Positions 1 through 48,508 of a stretch of 48,508 bases of DNA are shown here, one piece after another. Made by a program: the position numbers and the translations under genes. Origin of the DNA: a virus. Every line of letters starts with the position of its first letter. The stretch's first letter is position 1. The notes beneath the pieces were generated by a model. It ran no database searches. It was not told the DNA's origin and worked only from the letters and a program-made list of their open reading frames with translations. The stretch is taken from positions 1 to 48,508 of the IMG/VR virus record IMGVR_UViG_3300026078_000039; one strand, 5' to 3'.

Positions 1-97
1 AGGCGGCATGTTCGGTCACTCCGCGATCGAGGATTGGACTTTGATGCCGTTATAGCGCACCAGCCCAGCGGACGCGGAGTGACCGAACATGCCGCCT
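1..97. repeat. Left-end fold-back inverted repeat
   Basis: Bases 1-25 are the exact reverse complement of bases 73-97, leaving a 47-nt loop. The repeat runs to the very first base and cuts into a gene starting at 90. The right end has the same geometry. A fold-back chimera at an assembly end is the simplest explanation; a real hairpin end is the alternative. Confidence 0.9.
16..90 (-). CDS. Tail-tip/hub protein, N-terminal fragment (truncated by left end)
   Basis: An ATG at 90 follows a GGAGG ribosome site and opens a frame beginning MFGHSASAGLVRYNGIKVQSS. The VRYNGIKVQSS stretch resembles the N-terminus of large phage tail-tip proteins that follow the NlpC/P60 gene in this module (recalled family resemblance). 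The frame meets a stop at 16-18, but only inside the fold-back copy (1-25), so the real gene should continue past the left edge. About 21 authentic residues are visible. Confidence 0.5.
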   Translation of the reverse strand: MFGHSASAGLVRYNGIKVQSSIAE

Positions 98-100
98 CCG

Positions 101-532
101 TCAGAACAGGGTGAAGCAGAGGTGCGGCCGGCGAAGCATCTCTTCTTCGCGGTCCATGTCGGCGCGAACGACGGCCACCGCCGGGCCGGATGCGTGAATC
201 ACGATCGGCGGCGCAATGACGATAGCGCCGTGGCTGAAGGTGCGGCCGTAGCGCCAGATTACGAAGTCGCCGGGCAGGAGGTCTGCGCGGTCGATCTGGC
301 GGGCGTGCGGGCGGACCCAGGAAAGATAGGTCTCTTCGTCGCGGTGCAAAAACCACTGGTCGGCATAGTCAGGCGCCAGATGCGGAACCAGGCCGACTGC
401 CTCGTAGACGGCAGCCGGAAGTTGGGCGCAATCGACGCCGACGCCCTTGATGCGGGCGTGCGAATGGTAAGGCGTGCCCTCCCAGGAAAGCGCTTCGGCA
501 ACGATGGCCTCGCGCGCTTCCTGCTCGGTCAT
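101..532 (-). CDS. NlpC/P60-family tail-associated peptidoglycan hydrolase
   Basis: 143 aa. The order VDCAQ (Cys35), FSHGAIVI (His101) and a further His near 113 matches the Cys-His-(His) active site of NlpC/P60 cysteine peptidases, which cut peptide links in peptidoglycan. In GTA-like tails the gene directly follows the DUF2163 gene and acts at the tail tip during DNA entry. Its ATG overlaps the DUF2163 stop codon by one base (TGATG), so translation is probably coupled. The length is normal for the phage form. Confidence 0.85.
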   Translation of the reverse strand: MTEQEAREAIVAEALSWEGTPYHSHARIKGVGVDCAQLPAAVYEAVGLVPHLAPDYADQWFLHRDEETYLSWVRPHARQIDRADLLPGDFVIWRYGRTFSHGAIVIAPPIVIHASGPAVAVVRADMDREEEMLRRPHLCFTLF

Positions 533-1389
533 CAGTAGGCTGTTTCAGGCACCGGAATGAATTCGAAGCCCCGGAATTTGATCAGGTTGTTGAACCGCGC
601 GACGCACGTCGCCGATGTCTGGTCGCAGCCCGCATAGGCGGTGAAGGTGTCGCCGGCCGATGGCGGTGTCGGGAGCGGCGCGATCAGCGTGAAGTTGCCC
701 GAGGCGTCGTTCGACTTGACCGTGGCGGAGAGGCCATTGTTGGCACCGGAGGTGAACACGATCCGCCCCTGCGACCAGCGGCCGGCATTACCGGTCAGGC
801 CCGACCCGAACGTCGTGTAGGTCGGCGTGCCCGAGACCGTCCCAGCAGACGAGAATGTGGCGGCGCTCAACCCGCAACCGCTATCGTAAACGGTGTGGAT
901 GCAGCCGACTTGATAGAGGTTGGTCGGCATCTGGGCATCGAGCAGGACGGTCCACGCGGTCACCGTCATCTGGATCTGATTGCCCTCGATCGCGTCCACC
1001 GATGTTACGCGGCCGGTAAAGCCGTTCAACGTGCCGATGATCGCCGATGCCCAATCCGGCGTGTAACCATAGTCCAGCGACACGTTGGCAAGGTCGAAGC
1101 CATGGCCCACCGCGAACTGGAGCAGCGGCACGCCGTTGATCGTGTCGTTGTCGTCGGCGGTGATCGTGACCGCCATGGTGGCGTTTTCGAGCCCGCGCTT
1201 GGTCGATATCTTGCCGTGATCGATCCCGGGTCCCAGCGCATAGGGGTGGCCATTCGCGGACAGCGGAATATCGGCGCCCGACCAGCGGATGACCGTCCCG
1301 CCGGATAGCGTGAAGGTCCAGAGGTCGGCGCGCTGGAAATCGGTACCGCTGTCCAGAAGGGTGATGAGTGCGGACGATGCGGATTTCAT
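532..1389 (-). CDS. DUF2163-family tail-tip (baseplate hub) protein
   Basis: 285 aa from the ATG at 1389, chosen because it overlaps the previous stop (ATGA); the frame is open further upstream but that part is only the shadow of the DUF2460 gene. The N-terminal half has the DUF2163 look (substrate-type region ending in a Cys-containing YQVGCIHTVYDSGCGL segment around residue 165), and the C-terminus has GCDQTSATCVARFNNLIKFRGFEF, typical of the family. It is known as a hub component of GTA-like tails, between DUF2460 and NlpC/P60 proteins, as found here. Confidence 0.8.
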   Translation of the reverse strand: MKSASSALITLLDSGTDFQRADLWTFTLSGGTVIRWSGADIPLSANGHPYALGPGIDHGKISTKRGLENATMAVTITADDNDTINGVPLLQFAVGHGFDLANVSLDYGYTPDWASAIIGTLNGFTGRVTSVDAIEGNQIQMTVTAWTVLLDAQMPTNLYQVGCIHTVYDSGCGLSAATFSSAGTVSGTPTYTTFGSGLTGNAGRWSQGRIVFTSGANNGLSATVKSNDASGNFTLIAPLPTPPSAGDTFTAYAGCDQTSATCVARFNNLIKFRGFEFIPVPETAY

Positions 1390-2624
1390 GCCTTCACCCC
1401 GATCAGGTTGATCCCGTCGGCACTCCAAAGACCGTTCATCAACTGCTTGGCGGTCAGCTTGTCGTCGGCGAAGCGGACGAGGAAAGCGAAGTTTCCAAGG
1501 AAGGTGAGGGCAGCGCCGGATGCGGGCGCGGCGAAGAAGGTAATCTGGCCGAGCGGGCCGATGGAATAATCGCCGGCCGTTGAGGTGGTCGGGACGTAGG
1601 CGCTTGGACTTGTGCCGACCTCCGCTTGCGCCCCCCATAGTCGCGCGGAGCCAGTGTTGGCCGCTGCGCTGCTACCGAGGACGTTATAGGGCCCGTAAGC
1701 GGGGTAGAAAGCGAGTTGGAGGGAAGTGTTGCCGGCGTTGTTATTCGTGGCGCTGACCCAGACGCGCCAGAATGCCCCATGGTCTTCAATTCCATATTTC
1801 CCACTGGGCGCGGCGCTCTGGATCGTCCCAAAGTATGGATCGAAATAGAGCACGGCACTTGGATTCGGAGATCCGCCGTAGAGCCCGATCGCCAGGACCA
1901 TCTGGTTGACGGCCGAAGTGGCTTTCTGCACGTAGACGGACCCCACGTACGCAGTGCCGTCATTGGCGACGGTGATGTTCTGATAAATGCTGCCGACCAC
2001 GCTGGTGCTCGTATCGGTCACCGTGTCGGCGGTGGTCGTGCCGTCAGGGGCCGTATCGGTGTTCGCCCCGACCGTGATGCCCGTATCCTTGGCCCATACT
2101 GCGTTCGAGAAATCCTCAGACCAGCGCGCTAAATTCTTGCCGATCGGAGCCCCGACCATCACGCCGTTCACACGCACCGTTGGCGTGCCCATCACGCATC
2201 GGATCGGCTCGACGAAATAATAGGCGCCACCACCGACCGTGCGGGTCAATTGGAATGTGGTCGTCGTCCCGTCGCCGGTTCCGAAGGTCTGGAAGACGCT
2301 GTTATCCGACGGATCGAAAAAGAAGAATTCCTGATACCGCCCGGCCTTCGAGTTGAAGAACGCCAGCAGCTTTTGCTGCTCGGCCAGCGAGGGCGCGTCG
2401 CGCAGCACCTCGTAGCCGACGTTGAACGACCACACCGGATAGGACCATTGCATCCGGCGGCGTTCGCGGCCGGACGAAGCCTGCTGCACGCCCGTCTGCC
2501 AGGTCGGCTCCTTGGACGTGATGAAGCTGAATCCGGGCAGCAGCGGGAAGATGTCGGGATCGTTCGCGAAATTCGGCGACGTGATGATCCAGCGGCTCGG
2601 TAGGGAGGATTGGGTCAATGCCAC
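1386..2624 (-). CDS. DUF2460 tail-tip protein with an internal carbohydrate-binding-like insertion
   Basis: 412 aa, about twice the usual DUF2460 length (roughly 210 aa). Residues 1-162 and 351-412 form the familiar DUF2460 halves (N-terminal region with RRRMQWSYPVW, C-terminal DYSIGPLGQITFFAAP). Residues about 163-350 are an extra module beginning NLARWSEDFSNAVW and containing APDGTTTADTVTD, a pattern I know from lectin-like/CBM-like modules of phage adhesion proteins. The insertion sits in a surface loop region of the host protein, so a receptor or polysaccharide contact is a reasonable inference. Start ATG at 2624; the stop overlaps the DUF2163 start. Confidence 0.8.
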   Translation of the reverse strand: MALTQSSLPSRWIITSPNFANDPDIFPLLPGFSFITSKEPTWQTGVQQASSGRERRRMQWSYPVWSFNVGYEVLRDAPSLAEQQKLLAFFNSKAGRYQEFFFFDPSDNSVFQTFGTGDGTTTTFQLTRTVGGGAYYFVEPIRCVMGTPTVRVNGVMVGAPIGKNLARWSEDFSNAVWAKDTGITVGANTDTAPDGTTTADTVTDTSTSVVGSIYQNITVANDGTAYVGSVYVQKATSAVNQMVLAIGLYGGSPNPSAVLYFDPYFGTIQSAAPSGKYGIEDHGAFWRVWVSATNNNAGNTSLQLAFYPAYGPYNVLGSSAAANTGSARLWGAQAEVGTSPSAYVPTTSTAGDYSIGPLGQITFFAAPASGAALTFLGNFAFLVRFADDKLTAKQLMNGLWSADGINLIGVKA

Positions 2625-2781
2625 CTCCCGGACGCGCGATCGTGCTGCCTGAGGGATCAGGCGGTAGGCGCAATTTGTGAGAATGCCCTGTTATGACAGA
2701 GCAGCTACCCGATGGGAAGGGGGATCGGCTCTTCCAGCCGCTAGCATACTCTGCGACCGAAACGACTCGGGGAGTGGCGAC

Positions 2782-2913
2782 ATGGTGACCAGCAAGAGCG
2801 ATGCGTCGAAGGCCGGTAAGCTTCTGAAGACCAGCAAATCCTCAGCCGTGAAATCGGTCGCAGGGTCTGACCTCGCGCAGGCGAAGAAGTCGGGTTCGAC
2901 CAAGAAGAAATGA
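2782..2913 (+). CDS. Small Lys/Ser-rich protein of plus-strand cassette
   Basis: 43 aa starting MVTSKSDASKAGKLLKTSKS and ending KKSGSTKKK; very basic and low in complexity. ATG at 2782 has GGGAG 8 nt upstream. It resembles small Ser/Ala/Lys-rich hypothetical proteins common in alphaproteobacteria and their prophages; no function known. Its TGA overlaps the ATG of the next gene (ATGA), and it runs against the surrounding minus-strand tail genes. Confidence 0.6.
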   Translation: MVTSKSDASKAGKLLKTSKSSAVKSVAGSDLAQAKKSGSTKKK

Positions 2914-3191
2914 CCGACCCCTGGCGCGGGGAATATCGCGGCAAGCTGCCGCCGGGCGCTCAGGAAATGCTGGATCGTAACGTCGCCGGTTGGCGCGAAG
3001 CCGAATCCTGCGGGTTGAGGATCACGGTGGAGATCCCGCCGCCCGGACCACCATGGCCATGCCCTGTGGCCGAGGCGCATGCGGGCGAACGCTTTACCAT
3101 CGACGCCCTGCCGCCGCTGCCATGGCCCGGTTGCGAACGGCTGCCGTGCTGCTGTTGCGGCTATGTTGCGATCGCCGAGGACCCGGAGTAG
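2910..3191 (+). CDS. Hypothetical protein of plus-strand cassette
   Basis: 93 aa, coupled to the upstream small gene by an ATGA overlap. It is Pro- and Cys-rich toward the end, with a run CCCCGY around residue 80 that could bind metal. No family recognised. Codon use is like the rest of the phage. Confidence 0.5.
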   Translation: MTDPWRGEYRGKLPPGAQEMLDRNVAGWREAESCGLRITVEIPPPGPPWPCPVAEAHAGERFTIDALPPLPWPGCERLPCCCCGYVAIAEDPE

Positions 3192-3218
3192 CTTCCCGTC
3201 AAAGTCGGGGATGGGCGG

Positions 3219-3776
3219 ATGGCGTTTTGGTTGATTGCAGCAGCGGCCTTACCGTCCGTCTTTGGGCTTCAGTTGGGCGCGCCGATCAGCCTGCCCGAGT
3301 GTAAGATCGTTCCCGGCCTGTCGATCAAAGCGTACGCAGTAGACCAAACCGCCCCGTGCTGGGAATCGCCCATCGTGCTCTCTGGGGATGTCCTTCCATC
3401 CACGCCCATCGATTTTCCCGCTGCCAGCGCCCCGCTGATCGTCAAGAACGCGCGTATCTATGCGCTGCCGATTGACGGCAAGGTGGAGAGCATCATGTTC
3501 CTTACACCCGGCGCCGGTGCCCAATCGCTTGTGATGGCCGAACTCCGCAAGAAATTTGGCCCCCCATCCAGCGAAACGACTTCCACGGTCGGAAACGCGC
3601 TGGGCGCAACGTTTAATGCAATTGATGCACGGTGGACAATTGCCGGCGCTGAAGTGCGCTACCGAGGCGTAGCCGACCGGATAGACAGCGGCGAGGTGAC
3701 GATCGACACGGCCAAGGCAAAGGCCCTGAGAGAGGCGCGAGAAAAGGCGACCGAAGGCCAGCGAACCCCTCTCTAG
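3219..3776 (+). CDS. Exported hypothetical protein (moron-type gene)
   Basis: 185 aa with a short hydrophobic N-terminus (MAFWLIAAAALPSVFG) fitting a signal peptide, so the product is probably periplasmic or membrane-associated. Two Cys in the first 60 residues (about 28 and 48) could form a disulfide; the C-terminus is charged (KAKALREAREKATEG). It is the last gene of a plus-strand cassette embedded in the minus-strand tail operon, an arrangement typical of morons expressed from the prophage. Its stop codon overlaps the tape-measure stop tail to tail in the palindrome CTAG. Function unknown. Confidence 0.6.
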   Translation: MAFWLIAAAALPSVFGLQLGAPISLPECKIVPGLSIKAYAVDQTAPCWESPIVLSGDVLPSTPIDFPAASAPLIVKNARIYALPIDGKVESIMFLTPGAGAQSLVMAELRKKFGPPSSETTSTVGNALGATFNAIDARWTIAGAEVRYRGVADRIDSGEVTIDTAKAKALREAREKATEGQRTPL

Positions 3777-5224
3777 AACCGGATAGACGTTCCGGAAAAG
3801 GCGCCTTCCCGGTGAGCTTGCTTAAGGGCATCGGCAACATGCGACCGGTTGGCCATGATTTGTGCGCGCGTGAGCGTGCCAGTGTGGTCGTGATAGTTAA
3901 GGGTGACCCCACCGCCGGCCGGGGACGGCGCGCTTGGAGAGGACTGCGCCACTCCGCCTTGCAGCATCGATCGCAGCGGCACCGCCAGGCTTGCTGGGAG
4001 CACCATTTCTTGGCGATGCAGAAGAAACGGAGCATTATCAAAGGGAACGTCGCCCATGCCGCCAGCGGCAGAGAAAGCCATGACGCCGGCAAACGCGGTA
4101 GCGGCTGCGATCGGTGCAAGGACCGGCCCGATGATCGGGATGCCCACGACCGCCTTCCACGCGCCGGCCGCCGCCTCTTCGGCGTGCCGCAGCATCTCCT
4201 TCGCGTGAAGCGCACCGCTCGCGACGTCTTGGACGATCAGGCCTTCAAGGAAGGCTTCCACCATTCGACTGATCGCCTGCGCGGCGACATTTCCGAGGCT
4301 TTGCCACATATGAGCGAAGCCGGCTGAAAACGACTCTTGGGCAACCAGCATTCGTCCAATCTCTTGGGAGAAGGGCTCGAACATCTGCTTGGCGATTTGC
4401 TTGCTCTGGAGCGCGCCAGCCTGGGCATTGGCCGTCAACTTATTGTGGAACGCCTTGTCGAGCGCCGCGATCTGGTCGCAAAGTTTCTGATATTCGACAG
4501 CGTTCCGGTTCGGGTCGGCGCGCATTGCGGTCAGGCGCTTTTCGAGCGCCTCCTTTTCCAGGTTATAGCGTCGCTCTTCAAGGTCACGCTCGATCGCGAG
4601 CAGCTGGTCTTCGGTGATAAATCCCATCTTTTGACGGAACTTGGCGGTGCTCTCCGCAGCGTCGAGCTCGGCCTTGGCTGCCTTCATCGCCGCATCGGCC
4701 GTTTCTGCGGCAAGCGCCTCGGCGTCGTGCGCGGCCTGGCGCCGCACCTTGATAACCTGGTCCTGCGCCGCGGCCGCCTCGCGGCTTTCTGCGCCATAGG
4801 CCGTCGCGATTTCCTTGGCGATCCGCTCGGCGATCGCGATCTGCTCGTCGCCATCGCCCTTGGCTGCGTCTAGAGCCTTCTGCAGGCCGGCGATGTGCCC
4901 TTGGAAGCCCTTTTCGTCTAGAGCGGCCTTGGCCTCATAATATTTTGTTTCGACCTCGGTGCGGTCCTTGGCGGAAGCGATATGGCCGGCGAGAATGGCG
5001 CCCCAAAAGCGCTCGTTTTCAGCTTCGCCCCACTTGTGAAAAGTGCCCGCCGCGTCCTGCGCTTTTTCGAACGCCGCTTTCTGCTCTGCGAGTTCTTCCT
5101 CCCAATTGCCCATCTCGGACTTTTCTTTGCCGCCATTCGACAGGTCGACGCCTGGGGCGGCCTTGGGCGGCGGGGTTGCCAGCGCGGTCTGGAGCTTGGC
5201 GATCTGGTCCTGGAGGGAGGTCAC
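3773..5224 (-). CDS. Tape measure protein, C-terminal fragment
   Basis: This frame holds the last ~490 residues of the tape measure: a long Ala/Glu/Lys-rich coiled coil, a hydrophobic segment (VVGIPIIGPVLAPIAAATAF), and a C-terminal tail. It has no credible start of its own; the GTG at 5224 lies inside a repeat and has no ribosome site. It is joined to the N-terminal fragment if one copy of the 91-bp repeat at 5167-5348 is removed, giving one frame of 1050 codons. Confidence 0.75.
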   Translation of the reverse strand: MTSLQDQIAKLQTALATPPPKAAPGVDLSNGGKEKSEMGNWEEELAEQKAAFEKAQDAAGTFHKWGEAENERFWGAILAGHIASAKDRTEVETKYYEAKAALDEKGFQGHIAGLQKALDAAKGDGDEQIAIAERIAKEIATAYGAESREAAAAQDQVIKVRRQAAHDAEALAAETADAAMKAAKAELDAAESTAKFRQKMGFITEDQLLAIERDLEERRYNLEKEALEKRLTAMRADPNRNAVEYQKLCDQIAALDKAFHNKLTANAQAGALQSKQIAKQMFEPFSQEIGRMLVAQESFSAGFAHMWQSLGNVAAQAISRMVEAFLEGLIVQDVASGALHAKEMLRHAEEAAAGAWKAVVGIPIIGPVLAPIAAATAFAGVMAFSAAGGMGDVPFDNAPFLLHRQEMVLPASLAVPLRSMLQGGVAQSSPSAPSPAGGGVTLNYHDHTGTLTRAQIMANRSHVADALKQAHREGAFSGTSIRF

Positions 5225-7013
5225 AGCAGCGGTAGCCGCGCTGAGGTTGGCCTTGGCGCGGCGGGGTTGCCAGCGCGGTCTGGAGCTTGGCGATCTGGTC
5301 CTGGAGGGAGGTCACAGCAGCGGTAGCCGCGCTGAGGTTGGCCTTGGCTTGTGTCACCGCTTGCGAGGCGATCGAAGCAGACGGGCTGGAGGTCGCGCCG
5401 ATCCCTGCCATTCCCATACCGGGCACCGGCGCAGCATGGGCGGCGCTCGATTCCGCTTGATAGGTCGCGTTGGCTCTGGTCAATTCTGCCCGGGCGAGCG
5501 CGGCGGATGCTTGGGCGTCCTTCAGCTTTGCGCGGGCATTATCAAGGTGCGATTGCGCTTCTTTCTCGGCCTCCTCACGCGCCTTGCCATGGGCGGTCGC
5601 GAGGTCGTCGATCGCGGCCTTCGTCTGCTTCGCTGATTCACCAGCGCCGTCCTGCAGTTCCTTGAATCGAGCGGTTGCCTGCGTCGCCTGATCGGTCACC
5701 GTGTACAGTTCGTACATGCCGGCCGTGATGGCGATCAGCGCGATGCCGACCGGGCCGCCAAAGGCGGCAAGAAGCGCCCGTCCAGCCGTGGTCGCGACCA
5801 GGGCGAGCGCCTCCATGGCGGTCGCGGCTCCGCCAGCGGCGGCTTCGATGGCGAACAGGATCGTCGTGACCGCCTTAGAGCTGGCCACAGCGCTGGCGAC
5901 GCCAGCCGCATATCGCGCGGTCATGACCCCGATGAGCGCTTCGAGCGCCACCGTCACGGCATGGGCATTGTTGGCCAGCGTCGTGAAGAGGGGGCCCAAT
6001 CCGCTCAACACGCTCCACAGTTCGGTCCCGGCCGTCTTGAGACCATCGAACATCTGATGGACCGCGCCGCCTTGTTCGTAGGACGTGACGAACGACTTGA
6101 TTAGGTCGTTCAGACCAGTCGTGAACTGAGCCATCGCGGGCGCGACGGCATCGGCAATCGTGGTCTGGAGGCCGAGCCATGCGATCTTGGACTCGTTGAC
6201 GGTTTCGGCGAGCGCCGCCTGCTTTTCAGCGGCATCCTTGTTGACGACACCAAAATCGGCGGCCTTTCCGAGAATCTCCTTCAGGCCCTCGGACCCGAGG
6301 TCAAGAATCGGGATAAGCTGCGCACCAGACCTGCCAAGCGCCGCCATCGCCAGTGCAGTCTTTGCTGGGCCGTCTTCCATGCCCTTGAAGCGATCGGCGA
6401 CCACAAACAAGCGCTGCATTTGTGTCAAGCCATCGTTGGCCGAGATGCCGAGCGCGCGGAGCGCCTTGCCGGTGGCGTTTGTGCTTCCGCTCGCGGTCGC
6501 TGCATTTTTGTCGAGGATTTGCATCCCGCGTGTGATGGTTTCGAGCGACACGCCGGTCGAAAGCGAAACCGCCTTGAGCTGCTGAACCTGCTCGACGCTC
6601 ATGCCGAAGGTGCGGGCAAGATGCTCGACTTTCTCGCCCGCCTCGGCCATGCCGTCGGCCCATTCCTTGACGCGCTCGACGGCAAACATCGAGACGTAGA
6701 CTTCGGCAAATTCGCGCGCGCGGGCTTGGAAAGTGCGGATCGATTCCGCGCCCTCGTGGATCTTCGCGATCATCCCGCTGAAGCCGGTGCTCGCCTCTTC
6801 GTGGAGTTCGCGGACCTGCGTTTTTGCACCGGCCGCGCTGGAAGCCAGTTCCTGGAACCCGGCCTTCATGGCGTCGGCCATCTGCGCCATCGAAGCGCTC
6901 AACTCGGCGAGCGCGGGTGCGATTGACGCGATATCGTTTTTCGTTTGTTGGACGCCGGGCTTAACCCCGGTCGCATCCGCGACGATCTTTACGCCGAGTT
7001 GATCGTCGGACAT
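5019..7013 (-). CDS. Tape measure protein, N-terminal fragment (frameshifted)
   Basis: Starts at the ATG at 7013 (MSDDQLGVKIVADATGVKPG). The tape measure sets tail length and is ejected ahead of the DNA. About 585 residues are authentic: a helical N-terminus, then a strongly hydrophobic section (AAGVASAVASS through FGGPVGIALIAITAGMYEL) expected to enter the membrane, then coiled coil. After the first-read copy of the 91-bp duplication the frame is lost and the last ~80 codons (Arg/Pro-rich) are out of frame. Without the duplication the full protein would be 1049 aa, a normal size. Confidence 0.85.
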   Translation of the reverse strand: MSDDQLGVKIVADATGVKPGVQQTKNDIASIAPALAELSASMAQMADAMKAGFQELASSAAGAKTQVRELHEEASTGFSGMIAKIHEGAESIRTFQARAREFAEVYVSMFAVERVKEWADGMAEAGEKVEHLARTFGMSVEQVQQLKAVSLSTGVSLETITRGMQILDKNAATASGSTNATGKALRALGISANDGLTQMQRLFVVADRFKGMEDGPAKTALAMAALGRSGAQLIPILDLGSEGLKEILGKAADFGVVNKDAAEKQAALAETVNESKIAWLGLQTTIADAVAPAMAQFTTGLNDLIKSFVTSYEQGGAVHQMFDGLKTAGTELWSVLSGLGPLFTTLANNAHAVTVALEALIGVMTARYAAGVASAVASSKAVTTILFAIEAAAGGAATAMEALALVATTAGRALLAAFGGPVGIALIAITAGMYELYTVTDQATQATARFKELQDGAGESAKQTKAAIDDLATAHGKAREEAEKEAQSHLDNARAKLKDAQASAALARAELTRANATYQAESSAAHAAPVPGMGMAGIGATSSPSASIASQAVTQAKANLSAATAAVTSLQDQIAKLQTALATPPRQGQPQRGYRCCDLPPGPDRQAPDRAGNPAAQGRPRRRPVEWRQRKVRDGQLGGRTRRAESGVRKSAGRGGHFSQVGRS
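5167..5348. repeat. Exact 91-bp tandem duplication inside the tape measure gene
   Basis: 5167-5257 and 5258-5348 are identical head-to-tail copies of 91 bp. Because 91 is not a multiple of three, the second copy shifts the tape measure frame. The total coding span minus 91 divides exactly by three (3150 nt), which is strong evidence that the ancestral gene had one copy. Confidence 0.95.
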
Positions 7014-7022
7014 GCGCGCCTC

Positions 7023-7343
7023 CTATTCAGGAGCGCCCAGCACGCGTTGCGTGATGAGCTTGGATGCCTCAATCGGGTCGCAGCCGGGCTGGACCGTCAT
7101 GAGGCTCGCCAGTTCGGCGATCGAAGGGCCGACGACGCCGGCTGTGGGGATTTCGCGCGAAGGCGCGTCAGGTTCGCGCGTCAGTTTCACGCCCCATGCG
7201 GACGCGAACAGCGAGACGGCGATGTGGGTCGGTGGCCCAAATTGGGCCCAGTGCGCGCGAATGCGCTCGACATCGTTCAAATCCCAGTCGTCTAGGATTT
7301 TTTGCTTGGATCCGCCCTCTATCAGGGCAGCGACAAGCTCCAT
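7023..7343 (-). CDS. Tail assembly chaperone, second (T-like) part
   Basis: 106 aa from the ATG at 7343, but the frame is open back through the end of the upstream chaperone gene. It lies between the first chaperone and the tape measure, the position of the lambda T region, and is most likely made as a -1 frameshift extension of the upstream protein (see the slippery site at 7384-7396). Contains WAQFGPPTHIAVSLF and a Pro/Glu-rich middle; ends 9 nt before the tape measure start. Confidence 0.6.
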   Translation of the reverse strand: MELVAALIEGGSKQKILDDWDLNDVERIRAHWAQFGPPTHIAVSLFASAWGVKLTREPDAPSREIPTAGVVGPSIAELASLMTVQPGCDPIEASKLITQRVLGAPE

Positions 7344-7383
7344 AACGATGGACCATAGCGTGTCGGCAAGGCTCCCTCCCGCA

Positions 7384-7396
7384 GCTACTTTTTGGG
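7384..7396 (-). promoter_or_regulatory. Probable -1 programmed ribosomal frameshift site
   Basis: On the minus strand the end of the first chaperone gene reads GCT CCC CCC AAA AAG TAG. The C6A5G run just before the stop allows a -1 slip (CCC re-pairs with CCC), and the -1 frame then reads GTA GCT GCG GGA without a stop into the downstream chaperone frame. Position and layout match the G/GT frameshift of lambda-like phages; the heptamer is not the textbook X-XXY-YYZ, so efficiency is uncertain. Confidence 0.55.
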
Positions 7397-7795
7397 GGGA
7401 GCCTTGTCTTCCCCCGGCCGCATACCGCTCTTGTTGAGCACGGAATTCACCGCGGCCATCAGCTCGGCCATCGCCTCGGGGGTCGCATCGACGTCATCGA
7501 TCAACGCTTTGGCGGTGACAGACGGGTCGAGCTTCACGATGCCGACGTGCAGGATGCGGACCGCGTCCGCGAGGTTCTGCATGTTTTCGGCCACCGTCGA
7601 AGCGGCAACCAGCTTCGCGATCTTCTCGGCAAGGGTTTCACCCTCGTCGCCAGGCATGATCGCGACGCCGGCCCGCAGCTCGAGCAGCGCCTGGCGCTCT
7701 TTTTGAGCGTCGATGAAGGGCGCGGCGTCGATCATGGCGCCTAGCTTGTAGGGCGCGAGTTCCCACTCGCGCCCACCGATGTTGATCGTCACCAT
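7385..7795 (-). CDS. Tail assembly chaperone, first (G-like) part
   Basis: 136 aa (MVTINIGGREWELAPYKLG...), mostly helical, placed between tail tube and tape measure genes. The start region resembles phage tail assembly chaperones that coat the tape measure during tail assembly and are absent from the finished virion. It ends in PPKK at a homopolymeric C6A5 run. Starts 5 nt after the tail tube stop. Confidence 0.75.
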   Translation of the reverse strand: MVTINIGGREWELAPYKLGAMIDAAPFIDAQKERQALLELRAGVAIMPGDEGETLAEKIAKLVAASTVAENMQNLADAVRILHVGIVKLDPSVTAKALIDDVDATPEAMAELMAAVNSVLNKSGMRPGEDKAPPKK

Positions 7796-7800
7796 CCAGA

Positions 7801-8562
7801 TTACTCCGACGTGCCCCAGGAGAGGACTCGGCCCGCGCTGTCGGCGAAAGCGCTGAATTCGAAGTCCGGCATCATGAAGTCGTCCAGCTTCGTGGCGAGC
7901 GTCATCTTGGTAGCGACGCAGCCGTAAAGGGTCAGCGTCAGGCTCTTGCCCTGGTAGGCGTTCGTGAGGTCGCAGCGGAACTGCGGCGCATTGCCCATCG
8001 CCACGTTGCTGACCAGAGAGGTCTTCGCCGTCGTCGACGTCGCAGTGTACTGGTAGCTGATGAAGACCGTCTTGCCGGTGTCGGCTGCGGCGAAGGTATA
8101 GACACCCGCCGAGACGCTATACTGGCCGGTCGTTGGGGCAGAGGCCACGCGGGTCATCGGCAGGCCGTTGCTGTCGCGCACGCCCAAATCCTGCGACCAG
8201 GTGCCCGAGCCGGGAACGGTCGGCGTGATCGTATACGGCGTGGTCGGGATGGCAGCGCCGATCGTGTCATACACGTCTGACAGTATGCCCGAGGACATGG
8301 TCTGACCGAAGAACAGAGAGTTGAAGATCGCGCCGTTAAGCTGAGCGAACGCAGCCTTGCCGGTGATCTTTGCCTTGCCACGGCCGATCGCGACCGGAAA
8401 CTGATTTTGACCGGTCAACTCTTTGACATCAGCCGAGATATCGACGCTGACATTCTGCAGCACGCCGAACAGGATCGGCGAAGGGTTCGCAATTGCGTTG
8501 CCGAAAGCGTCGGTCAGGGGCGTGCCCCAAACTGCTCCGGCGCCAAAGCCATACTGAGCCAT
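7801..8562 (-). CDS. Major tail (tube) protein
   Basis: 253 aa starting MAQYGFGAGAVWGTPLTDAFGN. Opening residues, beta-rich composition and position (after tail terminator, before chaperones) fit a siphovirus tail tube protein. The middle contains TPYTITPTVPGSGTWSQDLGV and a region VSAGVYTFAAADTGKTVFISYQYT, an all-beta stretch about residues 105-180 often seen as an extra domain in such proteins. Ribosome site AAAGGAAA precedes the ATG. Confidence 0.8.
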   Translation of the reverse strand: MAQYGFGAGAVWGTPLTDAFGNAIANPSPILFGVLQNVSVDISADVKELTGQNQFPVAIGRGKAKITGKAAFAQLNGAIFNSLFFGQTMSSGILSDVYDTIGAAIPTTPYTITPTVPGSGTWSQDLGVRDSNGLPMTRVASAPTTGQYSVSAGVYTFAAADTGKTVFISYQYTATSTTAKTSLVSNVAMGNAPQFRCDLTNAYQGKSLTLTLYGCVATKMTLATKLDDFMMPDFEFSAFADSAGRVLSWGTSE

Positions 8563-8611
8563 GGATCATTTCCTTTTACGAAGAAGCCGCGCGCGGGCGG
8601 ACGGGTGAATT

Positions 8612-9037
8612 TCAGGTGGTAAGGATGCGGATCGGGATGATGGCGACCTCGGTGTCGCCGAGCGTGCCTTCGCTGGTCTCGATCGTGCCTTCGATGCGGG
8701 CCCATTGGACGAGGCCGCCAAGGGTCTGCGGCGTCCCGATCGCGTTGGGCTCAAGCGTGGCCGTGATGGCGTCCAGGATAGGGTTTAGAACTTCGCCCGG
8801 CGATGCTGCGCCTTCGGTCGAGACGTAGAGATAGAGCGAGGCTTCCAGATACCATTTGGTCGGAAGCCCGTTTGCAGCTGGCTGTGCGACCGTCTGCCGC
8901 CCCTGCGCCTGAAACAGCGCCGGGCGCTGGCTGGCGGGCACGTCATTCCAGTGCAACAGCTTGCGCGACTTGGTCTGCAGGGCGGCCGGCGATGATACGA
9001 GCGCGAACAGCGCGGAAAAGATCGCTTCGCGGTTCAT
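8612..9037 (-). CDS. Tail terminator/completion protein
   Basis: 141 aa. Gene order (HK97 gp10-like, this protein, tail tube) and features such as QRPALFQAQG and KWYLEASLYLYVS identify the tail terminator family, which caps the tail tube and joins it to the head. Its ATG overlaps the stop of the preceding gp10-like gene (ATGA). Confidence 0.7.
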   Translation of the reverse strand: MNREAIFSALFALVSSPAALQTKSRKLLHWNDVPASQRPALFQAQGRQTVAQPAANGLPTKWYLEASLYLYVSTEGAASPGEVLNPILDAITATLEPNAIGTPQTLGGLVQWARIEGTIETSEGTLGDTEVAIIPIRILTT

Positions 9038-9546
9038 GCGAGGCTCCGGGCGATCGCGTTATGCATTTCGGTGTCGATCTCGCCGCTGGCCTGCAAATCA
9101 GCGAGTGCCGAGCGGAGGAACGACTTTTCGGGGACGTTCATGCGCATGTCGTGCGCGCGGACCGTCACCTGGCGCGGCGTGATCGAGCGGCCAAATGCCT
9201 GCTTGATCTCGCGCATATGCTCGCGAACCGAGACCGTGCCGTGGAAACCATATTCGTGGGCCCGGGCATAATCGATGACCTTATGGCCCTTGGACATCGC
9301 GTCTCCGGCGACCGAGGTCACACCAGCGATTTTGTCGCCCTCGTCCAGAACCGTGCCGTTGATCGAGCCGTAGAGCGCGCCAGTCTTGATCTTGAGCACG
9401 GGCCCATTGACCTTCGCGCGCGCCAGTCGGGCGCACATCAGGGCAAGGCGACCGAGCCCGACCTTCAACTCTTCGTGCAGGCGGGTCGGCAGCTTATCCA
9501 GCTTGGCGACGATCTCGGAATCGCCGACCAACCCGAGCTTGATCAT
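9034..9546 (-). CDS. HK97 gp10-like head-tail joining protein
   Basis: 170 aa from the ATG at 9546, which overlaps the previous stop (ATGA); longer versions of the frame are shadow. The layout (short N-terminal domain, KIKTGALYGSINGTV, then AHEYGFHGTVSVREH...FLRSAL) is that of the HK97 gp10 family. These proteins join head and tail or finish the tail in siphoviruses. Confidence 0.75.
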   Translation of the reverse strand: MIKLGLVGDSEIVAKLDKLPTRLHEELKVGLGRLALMCARLARAKVNGPVLKIKTGALYGSINGTVLDEGDKIAGVTSVAGDAMSKGHKVIDYARAHEYGFHGTVSVREHMREIKQAFGRSITPRQVTVRAHDMRMNVPEKSFLRSALADLQASGEIDTEMHNAIARSLA

Positions 9547-10097
9547 AGCGGGGCCACGCAGCGCCAATTGTTGAGCAACGTCGCGACCGAGGCGGGCATG
9601 TCGCGCTGAACCAGGCTGACGGTCTCGCCCGCGAGCGACTTGGACGACCATTCGAGCTTGTCGCGCAGCTTGTAGCGCAGCGTGATCAGTTCGTTCAGCG
9701 CCTGCGCAATGTCGGCCGGCGGGGACGCATAGCCCGCGGTAAACTGGATGTGGACGTTCGAAATGCCGAGGGTGAAGCAATAGCCGTCGAGGACGATCTG
9801 CGTGTCGTCGAACCGATAGCCAGGCGCGCCCCATGCCGATTGCGCGGCGATCGGCTGACCGTCGACCTCAAGCAGCGCCACCGCAGTCACCGGATATTGC
9901 GGCAACTGCATCGCGAGCGTGCCGCGACCGCTGCGCCGAATGTCGTAGCTGTTCGTGGTCAGGTCGCGATTCAGGAACGACCGAACCCATGCCGAATAGG
10001 CTGTGACCATGCTGGCGAGCATCGCGTCATCTGCAGACGACGCGATCCCAGCATAGGCTTTGACGCTCGCGACCGTGGTAAGATCGGCGAGCGCCAT
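9543..10097 (-). CDS. Head-tail connector (gp6-like) protein
   Basis: 184 aa starting MALADLTTVASVKAYAGI. An all-helical N-terminus (residues 1-45), a central beta region with YPVTAVALLEVDG, and C-terminal helices with PADIAQALNELITLRYKLRD match phage gp6-like connectors that dock under the portal. It lies between the capsid genes and the gp10-like gene, as expected. Confidence 0.75.
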   Translation of the reverse strand: MALADLTTVASVKAYAGIASSADDAMLASMVTAYSAWVRSFLNRDLTTNSYDIRRSGRGTLAMQLPQYPVTAVALLEVDGQPIAAQSAWGAPGYRFDDTQIVLDGYCFTLGISNVHIQFTAGYASPPADIAQALNELITLRYKLRDKLEWSSKSLAGETVSLVQRDMPASVATLLNNWRCVAPL

Positions 10098-10100
10098 CGC

Positions 10101-10292
10101 TTATTCCTTCTCGACAGTCTTGGACGCCGGAGCGGGCTTCTCCGGCTCAGCGGTGAACCCAGCGGCGGCAAGCGCGCGCAGGTCGCCATCGGTCGGCTGG
10201 TCGACCACGGCAAAGCCATCGTCACCGACGCGCGCAGGGCCCGACGGCAGGAAGACTTCGCTGGTGTGGGCCGGCGCCTTGAACCGGGCCAT
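10101..10292 (-). CDS. Small protein of head module
   Basis: 63 aa (MARFKAPAHTSEVFLPSGPARV...), ending Pro/Lys/Glu-rich. Start ATG overlaps the stop of the acidic upstream gene (TAATG) and it ends 4 nt before the connector gene. Small proteins of this sort, of unknown role, are frequent between capsid and connector genes in alphaproteobacterial phages. Confidence 0.6.
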   Translation of the reverse strand: MARFKAPAHTSEVFLPSGPARVGDDGFAVVDQPTDGDLRALAAAGFTAEPEKPAPASKTVEKE

Positions 10293-10642
10293 TATTCGGC
10301 ACCCGCGGCGACGACGAAGCCGTGCGACACCATCACGGCGACATCGGTCGCCGGGACGAGCATCTCGCCCTTGTCGTTCGTCTTGTAGGCGTCGGAAGCG
10401 CCGCCATCGGGATGCGTCATCGTGACGATCGCATCGCCATCGATCAGGCCGTCCACGACATGCTCTTCGGCGGGCTCGGAATGCTCTTCGACCACCGGCT
10501 CGGCGACAGGCTGCTCGACCGCGGGCGCAGGCTCTTCAGCTTGCTCGTCGGCTTCAGCCACAACCTCCGGGGCAGCCTCTTCGACGGCCTCGACGGCGGG
10601 CTCTTCGGCGACCGTTTCCGGCGCCTGATCGGGATTTTCCAT
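10292..10642 (-). CDS. Acidic repeat-rich protein of head module
   Basis: 116 aa from the ATG at 10642, chosen over a TTG at 10654 because GGAG lies 7 nt upstream. Residues 1-65 are a highly acidic Glu/Pro/Ala/Val low-complexity stretch; the remainder (DGLIDGDAIVTMTHPDGGASDAYKTNDKGEM region) looks folded. No function recognised. Position suggests a head decoration or assembly role, but that is only inference. Confidence 0.6.
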   Translation of the reverse strand: MENPDQAPETVAEEPAVEAVEEAAPEVVAEADEQAEEPAPAVEQPVAEPVVEEHSEPAEEHVVDGLIDGDAIVTMTHPDGGASDAYKTNDKGEMLVPATDVAVMVSHGFVVAAGAE

Positions 10643-10650
10643 GGTGTTCT

Positions 10651-10687
10651 CCAAAAGAAAACGGCCCCGATGGTTAGATCGAGGCCG
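10651..10687 (-). terminator. Intrinsic terminator after homing endonuclease gene
   Basis: Minus strand: stem CGGCCTCGAT / ATCGGGGCCG (10 bp, one mismatch), 6-nt loop, then TTTTCTTTT. It lies between the GIY-YIG gene and the acidic protein gene, so it could cut the transcript coming from the capsid gene. Confidence 0.75.
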
Positions 10688-10713
10688 CTAGGATGCCCTG
10701 GGAGAGGTGGGCG

Positions 10714-11574
10714 TTATGGGTTCCGATAAGTCTTGCGTTTGACGATCTGGAATAATGTCGGCGCGCTCAGTCCCCACTGATGCGCCAGATCACGGTAGGT
10801 TGCGCCGGCAGATTTATCGCGCCGCACCTGCTCTGCTTCCTCAAATGTGAGCGTTCGCTTGTCGCGTCTCGGCTGCCCGACCCGGGACAACGCCGCCTTT
10901 TTCCAACCCTCAAGCCTCTGTTCGTGCGTGAGGTTTGCTAATTTATCACGGGCAGAATCCATAAAGGCGGGAGACGCCTTGCAGGTCCGACTGATCTTTT
11001 CGCGAACTTCCTGTTTTATCGTGCTTCCGCGTCTAGCTAGGCCGTTTCGGCGCCCCACCTCGCGCATTCGCTCGCGGGCTTCGGGGTGCGCATCGAAGAA
11101 CTTACGCGTGTTTGCGGCTGCTACTGCCCGCTGTGCGTCCGATATTATCTTCCCGACCTGCGCATCTCCGATCGCTTTGCGATGTTCCGGTGACTTTGGG
11201 ACGCCCTTTCGAGCCGCAGATTGCTTTGCCCGTGTCTCAGCGGAGTGTCGCACGCCGAGGCAATTCCCTGCGGTCGGCGCTGAATTGAAACCCTTTGTCC
11301 GGCTGGCCGCGTTGAGGCGGTCAATCCAAAACTGCTCGCGCTCAATCAATCTCTCGGCCTCGACGGCCTCAATGACTGAGAACTCAAAAGAAGCTTCGCC
11401 GTGTTTATTCCATGAGCGCTGCATCGCCTTTGCGATGTGCACACCCGCCCTAAGTTGGCGGCGATGTTCCTGCAAACGGCGGCGCAGCTTGATCGAGGAT
11501 CCAACATAGACCCGACCGCTGATCAGATTGCGGATGCAGTATATGCCCGAAGGCGGTATGCTGGCTTCAGCCAT
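10714..11574 (-). CDS. GIY-YIG homing endonuclease
   Basis: 286 aa. Residues 9-95 are a GIY-YIG nuclease domain: GIYCIRN then VYVGSS, Arg in the helix (LRRRLQEHRR), and Glu in IEREQFWIDRL. Residues about 105-190 hold NUMOD3-type DNA-binding motifs (HSAETRAKQSAARKG, SPEHRKAIGDAQVG). The C-terminus (TYRDLAHQWGLSAPTLFQIVKRK) is a helix-turn-helix. This is the classic build of a free-standing phage homing enzyme that cuts near its own insertion site. It sits between the major capsid gene and the connector genes, in a segment with lower GC than its neighbours. Confidence 0.9.
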   Translation of the reverse strand: MAEASIPPSGIYCIRNLISGRVYVGSSIKLRRRLQEHRRQLRAGVHIAKAMQRSWNKHGEASFEFSVIEAVEAERLIEREQFWIDRLNAASRTKGFNSAPTAGNCLGVRHSAETRAKQSAARKGVPKSPEHRKAIGDAQVGKIISDAQRAVAAANTRKFFDAHPEARERMREVGRRNGLARRGSTIKQEVREKISRTCKASPAFMDSARDKLANLTHEQRLEGWKKAALSRVGQPRRDKRTLTFEEAEQVRRDKSAGATYRDLAHQWGLSAPTLFQIVKRKTYRNP

Positions 11575-11594
11575 TGTCGCACCTCATATGCGAT

Positions 11595-11648
11595 GGTGGT
11601 TAGAGGCTGGTTAGTGGTGGTACACTAATCAGCCTCGCCACCATCTCA
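11595..11648 (-). other. Long imperfect hairpin between capsid and homing endonuclease genes
   Basis: Outer arms GATGGTGG/CCACCATC and inner arms AGGCTG-TTAGTG/CACTAA-CAGCCT pair into one extended stem. No U-tract follows. It may be a processing or termination signal at the end of the capsid message, or a trace of the mobile element's insertion. A second small stem (CCAACT/AGTTGG) lies at 11665-11684 over the capsid stop codon. Confidence 0.6.
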
Positions 11649-11676
11649 TATTTAGGCGTAACTTCCAACTATATTA

Positions 11677-13266
11677 TTAGTTGGGAGTAATATTGGTTAT
11701 AATTCCTAAGCAAAACGGTGCATAAACCGCTACGGCTTCCTGGGCATACGTGCCGTAGAACTGGGCACGCGCGGTGCGCGGCCACTTCTCGACATAATAG
11801 TCCTGACGGATCAGCACCTCAGCCACCGTCGGGGTCTCGTTCGACATGTACGAGGCAGGAAGCTGCTCGCAATAGCCGAAGATCGTGCCCGGGGTCATGT
11901 TGGGGTGCAGGATGATCGGGATGCTCTGACCGCCGTCAGCCGTCCACTTGTTGAAGTAGTAGCCGACAACCGCGCCCGCCGTGATCTTGGAGGGCGAAGA
12001 GCCATCCGCGGTCGCGCTGTTGTTGAAGCGCAGCAGCGGAGCAACCGAGCCGTTCAGCACGATCTTGGTGATCGAATCCAGTTCCTGGCTCGACACGTAG
12101 ATCTTGGTGACACCGACGCGGTACTGATCCCACATCGAGCGGCACATCGCGCTGATTTCGGTGACTTCGCCGTTGCCGTTCGAGGTCAGCGTCGCGCCGG
12201 CGGTCAGGGCGTTGATGTAGCACTGGCCGCTGTTCTTGTAGCCCTGCGTCACGATGCCATCGAAGGCGGTGGTGTTGGTCGAATAATCGGCCGTCACAAC
12301 CGTCGCGGCCTGGCGGCTGCCCGCCAGCGGGGCGGAGAAGGTCGCCTTGTTGACTGTGGTGATCGCCTGCAGCGTCTCGGAGCCGGCCGTGCCGACGTAC
12401 CAAGCATATGCAGCCGCACCGTTCACGATCGGCGTGGTCGCAGTCAGAGTCTGGCCGAGGGTCACTGCCTGGGTCGTGTTCGCCGACTTGTTGGAGGCGC
12501 CGCCGTTGATGGTGAAGCTGCCCTGGCCATCGTTCGACGCGACCGAAACCGAGGTCACGACTCCGTTGGCAAGCGAAGCCTGCTGATAGCCGGTGTGGGT
12601 GAGCGCGACGACGATGACGCTGTAGGTCGCCGCCGGCAGCGTGGCGCCCGAGCCTGCAACCGAAAGCGACGGAGCGGTCGGGGTGCCGAGCGCGACCGAG
12701 GCATTGCCGTGCAGCAGCGAATTCTCTTCGAGCTGCATCATCTTGTAGAGCGAGCGGAGCTGGATCAGCGCCTCTTCGTCCTCAAAGCCCTCGGTAGCGA
12801 GCTTCGCTTCGTCAGTCAGCGAGTCCTCGGTGCCGATCGTCGCATAGGGCTGGCTGCCCGGGGTGGCCGAATAGCTGATCGAGCCGGCGCGACGGCCTTC
12901 GGGCACCCAACCCATAAGGTTCGGGCTCGAGGTCAGGCCGGTGATCGTGCGCCAGCGCGCGGCGTCGCCCGGATGGGGGCGCTTGGTGCGCTTCAGGCTG
13001 TTACGGATCGGCGTGATCGTCGGCTGGAACAGCAGCGAGGGCGCGCGCAGATCGTAGTAATTGACGCCGGTCGACAGCGTAACGGACTTCTTCAGTTCGT
13101 CGGAGAGCTGGTCGGTGGCGATCGGCTCCTTCATCGCGGTCTTGGTGAGGTCCAGGATCCCCTGCGCCTTCTCCAGCGACATGTAATAGGGATGATTGAC
13201 GTCGGGGTTGGCGCCGTTCGCGAGCTTTGCCAGCTCGAACGCGGCCGCCGAAATGATCATGGTCAT
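11677..13266 (-). CDS. Major capsid protein (HK97-like fold) with Ig-like insertion
   Basis: 529 aa from the ATG at 13266, which has GGAAGGA about 7 nt upstream; the frame is open further but only through a terminator hairpin. Residues 1-193 and 330-529 carry capsid-type sequence (RTITGLTSSPNLMGWVPEGRR; SMWDQYRVGVTKIYVSSQELDS; VEKWPRTARAQFYGTYA). Between them about 135 residues (194-330: TPTAPSLSVAGSGATLPAATY..., ending near GSRQAATVV) are Thr/Ser/Ala-rich beta sequence like bacterial Ig-like domains, probably displayed on the capsid surface. Position directly after protease/scaffold confirms the call. Confidence 0.85.
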   Translation of the reverse strand: MTMIISAAAFELAKLANGANPDVNHPYYMSLEKAQGILDLTKTAMKEPIATDQLSDELKKSVTLSTGVNYYDLRAPSLLFQPTITPIRNSLKRTKRPHPGDAARWRTITGLTSSPNLMGWVPEGRRAGSISYSATPGSQPYATIGTEDSLTDEAKLATEGFEDEEALIQLRSLYKMMQLEENSLLHGNASVALGTPTAPSLSVAGSGATLPAATYSVIVVALTHTGYQQASLANGVVTSVSVASNDGQGSFTINGGASNKSANTTQAVTLGQTLTATTPIVNGAAAYAWYVGTAGSETLQAITTVNKATFSAPLAGSRQAATVVTADYSTNTTAFDGIVTQGYKNSGQCYINALTAGATLTSNGNGEVTEISAMCRSMWDQYRVGVTKIYVSSQELDSITKIVLNGSVAPLLRFNNSATADGSSPSKITAGAVVGYYFNKWTADGGQSIPIILHPNMTPGTIFGYCEQLPASYMSNETPTVAEVLIRQDYYVEKWPRTARAQFYGTYAQEAVAVYAPFCLGIITNITPN

Positions 13267-13285
13267 GAGGCAGTCCTTCCGGATA

Positions 13286-13311
13286 CAAAAAAGGCCGCCC
13301 AAAGGACGGCC
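13286..13311 (-). terminator. Intrinsic terminator in the leader of the capsid gene
   Basis: Minus strand GGCCGTCC-TTT-GGGCGGCC (one mismatch) followed by TTTTTT, between the protease/scaffold gene and the capsid ribosome site. Partial read-through, or a capsid promoter further inside, would let capsid be expressed separately. Confidence 0.75.
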
Positions 13312-13377
13312 GGTCGGCTGGTGGTGCTGGTGCCTAGGCAGCGTTAAGGCGCGCCCGGTTCGCCCGGGCGATTGGGG

Positions 13378-14901
13378 TTATCGCTTGGCGGCGATCTGGA
13401 GCGCTTGGCCGACGAGGCTCAGAGCCTTCTCGGGCTGGGCCTCGGTAATGGGCCTGCCGTCTTGTTCCTTGTCGACCGCGAACACGGCGCCCTTGGCCAT
13501 TTCCGGCCGGGATTCGAGTTCGGCGATACGCGCGTTCGCCTTCGCCAGTTCGCCGAGCGCGCCCTCGACCTTCTCGGTCAGGGCTTCGATCTTGGGCACC
13601 GAGCTATCGAGTGCCTTCGCCATACGGTCGCGGTCGGCCTCAAGTGCGGCCAGCGCGTCCTTGTTGGCGTCGGCGTCGCAGGTTGCGCCCAGGCTGACCG
13701 AGTTGTCGTGCATGCTCTGGAGCATGGCCTGGTCCTTGGCGCTGTTGCGCTTGCCGGCCTTCTCCATGAGATCGGTGTCGGCCTTGACGAGGTCGACGAT
13801 GCTGCTGGCGAGCGCCATGACGTCGTCGCCGTCATCGAGCGGCACCACTTCGACATCGCCGCCCGTGAGCGACGAGAGGGCTTCGGCAACCTCTTCCTGC
13901 GCGACACTGACCAGCAGCTCACCGATAGCCTTTACGATCGCGATGCTCTTGGCGGGGGCGGCGCTTCCGTCGCCTTCGAGGCCGGCTTCCAGCGCCAGCG
14001 ACCCCTGCAGGCTTGCGAATTCCTCCATGAGCCGAGCGATCCAGCCGATGGTGTAGAGGCCCTTCGCAAGCGGCGCGTCATTCTTGAGCAGCTTGAGCGC
14101 GGCCGCCGCCTTGGCGAGGTCGCTGAACTGCTCCGGCACGTCGGGCGCATCGGCCTCGGTCGTGGGGATCTTGACCGCATCGGCCTTGGCGAGCGCGGCT
14201 TCGATCTTGGCGACGGGGTCGTCGCTGCCATCGATCGCGCCACCGGGAGCCTGTTCAGGGGCATCGTCCATCTTGGCCAGCACGCGATCCGCTTCCTCGG
14301 CGATCAGGTCAGCGCGCGCCTTACCGACATAGTCCTTGCGCAGCTTCGGCGTGCCGGCGGCCTTGGCCAATTCCTCGGCGCGGGCGAGCGTGGCTTCGTT
14401 GCCTGGCTCGTATGCCTTGTCGATCGCGAACTCGACCTGCTCCTCGGCGCCGTCGGCCTTCACCATCGTGAAGGTGGCGCTGGGGATGCAGGGAATGTCG
14501 ACGATGGACAGTTCGCGGACCACGGGCGTGTAGCGCTTGTTCTCGCCGTCCTGCCAGCGCTTGGCGTACTTCCCGCCCGGGCTGAAGCCGGTGTAGACAC
14601 CTTCCTCGACCTTGCGCCACTCGTTGTCGTCCACGATGTGGGCGCAAAACTCGATGCGCTTGTCATCGTCGTTGAAGACGATTTCCTGCGCGAGCTTGCC
14701 GGCGGCGATGTTGGAATGCTGGCCGCGGATGTTGCCGAACGACTTGCCGTCGCTGGCCTTCTGCATCTCGCTCGACCAATCCTGGAACGCGGCCTTGGCG
14801 GTCGCGTAATCCATGACCTCCTTCGCGCGGTCGGGGGTCTCGTCGACAGAGCCATAGACGAGACGCTGAGCCGCGTCCGCCTTCATCAGCGGGATGAACA
14901 T
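13378..14901 (-). CDS. Prohead protease-scaffold fusion protein
   Basis: 507 aa. The first ~150 residues fit a phage prohead serine protease (XkdF/S78-type): a His in NIRGQHSN (about residue 62) and a Ser in VYTGFSPGGKY (about 107) are candidate catalytic residues, followed by ELSIVDIPCIPSATFTMVKA, the strand that ends such domains. The remaining 350 residues are acidic, helical and coiled-coil rich, like a scaffold, with a terminal KAL-rich segment. Protease plus scaffold in one chain, upstream of the capsid gene, is common. Confidence 0.75.
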   Translation of the reverse strand: MFIPLMKADAAQRLVYGSVDETPDRAKEVMDYATAKAAFQDWSSEMQKASDGKSFGNIRGQHSNIAAGKLAQEIVFNDDDKRIEFCAHIVDDNEWRKVEEGVYTGFSPGGKYAKRWQDGENKRYTPVVRELSIVDIPCIPSATFTMVKADGAEEQVEFAIDKAYEPGNEATLARAEELAKAAGTPKLRKDYVGKARADLIAEEADRVLAKMDDAPEQAPGGAIDGSDDPVAKIEAALAKADAVKIPTTEADAPDVPEQFSDLAKAAAALKLLKNDAPLAKGLYTIGWIARLMEEFASLQGSLALEAGLEGDGSAAPAKSIAIVKAIGELLVSVAQEEVAEALSSLTGGDVEVVPLDDGDDVMALASSIVDLVKADTDLMEKAGKRNSAKDQAMLQSMHDNSVSLGATCDADANKDALAALEADRDRMAKALDSSVPKIEALTEKVEGALGELAKANARIAELESRPEMAKGAVFAVDKEQDGRPITEAQPEKALSLVGQALQIAAKR

Positions 14902-14919
14902 GATAAGCGTCTCCTGGGA

Positions 14920-17103
14920 TCAGTTGTCGTCGTCTTCGGTGTCGGGCATTTCGTCGGTCAGGACGGGATCGACATTGCAGCGGCAGTTCGGGTGCAGCGG
15001 CGGATCGCCCTCGGGGAATCCTTCCCCGATCGCGACGATGGTGCCGTCCAGTTCCTGGCATTCGTCGCAGCAATCCGGAGCCGCGACCCATTGAAGGCCG
15101 GCGACAACGCCGGTCGCTTTCCAGCCCGCGATATTGCCCGCAGTTCGCGCCTTGGCGCTCTCGGTACGTGCTATCGTGGTCGCGCGCGAATTCGAGAAGG
15201 CGTCGCTGTCGCGGATGGCCTTGGCGAGCGCGTCGTTGCTCAGTCCTTCCTCGGCGCCCTGCGTGATGACCGAACGCAACATGTCGCGCGTGGCTGACTG
15301 GATCGACCAGCCGGGATTGTCCTCAAGCTCGCCATCATCGTTGATGCGGCGGCCGACGAGTTCCGCAGCGCGGTTCTGCGCATAGGCTGTCGCGTCGACT
15401 GTCAGCGCCTTCGTGACCTTGGGATCGAACAGGCCGACGTCCTTGGCAGCTTCCTTGCCGGCACCGACAGCCAGGCCGGTCAGGATCGGCTGCGTCGCCT
15501 TTACCAGCGGCGACCAATCCCAATCGACTTCGTCGAAAGCGTCGTCGATCCGGCTCTGATAGCCCTCGTCCATCGGCGGCGCGGCTTTTTCCAGACCGAG
15601 TGCGTCGCCCAATTGCTTGGCGATTTCTTCGCCCTTGGCCGACAAGAACGTCGAGATCACGCTGAGCAGCTTGCGCTCGAGCGCAGGAGCGGCCTTGGCC
15701 ATCGGGACGGTTGATGCGTCGGGCTTGGGCTCGGTCGGATCGGTCGCGGCGGGCACAGGCTCCGGCTCGGGCGGATTGACGATCGTATCGAGCAGTTGCG
15801 CGCCAGCAGCTGTGTAGATCAGCGGTTTGGAGCCGAGGCCATCAGGCAGCGGATCCTCGCCATTGCGGTCGCGCACCTCGTCGAGCGTCAGCGAGCCATT
15901 GCGGAGGCGCTTATCCTCGATCTGAGCCTTTTTCTCCGGATCGAACTCGCGATCCTCGACCCAGCTGAATTCCAGATCCGGGCGGCCGAAGTCTTCGGCA
16001 AGGAGCCGGTTCATCAGCCGGCGCACGAACTGCATGATGTTGGCGAGACCCGCGGCCTCCGCTGCGGCGTGGTCGGTCTGCGCGGATCCGTGGCCCAGAC
16101 CCTGCTGTTTCAGGAACGGCGTGGGACTCGTCGAGAAGACGAAGCAGATCAGGCGGATCAACCACTCGTCGAACGTGTCTTGCAGCGGCGGTGCGCCGAT
16201 CGGATTCCATGCGAACCCGGCGGGCAAGAACTGGGCAATGCGGCGGTTTTCGACGCCGGCCGTGACCAGGTTGTTCCACATCTGCTCGACCTGGCGGACC
16301 TGATCGGGCTGCACGCCATCGGGGGCGGAGAAGAAGCCGTCGGCCAGGTTGCCGTGCGTGAAAAAGGCCTTCTGGCCCTTCATGCGCTCGATAGCGGTCT
16401 CGACGGTCTCGACGATGAACTCGACGCGACTGTAGCCATAGACGTGGTCGGCGCGCGGGTTCTGCGGGTAGTAGAGCAGTTCCTTCGTCGTGTAATCGAC
16501 GGCCGGCAAGCCCTTGAGGACCTGCTGATATGCGGCATCCGGAAACATCGGACGGCGGCCCGATTGGTCAATCAGCGGCTTGATCGTCGCGCCGTCGAGG
16601 ATTTCGAACGAATAGGGCGCGCCCGCGATCGTCTTGCGGCGATAGATCGAGACGGCGTCCAGCACGAACTGCTGCTCGAGCATCATGCGCAGCCACTGCG
16701 GCCAATCGTGGATGCCGTCGGGCATCTCCAGCTTGGTCTGGATGTCGACGACCGACTGGTCGATCGATCCCGTCTTCTTACCGGGCTTTTGCTTCGGCTT
16801 GATCTGCCATTCCAGCGCCTCGGCCTTGTCCTTCTGGCCTTCCATGACCATGCGCAACAGGTTGCTGTTCTGCGCCAGGGCCTTGAGCTTCTTGAACCCG
16901 ACCGGCTCGGTGCCGCGCGGCGTGAAGTTGATGTTGAAGCCGACCGGATAATCGAACTGCCGGCCAGAAACCTCGGCCGGCGCCATCGGTTGCAGCGGGG
17001 TGAGCGGCCCGAACCAGTCCGGCTGCTTGCCCGTCGCGGCGTAGCGCACCATGGCGATCGTGCGCGCAAGGACGCCGGGATAGTCGCGAGAACCGTCGGC
17101 CAT
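14920..17103 (-). CDS. Portal protein fused to MuF-like minor head protein
   Basis: 727 aa. Residues ~1-450 are a portal protein (DUF935-like style: NLLRMVMEGQKDKAEALEWQIK, FVLDAVSIYRRKT, LIRLICFVFSTSPTPFLKQ), the dodecameric DNA channel. Residues ~540-715 are a MuF-type domain ending in TIARTESAKARTAGN...CDECQELDGT...PPLHPNCRCNV, with the hallmark HPNCRC motif. The two halves are joined by a Pro/Glu-rich linker near residue 460. They are usually separate neighbouring genes. The gene follows TerL by 19 nt. Confidence 0.85.
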   Translation of the reverse strand: MADGSRDYPGVLARTIAMVRYAATGKQPDWFGPLTPLQPMAPAEVSGRQFDYPVGFNINFTPRGTEPVGFKKLKALAQNSNLLRMVMEGQKDKAEALEWQIKPKQKPGKKTGSIDQSVVDIQTKLEMPDGIHDWPQWLRMMLEQQFVLDAVSIYRRKTIAGAPYSFEILDGATIKPLIDQSGRRPMFPDAAYQQVLKGLPAVDYTTKELLYYPQNPRADHVYGYSRVEFIVETVETAIERMKGQKAFFTHGNLADGFFSAPDGVQPDQVRQVEQMWNNLVTAGVENRRIAQFLPAGFAWNPIGAPPLQDTFDEWLIRLICFVFSTSPTPFLKQQGLGHGSAQTDHAAAEAAGLANIMQFVRRLMNRLLAEDFGRPDLEFSWVEDREFDPEKKAQIEDKRLRNGSLTLDEVRDRNGEDPLPDGLGSKPLIYTAAGAQLLDTIVNPPEPEPVPAATDPTEPKPDASTVPMAKAAPALERKLLSVISTFLSAKGEEIAKQLGDALGLEKAAPPMDEGYQSRIDDAFDEVDWDWSPLVKATQPILTGLAVGAGKEAAKDVGLFDPKVTKALTVDATAYAQNRAAELVGRRINDDGELEDNPGWSIQSATRDMLRSVITQGAEEGLSNDALAKAIRDSDAFSNSRATTIARTESAKARTAGNIAGWKATGVVAGLQWVAAPDCCDECQELDGTIVAIGEGFPEGDPPLHPNCRCNVDPVLTDEMPDTEDDDN

Positions 17104-17122
17104 GCGCCCTCCCTTTCGAGCG

Positions 17123-18583
17123 TCAGGCCGCTTGCGGCGCTGTCTTTTCTGCCGCCCAGGCGAGCAGGCCTTCGAAGCCGGTGTTTGCCGGCGCGAACGC
17201 CATCACCACGGCGTCAGCGAGATTGTGCGACGGCACGCCGCGGGCCTTGAGCGACTTCTTGCCCTCGACCTTCATGCGACCGTTCACGCTCTCGCGCCGG
17301 GGTTGAGCCAGTTCCGCTTCGAGCTTGTCCCGCAAGGGAAGCCCGCTCGGGATGGCGATCAACAGGTCGCGATCGTGAGGCAGGCCATTGCGAGCCTGCC
17401 AGGTGTTGCGGAAGCGGTCGGCGAGAAGTCCCCAGCCTTGCGCTTTCAGATTGGCGAACATGTCGCCGTGCGTCTTGCCCGGCTGGTATTGGACATGCGG
17501 CAGGTTGGGAGATTCCGACGCGGTCCACCCTATGAACGAGATTGTCCGGCCGGTGGCGGCCTGCTTGTGAAGCCGCTTGAACTCGCCCGGCACCGATGCG
17601 CCGACGCCAATGTCGTCGATGTGGACGGTATCGATGCCCTCGCGGCAGACGCTCGCGTAGGCGGTTGCCGCCGCAGAATTCGGGTTGTCGTCTTGCCACT
17701 CTTCGAGGCCGGAAAGGACGCAGCCATAACGCCATGCCAGCGCGTTTGGATCGTTGGCCTTTGCCGCCGCGACATCGCCTTCGACGCCGCCGGACACGTC
17801 CATGCCCGCGATTTTGCCGCCCCCTAACGGGAAGTCGGGAATGTGCAGATGTGCGTCGAGCGCCGCCTGTATCCAGATCGGCTTGATGATCGAGAGGGCG
17901 TTGTCGGCGACTGGCTCGCCGCAATAGACGTGCCGGTAAAGCTCCGGATCCGCCAGCTGCATCAGCTCGGCGTCGTCACGTAGCTCTTTCGGGAACCGCG
18001 GGTTGTCGGTGTAATTGATCTTGCGGACGATGCAGTAGGGTCGCCCGTCCTTCTCAACCGGATATTTTGGGTTAGAGACGAAGCGCTGATAGGTCTCTTC
18101 GAGCGGGTTTTCCGGGTTGAACGATACCCAAATTTCCGACCCGTCTTTGCGCATCGTCGGGATCAGAGCGTTCCAGCTTTCGGCTGAAACCGGATTCGCC
18201 TCTTCCAGCCAGGCCGCGTCGAAGTTCGAGAAGCCCTTGAGCTTCTGCGTGTTGAGTTTCTTCGTGTTGGCCCGGATGCCCGAAAACTTGATGCAACCGC
18301 CGGAGGATGGGCAGTTGATCTCGGTCTTCAGGATGTCGAAATATTGCCCCAGGTCGCGGCGTTCTATCTCCGCAACGAACTCCTGATAGACGCTGTCGGC
18401 GATGCTCTCCATGATCTCGCGGAAGCAGACCAGCCGCCAACCGTGATAGAGAACGTTGCTCGTCAGAACCGTGCAGAAGGTGCGGGTCTTGGCGCTGCCG
18501 CGGCCGCCATAGGCCACTTTGAAGCGCGCCGGCTGAAGGTAATCCCGATAGGCCGGGAAAATGTCGAGGACCTCTTGGGTCAC
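17123..18583 (-). CDS. terL: Terminase large subunit
   Basis: 486 aa. Walker A GGRGSAKT at residues 26-33, Walker B/catalytic region DAAWLEEAN near 120-128, and a C-terminal RNaseH-like nuclease with GMDVSGG (about 261), VHIDDIGVG and a late NLADAVVMAF Asp. This is the PBSX/Terminase_3-like packaging ATPase-nuclease. It overlaps TerS by ATGA. The frame is intact at normal length. Confidence 0.92.
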   Translation of the reverse strand: MTQEVLDIFPAYRDYLQPARFKVAYGGRGSAKTRTFCTVLTSNVLYHGWRLVCFREIMESIADSVYQEFVAEIERRDLGQYFDILKTEINCPSSGGCIKFSGIRANTKKLNTQKLKGFSNFDAAWLEEANPVSAESWNALIPTMRKDGSEIWVSFNPENPLEETYQRFVSNPKYPVEKDGRPYCIVRKINYTDNPRFPKELRDDAELMQLADPELYRHVYCGEPVADNALSIIKPIWIQAALDAHLHIPDFPLGGGKIAGMDVSGGVEGDVAAAKANDPNALAWRYGCVLSGLEEWQDDNPNSAAATAYASVCREGIDTVHIDDIGVGASVPGEFKRLHKQAATGRTISFIGWTASESPNLPHVQYQPGKTHGDMFANLKAQGWGLLADRFRNTWQARNGLPHDRDLLIAIPSGLPLRDKLEAELAQPRRESVNGRMKVEGKKSLKARGVPSHNLADAVVMAFAPANTGFEGLLAWAAEKTAPQAA

Positions 18584-19077
18584 TTTTCGGTGATGTTGTA
18601 GACCGGCGCCTGCGGGGACATCGAACCGTCGCTGCTGCTGTGATCGATCTGAGAGCTATCGCGCCACTCGTCCTTGCGACGGTTCTTGAGCCAGAAGATC
18701 GCGGCCTGATCTGACGGCGGAACATGCTCGACGGTCGGCGTCCGTACAATGTGGCCCTTGTCGCAAAAGACCTTCTCGCTGTCGAAGCTGTAGCCGATCG
18801 CGCGGTGGTAAAGGCTGCGCACGACACGCTCGTCGGCGGCTTCCTTACCCAGGATCAGCGCCTCGTTGAATTCCGGGAAGTCATGCTTCCAGCGGTGGAT
18901 CGTGCGGACGCAGACCCCGAAGAAGTCGGCCAGATCGCGGTCGATCGCACCGAAGCGCTCGCACAGCATCTTGGCTTGCTCGACGAACTGCGGCTTGAAC
19001 GCCGTCGTCACCTTATGCCCCGGCAGAAACTGACCCGTCTCCGGGTCTTTGCCAGGCGTGGGCTCGGGCTGGTCCAT
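18580..19077 (-). CDS. terS: Terminase small subunit
   Basis: 165 aa. A helix-turn-helix (DLADFFGVCVRTIHRWKHDF) lies at about residues 50-69, followed by an oligomerisation-type region and WLKNRRKDEWRDSSQID, which is typical of small terminase subunits. It recognises the packaging site and guides TerL. The ATG at 19077 is preferred to a GTG one codon earlier; a GGGGGA ribosome site lies just upstream. Confidence 0.85.
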   Translation of the reverse strand: MDQPEPTPGKDPETGQFLPGHKVTTAFKPQFVEQAKMLCERFGAIDRDLADFFGVCVRTIHRWKHDFPEFNEALILGKEAADERVVRSLYHRAIGYSFDSEKVFCDKGHIVRTPTVEHVPPSDQAAIFWLKNRRKDEWRDSSQIDHSSSDGSMSPQAPVYNITEK

Positions 19078-19162
19078 CACGTCCCCCGAAAAGTCACCCG
19101 CCGCACGCTTCGACCCGATCAGCTACAGAATGTGCTTCGGTTGAGAGGTGAGCGGCGGCGGA

Positions 19163-20191
19163 TTAGAGTTCGCGGATCAGCTTGCGCCAGGAGACCACGG
19201 CCCGCGCGGCATTGCGCCGCAGCAGCGTCCGGTTGACCTCGTGCAGTCCGAAGCGCGATGCGAAACGAGCCCGGCCGATCGCGGCGATGATCTGGTCGAT
19301 CTCGCCACACGGCGCGGTGAACGGGCAGGCGACGAACTTGATTTCGTTCGACGTCACGACCGGCACGCCCTCGGAAATGGCGTCGGCGATCACGATGTTG
19401 AACGTCTCGGTGAAGCTGACCTGCAAGACCAGATCCATCCGCGAGCAGAGCGTCAGGAAGGCGTCGTGGCAGAGCCAGTCATGCTCGACCAGTTCGTGGA
19501 TCGAGCCGTCGAACAGCGAGCGCAGGTTCTTGAGGACCGGGCCGCCATTGCCCTCGGTCCGCGCCGAATTGATGTGGAAGCGCAGTTTCTTGCCCACGCG
19601 GTCGGCATAGGCGATTGCGGCATGCGCCTGGATCAGGTGGTTCTTGAGCGGGCGGACGGCGCCGAAGCAGCCGATGTCGAGCGTATCGCCGTTGCGATAG
19701 CGCCAGCGACCATGCGCCGCGACCGGGTAATAGTTCGGGCTGTAGCTGACCGGCGTGCCAAGCATGACGCGGGCGGCGTGGACCATGCGCGGGCTGTTGG
19801 CGCTGACCCGGACACCGCGCGCCCGATAGCCGTAGAGCCATTCGCACGCGATGCCCTCGTTCGCGATGAACGGCACTTCGCTATGCAGGCGGACAATCCA
19901 GCGGACAGTCGGATGCAGGCGCTTGAGGATGTCGAGCTTGTCCGGCACGACCCAAAGCGCTTCGAGGATCACATGCGTCGGGCGATGCTTCGTCAGTAGC
20001 CGGTCGATGTCGTTGTTGTCGTTGCATTCGGCCAGCTGGGCATCGAAGCCCTGGCCTTGCAGCATATCGACCACGAAGCGGACGGAATTCAGCAGGCCGG
20101 ACGAGCGCGAATAAGCGTAGGTGCCTTCATCGAACGTGGCTGCGAATTCCCGCTTCTTGAGCAGGAACAGGATGCGCGGGAGCGCTGACAT
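19163..20191 (-). CDS. GT-B type glycosyltransferase
   Basis: 342 aa. The N-terminal domain has RILFLLKKRE and the C-terminal donor domain has DTLDIGCFGAVRPLKNHLIQAHA and QVSFTETFNIVIADAISEGVPVV, the signature of GT4-like retaining enzymes with an E-x7-acidic pair. It could modify host surface polysaccharide (superinfection exclusion) or phage DNA/protein; nothing in the sequence decides. It sits alone between the tRNA cluster and TerS with 25-80 nt gaps on both sides. Phage-borne rather than a host remnant, as it is inside the phage genome. Confidence 0.75.
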   Translation of the reverse strand: MSALPRILFLLKKREFAATFDEGTYAYSRSSGLLNSVRFVVDMLQGQGFDAQLAECNDNNDIDRLLTKHRPTHVILEALWVVPDKLDILKRLHPTVRWIVRLHSEVPFIANEGIACEWLYGYRARGVRVSANSPRMVHAARVMLGTPVSYSPNYYPVAAHGRWRYRNGDTLDIGCFGAVRPLKNHLIQAHAAIAYADRVGKKLRFHINSARTEGNGGPVLKNLRSLFDGSIHELVEHDWLCHDAFLTLCSRMDLVLQVSFTETFNIVIADAISEGVPVVTSNEIKFVACPFTAPCGEIDQIIAAIGRARFASRFGLHEVNRTLLRRNAARAVVSWRKLIREL

Positions 20192-20219
20192 AGAGGCTCC
20201 CTGCGGCGATCGGTGATGT

Positions 20220-20294
20220 TGGAGCCGAGGGCGGGAATTGAACCCGCGACCTGCCGCTTACGAGGCGGCTGCTCTACCGCTGAGCTACCAGGGC
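20220..20294 (-). tRNA. tRNA-Thr (anticodon CGT)
   Basis: Cloverleaf with D-arm GCTC/GAGC, anticodon stem GCCGC/GCGGC with loop CTCGTAA, T-arm GCGGG-TTCAATT-CCCGC, and encoded CCA. The acceptor stem GCCCTGG/CCTCGGC has two central mismatches (C4:C69, T5:T68), so its activity is uncertain. Confidence 0.8.
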
Positions 20295-20299
20295 ATGAA

Positions 20300-20374
20300 T
20301 GGTTGCGACACCCGGATTTGAACCGGGAACCTTCTGGTTATGAGCCAGACGAGCTACCGTTGCTCTATGCCGCG
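20300..20374 (-). tRNA. tRNA-fMet (initiator type, anticodon CAT)
   Basis: Acceptor CGCGGCA/TGTCGCA pairs except position 1 (C1 x A72), and the D-stem has A11:U24; both are hallmarks of bacterial initiator tRNA. Anticodon loop CTCATAA, T-arm CCCGG-TTCAAAT-CCGGG, encoded CCA. Only two of the three initiator G-C pairs in the anticodon stem are kept (TCTGG/CCAGA). Confidence 0.85.
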
Positions 20375-20379
20375 GCGAT

Positions 20380-20454
20380 TGGTGCCTCACCGGGGATTCG
20401 AACCCCACTCTCCCGATTACAAATCGGGTGCATCACCACAATGCTTGGATCGGC
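20380..20454 (-). tRNA. tRNA-Thr-like (anticodon TGT), divergent
   Basis: Clear anticodon arm CCCGA-TTTGTAA-TCGGG and T-arm TGGGG-TTCGAAT-CCCCG with encoded CCA. The acceptor stem pairs at only positions 1-3 and 7, and the usual T8-A9 is absent. It may be degenerate or need editing. Confidence 0.65.
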
Positions 20455-20463
20455 GTGAATAAG

Positions 20464-20589
20464 GCCGACGCCCGTGGAGGCTTAATTCCCGGTCGTCGGC
20501 GGCTGGCCAATCCCCCCGGACGGCCAGCGTCTGGCGCTTGGGGTCGCCAGATACAACAACGCCCGGCCACCGATTGATCGGCTCCGGGC
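20464..20589 (-). ncRNA. Array of four strong hairpins beside the tRNA cluster
   Basis: The spacer between the GIY-YIG gene and the tRNAs contains four adjacent stems: GCCGACG (20464-20470/20494-20500), GCTGGCC (20502-20508/20522-20528), TCTGGCG (20530-20536/20545-20551) and GCCCGG (20561-20566/20584-20589). They are separated by 1, 1 and 9 nt. The last, first transcribed on the minus strand, is followed by GTTGTTGT and could be a terminator. Whether the rest is a structured RNA or a set of processing stems is open. Confidence 0.55.
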
Positions 20590-20635
20590 GCATTGAATAG
20601 ATCGTGGCATGGGATACCCAGAGAACTACCCCGTG

Positions 20636-21310
20636 TCAACTGATCCTGGGCAGGGGCAGCGTAATCATGCTGGTAGCCCTCGGCGATGGCGTCGAGCGCC
20701 AGTCGCGGTTGTTCAGCGCTCGATTTTCGTTGTCGGCATCACGCAGGGCATTCGCGGCCGCAACGGTCTTCCGGCGGTTGCGCATCCACATGGCGCTGTC
20801 GGCAATCTTGAGGTCAAGCTCCTTGGCGCAGGTCGCGATCAGCACGGCAGCTTGGAAGGTTGTCGCGCGCAACCATTCCCGTTCTTCGATCAGCCCATGC
20901 TCGCGCGCGACACGCAAACACATGTTCTCAAGCATCGAAGCGTGGCCCTTCGTCATCCAAAACACCGAGCGCAGCTTGAGTTCGCTGCCGGGCTCGAGGA
21001 TGTCGGGCATCTTTTCCCGCTTCAGGTTCGAGATGCGAGTGTCGATCCGATGACTGTGCCCGATCTTGCGGACTGGCGAATTGTCGGCGCCTATCACGTA
21101 GACGCAGGATTCGATCGCCTGACCGCGTTCCTGCACGATCGCGTAATTCAGGCGCTTGGCCGTCGCGATGTCGGTGACATTCGAGCATCGCTTGGCGATT
21201 TCGACTGGATCGAGGTCTCGAACAGGGATGCATTCGAGCAAAAGTTCCGTCTCACGCTCGTCGATGCCGACGCGCACTGTGCGCGCCACTGCAGCTTCAT
21301 GTCCGCTCAC
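20636..21310 (-). CDS. GIY-YIG/T5orf172-like nuclease-family protein
   Basis: 224 aa from a GTG at 21310 that overlaps the previous stop (GTGA). The middle reads CVYVIGADNSPVRKIGHS...RISNLKR, then a Glu in HASMLENMCLRVAREHG: the order and spacing of the GIY-YIG-like MUG113/T5orf172 group. A helical C-terminus follows. The ~100 residues in front of the domain are not recognised. It ends the early leftward gene run, just before the hairpin array. Confidence 0.6.
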   Translation of the reverse strand: MSGHEAAVARTVRVGIDERETELLLECIPVRDLDPVEIAKRCSNVTDIATAKRLNYAIVQERGQAIESCVYVIGADNSPVRKIGHSHRIDTRISNLKREKMPDILEPGSELKLRSVFWMTKGHASMLENMCLRVAREHGLIEEREWLRATTFQAAVLIATCAKELDLKIADSAMWMRNRRKTVAAANALRDADNENRALNNRDWRSTPSPRATSMITLPLPRIS

Positions 21311-21498
21311 GCCCTCTGCCCTCCCTCGCGATAGCAAGACCCATCCTGACAATCGTACTCGCGCCCCACGATGTCGCGCGGATCGGCAACGTACCGCCCG
21401 TTGAGCATGTGGCCGCCCAATCCGCGCTTGTGCCCGCAGCTCAGCGTGATGAACGTCGAGTTCTGCCAGCGGCGGGCGGCGGTGATGTGGCGGGTCAC
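21307..21498 (-). CDS. Small Cys/His-containing protein
   Basis: 63 aa with LSCGHKRGLGGH and DCQDGSCY, which could form one zinc site. It is coupled at both ends (ATGA at 21495-21498, GTGA at 21307-21310). No family recognised. Confidence 0.6.
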   Translation of the reverse strand: MTRHITAARRWQNSTFITLSCGHKRGLGGHMLNGRYVADPRDIVGREYDCQDGSCYREGGQRA

Positions 21499-21740
21499 CG
21501 CGCCATTTCCCGCCGCGCCAACGCCAGGTTGAGGTTCCCCGCACCCGGCAGCTTCTGCGCGGACTGATACGCGAGCCAGTCAGGCATGACGTAGCGATCG
21601 GCCATCTGCCAGCCTTCGTACCGAGCAAGCATGGTGATAGCGGCACGGATGGCACCGATCGGCACCGTCACGCTTTCGTCGGCGCTGCGGTGCGGGTGTT
21701 GCGCCGCTATCGCTTCGAGGTCGGCGAGGAGGCGGGTCAT
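21495..21740 (-). CDS. Hypothetical small protein
   Basis: 81 aa, mostly helical (MTRLLADLEAIAAQHPHRS...). Coupled to both neighbours by ATGA overlaps, which is the main evidence that it is translated. No function recognised. Confidence 0.55.
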   Translation of the reverse strand: MTRLLADLEAIAAQHPHRSADESVTVPIGAIRAAITMLARYEGWQMADRYVMPDWLAYQSAQKLPGAGNLNLALARREMAR

Positions 21741-21874
21741 TTCGACGCCTCGATCTCAAGCTTGATGCCGATCGCTAGCGCGAAGAAGGCAGCGAACTGG
21801 ACCGCGATGCTCGCCGCCGGTGTGAGTGCCATCACGGCCAGCATCAGCAACGCGCCACTGAGAAAGGACTTCAT
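21737..21874 (-). CDS. Small membrane protein
   Basis: 45 aa from the ATG at 21874 (ATGA overlap with the upstream stop). MKSFLSGALLMLAVMAL and the following AVQFAAFFALAIGIKL are two closely spaced hydrophobic segments. The longer upstream frame is shadow. Unknown function. Confidence 0.55.
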   Translation of the reverse strand: MKSFLSGALLMLAVMALTPAASIAVQFAAFFALAIGIKLEIEASK

Positions 21875-22797
21875 TCGCCCACCTCCCCATTCAGCACCCA
21901 TCCCCATTTCCATTCCTCGTGGATCGACACGGGCACGCCGTTGATGGCGGCTGTTTCGAAGCCGTCCGGATCGGTCCCAAGCTCCCGGCAGATCGCGGCC
22001 CACGTCGGCGCGGCCATCACGATCGACGTGACCGGGCAGGCTGCATCGCGGCGCTCGGAAAGCTTGGCCGCGAGCTGATCGCTGACCTTGACGCCTTCGA
22101 CGGGCAGTTCTTCGGGTGCGGCCCCGTTCGAATTGGCCGGCGCGCGCTGTCCCGTCACAGCACCGGTCAGGCGCCGCACCGCATCAACGAACTCGTCCTT
22201 GATCCGCATCGGGTGACGGCCGGACTTCGGCACGAACCGAACCGTGAAGCTGCCCGTGTCCTTGTCGAAAAAGTCCGCTGCGCGCGATCCGAACCGCTCC
22301 ATGGCCACGACCTGGTAGGCCTTGTCGTCGATCGCCACGGCCCGCAGCGTGTCGATGATCGCGCCGACCGCAGGCTCGACCATGCCCAACCACCGCTTGG
22401 CAGCCATCACGCTCAGCGTCGGCTCAGCGCGTCCACCGCCTGATGATCGGCCGCCGTTGCTGACGTTCAGGCATGAGCGCATCTCAGACCGGTTCGCGGC
22501 CTCGAACTGATTCCGGTAGATTCGCAGCGCCTGAAGGTTTTCGACCGTGAAAACCGGCGGCCGCTTCTCCGCGTGGGCGTCTTTCCAGTCGCGCTTGACC
22601 AGGCTTTCGAACCACGGCTCACGCAGCGTGGCGCGCCCGACCTTCTGGCCAGAGGCGTTCGTCGGGCTGGTCGCGTCGTGATTGAACCGCTCGAGCCATT
22701 CCTTGGTCGGCAGCACCGTGCCCTTGGGCATTTTCGCCGCCAGCACCGAAACCACGTCCTGTGGCGCCTGCTGTTTCTGTGCCGTCTTCTTGCCCAT
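21871..22797 (-). CDS. Hypothetical protein, replication-region
   Basis: 308 aa from the ATG at 22797, with GGAGGG about 7 nt upstream. A charged N-terminus (MGKKTAQKQQ) is followed by a mixed alpha/beta body without a motif I can name; Trp-rich end (HEEWKWGWVLNGEVGE). The first ~60 codons overlap the end of the LexA-like regulator frame. Confidence 0.65.
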   Translation of the reverse strand: MGKKTAQKQQAPQDVVSVLAAKMPKGTVLPTKEWLERFNHDATSPTNASGQKVGRATLREPWFESLVKRDWKDAHAEKRPPVFTVENLQALRIYRNQFEAANRSEMRSCLNVSNGGRSSGGGRAEPTLSVMAAKRWLGMVEPAVGAIIDTLRAVAIDDKAYQVVAMERFGSRAADFFDKDTGSFTVRFVPKSGRHPMRIKDEFVDAVRRLTGAVTGQRAPANSNGAAPEELPVEGVKVSDQLAAKLSERRDAACPVTSIVMAAPTWAAICRELGTDPDGFETAAINGVPVSIHEEWKWGWVLNGEVGE

Positions 22798-23194
22798 CCC
22801 CGCCCTCCAACTGGGCAAGAATATCCACCCCAAAATCGGGCTCGGGGAGTTCTAAATGCGTTACCCCATAGGCGGTTTGCAGCGCCAACGCGGTGGCGGT
22901 CTGTTCGACCGGTATCCCCCGGCTCGCGAGTTCGTGCTGCACCTGCGCCCATTGATTGAGCAGGTCGTCGTCGCTGAAATTGCCCATTGCCTCCACCAGC
23001 CGGATCGAGTGCGCCTCGCCCTTGCGGCGGGTGACGAGGCCCGCGGTTTCCAACGCACACAGCAACGGGCACACATTCTTGGCCGCGCACTTCAGCCGCC
23101 GCGCCAGGTCACGCAGCGACGGTGGACAGCCGGTCTCGCGGAAGTGCGTGCGGATCGCGCTCAGGCATTGGGACTGGCGGCGGGTTAGGGTCAT
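22619..23194 (-). CDS. Regulator with LexA-type winged helix
   Basis: 191 aa as read. Residues 1-70 (LTRRQSQCLSAIRTHFRETG, PSLRDLARRLKCAAKNV, GLVTRRKGEAHSIRLV) match the LexA DNA-binding domain, without a LexA peptidase half. Residues ~130-191 (GGDGQEDGTETAGATGRGF...) are just the alternate frame of the downstream 308-aa gene, so the real protein may be shorter, or an indel may have altered its end. Its start overlaps the previous gene's stop (ATGA at 23191-23194). Confidence 0.6.
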   Translation of the reverse strand: MTLTRRQSQCLSAIRTHFRETGCPPSLRDLARRLKCAAKNVCPLLCALETAGLVTRRKGEAHSIRLVEAMGNFSDDDLLNQWAQVQHELASRGIPVEQTATALALQTAYGVTHLELPEPDFGVDILAQLEGGDGQEDGTETAGATGRGFGAGGENAQGHGAADQGMARAVQSRRDQPDERLWPEGRARHAA

Positions 23195-23634
23195 GGGCGG
23201 CTGATCTTGGCCTGGGCGAATTCCAGTGCCGCCTGGGCGAACTTGGCCTGTTGCGCCTCAAGCTTGTCAGAGTTGCGCGTGACCTCGCTTTTCTGGATCG
23301 CGCGCCAGATTTGCCGCTTCCAATAAGGACTGAGCGGAATGCCGCCATTGGCAGAGTTCGGCCAGGATTGCTCGCCGTCGACGCGCAGGCCGAGATTTCC
23401 TTGACCGTTCGATATCCAGATCGACACGCCGGTAGAATGCCAGACGCGGCACATGTCCGACTGCCAGCCATCATGCTCGAGCAGCTGCAGCACCATGCGG
23501 CAGACGGCTGCCTCAGGGGCGGATTGCGACTGCAGAGCATAGACGAACGCCTCAGCCGACCGCCACCAGAAGGGCAGCGTGACGAAGGCCAGCCCCGCGA
23601 ACACGACCAAGGCTCCCACAACAACGTCAACCAT
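23191..23634 (-). CDS. Membrane-anchored hypothetical protein
   Basis: 147 aa from the ATG at 23634. The first 25 residues (VVVGALVVFAGLAFVTLPFWW) are a membrane span; the rest is a soluble domain with WQSDMCRVWHSTGVSIWISNG, then a C-terminal helix rich in Ala/Gln/Lys. The downstream gene is coupled by ATGA. Function unknown. Confidence 0.6.
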   Translation of the reverse strand: MVDVVVGALVVFAGLAFVTLPFWWRSAEAFVYALQSQSAPEAAVCRMVLQLLEHDGWQSDMCRVWHSTGVSIWISNGQGNLGLRVDGEQSWPNSANGGIPLSPYWKRQIWRAIQKSEVTRNSDKLEAQQAKFAQAALEFAQAKISRP

Positions 23635-23821
23635 GCCCGCGCTCCCCATGCACCGCCACCGCCAGCGTGATCAGGAGTTCGCGGTCGAGTTCAGTGCGAA
23701 GCCACGCCGGGTTGATCAGCACGATCCCATGCGTGTGCCAGGCGGCCTTTGCGTGCCGGCGTGCGTCTTCCGGGTCGGGCTCGCGATGGACCGGTAGCGA
23801 GGCTAGTTGGGAGCGGATCAT
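23627..23821 (-). CDS. Hypothetical small protein
   Basis: 64 aa (MIRSQLASLPVHREPDPEDARR...), overlapping both the zinc-ribbon gene before it and the membrane protein after it by a few bases. ARRHAKAAWHTHGIVLINPAWL is the most distinct part. No family recognised. Confidence 0.5.
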   Translation of the reverse strand: MIRSQLASLPVHREPDPEDARRHAKAAWHTHGIVLINPAWLRTELDRELLITLAVAVHGERGHG

Positions 23822-24111
23822 GGCTCCCGGTCCTCAATCCAGCACTCATCGACCAAACAGCGGCGACAACGCTGCGGCTGCCGTTGCCCCTCGGTCGGGC
23901 GCCAAAGCCTCCGCCATGTTTCAGCCAGATCGGCTGTCCATGCGAAAAAGCCGCCGCAATTTTGGCAGACGTCAGTATCCGCCTCTTCGTCCTCACCCTG
24001 CGGATCGTAATCGTCCCAATGGCAGCGGCACGGATCATGGCCGCAGCCTTCGCAGACCCACTTGCCGCCAATGAGGATGCTCCCGTCGCGGGTATCGTAT
24101 TCCTTACTCAC
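23818..24111 (-). CDS. Zinc-ribbon protein
   Basis: 97 aa from a GTG at 24111 overlapping the previous stop (GTGA). It carries CEGCGHDPCRC near residue 19, CQNCGG near 48 and CRRCLVDEC near 84, enough Cys for two zinc sites. Family and function unknown; such small zinc proteins are common in phage early operons. Confidence 0.6.
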   Translation of the reverse strand: MSKEYDTRDGSILIGGKWVCEGCGHDPCRCHWDDYDPQGEDEEADTDVCQNCGGFFAWTADLAETWRRLWRPTEGQRQPQRCRRCLVDECWIEDREP

Positions 24112-24380
24112 AACACCTGCTCCCCAACCCGCTCGCCCAGATCGGCCAGCGCTTGGCGGCGTTCGGCGTCGGTGAGCGGGTTGATCTTGCGGAAGAATGC
24201 CGCGAGCGCAGGATGCGGTACCTCGCCAAGGAACAGGTAAGCGTCTCCGTTCCAAAGTTCGGTACCGGTGACCAGGTATACGCCGCCGCGCCGGGGTGCC
24301 TTTAACGGATCCGCCCCGAACAGCGCCTTGAAGCTGGACGAGACGCAAAGCGCCAAGTCGCCCTTCGCCCAGCCGCTCAC
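24108..24380 (-). CDS. Hypothetical protein
   Basis: 90 aa from a GTG at 24380 that overlaps the stop of the iteron-bearing frame (GTGA). Beta-rich first half (RGGVYLVTGTELWNGDAYLFLGEV) and helical end (PLTDAERRQALADLGERVG). Not recognised. Confidence 0.55.
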   Translation of the reverse strand: MSGWAKGDLALCVSSSFKALFGADPLKAPRRGGVYLVTGTELWNGDAYLFLGEVPHPALAAFFRKINPLTDAERRQALADLGERVGEQVL

Positions 24381-24724
24381 GACCCCACCTGCACATTCCC
24401 ACAGATCAGGCCCCGGGCGCGCGTGGGTCGCGTGGGTGACGGATGGGGTGTGTTTCCACCTCCTCGCGCCCGCACGTATTCTTTCTGCTGGGCCCCTTTT
24501 TTACTCTTTCTATCTATATAGGATAAAAGGTGGAAACATTGGACGTAAGTGATTGATCCTGTTTCCGTTTCCACCTCTGTTTCCACCTCCATTTTAGGTG
24601 GAAACAAGGTGGAAACACGAGAGGTGGAAACACGATTTCGACGATTTTCGGCTCGGTGTTGCCACCTGGAGGTGGAAACATTTGAGGTGGAAACGGGGTG
24701 GAAACAGGCAGGTGGAAACATCAT
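24377..24724 (-). CDS. Translationally coupled frame carrying the iterons
   Basis: 115 codons without a stop from the ATG at 24724. This ATG overlaps the VirE-helicase stop (ATGA), has GGAGG 7 nt upstream, and the frame's own stop overlaps the next start (GTGA): the same coupling used by its neighbours. The peptide repeats VSTS and VETE units because the 10-bp iterons are read in both orientations. It may be a real protein, a former initiator-like gene remodelled into an origin, or just an open spacer. Lambda O, with its origin inside the gene, is a known parallel. Confidence 0.45.
   Translation of the reverse strand: MMFPPACFHPVSTSNVSTSRWQHRAENRRNRVSTSRVSTLFPPKMEVETEVETETGSITYVQCFHLLSYIDRKSKKGAQQKEYVRARGGGNTPHPSPTRPTRARGLICGNVQVGS
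24451..24720. repeat. Twelve GGTGGAAACA iterons, probable replication origin
   Basis: Nine exact and three 9/10 copies. Read as GGTGGAAACA at 24529, 24597, 24608, 24623, 24671, 24686 (one mismatch), 24697 and 24711; in the opposite orientation at 24451, 24566 (one mismatch), 24578 and 24657 (one mismatch). Successive starts in the dense parts are 11, 15, 15, 11 and 14 bp apart, roughly one helical turn. An AT-rich stretch (TTTTTTACTCTTTCTATCTATATAGG) lies at 24499-24522. Iterons, an AT-rich unwinding segment and an adjacent helicase gene together point to an origin. Confidence 0.75.
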
Positions 24725-25914
24725 TTGCGCCTCCAGATTTTACGGGTCCGGTCGCCGACGCGGACCTCGACGCGCTCGAAGCCGATGGCCTTCAGAGCGG
24801 CGGCGGCACGCATCTGCGCCCGCTTGTCTTTCCGCTCGTGGGGGATCCCGAGCAGGCTCAGCGCCTCGTCAGTGGTGAGTTCTGACATGTTCCGGCCGCT
24901 GTCGGATTCGACGACGATCTTCTTTCGGAGCGGCTCAGCCCACGCATCCTCTTCCTCGCGCTCGGTCTGCGCGGTGCGCGCCGCATCCTCTTCTTCTGGC
25001 TCCAGCCACCAGCGTTCGCCGGCGCGGTAGCGGTGGACGGCCTCGGCCCAGAGCTGGTCACGGTGCAGGCGGATACCGTCCATGTCGATCGTGGTGACGG
25101 TGACGGGCCAGTAGCGGCGGTTGCCGGTGCTGTCGGTCAGGTATCCGGTCGCCTCGGGGTTGACGGTACCGAAGAAGACGCAGCGCCTGGGGTGCGTGCT
25201 GGCCATCTTGGCATAGGGAAGGACGACCTTGTCCTTGCGCATGCTGATGAGGCCTTTGACGCTGGCATGATGGCTGCGGGCGATAGCGACGAACTCGGCG
25301 AGCTCGACGACCCATGCGCCCATCATGGCCATGACCATCTTGTTGTGCTGGTCGAACAGGCTGACCGATTCAGCGGTGTATTCCTCGCCGAACAGCGCAG
25401 CGATAGCCGACGATTTCTTGATGCCCTGCTCGCCTTCTATGACGAGGACGGTGTCAACCTTGCAGCCCGGATCCAGTGCGCGCGCGACGGCGCTGATCAT
25501 GACCTTGGGGCTGACGCTGCGGACGAAAGGCGTGTCGGGAGCGCCGAGCAGCCGGATCATCCAGCGCTCAATCCTGGGCGTGCCGTCCCATTCAAGGCGC
25601 GTCAGATAGTCGCCGATCGGATTATACGCGTTCTCGCGCGCGACCCTGTTGACCGCGGCGGCCACGTCCTTGTCCGGCGGCGGGAATCCCTCGCGCTCGA
25701 GCAGTAGCCGGATATCGACCAGGTCCACGTCCTCGATCGGCTTTCCGCGCCATTCGGGCTGATAGCTTAACTCGTTGAAGCGCAATTCCTTGCCGAGACA
25801 GGGCAGGTTGCGCAGATGGAAAATCAGATTGGTCAGGTTGCGCTTGACCTGGCCGTTGTCGCCCTTCTGGAGCTGGTGCTTCCAGGCGTTCAGGGGAATT
25901 GCTGCTTCTGCCAC
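24721..25914 (-). CDS. VirE-family (SF3-like) replicative helicase
   Basis: 397 aa starting with GTG directly after the previous stop (TAAGTG). Residues ~95-330 match the virulence-associated-E/phage helicase family: WDGTPRIERWMIRLLGA, Walker A GEQGIKKS at 161-168, Walker B-type GAWVVELAEF, and FFGTVNPEATGYLTDSTGNRRYWPV as sensor region. In phages and mobile elements these proteins unwind DNA at the origin, often with a primase encoded next door. The C-terminal 80 residues are charged and probably bind DNA. The iterons start right after its stop. Confidence 0.85.
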   Translation of the reverse strand: MAEAAIPLNAWKHQLQKGDNGQVKRNLTNLIFHLRNLPCLGKELRFNELSYQPEWRGKPIEDVDLVDIRLLLEREGFPPPDKDVAAAVNRVARENAYNPIGDYLTRLEWDGTPRIERWMIRLLGAPDTPFVRSVSPKVMISAVARALDPGCKVDTVLVIEGEQGIKKSSAIAALFGEEYTAESVSLFDQHNKMVMAMMGAWVVELAEFVAIARSHHASVKGLISMRKDKVVLPYAKMASTHPRRCVFFGTVNPEATGYLTDSTGNRRYWPVTVTTIDMDGIRLHRDQLWAEAVHRYRAGERWWLEPEEEDAARTAQTEREEEDAWAEPLRKKIVVESDSGRNMSELTTDEALSLLGIPHERKDKRAQMRAAAALKAIGFERVEVRVGDRTRKIWRRK

Positions 25915-26577
25915 TTATGCCGCCTCCACGCGGGGCAAGCGCGCAGAGCGAAAGATCGCGCGATTGAGTTTCTGGGGATCGATGCCGGGCCCTGCGACGA
26001 TGACCGTCGCCTGAAGGCCAAGCCAGTCGAGCTTGTTGATGTCGCCGATCGCGAGCGCGCCGGGAATGTCGCTGTCCGCGGGTTCGACCGGGACGATATG
26101 GCGATTGAGGCGCGCGGCCGTGATGGCCTCAGCGGTCGTCGCGCGCTTGTCGGCCCATGCGCGGAAGAAGGCGAAACCCTCGCCATAGACCATGATGCGC
26201 GCGGTCGAGTCGTCGGGAGCGATCAGGTCGGGCGCGAGGCTGGGCTGGCCGAGCATGCGTAGCGCGCCGGTCCTGGGATTCCATAGGACGACATCGCGGA
26301 TTTGGGTGTGATCCCATGCGAGCAGGCGCTTGACGTCGAAGCACGGCGGGGCACCGATGACGCCGGCGATCCAGGTTTCATCCTCTGCGGTGTTGAGGAT
26401 GCGAAAGGCGGATGTCGCGTAGCCGGCAAAGCGGTCGGATGGCTCGATTTTGAGTGCGCGCCAGATCGATGCGCGGCCGCGCGCATAGGGGGTTGCCGAC
26501 CATGCGCGCGCGGGATGCGCCAGCCAGTCGCGGGCATAGGCGGACAAGTCGATGTCGACTGGGGCGTGGACCGTCAT
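25915..26577 (-). CDS. Primase-region (Toprim-like?) protein
   Basis: 220 aa immediately upstream of the VirE helicase, where such phages often encode a primase. The phrases VYGEGFAFFRAWADKRA, VPVEPADSDIPGALAIGD and ATVIVAGPGIDPQKLNRAIF are consistent with a degenerate Toprim or a primase-associated fold, but I cannot identify a complete catalytic motif. The call rests mainly on neighbours. Start ATG overlaps the VRR-NUC stop. Confidence 0.45.
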   Translation of the reverse strand: MTVHAPVDIDLSAYARDWLAHPARAWSATPYARGRASIWRALKIEPSDRFAGYATSAFRILNTAEDETWIAGVIGAPPCFDVKRLLAWDHTQIRDVVLWNPRTGALRMLGQPSLAPDLIAPDDSTARIMVYGEGFAFFRAWADKRATTAEAITAARLNRHIVPVEPADSDIPGALAIGDINKLDWLGLQATVIVAGPGIDPQKLNRAIFRSARLPRVEAA

Positions 26578-26927
26578 GCGAGGCCCTCCAGGCGAAGGGC
26601 GTTCAGCACGTCATCGACCGAGCGCGCTTCAATATGCAGTGCGCCGGCCGTTACCGCTGCGGTGGCGAAGTCTTTCTGGTTCTGCTGGAGCCGCCCAGTG
26701 CCGGTCTTGGCCTCGACGACGACAGCGCGCGATTTGATGATGCTCAGAATATCGGTGCTGCCGGGCAGCCCGAACCGGATCGGCCGAGCATTGTGGAGCA
26801 CGATATTCCCGTTCGGCATCTTGCCGACGAGCTTCCCGCTCCAGCCCTGACCGGTACGGTTTTCCCAGGCGAGGCCGAGCGGGCTGATCTCAAGCAGGAT
26901 CGCGCGGACGAGGTCGGAGTGCGTCAT
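26574..26927 (-). CDS. VRR-NUC domain nuclease
   Basis: 117 aa, a stand-alone VRR-NUC (PD-(D/E)xK superfamily) enzyme. Asp59 in GLPGSTDIL, Glu72-x-Lys74 in VVVEAKTGTGRLQQNQ, with the Gln typical of the family. In phages such proteins resolve branched DNA or help replication; exact substrate unknown. It is coupled to helicase genes on both sides by ATGA overlaps. Confidence 0.8.
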   Translation of the reverse strand: MTHSDLVRAILLEISPLGLAWENRTGQGWSGKLVGKMPNGNIVLHNARPIRFGLPGSTDILSIIKSRAVVVEAKTGTGRLQQNQKDFATAAVTAGALHIEARSVDDVLNALRLEGLA

Positions 26928-28039
26928 ACGACCACCGTCACGCGCTCGGCTGCGCGCGTTACCGCCGTATAGAGCCAGTTGCTGCGCGATTCTCGAAATG
27001 CGCCGCTTTCGTCGAAAACGATCACGTCATCCCATTGTGAGCCCTGCGATTTGTGGCAGGTGATCGCCCATCCAAAGGTGAATTCGTCGTAACGGCGGCG
27101 CTCGCGCCAATCGAGAGTGTGCTCACTGCCGTTGAAAAATTCCTCCGCAACTTCCAGCGTCAGCGGGTCGCGTGTTTCGTCCAGCGAATTGGCCTCGATC
27201 GCGAAACAACGGAATTTGTCGCCCACCTTGTTAGCCTCCCACATCGCGCCATTGAACAGTTGCTTGTCGCGCTTGTTTTTGAGGCAGATCAGGCGGTCGC
27301 CAGTCGTAGGGTGCCACGGCTCGGCCTGACCGATGAGGCCCTTGAGCGCGCGGATTCGCCGATTGTATGCTGTGCGCGTGCGATTAAGGCCGCAGAGCAA
27401 TTGATCGGCGCCGAGCACGAGATCGCGCAGTTCGTCTTGCCCGATGTCGCTGCACCCGACGACCTTACTGTCGCCGTAGGTGCCCCGCTGAAGTCTGCCG
27501 CCTTCACGGATTTCCATGCTCATGCGAATGATCGGGTTGTCCCGCGCTTGGCGGTGAACCTCGGTCAACATGATGTCAGGCGCGCAGTTGATGAAGAAAC
27601 CTTCATCCTTGACCGGCGGGAGCTGCGCTGGGTCTCCTAAAACCAGAATGCGCTTGCCGAAACTGAGTAGATCGCGGGCCAAATCTTCGCCGACCATAGA
27701 TACCTCGTCGACGATGAGCAGCGCAGCGTCGACGAGGTCGCTATCCGGATTGAGGATGAAGCTGGCCTCGCCGGTCCGCTCGTTTACATCTACCTTGTAG
27801 ATCAGGCTGTGAATCGTCGACGCGTCCTCGCACCCCTTCTTGCGCAGCACGAGCGACGCCTTGCCGGTGAACGTCGCGTAGAGGACTCGGCCCTTGACCA
27901 ACTTGGCCAGTTCCTTGGCGAGGGTTGTCTTGCCGGTGCCCGCATAACCGAACAGCCGGAAAACCTGCTTCGCCGAGCGATCGCCAAGCCATGCACGTAC
28001 AGCGGCGATTGCCTGCTCCTGTTGAGGCGACCAGGTCAT
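26924..28039 (-). CDS. SF1 helicase (RecD/Dda-like)
   Basis: 371 aa from the ATG at 28039 (overlaps the previous stop). Motif I GYAGTGKT at 31-38, motif II LIVDEVSM near 107, motif III GDPAQLPPV, and motif VI-like region ITCHKSQGSQWDDVIVF...WLYTAVTRAAE. This is the 5'-3' SF1B group as in T4 Dda and RecD. Likely to clear proteins from the fork or assist origin opening. Confidence 0.9.
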   Translation of the reverse strand: MTWSPQQEQAIAAVRAWLGDRSAKQVFRLFGYAGTGKTTLAKELAKLVKGRVLYATFTGKASLVLRKKGCEDASTIHSLIYKVDVNERTGEASFILNPDSDLVDAALLIVDEVSMVGEDLARDLLSFGKRILVLGDPAQLPPVKDEGFFINCAPDIMLTEVHRQARDNPIIRMSMEIREGGRLQRGTYGDSKVVGCSDIGQDELRDLVLGADQLLCGLNRTRTAYNRRIRALKGLIGQAEPWHPTTGDRLICLKNKRDKQLFNGAMWEANKVGDKFRCFAIEANSLDETRDPLTLEVAEEFFNGSEHTLDWRERRRYDEFTFGWAITCHKSQGSQWDDVIVFDESGAFRESRSNWLYTAVTRAAERVTVVV

Positions 28040-29439
28040 GCCCGCGCCCCGTATCCAAAGCGCGATCGCGCACCTTCGCGGGCACCAAAATAGTTTCGGG
28101 CCCACCCGGCGGGGTTCTTGTAACCGCGCTTGATCCCGATCTGGATCAGTTCCTCGATAGACCCGGCCTGCCGCTCCTCACGTTTGCGCGCGGCGCGAAT
28201 GACCGCGGGATCGACCTCGGCGAGGACACCTTCCTTTTCCTCGACGCCGCGGCCCGCAGTGGGCGGCGCATAGCCGCAGCCAGGGCAGGCCGGGGCCGGC
28301 CGATAGACCCGGAAGCATTTCGTGCATTGGCGCACGGAAATTTCATTCTCGTCGCCGGCCTTCTTCTTGCGCTTTTCCCGATCGGCGAGCGTCCACTCGC
28401 GGTCGTCGTCGGGCAGGCCATGGCGCAGGCTGTTCCCGGCGTGATCGAGCAGAATCGCCTCTGATTTGCCAGGCGATGGCCGAAGTGCGCGACCAACCTG
28501 CTGGAGGTGCAGGGAAAGAGACTGTGTCGGGCGCAGCAGGATCGCGGCCTCGATTGCGGGGACGTCGAAGCCCTCGCCGAGCAGGTCGGCGTTGGAAAGG
28601 ACCAGCGTCTGCCCGGCGACGAACCGCGCGATGATCGCATCGCGCTGGCCGTGGTCCATCTGGCCGTCGACATGTTCGGCAGTAATGCCGGACTGGTTGA
28701 ACTGGTCGACGACGTGCTGGCTGTGCTCGATTGAGCAGGCAAAGGCGACCGCGCGCCGGCCGTGGGCAAGCGATCGATAATGCTGGACCGCGTCACCGGT
28801 AATCGACGGCTTGTCCATGACGGTCGAAAGGTCGCGGGCCTTGAAGTCGCCCATCTGGGTAGCGACCGACGATGTGTCGGGCGTCGATGGTGCGAACAGG
28901 CGGTAGCGGCTCAGCGAACCCTGCTCCATCAGCTCGGCGACGGCTGGACCTTGGATCATTGTCTCGAACCAGTTGCCGAGGCCCTTGCCGTCGAGGCGCC
29001 ATGGTGTCGCGGTGAGGCCGACAACCTTTGCATCAGGATAGGCGTCGAAGATCGCCTGCCATTGGGCGGCGCCGAGATGGTGTGCTTCGTCGAAGACGAT
29101 CAGGTCTGGAGGCGGGAGCCGGTCGAGGCGGCGCGCGACGGTTTGGACTGAGCCTATCTGGACGCGCTGGCGCGGATCCGACGACCGGCCGCCCGAGATG
29201 AATCCATGTTCGATCCCGATCTCGTGGAATGTCTTGCTCGCTTGGTTGAGAAGTTCGCGCCGATGCACGAGCCACCAGCAGCAAAGGCCGCGGTTCGACG
29301 ACCCTTGCACCATGAAGCTTCCGAGGACGGTCTTGCCGCCGCCGGTGGGCAGCTGAATAAGCGCGGTGCGCAGGCCGGACCGGAATGCGTTGCGCGCGCC
29401 GTCGACGATCGTCTGCTGGTAGGGGCGAAGCTCGGTCAT
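28036..29439 (-). CDS. SF2 DEAH-box helicase
   Basis: 467 aa. Walker A PTGGGKT at 31-37, DEAH at 117-120, TAT motif VGLTATPWR, and motif VI QQVGRALRPSPGK. A C-terminal zinc ribbon (CTKCFRVYRPAPACPGC) follows near residue 375. Belongs to the phage group related to RadD/YejH-type SF2 helicases. It opens a block of overlapping replication genes (helicase, helicase, VRR-NUC, primase-region, VirE). Confidence 0.9.
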   Translation of the reverse strand: MTELRPYQQTIVDGARNAFRSGLRTALIQLPTGGGKTVLGSFMVQGSSNRGLCCWWLVHRRELLNQASKTFHEIGIEHGFISGGRSSDPRQRVQIGSVQTVARRLDRLPPPDLIVFDEAHHLGAAQWQAIFDAYPDAKVVGLTATPWRLDGKGLGNWFETMIQGPAVAELMEQGSLSRYRLFAPSTPDTSSVATQMGDFKARDLSTVMDKPSITGDAVQHYRSLAHGRRAVAFACSIEHSQHVVDQFNQSGITAEHVDGQMDHGQRDAIIARFVAGQTLVLSNADLLGEGFDVPAIEAAILLRPTQSLSLHLQQVGRALRPSPGKSEAILLDHAGNSLRHGLPDDDREWTLADREKRKKKAGDENEISVRQCTKCFRVYRPAPACPGCGYAPPTAGRGVEEKEGVLAEVDPAVIRAARKREERQAGSIEELIQIGIKRGYKNPAGWARNYFGAREGARSRFGYGARA

Positions 29440-29630
29440 GCCTGGCCTCCTTCCGAGCGACGGCGGTTGGCCTGCGCGGCGACCAGGAGCGTTTCAGCCT
29501 CTCGGCGCTCCACGCCGGGCCGGAATGCCATGATGGCGTTGACCGTCATGGCGAACAGTCGATCGCTCGGCATACCGGTCAGCTTGTCTTTGAGGCGCTG
29601 GGCGGCCGCGGGGTCGGGACGGCGGCGCAT
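29436..29630 (-). CDS. Hypothetical small basic protein
   Basis: 64 aa from the ATG at 29630 that overlaps the previous stop (TGATG). Arg-rich at both ends (MRRRPDPAAAQRLKDKL, AQANRRRSEGG). Coupled to the SF2 helicase by ATGA. No function recognised. Confidence 0.55.
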   Translation of the reverse strand: MRRRPDPAAAQRLKDKLTGMPSDRLFAMTVNAIMAFRPGVERREAETLLVAAQANRRRSEGGQA

Positions 29631-30178
29631 CAATACGCCTCCCTGAGATCGCGCTCATGCTTGAGCTGCATCTGCAGCGCATTACTCGCGACCTCGCGCT
29701 TGCCGTGCTCCACCGTGCCGGCAATTTCGGCTTCGACGATCTTGCGCGCTTCGGCGGCGGGGATCAGCTTCGACCGGACCAGACGCCGGTATTCGTCGCG
29801 CATCTCGGGCGGGCACCATGCCAGCCGCGTTTCCGACGTTTTGCGGCCTGCCTTGCTCCTGGCTTCCGGCCCGTGCGCCTTGGCTTGGATTTCGGGACGA
29901 CTGAGGTGGTCACGGAACTGTCGGCGTCCATGCTCGCGTTTGCGTTCGACGAAGGCTGGGTCTTCCAGTTTCGCGGTCATGGTCTTGCGCAGTCGTTCGC
30001 GATGCTCCTCGACATAGGCTGGGTCGCTGAACAGGGTGGCAATCCCAGCCCGGCGCCGCGCTTCCATTTCAGGATCCGACTGGACGCGCATGATCGAGCA
30101 GCGCCGGCAGTGCGTCGTCGGCTTGGCAGCGGCGCAGGCGCCGGGGTTTTGGCAATGGGGGCGCTGGAGGCTGGTCAT
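29630..30178 (-). CDS. Hypothetical charged protein with N-terminal Cys cluster
   Basis: 182 aa. N-terminal CQNPGACAAAK...HCRRC is a likely zinc site. The middle repeats a unit around DPAYVEEHRERLRK and DPAFVERKREHGRRQF, which resembles NUMOD-type DNA-binding repeats, but no nuclease motif is present. ATG overlaps the methyltransferase stop. Confidence 0.55.
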   Translation of the reverse strand: MTSLQRPHCQNPGACAAAKPTTHCRRCSIMRVQSDPEMEARRRAGIATLFSDPAYVEEHRERLRKTMTAKLEDPAFVERKREHGRRQFRDHLSRPEIQAKAHGPEARSKAGRKTSETRLAWCPPEMRDEYRRLVRSKLIPAAEARKIVEAEIAGTVEHGKREVASNALQMQLKHERDLREAY

Positions 30179-30918
30179 GCCGCGATCGCCTCCAAAAGAG
30201 GCGCGGGCATAGGCTCGGCGTCAGCCTTACGCGGGTCTGCGGCATGATCGAGCCAGTCGAGCCAGTGCAGCGCCGGCGCGCCAACATGTCCATGCTCCCA
30301 GACGAACCAGGCGAAGGCGATTACGCCATGGCCGTCACCGGCCTCGGACAACCTTCCGCGCTGCATCGGGACGCGCCGCGACATGATGTAGACGCGCGCC
30401 AATGGCGTGGTCGGAAACCAGGGCCCGCGGTCGAGCGTCTCTAAAAATGCGAGGCGCAGGAACATGGCGACCTTGCCCGTGGTCAACTCGAGCGCCTTGT
30501 CGACGAACTCCCGGGCCATCCCGAACGGCGGGTTGGTGACGATGTTGGGCGCGCGCGGCGTCCATTCCATCAGGAAGTCGACCTTGGATTCGCAGAAGCC
30601 GCGGTCGACAAGATCGGTGCTGATGACCTCGTACCCGGCATCGATCAGCACGCGCGACATGTCGCCTTCGCCCGCCGCGCATTCCCAGATCGGGCCATCA
30701 AACTTCTCGACGGCCAGCAACGCGTGCGTCGCGCCGGGCCAAGTCGGATAGAAGTCGTCCTTCTCCCGGTTTTCGTGGTCGACCGTCTGCGCAGCTGAAT
30801 AGGCTTTGCCGTTCATGGCCGACGGCTGTGCGGTACCGGGCTGCACAGCGTTACCGCCGTCAGAGCGCACACTTTTCCCCGCGCCGGAATCGTCCGACAC
30901 GACCACTTGACCAGCCAT
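30175..30918 (-). CDS. SAM-dependent DNA methyltransferase (N6-adenine type)
   Basis: 247 aa. Cofactor motif WECAAGEGDMSRVL at 78-91 and catalytic motif NPPF at 129-132 (IVTNPPFGMA) are the pair seen in amino-methyltransferases acting on adenine. The N-terminal ~50 residues are low complexity. Likely protects phage DNA from host restriction or marks it for replication control; the target site cannot be read from sequence. GGAG lies 8 nt before the ATG. Confidence 0.75.
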   Translation of the reverse strand: MAGQVVVSDDSGAGKSVRSDGGNAVQPGTAQPSAMNGKAYSAAQTVDHENREKDDFYPTWPGATHALLAVEKFDGPIWECAAGEGDMSRVLIDAGYEVISTDLVDRGFCESKVDFLMEWTPRAPNIVTNPPFGMAREFVDKALELTTGKVAMFLRLAFLETLDRGPWFPTTPLARVYIMSRRVPMQRGRLSEAGDGHGVIAFAWFVWEHGHVGAPALHWLDWLDHAADPRKADAEPMPAPLLEAIAA

Positions 30919-30961
30919 TGTCTTCTCCGCCGGAACCCCCCGGCTCTTTCAGTTCAGTTCG

Positions 30962-31390
30962 TCAGGCGACGGCGTTTTCGAGCCGGGCATTTGCCCTGCG
31001 CTTGAGCCGTCGTTTGGGACTTCGATTGCCGAGAGCGGCGATGCTGCGCATGTGCGCGGCTTTGCGGGCGGCAGCCTCTTCGCGCTCCTTGCGGATGCGG
31101 CGCAGTTCGAGGCTGACCTTGGTGTATTTCCCGGCCCATCGTCCGCACGCCGCCTGCGTTTCGAGCAATCGCTCCTGCAGGTCTTCGATGTTGGCCAGCG
31201 CGTCGTTCGCGAGTTCACGCCAATGGGCGCCCTCGGTTTCCTCGTTGCGCAGCGCCTCGACCGCATCGTCGCGCTCGGCCCGCAGCTTCCGCACCGCGAA
31301 ATGCCCGCGCAGCGCGCCGGCCACACCGATCAGCGCCAGGCCGCCCGCCGCGCAGTCGATCACGAACATGGTGGTGATGGTGTCCATCAT
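30962..31390 (-). CDS. Membrane-anchored coiled-coil protein
   Basis: 142 aa from the ATG at 31390, with GGAG upstream and an ATGA overlap. One N-terminal membrane span (MFVIDCAAGGLALIGVAGAL), then a heptad-rich helix to residue ~110, then a very basic tail (SPKRRLKRRANARL). Shape recalls spanin-like or phage membrane tether proteins, but it is far from the lysis genes. Function unknown. Confidence 0.6.
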   Translation of the reverse strand: MMDTITTMFVIDCAAGGLALIGVAGALRGHFAVRKLRAERDDAVEALRNEETEGAHWRELANDALANIEDLQERLLETQAACGRWAGKYTKVSLELRRIRKEREEAAARKAAHMRSIAALGNRSPKRRLKRRANARLENAVA

Positions 31391-31539
31391 GCGCTCCTCA
31401 GGCGAAGAGCGGTAAGAGCCGCGTTCAGGCCCGCTGCAGATCCAACAAGCGCGGCCAGGATCGGATGGCCAACCGACAGTTCCCATATGGCGCACATCGC
31501 GCACCACCCGACGGCGATACCGCTAAAAAAGTTGAGCAT
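31387..31539 (-). CDS. Small membrane protein
   Basis: 50 aa (MLNFFSGIAVGWCAMCAIWEL, then LAALVGSAAGLNAALTAL): two hydrophobic helices. Overlaps both neighbours (TGATG at the start, ATGA at the end). Unknown function. Confidence 0.55.
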   Translation of the reverse strand: MLNFFSGIAVGWCAMCAIWELSVGHPILAALVGSAAGLNAALTALRLRSA

Positions 31540-31994
31540 CAGTTCAGTCCCCTCAGGTGGTCGGCTTCGCGGACGATCGCCTCTTCCTCGGCGATGATCG
31601 GGCGCAGCTTGTCGGCGAGATTGCATGTGTCGCGCGGTGAGCGGCGGCCACGATTGCGGATGAGGTCGCCGGTCACGTCGGTCAGGTCGGATGCCAGCGC
31701 GAGGTCGTCGGTCGGGCGCGCTTTGAGCGGAGCCAACGTGAAACCATATTCGCGCAGCACTTCGTCGAGCGCGGATGGATCGGCACACAGGCTGTTGAAA
31801 ATTTTGTGCGCTTCGGGAAGGTTCGAGCCGGACGATCCGCGTTTAACCGCAGCCGTGTCACGCTCGCCCATATCGGACGCCATCTGCATCTGGTCGCGGT
31901 CGACTAAGACGCGGCTCCATGCGGCGGCAAGCAGGCGCTGAAACTTGTCCTTCGATATGGGCTTCGTGGCGCAGACTTGTTCCGGGCGCGACAT
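31539..31994 (-). CDS. Hypothetical protein
   Basis: 151 aa, soluble, mixed helical (KDKFQRLLAAAWSRVLVDRDQMQ...). Coupled to the neighbouring genes by single-base overlaps. The end DKLRPIIAEEEAIVREADHLRG is coiled coil. Not recognised. Confidence 0.55.
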   Translation of the reverse strand: MSRPEQVCATKPISKDKFQRLLAAAWSRVLVDRDQMQMASDMGERDTAAVKRGSSGSNLPEAHKIFNSLCADPSALDEVLREYGFTLAPLKARPTDDLALASDLTDVTGDLIRNRGRRSPRDTCNLADKLRPIIAEEEAIVREADHLRGLN

Positions 31995-32194
31995 TATTGG
32001 TCACCCCCATGCTTGAGATCGCCTTCTTGATACGACCCATCGCGCGCCGCGCTGAAAGCTTGGCGCTCGAGCGTGCCCGCGCTGTCGATCAGGAGGCCGT
32101 CGGCGGCGGCTGTGGGGAGCCGTCCGCCGGCGAGTGTAAGTTGCGTAGCGTCCTCGATCCGGTCGAGGGTGCAGGGTGTGCAGGGGCAGGTCAT
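31994..32194 (-). CDS. Hypothetical small protein with Cys cluster
   Basis: 66 aa starting MTCPCTPCTLDRI; the N-terminal CPCTPC may bind metal. Second gene of the leftward early operon, overlapping both neighbours. Not recognised. Confidence 0.5.
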   Translation of the reverse strand: MTCPCTPCTLDRIEDATQLTLAGGRLPTAAADGLLIDSAGTLERQAFSAARDGSYQEGDLKHGGDQ

Positions 32195-32385
32195 GCGGCC
32201 TCCGCGGTAGGCCGGTAGGTGACCATGAAATGCCTTACGCGCGCTTCGGTCTTCCGCCTCAATTCGCGGCCTTCGCGCAACTGGCGGACCAAGTGCCGGT
32301 CGTTCAGGGCCTGGTGGCCGAACTCACTTTCGCTGAGCGAATGAGTTTCCGTGAATCTGACGATTTCGGATAGCAGCGTGTCCAT
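32191..32385 (-). CDS. Cro-like small HTH protein (first gene of leftward operon)
   Basis: 64 aa. SESEFGHQALNDRHLVRQLREGREL reads as a helix-turn-helix in which LNDRHLVRQLREG is the recognition region; this resembles a small alphaproteobacterial HTH family I recall but cannot name. It is the first gene of the leftward operon, opposite the repressor gene, which is where lambdoid phages place Cro. The promoter spacing implies almost no leader: the predicted transcript begins 1-2 nt before the ATG. Confidence 0.55.
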   Translation of the reverse strand: MDTLLSEIVRFTETHSLSESEFGHQALNDRHLVRQLREGRELRRKTEARVRHFMVTYRPTAEAA

Positions 32386-32393
32386 GACCGCGC

Positions 32394-32422
32394 ATTCTAT
32401 GTGGGAAATTTCCCCCGGTCAA
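32394..32422 (-). promoter_or_regulatory. Leftward early promoter (PL-like)
   Basis: TTGACC (-35, plus 32417-32422), 17-bp spacer, TAGAAT (-10, plus 32394-32399) on the minus strand. Operator O1 fills the spacer, so bound repressor would block RNA polymerase directly. Confidence 0.85.
32401..32415. promoter_or_regulatory. Repressor operator O1
   Basis: GTGGGAAATTTCCCC, near-palindromic, lying in the 17-bp spacer of the leftward promoter. First of three boxes left of the repressor gene. Confidence 0.8.
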
Positions 32423-32432
32423 TCCGTGTCGT

Positions 32433-32447
32433 GTGGGATATTTCGCG
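32433..32447. promoter_or_regulatory. Repressor operator O2
   Basis: GTGGGATATTTCGCG, 32 bp (about three helix turns) from O1; same core as the other boxes. Confidence 0.8.
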
Positions 32448-32469
32448 ACTGCCTGCCACGCGGGCCTGT

Positions 32470-32484
32470 GTGCGATATTTCCCT
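32470..32484. promoter_or_regulatory. Repressor operator O3 overlapping the repressor start
   Basis: GTGCGATATTTCCCT ends one base before the repressor ATG (32486). GATATT inside it can serve as the -10 of the repressor promoter, giving a leaderless message and negative self-control. Confidence 0.75.
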
Positions 32485-32485
32485 A

Positions 32486-33103
32486 ATGGCAAGCAAACCA
32501 GACATAGCAGCAATTCGGGATTCCATCGTGCGGGCGATGGAGGAAAAAGGCTTCAGCAGGCGCAGTCTCTCTATCCGCGCGGGGCTTAGTCAGACCTCGG
32601 TGCGCGATGTTCTGGAGCGGACCGATAACCCAGGCATTGGCACCCTTCACAAAATTGCTGAAGCTCTTGATTTACCGATGGAAGCAATAAATGGTGCGAG
32701 GTCTGTCCCGCTCATGGGTCAGATCGGAGCTGGTGGATTGGTAGCTTACTTCAAGGACGACCAAGAGTACGAAACCGTTCCAAGGCCGCCACTTGCCGCA
32801 GGACCGTTGATGGCGCTCGTCGTTTGCGGGGATTCCATGCTTCCTAAGTATGAGCCGGGCGACGTGATCTATATTCGGCGCGACCACGACGGCGTTCTGC
32901 CGGCCTATTTGAACCGATATTGTGCGGTGCACCTTAGCGACGGAGGAACGTACCTCAAAATCCTCGCGCCTGGGTCTGCCGCGAATCGCTATACGCTCCG
33001 ATCATTGAACGCAGCCGACATGGTTGACGTAGAAGTGACCTGGGCCGCGCCGGTCCTTTTTGTGATGCCAGCTTTGACCCGTCACGAAGCCGCGAACGAA
33101 TAA
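32486..33103 (+). CDS. CI-like prophage repressor (XRE HTH + S24 peptidase)
   Basis: 205 aa from the ATG at 32486; longer frames cross the operators. Residues 8-65 form an XRE-type HTH (SRRSLSIRAGLSQTSVRDVLER). Residues ~75-200 form a LexA/CI-like S24 domain: Ala82-Gly83 is the likely self-cleavage bond (GQIGAGG), Ser117 in CGDSM and Lys158 in TYLKIL are the catalytic pair. It should hold the lysogenic state and be inactivated with RecA after DNA damage. Its gene is flanked by five matching operators, which supports the role. Confidence 0.92.
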   Translation: MASKPDIAAIRDSIVRAMEEKGFSRRSLSIRAGLSQTSVRDVLERTDNPGIGTLHKIAEALDLPMEAINGARSVPLMGQIGAGGLVAYFKDDQEYETVPRPPLAAGPLMALVVCGDSMLPKYEPGDVIYIRRDHDGVLPAYLNRYCAVHLSDGGTYLKILAPGSAANRYTLRSLNAADMVDVEVTWAAPVLFVMPALTRHEAANE

Positions 33104-33116
33104 AATTAGCATGTCT

Positions 33117-33131
33117 GTGTGAAATTTCCCA
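33117..33131. promoter_or_regulatory. Repressor operator O4
   Basis: GTGTGAAATTTCCCA, 31 bp from O5 and just upstream of the -35 of the rightward promoter. Confidence 0.8.
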
Positions 33132-33139
33132 TTCGGCGC

Positions 33140-33168
33140 TTGACGCCGTGTGAAATTTCCCACATACC
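33140..33168 (+). promoter_or_regulatory. Rightward early promoter (PR-like)
   Basis: TTGACG (33140-33145), 17-bp spacer, CATACC as a weak -10 (33163-33168). The spacer is occupied by O5. Drives the recombination/integrase operon beginning at 33207. Confidence 0.65.
33148..33162. promoter_or_regulatory. Repressor operator O5
   Basis: GTGTGAAATTTCCCA, identical to O4, within the spacer of the rightward promoter. Confidence 0.85.
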
Positions 33169-33206
33169 ACCTCCATCGCCTCTCCCCGAGGCATGGAGGT
33201 TTAGAA

Positions 33207-33437
33207 GTGCAACACGCACAGATCACCGGCGCGGAAACCGAGGCACCGTTCTCGGCTTATCTTGAGTGCGCCCAGGACCAAGTCGCGCGCTCGGTCGCCG
33301 ACGGCTTCTTGAGCGGCCACCGCAGCGACGAGATCGCCCGCGTCCTGGCCCGCATGAACCGCGATGCCGACCGGGCGATGCGCGCACCTGCGTCTCTCCC
33401 CGTCGCCGACCCGGCGCATTTGCGGAGGGCGGCGTGA
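33207..33437 (+). CDS. Hypothetical first gene of rightward operon
   Basis: 76 aa from a GTG at 33207 with a perfect GGAGGT 6 nt upstream, which decides the start. Helical (YLECAQDQVARSVADGFLSGHRSDEIARVLARM). First gene after the rightward promoter. Not recognised. Confidence 0.6.
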   Translation: MQHAQITGAETEAPFSAYLECAQDQVARSVADGFLSGHRSDEIARVLARMNRDADRAMRAPASLPVADPAHLRRAA

Positions 33438-33988
33438 AGGTCGTTCGCCATCCGATGCCGGTTCGCCGCACGCAGTTCATGGCTGCCAACTTCGCTGCAT
33501 GGCTGGCGAAGCACGGCGCCGAAGTGGGCTTGCCGACCAACCCATATGAAGTGATCCGCTATCGGGCCTTCTGGTGCGGCAGCAAGCGCGCGGCGAGCCA
33601 TGTCGTCTACGCCAAGGAAAACGGCCTGCTGACCTTCACTGGTGGCAGCGCGGATCACTACCGCCGCTTTCTCGATAACGAGACGCTGGACGGTCAGGTG
33701 CCGCGCGCGATGGAGCCGGTCAGTCCGCGCCCGGAAAAGACGGTGTCGAATGGCGACAAGATGCGCCGCAAGCTCTTGGCCCGCGATGGCGACGATTGCT
33801 GGTTCTGCGGCAAGCCGATGGGCGAAGACTGCACAATTGAGCATCTGGTGCCGAAGTCGAAGGGCGGCTCGAACCGGCTCGACAATTATGCGCTGGCCCA
33901 TGCTGCCTGCAACCACATGGCTGCCGACAAGCCGCTGGTCGCCAAAATCGAGCTGCGTGCGCGCCTTCGCGAAGGGGTGCTCGCATGA
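33434..33988 (+). CDS. HNH endonuclease
   Basis: 184 aa from a GTG at 33434 (GTGA overlap, GGAGGG upstream). The C-terminal third is an HNH domain: zinc Cys122/Cys125 (CWFCG), catalytic His137 in IEHLVPKSKGG, Asn151 and CNH at 159-161. The N-terminal 100 residues may bind DNA. In the early operon this may serve recombination or homing; it is not beside the terminase, where packaging HNH proteins lie. Confidence 0.85.
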   Translation: MKVVRHPMPVRRTQFMAANFAAWLAKHGAEVGLPTNPYEVIRYRAFWCGSKRAASHVVYAKENGLLTFTGGSADHYRRFLDNETLDGQVPRAMEPVSPRPEKTVSNGDKMRRKLLARDGDDCWFCGKPMGEDCTIEHLVPKSKGGSNRLDNYALAHAACNHMAADKPLVAKIELRARLREGVLA

Positions 33989-34197
33989 CCGACACCATCC
34001 CCACCCGCGCGCAGCTCGACCACGAGACGATGCTGGACGGCCTGCTGATCGCGCACATGCGGGAGGAGGCTGCGATCGAGTTCGTTGGTGAGCGTGCCCG
34101 CCGTGTGTTCCGCTGGGCCAACCTGTTCGGGTTCGTCGGGCTGCCGTTGATCTGCCTGATCGCGGTGGGCCTGATCAATCTACGGTGGCCGCTGTGA
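33985..34197 (+). CDS. Small membrane protein
   Basis: 70 aa. Charged N-terminus followed by one C-terminal span (LFGFVGLPLICLIAVGLINL). Coupled to the HNH gene by ATGA. Unknown. Confidence 0.55.
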   Translation: MTDTIPTRAQLDHETMLDGLLIAHMREEAAIEFVGERARRVFRWANLFGFVGLPLICLIAVGLINLRWPL

Positions 34198-34346
34198 ACC
34201 ACGATCTAGCCCGCGCGATCCTTCACAGCCAGACGCATCGGCGCATGATCGATCCGATCACGTTCGCCAAGCGCAAGACGCCGTTTGTGATCGAGCGCGT
34301 CGGCATGGTTCCGGTGGAGCAGAAGAAGGCGGAGGGCGGCAAGTGA
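34194..34346 (+). CDS. Hypothetical small basic protein
   Basis: 50 aa from a GTG at 34194 (GTGA overlap), with a His/Arg-rich first half (VNHDLARAILHSQTHRRMID) and ending VEQKKAEGGK. Its stop overlaps the next start. The evidence is coupling at both ends. Confidence 0.5.
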   Translation: MNHDLARAILHSQTHRRMIDPITFAKRKTPFVIERVGMVPVEQKKAEGGK

Positions 34347-34516
34347 CCGACGCCCTCCGCCGCGCCCAGGACGATCGCCGCAAGTCAGAAGCCCGCACTG
34401 TCCGGCAGGCGATCCTGTCGCTCAGCGACGAACCTGTGATCGGTGACGCCATCGCCTCACTCGGCTGGCGCGCCACCGACGACCAATTGATCAACCTCGC
34501 CCGGAGGATCCGATGA
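34343..34516 (+). CDS. Hypothetical small protein
   Basis: 57 aa from a GTG at 34343 (GTGA overlap); VTDALRRAQDDRRKSEARTV at the start, winged-helix-like end DAIASLGWRATDDQLINLAR. Stop overlaps the coiled-coil gene's ATG. Confidence 0.5.
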   Translation: MTDALRRAQDDRRKSEARTVRQAILSLSDEPVIGDAIASLGWRATDDQLINLARRIR

Positions 34517-35775
34517 ACGCTGTCACCAAGATCGACACCGCAGTGGCCGGAAACGACATCGTAGCCGCCGTCACACAGGAACCGCAGATCGTCCTTCTCG
34601 ACCAGGAGAAGTTTGACCAGTTCTACGAGCGGATGAAGGCCGAGACCGACAAGGTCGACGCCGATGTCTTGACCCCGAAGGGCCGCGACGAAATCCGGTC
34701 GATGGCCTATAGGGTCACGCGCTCCAAGACTGCGATCGATGCCGCCGCCAAGCAGTTGACCGAGGAATGGCGGACCAAGACTGCAGCGGTCAACGAGCAG
34801 CGTAAGGTGATCGTCGGCCGGCTGGACACGCTGGCCGCCGAGGTCCGCAAGCCGCTGACCGAATGGGAAGAGGCGGAGAAAGCCCGCGTCGATGGCTGCC
34901 GCGCCATTATCGACGGCTTCAAGGCGAAGTCGGTCGTGACGCTTGAGGACACCGCCGACACCGTGCGGGCTCGTGGCAGCGAGGTCTACAAGACCGAGCT
35001 CGACCCCGACGTGTTCGCCGAGATGCTCGACGAAGCGCAGAACGCCAAGGACGAAGCGGTGCGCATCCTGCAGGCCGCGCTCGCCCGCCTGACCAAGGAA
35101 GAGGCGGACCGCGCCGAACTGGAGCGGTTGCGCGCGGAGAACGAGGCGCGCGAGGCCAAGGAAACGGCTGATCGGGAAGCCCGTGAAGCGGCTGAAAAGC
35201 TGGCCGAAGAACAGCGGCAGGAACAACAGCGCAAGGCGGATGCCGAGCAGGCCGAAGCCGAGCGTATCGCCAATGCCGAGCGTGAGGCGGCTGACAAGGC
35301 TCGCATCGCAGCCGAAGAGCTGGCACAGCGCAAACTCGACGAGGAGCGCTCCGCCCGGGAAGCCGCCGAAGCCCGCGCAGCCAAAATCCAGCACCAGCGC
35401 GAGTGGTCGCAGAAGATCATTCAATACTGCGCGGATGTCGCCAACGGCTTCATCGGCGGCCAGCATCAAGCCTATGCGATCCTCCACCGCGAGCTGACCG
35501 AAAAGGTAACGGCGACCGCTGAAGAGTTCGGCGATTTCGCGCCGGACGTGGAGAAGGCACGCATCGAAGCGCTGGCCAAGCTGGTCGAAACCAAGCGCCA
35601 GGGCGACGAACGCCGCGAGCGTGAGGCCCGCGAAGCCGACCAGGCGCATCGCACGCAGGTGAAGACTGCCGCGAAGACCGCCCTGATCACCTGCGGTGCG
35701 GACGAAGAGACCGCGCGCAAGATCGTGATGGCGATCCTGGCGGGCGAAGTTCCGCATGTTCGAATGGAGTTCTAA
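34513..35775 (+). CDS. Long coiled-coil protein of recombination module
   Basis: 420 aa. The first 170 residues are helical; residues ~190-305 are an uninterrupted Glu/Ala/Arg coiled coil; then a compact C-terminal domain (IRAIL-like GADEETARKIVMAILAGEVPHVRMEF). It directly precedes the RecE-like nuclease and Sak4-like ATPase genes, a place where DUF1351-type accessory proteins occur, so a role in recombination is likely but not shown. Confidence 0.6.
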   Translation: MNAVTKIDTAVAGNDIVAAVTQEPQIVLLDQEKFDQFYERMKAETDKVDADVLTPKGRDEIRSMAYRVTRSKTAIDAAAKQLTEEWRTKTAAVNEQRKVIVGRLDTLAAEVRKPLTEWEEAEKARVDGCRAIIDGFKAKSVVTLEDTADTVRARGSEVYKTELDPDVFAEMLDEAQNAKDEAVRILQAALARLTKEEADRAELERLRAENEAREAKETADREAREAAEKLAEEQRQEQQRKADAEQAEAERIANAEREAADKARIAAEELAQRKLDEERSAREAAEARAAKIQHQREWSQKIIQYCADVANGFIGGQHQAYAILHRELTEKVTATAEEFGDFAPDVEKARIEALAKLVETKRQGDERREREAREADQAHRTQVKTAAKTALITCGADEETARKIVMAILAGEVPHVRMEF

Positions 35776-35778
35776 GCC

Positions 35779-36726
35779 ATGGACAACCTTAACCCGTTCA
35801 GCCCGGATTACGTCGCCCCCGTCGAAGCCGAAGAAGAGGTCGTCGTTGAGACGGCTAAGCCCAAGGCTGCCACGCCCAAGGGCGTCCAGCGCCTTGCCAG
35901 CGCAGCCTATCACGCCGACCCGGCACCAGAGCCCAGCCTGTCGGCCACGCTCGCCAAGCTGCTGCTGCGCAAGTCGCCGCGTCACGCCTGGACCGAATGC
36001 CGGAGGCTGAACCCCGACTGGCAGCCGACTGACAAGAAGACCTTCGACGTTGGCCGGGCGGCGCACCGCGCTGTTTTGGGCGCGGGCGACGAATATGTCG
36101 CGATTCCGGCAGACCTGCTCGCCAAGAACGGCGCGGCCAGCACGACAGAGGCGAAGAATTTCATCGAGCGCGCCCGCATGGCTGGCCAGACGCCACTCAA
36201 GGAAGACGAGATCGGCGACATCGAAGCCATGCGCATCGTCGCGCACGCCCGGCTTGCCGAGCATGGTGTAACGCTCGACCCGGAGCGCTCCGAGCTATGC
36301 GCCATCGTCCAGATCGAGGGCATCTGGTGCCGTGCGATGTACGACAACGTTCCGGCCGACCCGACGCAGCCGATCTACGACTTCAAGACGTGCGAGGACG
36401 CGACGCCCGAGGCGTGCCTGCGGTCGGTTCTGAATTACGGCTACGACATCCAGGCCGAGCATTACCGTGCCGTGTGGAAGGCGGCGACCGGCGAGGATCG
36501 CGACTTCGTCTTCATCTTCCAGGAGAAGAGTGCGCCCTACGAGGTCACGCTGGTCCGGCTCTCCGGTTCCTTCCGGCACCTGGCCGAGCGCCGTGCCGCC
36601 AAGGCCCGCGCGATGTGGGCCGATTGCATCACCACCAACAACTGGCCCGGCTACCCGGTCGGCATGAACGAGGTCGATCCGCCCGCGTGGCTGATCGAGC
36701 GCGAATTTCAGGAGGAAGCAGCATGA
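35779..36726 (+). CDS. RecE-like exonuclease (PD-(D/E)xK, DUF3799)
   Basis: 315 aa. Asp189 (RAMYDN), then Asp201-x-Lys203 (IYDFKT) form the PD-(D/E)xK core; His96 in VGRAAH is the family's upstream metal/phosphate residue; CLRSVLNYGYDIQAEHYRAVW follows as in RecE/exonuclease VIII. It degrades the 5' strand to give single-stranded DNA for annealing. Stop overlaps the Sak4-like start by ATGA, giving a compact two-gene recombination system. Confidence 0.82.
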   Translation: MDNLNPFSPDYVAPVEAEEEVVVETAKPKAATPKGVQRLASAAYHADPAPEPSLSATLAKLLLRKSPRHAWTECRRLNPDWQPTDKKTFDVGRAAHRAVLGAGDEYVAIPADLLAKNGAASTTEAKNFIERARMAGQTPLKEDEIGDIEAMRIVAHARLAEHGVTLDPERSELCAIVQIEGIWCRAMYDNVPADPTQPIYDFKTCEDATPEACLRSVLNYGYDIQAEHYRAVWKAATGEDRDFVFIFQEKSAPYEVTLVRLSGSFRHLAERRAAKARAMWADCITTNNWPGYPVGMNEVDPPAWLIEREFQEEAA

Positions 36727-37961
36727 TCCGGTTCATTCCCGTCGCGGAGATCACCGAGCCCCGCACGATCGCCATGGGCCTATCAGGCGGCTCCGGCACC
36801 GGCAAGACCTTCACGGCACTGCGCATCGCGCGCGGCATTGCCGAGGTCACGACCGGCAAGAAGGGCGCGCCAATCGGCTACGTCGACACCGAGAACAAGC
36901 GGGCGCTCCATTACAAAGAAGCGTTTCCGGAGATGTGCCACTTCGACTTCACCGCGACCGACGACAAGGGGGACGTGGTAGGGTTCGGCGTCGATCGCTG
37001 GATGGCGGTTCTGGACGCGGCCGAGGCGGCTAAGCTGCCGGTCGTAATCCTCGACAGCTTTTCCCACGCTTGGGAGGGCGTGGGCGGCGTGTTGGACGTG
37101 CAGGCCCAAGCGCTCGACCGGCTTGTCCGCGAGGCCGAGAAGCGCGCGAACGGCAAGTACGAGGTCGACCCGGCCAAGTATGGCCAGCTTGCGTGGGCCG
37201 AGATCAAGCCGAAATACCGCCGGCTGATCGACCGCATCGTCCGCGCCAAGACCAACATCATCATCTGCACACGGGCGAAGCCCGTCATGCAGAAGGGGTT
37301 CGGCCAGAACCAGACGAACGCGCGCGCCACCAAGACGCGCCGGTCGGATGTGCCTTGGGATCCGGCAACCGACGGCGACCTGATGTTCGAAATGACTGCG
37401 ATGGTCATCCTCGACCCGTCGGCGCCCGGCTGCCCGGTCCACCAGATCAAGGTGGCGGACCAGTTCAAGGGCCTGTTCGACCCGCGCCGGTTTATGTCGG
37501 AACAGACCGGCATGGCCATGGCGGAATGGGCCAAGGGTCAGGGTGACGCCCAGAAGCAGAAGGAGGCGATGGACCTGGCGCGCGAGAAAGCGCGGCTGGG
37601 GACAGCCGGCTTCACCGACTGGTGGAAGAGTGACGAGGGCAAGGCGGTCCGCGAGATCGTCAAGCCGATCATGCCAGAAATCCAGGCCATCTGCGCGCTT
37701 GTCGATGACGAGGCCAACCGGTCCGACGACGACCCGTTCAGCGGCCCTGCCGACTCCGACCGCGGCGAACAGCACAGCGCGACCGAGAAGGACGACGCGA
37801 CCGAGGCGACCATCCTCGCCGGCATCGCGGCCGAGAAAACCCGCGACGCGCTGGACTCCTATATGGCGCGCGTGCGGGACAAGCGTGACGGCCTGGACGA
37901 CGCGGCCAACGAGCGGATCAGCGACGCCTACAACACCAAGTGGGGCGGGCTGCCGGAATGA
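36723..37961 (+). CDS. RecA-like ATPase, Sak4-type recombination protein
   Basis: 412 aa from the ATG at 36723. Walker A GGSGTGKT at 22-29 and a Walker B-like VVILDSFSHAWEG near 105; the Lys/Arg-rich loop GQNQTNARATKTRRSDVPW is family-like. Phage Sak4 proteins are RecA-fold single-strand annealing or strand-exchange proteins and often follow a nuclease gene, as here. The C-terminal 110 residues are acidic and may bind an SSB or other partner. Confidence 0.75.
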   Translation: MIRFIPVAEITEPRTIAMGLSGGSGTGKTFTALRIARGIAEVTTGKKGAPIGYVDTENKRALHYKEAFPEMCHFDFTATDDKGDVVGFGVDRWMAVLDAAEAAKLPVVILDSFSHAWEGVGGVLDVQAQALDRLVREAEKRANGKYEVDPAKYGQLAWAEIKPKYRRLIDRIVRAKTNIIICTRAKPVMQKGFGQNQTNARATKTRRSDVPWDPATDGDLMFEMTAMVILDPSAPGCPVHQIKVADQFKGLFDPRRFMSEQTGMAMAEWAKGQGDAQKQKEAMDLAREKARLGTAGFTDWWKSDEGKAVREIVKPIMPEIQAICALVDDEANRSDDDPFSGPADSDRGEQHSATEKDDATEATILAGIAAEKTRDALDSYMARVRDKRDGLDDAANERISDAYNTKWGGLPE

Positions 37962-38059
37962 CCATTCCCAACATCCTGACGCTGGTGATCGCTGCTTCTG
38001 TCTCCGCGATCGTCTCGACCATCATTACCCTGTGGTGGCTGAACGGGGCGGACCAGTGA
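37958..38059 (+). CDS. Very small membrane protein
   Basis: 33 aa: MTIPNILTLVIAASVSAIVS forms a single membrane span. ATGA overlap with the Sak4-like gene and GTGA overlap with the next. Unknown. Confidence 0.5.
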   Translation: MTIPNILTLVIAASVSAIVSTIITLWWLNGADQ

Positions 38060-38148
38060 GCCGCGGCCAGAACCGCGCCCGCATCGATCGCGCGCTGATG
38101 AAGCTCGCGATCCTCTCGCTTGCAAGGAAGGAGGCCGAACGTGCCTAG
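38056..38148 (+). CDS. Very small basic protein
   Basis: 30 aa from a GTG (GTGA overlap), Arg/Lys-rich amphipathic helix (RARIDRALMKLAILSLARKE). Overlaps the next gene by a few bases. Supported only by coupling. Confidence 0.4.
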   Translation: MSRGQNRARIDRALMKLAILSLARKEAERA

Positions 38149-38407
38149 GCTGAGCGAGGCGCAGCGCAAGGCGATCATCGCCATGAGTAACAAGCATTGG
38201 GCACCAAAGGACATTGGCGTCTCCCCGAACACCCTGCGGTCGCTGATGGATTTCGGCCGTAGCTATAAAACATCGGAGACAGCCTGTGCGCCGCCTGTGA
38301 TGCTTGTCACGCGTGACTACCACGACTGGCCTCGGCTGCATTGGGTCTATGCACTTTCCGCTCTCGGCCTCGCCGTCCGCACAGCATTGCAGGAGCAGTC
38401 GAAATGA
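38141..38407 (+). CDS. Hypothetical protein with HTH-like N-terminus
   Basis: 88 aa from a GTG at 38141 with GGAGG 6 nt upstream. LSEAQRKAIIAMSNKHWAPKDIGVSPNTLRSLMDFG could be an HTH. The rest (HDWPRLHWVYALSALGLAVR) is helical. Not recognised. Confidence 0.5.
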   Translation: MPRLSEAQRKAIIAMSNKHWAPKDIGVSPNTLRSLMDFGRSYKTSETACAPPVMLVTRDYHDWPRLHWVYALSALGLAVRTALQEQSK

Positions 38408-38622
38408 GCGCGCCTGAGAACCCGCTGGCGTTTCCGAGCGGCGATAAAGCAGCTTTCCCAACATCCACATTCGAGCCCGGCATGACGCTGAGGGATTGGT
38501 TTGCGGGGCAGGCATTGATCGGGGCCGCGATTGAAGATGCGCGCGCTGACGGCTCAAAAGGCCTTGCCGCAGCAGCATATCGGATCGCCGACGCCATGCT
38601 TACCGAAAGGTCCTCGAAATGA
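38404..38622 (+). CDS. Hypothetical small protein
   Basis: 72 aa; contains GMTLRDWFAGQALIGAAIEDA and AAAYRIADAMLTERS, a pattern widespread in small phage proteins of unknown function. ATGA overlaps at both ends. Confidence 0.6.
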   Translation: MSAPENPLAFPSGDKAAFPTSTFEPGMTLRDWFAGQALIGAAIEDARADGSKGLAAAAYRIADAMLTERSSK

Positions 38623-38825
38623 GCCGGGAAGAGCTTCTGGCGCTGGCGGACTCGCTGGAACGGGCAGACGCAAAGCCGAAACTGCGCTTCAGCCTGTTCG
38701 CAGGCGATGGTTGGATCACAGCGGCGCGCGAGCCGACGATCCGCGCACTCTGCGATGTCTGGAACAACCGACTGGAGGTTGCCACCTCCCTCCGTTCCAG
38801 GGCCGCTATGGGGGAGGGGTTGTGA
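38619..38825 (+). CDS. Hypothetical small protein
   Basis: 68 aa (MSREELLALADSLERADAKPK...), with ALCDVWNNRLEVATSLR near the end. Coupled by ATGA. It closes the first part of the rightward operon: the next gene is on the opposite strand. Confidence 0.55.
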   Translation: MSREELLALADSLERADAKPKLRFSLFAGDGWITAAREPTIRALCDVWNNRLEVATSLRSRAAMGEGL

Positions 38826-38829
38826 TGGA

Positions 38830-39030
38830 CTACGCCTTCTCGCGGCGCTTTAGTTCGGATTCCACCGCATCGCGGATGAAGTCGGAACGCTTCTCCTTAT
38901 CGGCCAACACCGCGTCGATCCGCGCAAGCGTCCCATCCGCGAACCGCGCTGGCGTCTGCTCACCGTTGATCCGCTTCCGTCCCACGCGGGCGGGAGTAGG
39001 CGATATCACTTTTTCTGCCAAGCCTGCCAT
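38830..39030 (-). CDS. RHH-type local repressor
   Basis: 66 aa from the ATG at 39030 (the frame is open for 13 further codons). The C-terminal half TLARIDAVLADKEKRSDFIRDAVESEL is a ribbon-helix-helix: short strand plus two helices with the RSDFIRDAV turn. It is transcribed away from the zinc-ribbon gene at 39104, across a 70-bp region with repeated TGATATCA boxes; RHH proteins bind such short palindromes as dimers. One box lies inside its own coding region. Confidence 0.65.
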   Translation of the reverse strand: MAGLAEKVISPTPARVGRKRINGEQTPARFADGTLARIDAVLADKEKRSDFIRDAVESELKRREKA

Positions 39031-39086
39031 TTTGTTGATATCACCTATTGACCGTAAACCTGATATCACTTATATAGATGATATCA
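39001..39086. promoter_or_regulatory. TGATATCA operator cluster and rightward promoter
   Basis: Boxes at 39001-39010 (CGATATCACT, one base off), 39036-39045, 39061-39070 and 39079-39086. A strong plus-strand promoter TTGACC (39048-39053)-N17-TATATA (39071-39076) has the third box in its spacer and the fourth at the start point, so a bound repressor would shut it off. Confidence 0.7.
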
Positions 39087-39103
39087 GGTACGGAGGCAAG
39101 GCC

Positions 39104-39385
39104 ATGACGAACACTCTCACGATCACCGGCTACGAAATGGACGATTACTGCTCGCATTGTGGTCGCAAGCTGGTCCATTGCATCAACACCGCTGAGCTGG
39201 GCCTGATCGGCGCGGACTGCTTCAACAAGCTGATCGTTGCCAACCGCAAGAAGTATAGCGGCAACGGCAAGCCCGGCGCGTCGCTGGTGCGCGATATGGC
39301 CAAGCTCCGCGACCGCTACAGTGATGAGGGCCTGAAGCGTTTTGGTCGCTACCCGCATCACTTTATTTTCGAGATGGCGGCATGA
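39104..39385 (+). CDS. Zinc-ribbon protein under RHH control
   Basis: 93 aa from the ATG at 39104 with GGAGG upstream. CSHCGRKLVHCI and GADCFNKL give four or more Cys as a zinc site; basic C-terminal half (VRDMAKLRDRYSDEGLKRFGRYP). First gene behind the promoter in the TGATATCA cluster. Function unknown; could be an anti-host factor. Confidence 0.6.
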   Translation: MTNTLTITGYEMDDYCSHCGRKLVHCINTAELGLIGADCFNKLIVANRKKYSGNGKPGASLVRDMAKLRDRYSDEGLKRFGRYPHHFIFEMAA

Positions 39386-39732
39386 AGGATCGCAGCGCGC
39401 ACTGCTGCCTGTGTGGAGCGCACCGTCGCCCCACACATATACCAGCAGAAAGCTTCAGCAACGACGGTCGCATCATCCAAATGGACCAGCACCGGCCCAT
39501 GCGAGATGGGCGTTGGGAGCAAAGCCCACAGATGATCTGTAGCGTCATGCTTTACCGCAACGGTGGGACCGCACCCGGCCAGACGCATATCTGCGACGAC
39601 TGTTTCATTGTCGGCCTAAGGCACGCGAAAGAGTTCGTGGATGGCGCGCTAGCAGGTCTGGGCGCGCTCGTTGTCCACAGCGAACCATCGGACGCCCAAT
39701 CTCCAGCATCCAATGGAGGGGGTAATGCCTGA
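39382..39732 (+). CDS. Cys-rich hypothetical protein
   Basis: 116 aa with CCLCGAHRRPTH near the start and HICDDCF near residue 70, a probable zinc-binding fold split by ~60 residues. ATGA overlap with the zinc-ribbon gene. Unknown. Confidence 0.55.
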   Translation: MKDRSAHCCLCGAHRRPTHIPAESFSNDGRIIQMDQHRPMRDGRWEQSPQMICSVMLYRNGGTAPGQTHICDDCFIVGLRHAKEFVDGALAGLGALVVHSEPSDAQSPASNGGGNA

Positions 39733-40129
39733 TACCCTAGACCTGGGGCGGTGCCCCTTCTGCGATGGCGATGATGTGCGTCGAGGGCTTGTTCTGGGGC
39801 GCTCCAGACAGCCGATTGGACGCGAGGTGTCGTGCGATCAGTGCGGTGCCTCTGTGCAGGGTCGCGACCAAGCTGAGGCTGATGCTCGCTGGAACCGCCG
39901 CGCCCAATCCTCGCGCATCTCCGAGCTGGAAAGCGCGCTGAGCAAAGCGGCTGACCTTTTCCAAGATGCGGTCGAGCAAGGCTACCCATGGCCGCGCGAG
40001 AAGGTCGAACAGTGCGGCCACGACAAGTTCAAGTGGGAAGACTGCATCGCCTGCTATGACGAGTTCCTCATGTCCAAGGTCGAGGAAGTTCGCGCCCAAG
40101 CCCGCAACGTACTGGGGGAGAAGGCGTGA
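39725..40129 (+). CDS. Lar-like (restriction alleviation family) protein
   Basis: 134 aa. N-terminal ~60 residues fit the Lar pattern: CPFCDGDDV, then CDQCGASV and EADARWNRRA, as in the Rac-prophage restriction alleviation protein. The C-terminal half is a separate helical region with CGHDKFKWEDCIACYD, an extra zinc-like motif. Lar proteins reduce type I restriction, so an anti-restriction role is plausible. Confidence 0.65.
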   Translation: MPDTLDLGRCPFCDGDDVRRGLVLGRSRQPIGREVSCDQCGASVQGRDQAEADARWNRRAQSSRISELESALSKAADLFQDAVEQGYPWPREKVEQCGHDKFKWEDCIACYDEFLMSKVEEVRAQARNVLGEKA

Positions 40130-40518
40130 TGGGCTACCCTGTTCGCATTCAGCTTTCGCGCCAGAAGGGCTGGCGGATGCCGCCGAATACGGTCAGCGTG
40201 GCGCGGCCGGGCCGATGGGGCAATCCGTTCCGCATCGGCGGATGGTTCCGGATCGGGCGCGGGGCAGGTCATCCCGGCTTCGTCTGGCTTGAGGCTGCGC
40301 CCGGCTATCAGGACGACAGCTTCACACTTATCGAAACGCGCGAGCAGGCGGTGGCGTTCTTCCGCCTCTACAATGAACGCTATCCGATGCTGCCAACTCG
40401 GCTTGCTCCCCTTCGCGGCAAGAACCTCGCCTGCTGGTGCCCGCTCGATCAGCCTTGTCATGCCGACGTGCTGCTCGATCTCGCCAACGCCACCCCTCAA
40501 CACACTGGAGGCCGGTAG
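40129..40518 (+). CDS. DUF4326 protein
   Basis: 129 aa from the ATG at 40129 (TGATG overlap; a GTG lies one codon upstream). PNTVSVARPGRWGNPFRIGG is the DUF4326 signature; ACWCPLDQPCHADVLLDLAN is its conserved Cys/His end. Widespread in phages; function unknown, a possible metal-binding enzyme. Confidence 0.75.
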   Translation: MGYPVRIQLSRQKGWRMPPNTVSVARPGRWGNPFRIGGWFRIGRGAGHPGFVWLEAAPGYQDDSFTLIETREQAVAFFRLYNERYPMLPTRLAPLRGKNLACWCPLDQPCHADVLLDLANATPQHTGGR

Positions 40519-40519
40519 G

Positions 40520-40705
40520 ATGGGCCACGTAGCCAGGTTCACGCAAACCGACCTGAAGCGCGCCGTCAAAGGCGTGGAGGAGGGCGGGCTCAAGGTCGGC
40601 CGGATCGAGATCGACCCTAACGGCAAGATCGTCATCTATCCGATCGGCACGGCACCTAAGCCGTCGAGTGGCGGCAATTCCTGGGATGATGTGCTCGACC
40701 GATGA
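40520..40705 (+). CDS. Small protein directly upstream of integrase
   Basis: 61 aa (MGHVARFTQTDLKRAVKGVEEG). Proteins of this type frequently precede integrase genes in alphaproteobacterial prophages. FTQTDLKRAVKGVEE is helical and GRIEIDPNGKIVIYPIG is a beta hairpin. A recombination directionality role is possible but unproven. Stop overlaps the integrase ATG. Confidence 0.6.
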   Translation: MGHVARFTQTDLKRAVKGVEEGGLKVGRIEIDPNGKIVIYPIGTAPKPSSGGNSWDDVLDR

Positions 40706-41871
40706 AACGTAAGCGCTGGCTCCCCGACTATGTGACCATGTTCACTGACCGCCACGGTCGCGCGCGCTTTCGCTATCGTCGGAAGGGATTCGAGGGCGGC
40801 TATTTCAAGTCGGCGTTCGGCAGCAAGGAATTCCATGCTGAATATGCTGCCTTTGGTCGCGGCGAGGTCGATACAGTTGCGCAGGCGATCGAGCGCGCCA
40901 TTCCTGGCACGATCGACGATCTGGTTACGCGCTATTTCGCGGTTCCGTCTCGCCTAGGGCCGACCGCTGCAACGCAGAGCAAGATACGCGCTATCCTCTC
41001 GAAGTTTCGCGCCGAGCATGGCCATCGGATCGTGGCCGACGTTCAGTTCGAGCACATCGACGCGATCGTCGAAAAGGCGAAGGCGAAGCGGCCGTCCGAA
41101 GATGGCAAGCGCATGGTCGGCGGTGTCGAGGCAGCGCGCAAGCTGCGCAAGGAGCTGGTGCGCCTGTTCGCATATGCCAAGAAAATACGGATGCGTCCCG
41201 ACAATCCTGTCGAGGATTCGGAGCGGATCAAGGTTGCTGCCGGCGAGCGCTCGTCTGGATTTCATACGTGGACCGAGGCGGAGATCGCTCAATTCTATGA
41301 GCGCCATCCGGTCGGCACGAAGGCCCGACTCGCGATGGACCTTATGCTATGGACTGGCCAACGCCGCGGTGACGCGATCAAACTCGGCAAGAACAAGCTT
41401 GTCGATGGCGGCGTGCTGTTCAAGCAAGGGAAGGGCGGAAAGGTGCTGTGGCTGCCTCTCGCGCCGCAGTTGGTCCGATCGATCGTCGCTGTGCCGAAGG
41501 TCGAAGGACAGGAGGCCTATTTGGTCCACGCTTACGGCCAGCCCTTCAAGAATGCGAGCTTCGGCAACTGGTTTCGCGATCGGTGCAACGAGGCCGGTCT
41601 GCCGCAATGCTCGGCCCACGGGTTGCGCAAGGCCATGATGCGGAGGCTGGCGGAACTGCATCTTGGGAATCAGTCGCTCAAGGCAGTCAGCGGACATACC
41701 CGCGATGAAGAGGTCGCGACCTATACCCGAGACGTGAACCAGGCCGCTATGGCGGAACATGCGATCAATCTATTATCACAATGGGAAGAGGGCAGGGACG
41801 TGTCGAACACGGTATTTCTGGACGTTCCGGCATTGCCAGCGCCGGCAGATTCGGAGGGTGAAAATGTCTAA
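40702..41871 (+). CDS. int: Tyrosine integrase
   Basis: 389 aa. Catalytic residues visible: Arg221 (TGQRRGD), Lys near 241-244, His306-x-x-Arg309 (AHGLRKA), His332 (SGHT) and Tyr341 (VATYTRD). N-terminal arm-binding and core-binding domains precede. Integrates phage DNA into the host chromosome. No attP candidate is obvious in the flanks. Stop codon lies in a 9-bp inverted repeat (ATGTCTAAC/GTTAGACAT, 41863-41891). Confidence 0.93.
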   Translation: MKRKRWLPDYVTMFTDRHGRARFRYRRKGFEGGYFKSAFGSKEFHAEYAAFGRGEVDTVAQAIERAIPGTIDDLVTRYFAVPSRLGPTAATQSKIRAILSKFRAEHGHRIVADVQFEHIDAIVEKAKAKRPSEDGKRMVGGVEAARKLRKELVRLFAYAKKIRMRPDNPVEDSERIKVAAGERSSGFHTWTEAEIAQFYERHPVGTKARLAMDLMLWTGQRRGDAIKLGKNKLVDGGVLFKQGKGGKVLWLPLAPQLVRSIVAVPKVEGQEAYLVHAYGQPFKNASFGNWFRDRCNEAGLPQCSAHGLRKAMMRRLAELHLGNQSLKAVSGHTRDEEVATYTRDVNQAAMAEHAINLLSQWEEGRDVSNTVFLDVPALPAPADSEGENV

Positions 41872-41891
41872 CCTAGCAAATGCGTTAGACA
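41863..41891. repeat. Inverted repeat over integrase stop
   Basis: ATGTCTAAC (41863-41871) and GTTAGACAT (41883-41891), loop 11 nt. No U-run follows, so it is not a clear terminator; it could be an attachment-site arm or simple stem. Confidence 0.5.
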
Positions 41892-42073
41892 TAGCTCCGC
41901 CGTATGTCTTGGAAAAGGCTTCAAAAAATGAAGTAGGTGGAGGCCCGAGCCGGACTTCCACTAATGAGCTAAATCAATCAGTTGGGTATCCTGCGCTCCA
42001 ATTTCGGTTGATTGAGAACATTGGCGCTTTCCGTGCCGTGTCTAACCCTCTCGCGGCGCGGGAGGGCCGCTAA
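41864..42073 (+). CDS. Hypothetical small protein after integrase
   Basis: 69 aa starting MSNLANALDIAPPYVLEKAS; GGAGGG lies 8 nt upstream of the ATG at 41864, which overlaps the integrase stop. AT-richer than its surroundings. Unknown. Confidence 0.45.
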   Translation: MSNLANALDIAPPYVLEKASKNEVGGGPSRTSTNELNQSVGYPALQFRLIENIGAFRAVSNPLAAREGR

Positions 42074-42075
42074 CC

Positions 42076-43047
42076 ATGGCCGAACACAGCGCGATTGAAT
42101 GGACCGATGCGACGGTCAATTTCTGGTGGGGCTGTACGAAGGTCGGGCCCGGCTGCGACGGTTGCTATGCCGAGACGTGGGCAAAGCGCACGGGCGGCAA
42201 TCTCTGGGGCGTTGGCGTGGCGCGTCGGAAGATCAAGAGCGCGGCCGCGCTGATCCATCGCCTCGACAACGATTATTCCTGGTGGGCTGCCGATCATCAT
42301 ATCGGTCAGATCAACGCCACGCCCGCGCGCCGCGTATTCATCCAGTCGATGTCGGACCTGTTCGACACCGAAGTGCCGCTCGAATGGTTCGACGAAGCAT
42401 GGGGCCGGATCGAGGTCTGCAATCGGCTCGCGATCCAGATCGTCACGAAGCGGGTCTCCGTTGTCGAGAAACGGCTGGCCGCGATCGGCAAAGACGCGTG
42501 GCCAAAGCACGCGGGCCTGATGATCTCTGTCGTCAATCAGGAGGAGGCCGACCGCGACATTCCGCGGCTAATCGCGCTCAAGGCGAAACTGGGAATCCCC
42601 TGGATAGGGCTTTCCATGGAGCCGCTACTCGGGGCAGTCATCCTGCGCGAGGAATGGCTCGCCGCGCTCGATTGGGTGATTGTCGGCGGGGAAAGCGGAA
42701 AAGACGCTCGCCCGATGAACCCGAATTGGGTGCGCGCTCTGCTCGACCAGTGCCAGGTCGCGGGGGTAGCGTTCCTGTTCAAGCAATGGGGTGAGTGGGC
42801 GCCAATGGACGCGGCCGGGATTGCGGCTGACCGCCCGATCACCGACCGCTGGGGCAATGTTCCCGACTGGATGAACCGCTATGTCATTGCCGAAGGTGAC
42901 GCATGGGCTCGACGCGTGCGCGGCCACAGCTTTACGCGACACTCGACGGATCTCGTCTATCGTGTCGGCAAGAAAACGGCGGGCCGTATGCTCGACGGCG
43001 CCGAACATAACGGTCTGCCGAACTTCCTGATCGGCCTCGCCGCATGA
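42076..43047 (+). CDS. DUF5131 (phage Gp37/Gp68-like) protein
   Basis: 323 aa. N-terminal GCTKVGPGCDGCYAE (three Cys), MSDLFD, VVNQEEADRDIPRL, and GLSMEPLLG...WVIVGGESGKDARPM are the hallmarks of DUF5131/Gp37-Gp68 proteins, radical-SAM-like in sequence and often carried by phages. Exact reaction unknown. It follows the integrase and a small gene with only 2 nt gap. Confidence 0.85.
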   Translation: MAEHSAIEWTDATVNFWWGCTKVGPGCDGCYAETWAKRTGGNLWGVGVARRKIKSAAALIHRLDNDYSWWAADHHIGQINATPARRVFIQSMSDLFDTEVPLEWFDEAWGRIEVCNRLAIQIVTKRVSVVEKRLAAIGKDAWPKHAGLMISVVNQEEADRDIPRLIALKAKLGIPWIGLSMEPLLGAVILREEWLAALDWVIVGGESGKDARPMNPNWVRALLDQCQVAGVAFLFKQWGEWAPMDAAGIAADRPITDRWGNVPDWMNRYVIAEGDAWARRVRGHSFTRHSTDLVYRVGKKTAGRMLDGAEHNGLPNFLIGLAA

Positions 43048-43180
43048 AAGAAAGGTCTAAGCGGAAAGCTTGCTTTTCCGCGATCGGGTGGGGTCGCAGC
43101 GAGAAAACCGGCCCCTGTCTATCCTTGGGCGGCAATGCTGGATGGAAAACTTTCCTCGCGGTCGAGGAGGGCCGCATAGC

Positions 43181-43531
43181 ATGACCAAGACAACTCTGAC
43201 CGATGGCTCGCCGGTCACGGCCGACCATCGCGAGATCAACCCCGCCACGGGTATGCAGAAGGGCTATGTGGTGCTTTCGTCGGCTGAGCGCGCGAAGGGC
43301 TTTGTCGAGCCGGTCCGCCGGTCCTACGTGCATCTCAAGTGCGGCGTCACGACCACGATGGGGCAGGCGCTTGCGGAGACCTACGCGCGCGACCCGTTCT
43401 TCTACAGCGGCACGTTTTGCTGCGGCTGTGGGACGCATTTCCCTGTCGGTGAACCCGATTTCGGCGGTGAGTTCAAATGGGCTGGCACCGACCAGTATGT
43501 CGGCACCCGCTCGACGGAGCAGTCGTCATGA
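43181..43531 (+). CDS. Hypothetical Cys-containing protein
   Basis: 116 aa from the ATG at 43181 with GGAGG upstream. CCGCGTHFPVGE near residue 86 and HLKCGV suggest a zinc site. Unknown. The 133-nt gap before it contains a GCGGAAA/TTTCCGC stem. Confidence 0.6.
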   Translation: MTKTTLTDGSPVTADHREINPATGMQKGYVVLSSAERAKGFVEPVRRSYVHLKCGVTTTMGQALAETYARDPFFYSGTFCCGCGTHFPVGEPDFGGEFKWAGTDQYVGTRSTEQSS

Positions 43532-43731
43532 AGGCCGGGATCGCGGTCGATAACTGGAAGCTGCCGATCTTCCGCAAGCGCCTCGCCAACGCGGGATACG
43601 AATATGAGGACGGTGGCGCGCTGACCCACGACACGACGCTGCTGACCGTGACCACAGACGATATGCCGGGTCTGGCGATGGTGATCGCGGATTGCCAGAA
43701 CGAGTGCGCGCGCAAACGGCCCGCAGCATGA
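43528..43731 (+). CDS. Hypothetical small protein
   Basis: 67 aa from the ATG at 43528 (ATGA overlap): MKAGIAVDNWKLPIFRKRLAN. One central beta-strand region (TLLTVTTDD), C-terminus with two Cys. Resembles small hypothetical proteins common in sphingomonad phages. Confidence 0.55.
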   Translation: MKAGIAVDNWKLPIFRKRLANAGYEYEDGGALTHDTTLLTVTTDDMPGLAMVIADCQNECARKRPAA

Positions 43732-43863
43732 CCCGCCCGTCTAAAACCTCCCCCTCCGAGCCTTTGGGACATGTTTTCAGGACCTTATCCGGCTCTCATG
43801 CTTCGCACCGAACCCCTTCGGGTTTCGGCCTATCGGTTTCGATCCGGGCTAAAGGAAGATTTG

Positions 43864-44334
43864 ATGGTACAGGACAATGCGACAATCGAAAGGTTGGCTT
43901 ACTTTCGCGCGGAAAAAGTCTGCGAACTGTATGGCAATTCGGCGGACGACGCCCGATTTTCCGCGAAGGAGCCAGCCGACATGGCGTTCCACAGAGGTAG
44001 GGCATCGGCCGCCAGCGAAATCAGATCACGCATCGCAAATCTCGATGTTGCCGTATCCGACGATAGCATGGGAATACGGGAGGTTCCGTGGCAGCCGACT
44101 GAAGCGATGTGGGGCGGTTTAGCGCGCCAGATCATGATGTGGCTGGACTTCGGAGATAAGCGCACGCCGCGCAGCCTGTTCCGGCACCTCGAAATGAGCG
44201 GGACGGAAATCCCGCAATGGCTCCGCGATGAACCCGAGATGCGGGCGCTCGACCATGTGCCGAGCAAAGGCACGCGCTGCGCCATCATCTACAAGGCAAT
44301 GATTGAAGCCCACCCCACCCCTTCTCGCGCCTGA
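43864..44334 (+). CDS. Hypothetical protein
   Basis: 156 aa from the ATG at 43864. PWQPTEAMWGGLARQIMMWLDF and SLFRHLEMSGTEIPQWLRDEPEM are reminiscent of phage proteins of unknown function. Preceded by 132 nt without a convincing gene that includes a GAACCC/GGGTTT stem. Confidence 0.55.
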   Translation: MVQDNATIERLAYFRAEKVCELYGNSADDARFSAKEPADMAFHRGRASAASEIRSRIANLDVAVSDDSMGIREVPWQPTEAMWGGLARQIMMWLDFGDKRTPRSLFRHLEMSGTEIPQWLRDEPEMRALDHVPSKGTRCAIIYKAMIEAHPTPSRA

Positions 44335-44349
44335 GGAGGGGCGTAGGTG

Positions 44350-44646
44350 ATGATGAAAGACTATGAACGCGCGCGTCCGTTTTGTGACTGGATCGAGGAT
44401 TACGGCGATGTGCTTTGGTGGCGAATCCCCGTCGTCGAAGGGCCTTATCTCGGCAGCCCGCTGTGCTGCGGCTTTCCGGTGCAGGTGACGACTGAGCTTA
44501 CCTCAACCTATCGCCAGACAGAGCCCGCCGAGCGCACCTTCAACATGCTCGTCGGAGGCTGGCCATTCAGCGAGGAGGACGAGCGCCATTTGTGGTGGAC
44601 GCCGATCTCGGACGGCAAGACGATCGAGGATCAGGTGCCGCTCTGA
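44350..44646 (+). CDS. Hypothetical protein
   Basis: 98 aa from the ATG at 44350 (a GTG lies one codon before, another ATG one after); GGAGGGG lies about 10 nt upstream. Trp-rich (LWWRIPVVEG, GGWPF, HLWWTPIS). Unknown. Confidence 0.55.
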   Translation: MMKDYERARPFCDWIEDYGDVLWWRIPVVEGPYLGSPLCCGFPVQVTTELTSTYRQTEPAERTFNMLVGGWPFSEEDERHLWWTPISDGKTIEDQVPL

Positions 44647-44696
44647 CCCCGCCTAACCCCAACCCCCAGATTGTAGAGGGATGAGGAGACGAAGGG

Positions 44697-44850
44697 ATGG
44701 CGGAGAAATTCAAGCTCCCGCGGCTGACCTACGGCCGTCTTCGAGAGCTGGTCGAATATGACCCTGCGACCGGCTTGTTCACCAGCCGCGTCGCAACAAA
44801 CCGCTGGCCGTCTGGCGGCAGGTGGAAAGCCGGGCGAATGGCTGGTGCGC
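44697..44850 (+). pseudogene. HNH endonuclease remnant (5' fragment)
   Basis: The first ~46 codons after the ATG at 44697 (GAGGAG upstream) read LTYGRLRELVEYDPATGLFT...WKAGRMAG, the typical start of phage HNH homing endonucleases. No Cys or HNH motif follows: the frame runs into out-of-frame sequence. A deletion that joined the HNH gene to the next gene would explain it. Confidence 0.6.
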
Positions 44851-44856
44851 GTCGAA

Positions 44857-45039
44857 ATGCTCAACCCGCTTTGCAAGCGCGCCGAGGACGAGGGTGTGCT
44901 GAGCGGAGAGATCGCGCATATCCACGGAATCAAGGTTCGCGGCAGCTGGAAGACGCTCGACCCCGGTGCGCTGCCTGTTCTGGTCTGCGAAGGCGACGAG
45001 TATCACGCCGCGATCGAGCGGATGTACGCCGGGGAGTGA
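44857..45039 (+). CDS. Hypothetical protein, possibly truncated at 5' end
   Basis: 60 aa if started at the ATG at 44857 (MLNPLCKRAEDEGVLSGEIA); the frame is open upstream and GEWLVRVEML before it reads like coding sequence, so the original start may have been lost at the HNH junction. No good ribosome site. Stop overlaps the next gene (GTGA). Confidence 0.45.
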   Translation: MLNPLCKRAEDEGVLSGEIAHIHGIKVRGSWKTLDPGALPVLVCEGDEYHAAIERMYAGE

Positions 45040-45455
45040 AAGCGCCGGAGAAGTTCCGGATCACGCTGACCGGAACGACAATCGATATCATCCAGCGCGG
45101 CAATGCGGGGGCTCGGGTTGATTACTATGTTGGGGAGCTGTTGAGCGGCAGGGACATGCCGGATGACATTTTCCGGCCCTGGTATCTTTCCGTCGCAGTC
45201 GAAGAAGCTCCCGAAATTCCGGAGCCTATCTCGATCTTCTCGCTCGCGCGGGAGGGCGCTTATGTCGAGGTGACCTGCAATCATTGCGGTCGCACTGCCA
45301 TCTTCCCGTCCGGCCCGATCAGCGAGATAGCGCGGGGACCGCGGGTGCAATCCGATTTGCGCGACCTCGGCCGGCAGATGCGGTGCCTCAAGGAACGCGG
45401 CGGCTGTGGCGAGCGTGGCGCGACGGTGCGGCCGGTCGAGTGGAAGCACCCCTGA
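45036..45455 (+). CDS. Hypothetical protein with zinc-ribbon end
   Basis: 139 aa from a GTG at 45036 (GTGA overlap). N-terminal half beta-rich (KFRITLTGTTIDIIQRG); C-terminal half has CNHCGRTAIF and CLKERGGCGERG, a four-Cys zinc ribbon. Last plus-strand gene before the convergent lysis block. Confidence 0.55.
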   Translation: MKAPEKFRITLTGTTIDIIQRGNAGARVDYYVGELLSGRDMPDDIFRPWYLSVAVEEAPEIPEPISIFSLAREGAYVEVTCNHCGRTAIFPSGPISEIARGPRVQSDLRDLGRQMRCLKERGGCGERGATVRPVEWKHP

Positions 45456-45457
45456 CG

Positions 45458-45490
45458 AAAAAAGGCGCCGCAGCCCGAAGGCCACGGCGC
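45458..45490 (-). terminator. UUCG-tetraloop terminator of lysis operon
   Basis: Minus strand GCGCCGTGGCC-TTCG-GGCTGCGGCGC followed by C then TTTTTT (45458-45463). An 11-bp stem with a C(UUCG)G loop, placed after the spanin gene and facing the end of the rightward operon. Confidence 0.9.
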
Positions 45491-45516
45491 GCGATTTCCA
45501 TGACTGACGTGGGAGA

Positions 45517-46158
45517 TTACGGGCCGCCCGCAACCTTCTCGGCTTCGGTCGGCTCCCCACCATCCGTCCCATCTTTCGCCGCCAGCGCGTCCTGCTGGTC
45601 TTCCCAGTCGAGGACCGCGTTCAGCTGGGCCTGGAGCTTTGCGGCGTCGGTGAGGACGGCGAGTTGAGCATCCCAAGAAAGTCCGTCGCAGGTGGCCGGT
45701 GGCGCAAGGCCGCCGGGAGGGATGATCGTCGCGGGCAGAGGGCGGACGATGCCCGGACCTGAAGCGAGGGCTGCGTCGTGCTGCATGCGGATAGCACCAG
45801 CCCGGCGGTCAATATTGTCGTTCGCGTCGAAAAGCGCATTGGTTTCTCCTGTGTCGATCTTGGCGCTGGCGGTGGCGTGCGCCTGGTTCTTCGCGCGCTG
45901 GGTCGCGTCGGCGCGCGCTTGAGCGGCCGCAACAGCGGACTTTTCGGCCGCCACGCCCGCCGCGTAGCCTTCCTTGCGTGCATCGCTGATCTTGCGGTCG
46001 ATGACGTGGATGCCAATCAGGATCGCGGCCGCGACACCGATCGCCAGCCAAACCTGCCATGGGATGCGCTTCAGGAATCCGGTGAAGGCTTCCCAGATGC
46101 GCAGCAGCATGCCGGAGCCTGGGAACAGTGCATCGGCGCCGAACGCGATGAGGCTCAT
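45517..46158 (-). CDS. Rz-like inner-membrane spanin
   Basis: 213 aa from the ATG at 46158. One membrane span (PWQVWLAIGVAAAILIGIHVI, about 34-54) then a long helix rich in Ala/Arg/Gln, then an acidic C-terminus (EPTEAEKVAGG). Single-span plus coiled coil in a lysis block fits an i-spanin; the outer lipoprotein partner was not found. Confidence 0.6.
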   Translation of the reverse strand: MSLIAFGADALFPGSGMLLRIWEAFTGFLKRIPWQVWLAIGVAAAILIGIHVIDRKISDARKEGYAAGVAAEKSAVAAAQARADATQRAKNQAHATASAKIDTGETNALFDANDNIDRRAGAIRMQHDAALASGPGIVRPLPATIIPPGGLAPPATCDGLSWDAQLAVLTDAAKLQAQLNAVLDWEDQQDALAAKDGTDGGEPTEAEKVAGGP

Positions 46159-46159
46159 G

Positions 46160-46507
46160 TCACTGCCCTTCGGCTGGCGGCGGCGGGTCGCCATCACCGC
46201 CCGCGCTGTTGCCTTCAAAGCCGGTCGGACCAGCCTTGAAGGACCACGACCGCTTGCCCAGCACATAGCCAAGCGAGGTCAGGCCCACGAAGATCAGCCC
46301 GAGGCAGCCATAGAGGCCATACGCCACTGGCCACGGGCTCAGTGACTTTTCCGCGGTCAGCGTGGCCAGCCGCCAGGCGAACGCGATGCAGACCAGCGTG
46401 AGTCCGATCAGGGCGGACAGCGCCAGCAGCATGCGATTGTCGCGGCGGTGGGCCTGCTCTTCGGTCAGAACCGCATCGCTGGCGGGGAGAATGACGGGCG
46501 CGACCAT
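46160..46507 (-). CDS. Holin-like membrane protein
   Basis: 115 aa from the ATG at 46507. Two spans (LLALSALIGLTLVCIAFAWRL; YGLYGCLGLIFVGLTSLGYV) with a charged linker and a hydrophilic Gly/Pro end. Size, topology and position beside endolysin and spanin genes suggest a holin or pinholin. Confidence 0.55.
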   Translation of the reverse strand: MVAPVILPASDAVLTEEQAHRRDNRMLLALSALIGLTLVCIAFAWRLATLTAEKSLSPWPVAYGLYGCLGLIFVGLTSLGYVLGKRSWSFKAGPTGFEGNSAGGDGDPPPPAEGQ

Positions 46508-46704
46508 CACAACGCCTCCACGATCAGCTTGCAGCCCCAGCAGAAGCTGATGACGATGCCGCAAGCACCCGCCGCGAAGAGGACGATGCCAGCGACAATG
46601 TTGCGCGTGTCGGCGGTCGTGTCCTTCATCATCTCGGCCAGATAGAGCAGGCCTCCGGTGAAGATCGCGAACACCGAGGCTAGCGCGAGGATAAAGAGGT
46701 GCAT
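46507..46704 (-). CDS. Small holin-like membrane protein
   Basis: 65 aa from the ATG at 46704 with GGAGG 6 nt upstream. Two spans (FILALASVFAIFTGGLLYLA; NIVAGIVLFAAGACGIVISF). Overlaps the next start (TGATG). Together with its neighbour it forms a two-protein holin/antiholin-like pair. Confidence 0.55.
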   Translation of the reverse strand: MHLFILALASVFAIFTGGLLYLAEMMKDTTADTRNIVAGIVLFAAGACGIVISFCWGCKLIVEAL

Positions 46705-46716
46705 AGGTGCCTCCAT

Positions 46717-46866
46717 TCAGCGCCAGCCGAGCCGGCGGATCATTTCGTCGAGGGGAAGGTCGCAGATGTCGGGTTGGTCCGGCTCGTCATCCGGATCATC
46801 GATGTGGCGCGGGCGGTCGTGAGGAGCAGCGGTGAGATGGCGTTCCTCGGTGGGTTTGTGCTTCAT
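46717..46866 (-). CDS. Hypothetical small acidic protein
   Basis: 49 aa (MKHKPTEERHLTAAPHDRPR...), His/Asp-rich, end DLPLDEMIRRLGW. ATGA overlap with the gene before it and placement in a gene-free gap support it. Unknown. Confidence 0.5.
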   Translation of the reverse strand: MKHKPTEERHLTAAPHDRPRHIDDPDDEPDQPDICDLPLDEMIRRLGWR

Positions 46867-47213
46867 ATCCCGCCGACGATTTCGCCGTTCGTGATGAAGC
46901 CGTGCCAGAGGCCGCCAGCTGACCCGTCGAGCGATGGCGTGACGGTCAGGGCCGCGAAATCAAGATCCCCTTGATGCGACCACGCGAAATCACGTCTGCA
47001 TGGCTGCCAACTGTCAAACTCATGATCCTCGCCAGCCTGATCGGCCATCGCCGCCCACACGAGCTTGCATTGGTCACGGAACGGCGTCGGCTCGAAGGAG
47101 CAAGTTTGGCGCCAATGGACGGCCCCGGGCGAAGACTTCGGCGAGAGGAAGATGAAGCCGACGCGCTTGCCATCCTTGACGAGCCAGCGCGGATCGAGAT
47201 CGAGCAGTCTCAC
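46863..47213 (-). CDS. DUF6527-like protein in the lysis block
   Basis: 116 aa from a GTG at 47213 (GTGA overlap with endolysin). WRQTCSFEPTPFRDQCKLVW and TVTPSLDGSAGGLWHGFITNGEI resemble a family often mis-named ammonia monooxygenase (DUF6527-like). Its role in lysis or otherwise is unknown. Confidence 0.5.
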   Translation of the reverse strand: MRLLDLDPRWLVKDGKRVGFIFLSPKSSPGAVHWRQTCSFEPTPFRDQCKLVWAAMADQAGEDHEFDSWQPCRRDFAWSHQGDLDFAALTVTPSLDGSAGGLWHGFITNGEIVGGI

Positions 47214-47695
47214 GCCGTCACCAGATCGTACTGGGTCAGATTGTGCGCTCGGATGATCGAGTGCAGCAGATCGGCGTATCCCGACGCCGTCGCGTAGTGC
47301 ACCGCCATGAGGTCGATGAACTTCGCGACATCGGGCAGCGCGGCGCGGGCAGCCGCATAATCCACGCCCGTCGCCAGCAGCTTTGCGTGCGCGTCGAAGA
47401 AGGCTTCGGGCCCGGTATAGTCCTTGAACCACCGCTGGCACTTGACGACCTGGCCGTTGACCTCCTCGTGCGTCCAGCAAAGCGTGGCGGGCTCGAGCGG
47501 CTTGCCCGGCTGATACGGGAAGACGGCGCCGGTCACCTTCGCGGTGATGCCGCCATAGTTCCACTTGCCGCTCTCATGTGCGCCCCAGCCGCTTTCCAGC
47601 GCCCATTGCGCAATGCTGACCGAGGCGGGGATGTGCCAGGTCTTCTGCCCGGCTTGCGCGCACGCAATCACCGCCGCAGGGATCTGCGTCGTCAT
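47210..47695 (-). CDS. Endolysin, glucosaminidase (GH73/FlgJ-like)
   Basis: 161 aa. SVSIAQWALESGWGAHESGKWNYGG contains the catalytic Glu34 of GH73 enzymes; KDYTGPEAFFDAHAKLL and YADLLHSIIRAHNL are the conserved C-terminal helices of this family. It cuts the glycan backbone at N-acetylglucosamine. No signal sequence, so it depends on a holin for release. Confidence 0.85.
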   Translation of the reverse strand: MTTQIPAAVIACAQAGQKTWHIPASVSIAQWALESGWGAHESGKWNYGGITAKVTGAVFPYQPGKPLEPATLCWTHEEVNGQVVKCQRWFKDYTGPEAFFDAHAKLLATGVDYAAARAALPDVAKFIDLMAVHYATASGYADLLHSIIRAHNLTQYDLVTA

Positions 47696-47767
47696 AGGAA
47701 CCTCGTCGATTTAGGGTGGTTTTGGAGGCGAGGCCGTAGACTCCCCCCGCTCCGGCACTCAGGTTAC

Positions 47768-47805
47768 CGCCCCGTCAGGCTTCGCGCTGGCGGGGCGTTT
47801 GCTTA
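47768..47805 (+). terminator. Hairpin with T-rich tail between endolysin and DUF3310 genes
   Basis: CGCCCCGtCAG-gcttcgcg-CTGgCGGGGCG stem, followed on the plus strand by TTTGCTTATT. On the minus strand the same stem has no U-run. It may end antisense transcription or act as an mRNA stem in the lysis operon. Confidence 0.55.
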
Positions 47806-48009
47806 TTCGGCTTTGGTCAACCGCTCGATTTCGCGGTCGAGGTACCAGCGCGCCTTTTGCAGATCCTCGATTGCGTCGCCCTTTAGGCCCGCGCGCCAGA
47901 TATATTTCATGGCATTGCCGAGGCAGAAATTCATGTGCTCGGTGACATCGATGCACTGAACGCCCGACGGGTGGCTCTTGTAATGCGAGGGGTTGATCGC
48001 GTCTTTCAC
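47803..48009 (-). CDS. DUF3310 protein
   Basis: 68 aa. INPSHYKSHPSGVQCIDVTEHMNFCLGNAMKYIWRAGLKG and EDLQKARWYLDREI are the DUF3310 signature found in many phages and sometimes described as a nucleotide kinase-like accessory. ATG overlaps the phosphoesterase stop by ATGA. Confidence 0.85.
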   Translation of the reverse strand: MKDAINPSHYKSHPSGVQCIDVTEHMNFCLGNAMKYIWRAGLKGDAIEDLQKARWYLDREIERLTKAE

Positions 48010-48485
48010 GCCGCTTCGCCCGCCGCCGCCAGTTCCGGCGTGTAATGCAGCGTCGTCACCATCGCGCCGGCAGAGTGATAGGTGTGACCGAGCAGCTCAC
48101 GCGCCGCAGCCAAGCCCTTGTCCGCCGCCCACGCATTCCGGGCCGAAAGCGTAGGGTGCTGCATCACCATCATCCCGCGCAGCTCTTTTCCGCTGTGGAT
48201 GATGAAGTGCTTATGGTGGAGGTGGCCCGTATGGCAGACCCGATAGGTCGCTTGGCCCCATTGCTCCGCAAAATCTGCGGCGAAGATGCCGGGAAGCTCG
48301 TTCAACGATGCCTTGTCGCCATGATGGGTGGTGATCATCGTCTTGCCGAACAGCATCGCCCAATAAGGGCGGATCGACGGATCGACGATCACGCGCGGTT
48401 CGTTCTGGAACACGCGCATGAAGAGTTTTCGCATCCACCACGCCGACAGCGGATCGTGATTGCCCGGTTTTATGACCAGCCGCAC
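48006..48485 (-). CDS. Calcineurin-like metallophosphoesterase, C-terminal part (truncated by right end)
   Basis: Up to 159 aa visible. GNHD at residues 8-11 and GHLHHKHF near 85-95 are two metal-binding motifs of the family; THHGD lies between. The first metal motif (DxH) would lie upstream, so the gene is missing its 5' part beyond the edge. The GTG at 48485 is only the last in-frame codon before the fold-back arm. Possible phosphodiesterase of RNA/nucleotides in phage early metabolism; target unknown. Confidence 0.8.
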   Translation of the reverse strand: MRLVIKPGNHDPLSAWWMRKLFMRVFQNEPRVIVDPSIRPYWAMLFGKTMITTHHGDKASLNELPGIFAADFAEQWGQATYRVCHTGHLHHKHFIIHSGKELRGMMVMQHPTLSARNAWAADKGLAAARELLGHTYHSAGAMVTTLHYTPELAAAGEAA

Positions 48486-48508
48486 GGTGGATGCGAAAAC
48501 TCTTCATG
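48417..48508. repeat. Right-end fold-back inverted repeat
   Basis: Bases 48486-48508 are the exact reverse complement of 48417-48439, with a 46-nt loop. Mirrors the left-end repeat in arm and loop length, and interrupts the phosphoesterase gene. Same explanation as for the left end. Confidence 0.9.

Follow-up and report, generated by a model that had tools for sequence, protein, structure and literature searches.

The DNA analyzed here (hereafter the window) comprises the 48,508 bases of a temperate phage record, with an integrase gene among its contents. Its minus-strand replication genes (primase/helicases) run down to a VapE-type primase/helicase gene, and are followed on the same strand by an array of four hairpins (H1-H4) and then by terminase and portal genes (Table 1). 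The first protein gene of this unit, common to all three phages compared below, encodes a glycosyltransferase-like protein, and no minus-strand terminator-like site was found between this gene and the terminase genes. Elsewhere in the window, TGTTTCCACCT recurs eight times without mismatch, on either strand, within ~270 nt at positions 24451-24720 beside the primase gene (0.03 expected by chance), a cluster that looks like replication-origin iterons or an operator cluster. Positions 42076-43047 on the plus strand encode a complete DUF5131 protein.

Table 1. Features of the minus-strand unit, from high to low coordinates in the window.
Feature	Position	Strand	Description	Basis
Promoter-like site	20611-20639	minus	TTGACA (20639-20634), 17-nt spacer starting CGGGGTA, TATCCC (20616-20611)	
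H1 hairpin	20561-20589	minus	6-bp outer and 5-bp inner stem	fold
H2 hairpin	20530-20551	minus	7-bp stem; opens the conserved domain H2-H4	fold
H3 hairpin	20502-20528	minus	7-8 bp plus 3-bp inner helix; loop UCCGGGGGGAU at 20510-20520	fold
H4 hairpin	20464-20500	minus	7-bp plus 3-bp inner stem; loop segment UUAAGCCUCCACGGGC at 20470-20485	fold
tRNA-Thr(CGT), tRNA-Met(CAT), defective tRNA-like copy	20220-20445	minus	cargo specific to the window phage	ARAGORN, Rfam
Glycosyltransferase-like gene	19163-20191	minus		weak, below-cut-off Pfam Glyco_trans_1_4 match
Terminase small subunit gene	18580-19080	minus	start of packaging genes	phrog_309, 1.6e-41
Terminase large subunit gene	17123-18583	minus		tblastn against annotated large terminase subunits of phages
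Portal/head protein gene	14920-17103	minus		phrog_2662, 1.7e-95; Pfam Phage_portal

A first-pass annotation of the window had described four GC-rich hairpins at 20464-20589, and folding of the minus strand bears this out, with four disjoint hairpins. The accompanying statement that the stems have almost no spacers holds for H2-H4, which are separated by 1 nt each, but not for H1 and H2, which lie 9 nt apart. The minimum free energy of the array is -71 kcal/mol on the plus strand and -74 kcal/mol on the minus strand, about 4 standard deviations below dinucleotide shuffles on either strand, and none of 200 such shuffles matches it. Four disjoint perfect stems of at least 6 bp within 126 nt occur only here in the window, and a stretch of this kind also appeared in one of six shuffled genomes. 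The hairpin signal of the single sequence is out of the ordinary but not decisive, and it is the comparative evidence that settles the reality of the array. The 126 nt had also been described as noncoding, and we agree: the single open frame is disrupted by an indel, and the frames that cross the array in relatives have no start codon. We accordingly ruled out a protein-coding reading, since a 1-nt indel in H4 between otherwise near-identical sequences breaks the frame. In a separate part of the window, a near-perfect interrupted palindrome at 11572-11650, just before a gene start, is among the most stable GC-corrected folds.

Relatives were found by searching IMG/VR with the downstream glycosyltransferase gene. 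The matches comprise an identical contig (L001/L042) and two further phages, L043 and L044, whose glycosyltransferases are 98% and 74% identical to that of the window, and in both phages the array is present upstream of this gene. The visible family consists of three sequences, two of them close, and in effect represents two lineages. We tested the structure on a 214-column alignment of the three sequences (A1); a core-only alignment (A2) placed H4 wrongly and was excluded from the test. The four hairpins comprise 33 stem pairs, and each of the three sequences has a standard pair at every one of them. Two pairs of H3 and four of H4, six in total, have both partners changed; in addition, H3 shows one G-C to G-U change and H4 one C-G to U-G change. 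The six outer pairs of H1 are kept in all three sequences, while H2 combines a variable loop with an unvaried stem that is uninformative on covariation. When the 3' partner was slid by 1-3 columns as a control, pairing fell to 26-46% of cells, and one of 500 shuffles, which ignore relatedness, reached the observed pairing values.

Read on the minus strand, the one-sided changes in the modeled helices are of the G-C/G-U type; read on the plus strand, the same changes would produce A-C mismatches, which favors a minus-strand RNA. Since every stem pair is kept and six changes are compensatory, the alignment supports a structured RNA whose structure appears to be maintained by compensatory changes across two independent lineages. 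The first-pass annotation had proposed a structured RNA and pointed to covariation as the check; the compensatory changes found here speak for that proposal. While the stems of H3 and H4 change, the H3 loop UCCGGGGGGAU and the H4 loop segment UUAAGCCUCCACGGGC are invariant, a combination typical of structured RNAs whose loops are recognized and not of a dimer-binding DNA site.

The same pattern bears on two further explanations. One is a DNA element built from inverted repeats, either a packaging site (pac/cos) or a protein-binding site, close to the gene for the small terminase subunit; the array is indeed near the terminase genes. We nevertheless regard this as very unlikely: a dimer-binding site would conserve sequence, whereas here the stems change pairwise, including through G-U intermediates, and L044 retains the array despite an unrelated terminase. 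In L044, positions 6452-9197 encode a terminase (Terminase_6C) and a portal protein of unrelated type, in the same place behind the shared leader and glycosyltransferase, a difference that is a module swap; the order of array, glycosyltransferase, and terminase plus portal is kept in all three phages. Lowest of all in our ranking is the idea that the array reflects chance, or simple tandem terminators that close the early operon and have no further role. The terminator-like character of H1 and the four stems in one of six shuffled genomes would fit this idea, but H2-H4 have no U-tracts, and neither the covariation nor the invariant loops would be expected from it.

The first-pass annotation placed the array next to a tRNA cluster. 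In the window, tRNA genes do lie beside it, at 20220-20294 and 20300-20374, together with a third, Thr(TGT)-type tRNA-like element at 20392-20445, within 20375-20460 (minus strand), that scores 35 bits with Rfam and is not listed by ARAGORN; its acceptor stem is mismatched (GCCGATC versus GTGAGGC), so that it looks defective. The implied tie to the tRNAs does not hold, however: there are no tRNA genes at the array locus in L043 or L044, which have the array nonetheless, so that the link appears accidental and a tRNA-linked stable RNA can be ruled out. The stretch after H4 varies in its cargo: the window has the tRNAs there, L043 has a 62-aa ORF, and L044 has nothing. Among more distant glycosyltransferase relatives, the genes in L082 and L084 (upstream of 5001) also adjoin tRNA genes, and the neighboring tRNA in L084 carries a CTA (amber) anticodon.

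Homology among the three contigs begins at the -35-like box, and both this box and the adjoining CGGGGTA are conserved, while the genes upstream of the homologous block differ among the three phages. From these boxes we infer a promoter at 20639-20611 with a transcription start near 20604; the -10 box TATCCC is poor, and a promoter consensus scan did not return the site. H1 lies about 15-45 nt past the expected start. Its tail reads GUUGUUGUAU in the window, UUUUUU in L043 and AUUUUC in L044 (TTTTTT and ATTTTC as DNA). The U-tract in the relatives suggests that H1 is an attenuating terminator; the U-tract is poor in the window, where a terminator scan did not list H1, and strong in L043 only. 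The suggestion in the first-pass annotation of a terminator plus an RNA fits this arrangement well, as H1 is terminator-like in L043 and partly so in L044 and is followed by H2-H4, with the poor U-tract of the window as the part that fits less well.

Upstream of H2, L043 is closer to L044, whereas within H2-H4 it is closer to the window, so that promoter-H1 and H2-H4 look like separable parts. A model search of whole phage records gave only weak likeness to the promoter-H1 part, in L007, L053 and L054. In these three, the terminase small-subunit gene is directly preceded by a comparable promoter and a hairpin of the form GCCCGG...CGGGC-TTTTTT, but H2-H4 are not recognizable.

That a late-operon leader RNA is part of the explanation for this locus seems to us highly probable. 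The fuller reading, to which we lean with some reserve, is that 20639-20464 on the minus strand controls the late operon, with its packaging and structural genes, and supplies its structured 5' leader, with H1 as an attenuator and H2-H4 as an RNA domain that acts in cis. Transcription would start on the minus strand near 20604 from the promoter-like site, and H1 would then attenuate it as a terminator, like lambda tR'. Transcripts that pass H1 would carry the conserved, covariation-supported 88-nt domain of three hairpins, H2-H4. This domain would presumably act in cis on the late transcript itself. It lies after H1, which rules out an effect on H1 in the transcript that carries it.

Our first choice for this action, a tentative one that amounts to a guess, is put-like antitermination, in which nascent H2-H4 would let RNA polymerase traverse the late operon while resisting pauses and terminators. 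We consider it unlikely that the array goes further and represents a new kind of antiterminator that needs no protein, with three hairpins of the nascent RNA at the start of the late operon modifying RNA polymerase in cis; such an element would be analogous but unrelated to HK022 put and would serve late rather than early promoters. Pfam and PHROGs recognized no Q-type antiterminator among the early-region ORFs scanned, and one that they do not recognize is possible.

As a second choice, H2-H4 may protect or process the 5' end of the transcript, either as a stabilizer of the late transcript that blocks ribonucleases attacking from the 5' end or as a cleavage mark that frees downstream tRNAs or mRNA. 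We hold this to be almost as likely as a put-like effect, and thus similarly tentative. It would need no extra phage protein, and in L043 and L044 only 17-26 nt separate the end of the highly stable stacked hairpins from the first gene. Simple stabilizers do not need invariant loops, yet the loops of H3 and H4 are invariant. The same invariant loops, GGGGGGAU and GCCUCCAC, would suit a trans-acting small RNA derived from the leader, in which the H4 loop, through its CCUCC, pairs with ribosome-binding sites, or an H3-H4 kissing contact gates such pairing. For the H3-H4 loop duplex, the predicted energy is -16.6 kcal/mol (window) and -14.3 kcal/mol (L044), but the complementarity is insignificant against shuffled loops (fractions 0.04 and 0.15, respectively), so that a kissing contact is possible and not significant. 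Moreover, no terminator follows H4 and Rfam gave no match to a small RNA, and we judge a trans-acting role improbable.

In keeping with the earlier remark that no named family of this shape was known, a check against Rfam (4227 models) gave only tRNA matches in the window, and the array has no match above the gathering threshold (best sub-threshold matches, E 2-9). A blastn search against known phages and plasmids gave no real match to the array, pattern scans with the H3 and H4 loops in viral and genome collections returned only chance or coding matches, and a viral scan with an upstream ORF returned no new contigs. The array is absent from the distant glycosyltransferase relatives L081-L086, and the contig with the closest terminase (L036) stops short of the array region. 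Overall, we regard the array as a new and small family of leader RNAs in phages. Known phage RNA elements with an effect on the elongating polymerase are few, and beyond the lambdoid phages the control of late genes has received little description. With its compact and conserved RNA domain right after a late-type promoter and attenuator, the array makes a direct, easily built test case for RNA-based antitermination or leader stabilization in other temperate phages.

Several known RNAs share single traits with the array. The T4 stable RNAs C and D, GOLLD and ROOL are non-coding RNAs encoded beside phage tRNA genes, as is the array in the window; unlike them, the array persists without tRNAs in L043 and L044 and has no Rfam match. 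The alphaproteobacterial cuckoo/CcsR RNAs are tandem stem-loops with CCUCC loops from a host stress locus. The array is likewise a tandem of stem-loops with CCUCC in the H4 loop, but it lacks the CCUCCUCCC loop repeat, having CCUCC in H4 only, and it lies in a phage late leader.

The nearest models for how the array may work are HK022 put RNA and the lambdoid pR'-tR' region. In late control of phages such as lambda and 21, a terminator before the late genes is the target of Q-dependent antitermination (PMC6606751). The unit described here likewise lies between the replication/regulatory genes and the late operon of a temperate phage; its promoter-like site is followed shortly by H1, a candidate intrinsic terminator. 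The array differs in three respects: no Q-family gene was recognized in the scanned early-region ORFs of the window, its unit leads to packaging genes whereas the lambda late operon begins with lysis genes, and the three-hairpin domain after the terminator is an extra. We do not claim membership of the Q system because a Q-type gene was not recognized among the ORFs scanned, nor do we claim membership of put. Put RNA has two hairpins where the array domain has three, and it binds the zinc-binding domain of the RNA polymerase beta' subunit and suppresses termination in cis, a property that is conjectural for the array. In HK022, the nascent transcripts of putL and putR fold into neighboring stem-loops just past a phage promoter (PMC9378689). 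They span ~70 nt with two hairpins and follow early promoters, whereas the domain described here spans 88 nt with three conserved hairpins and is separated from its late-type promoter by the putative terminator H1. The likeness is one of layout: in both, adjacent stem-loops lie downstream of a phage promoter or, in the array, a promoter-like site.
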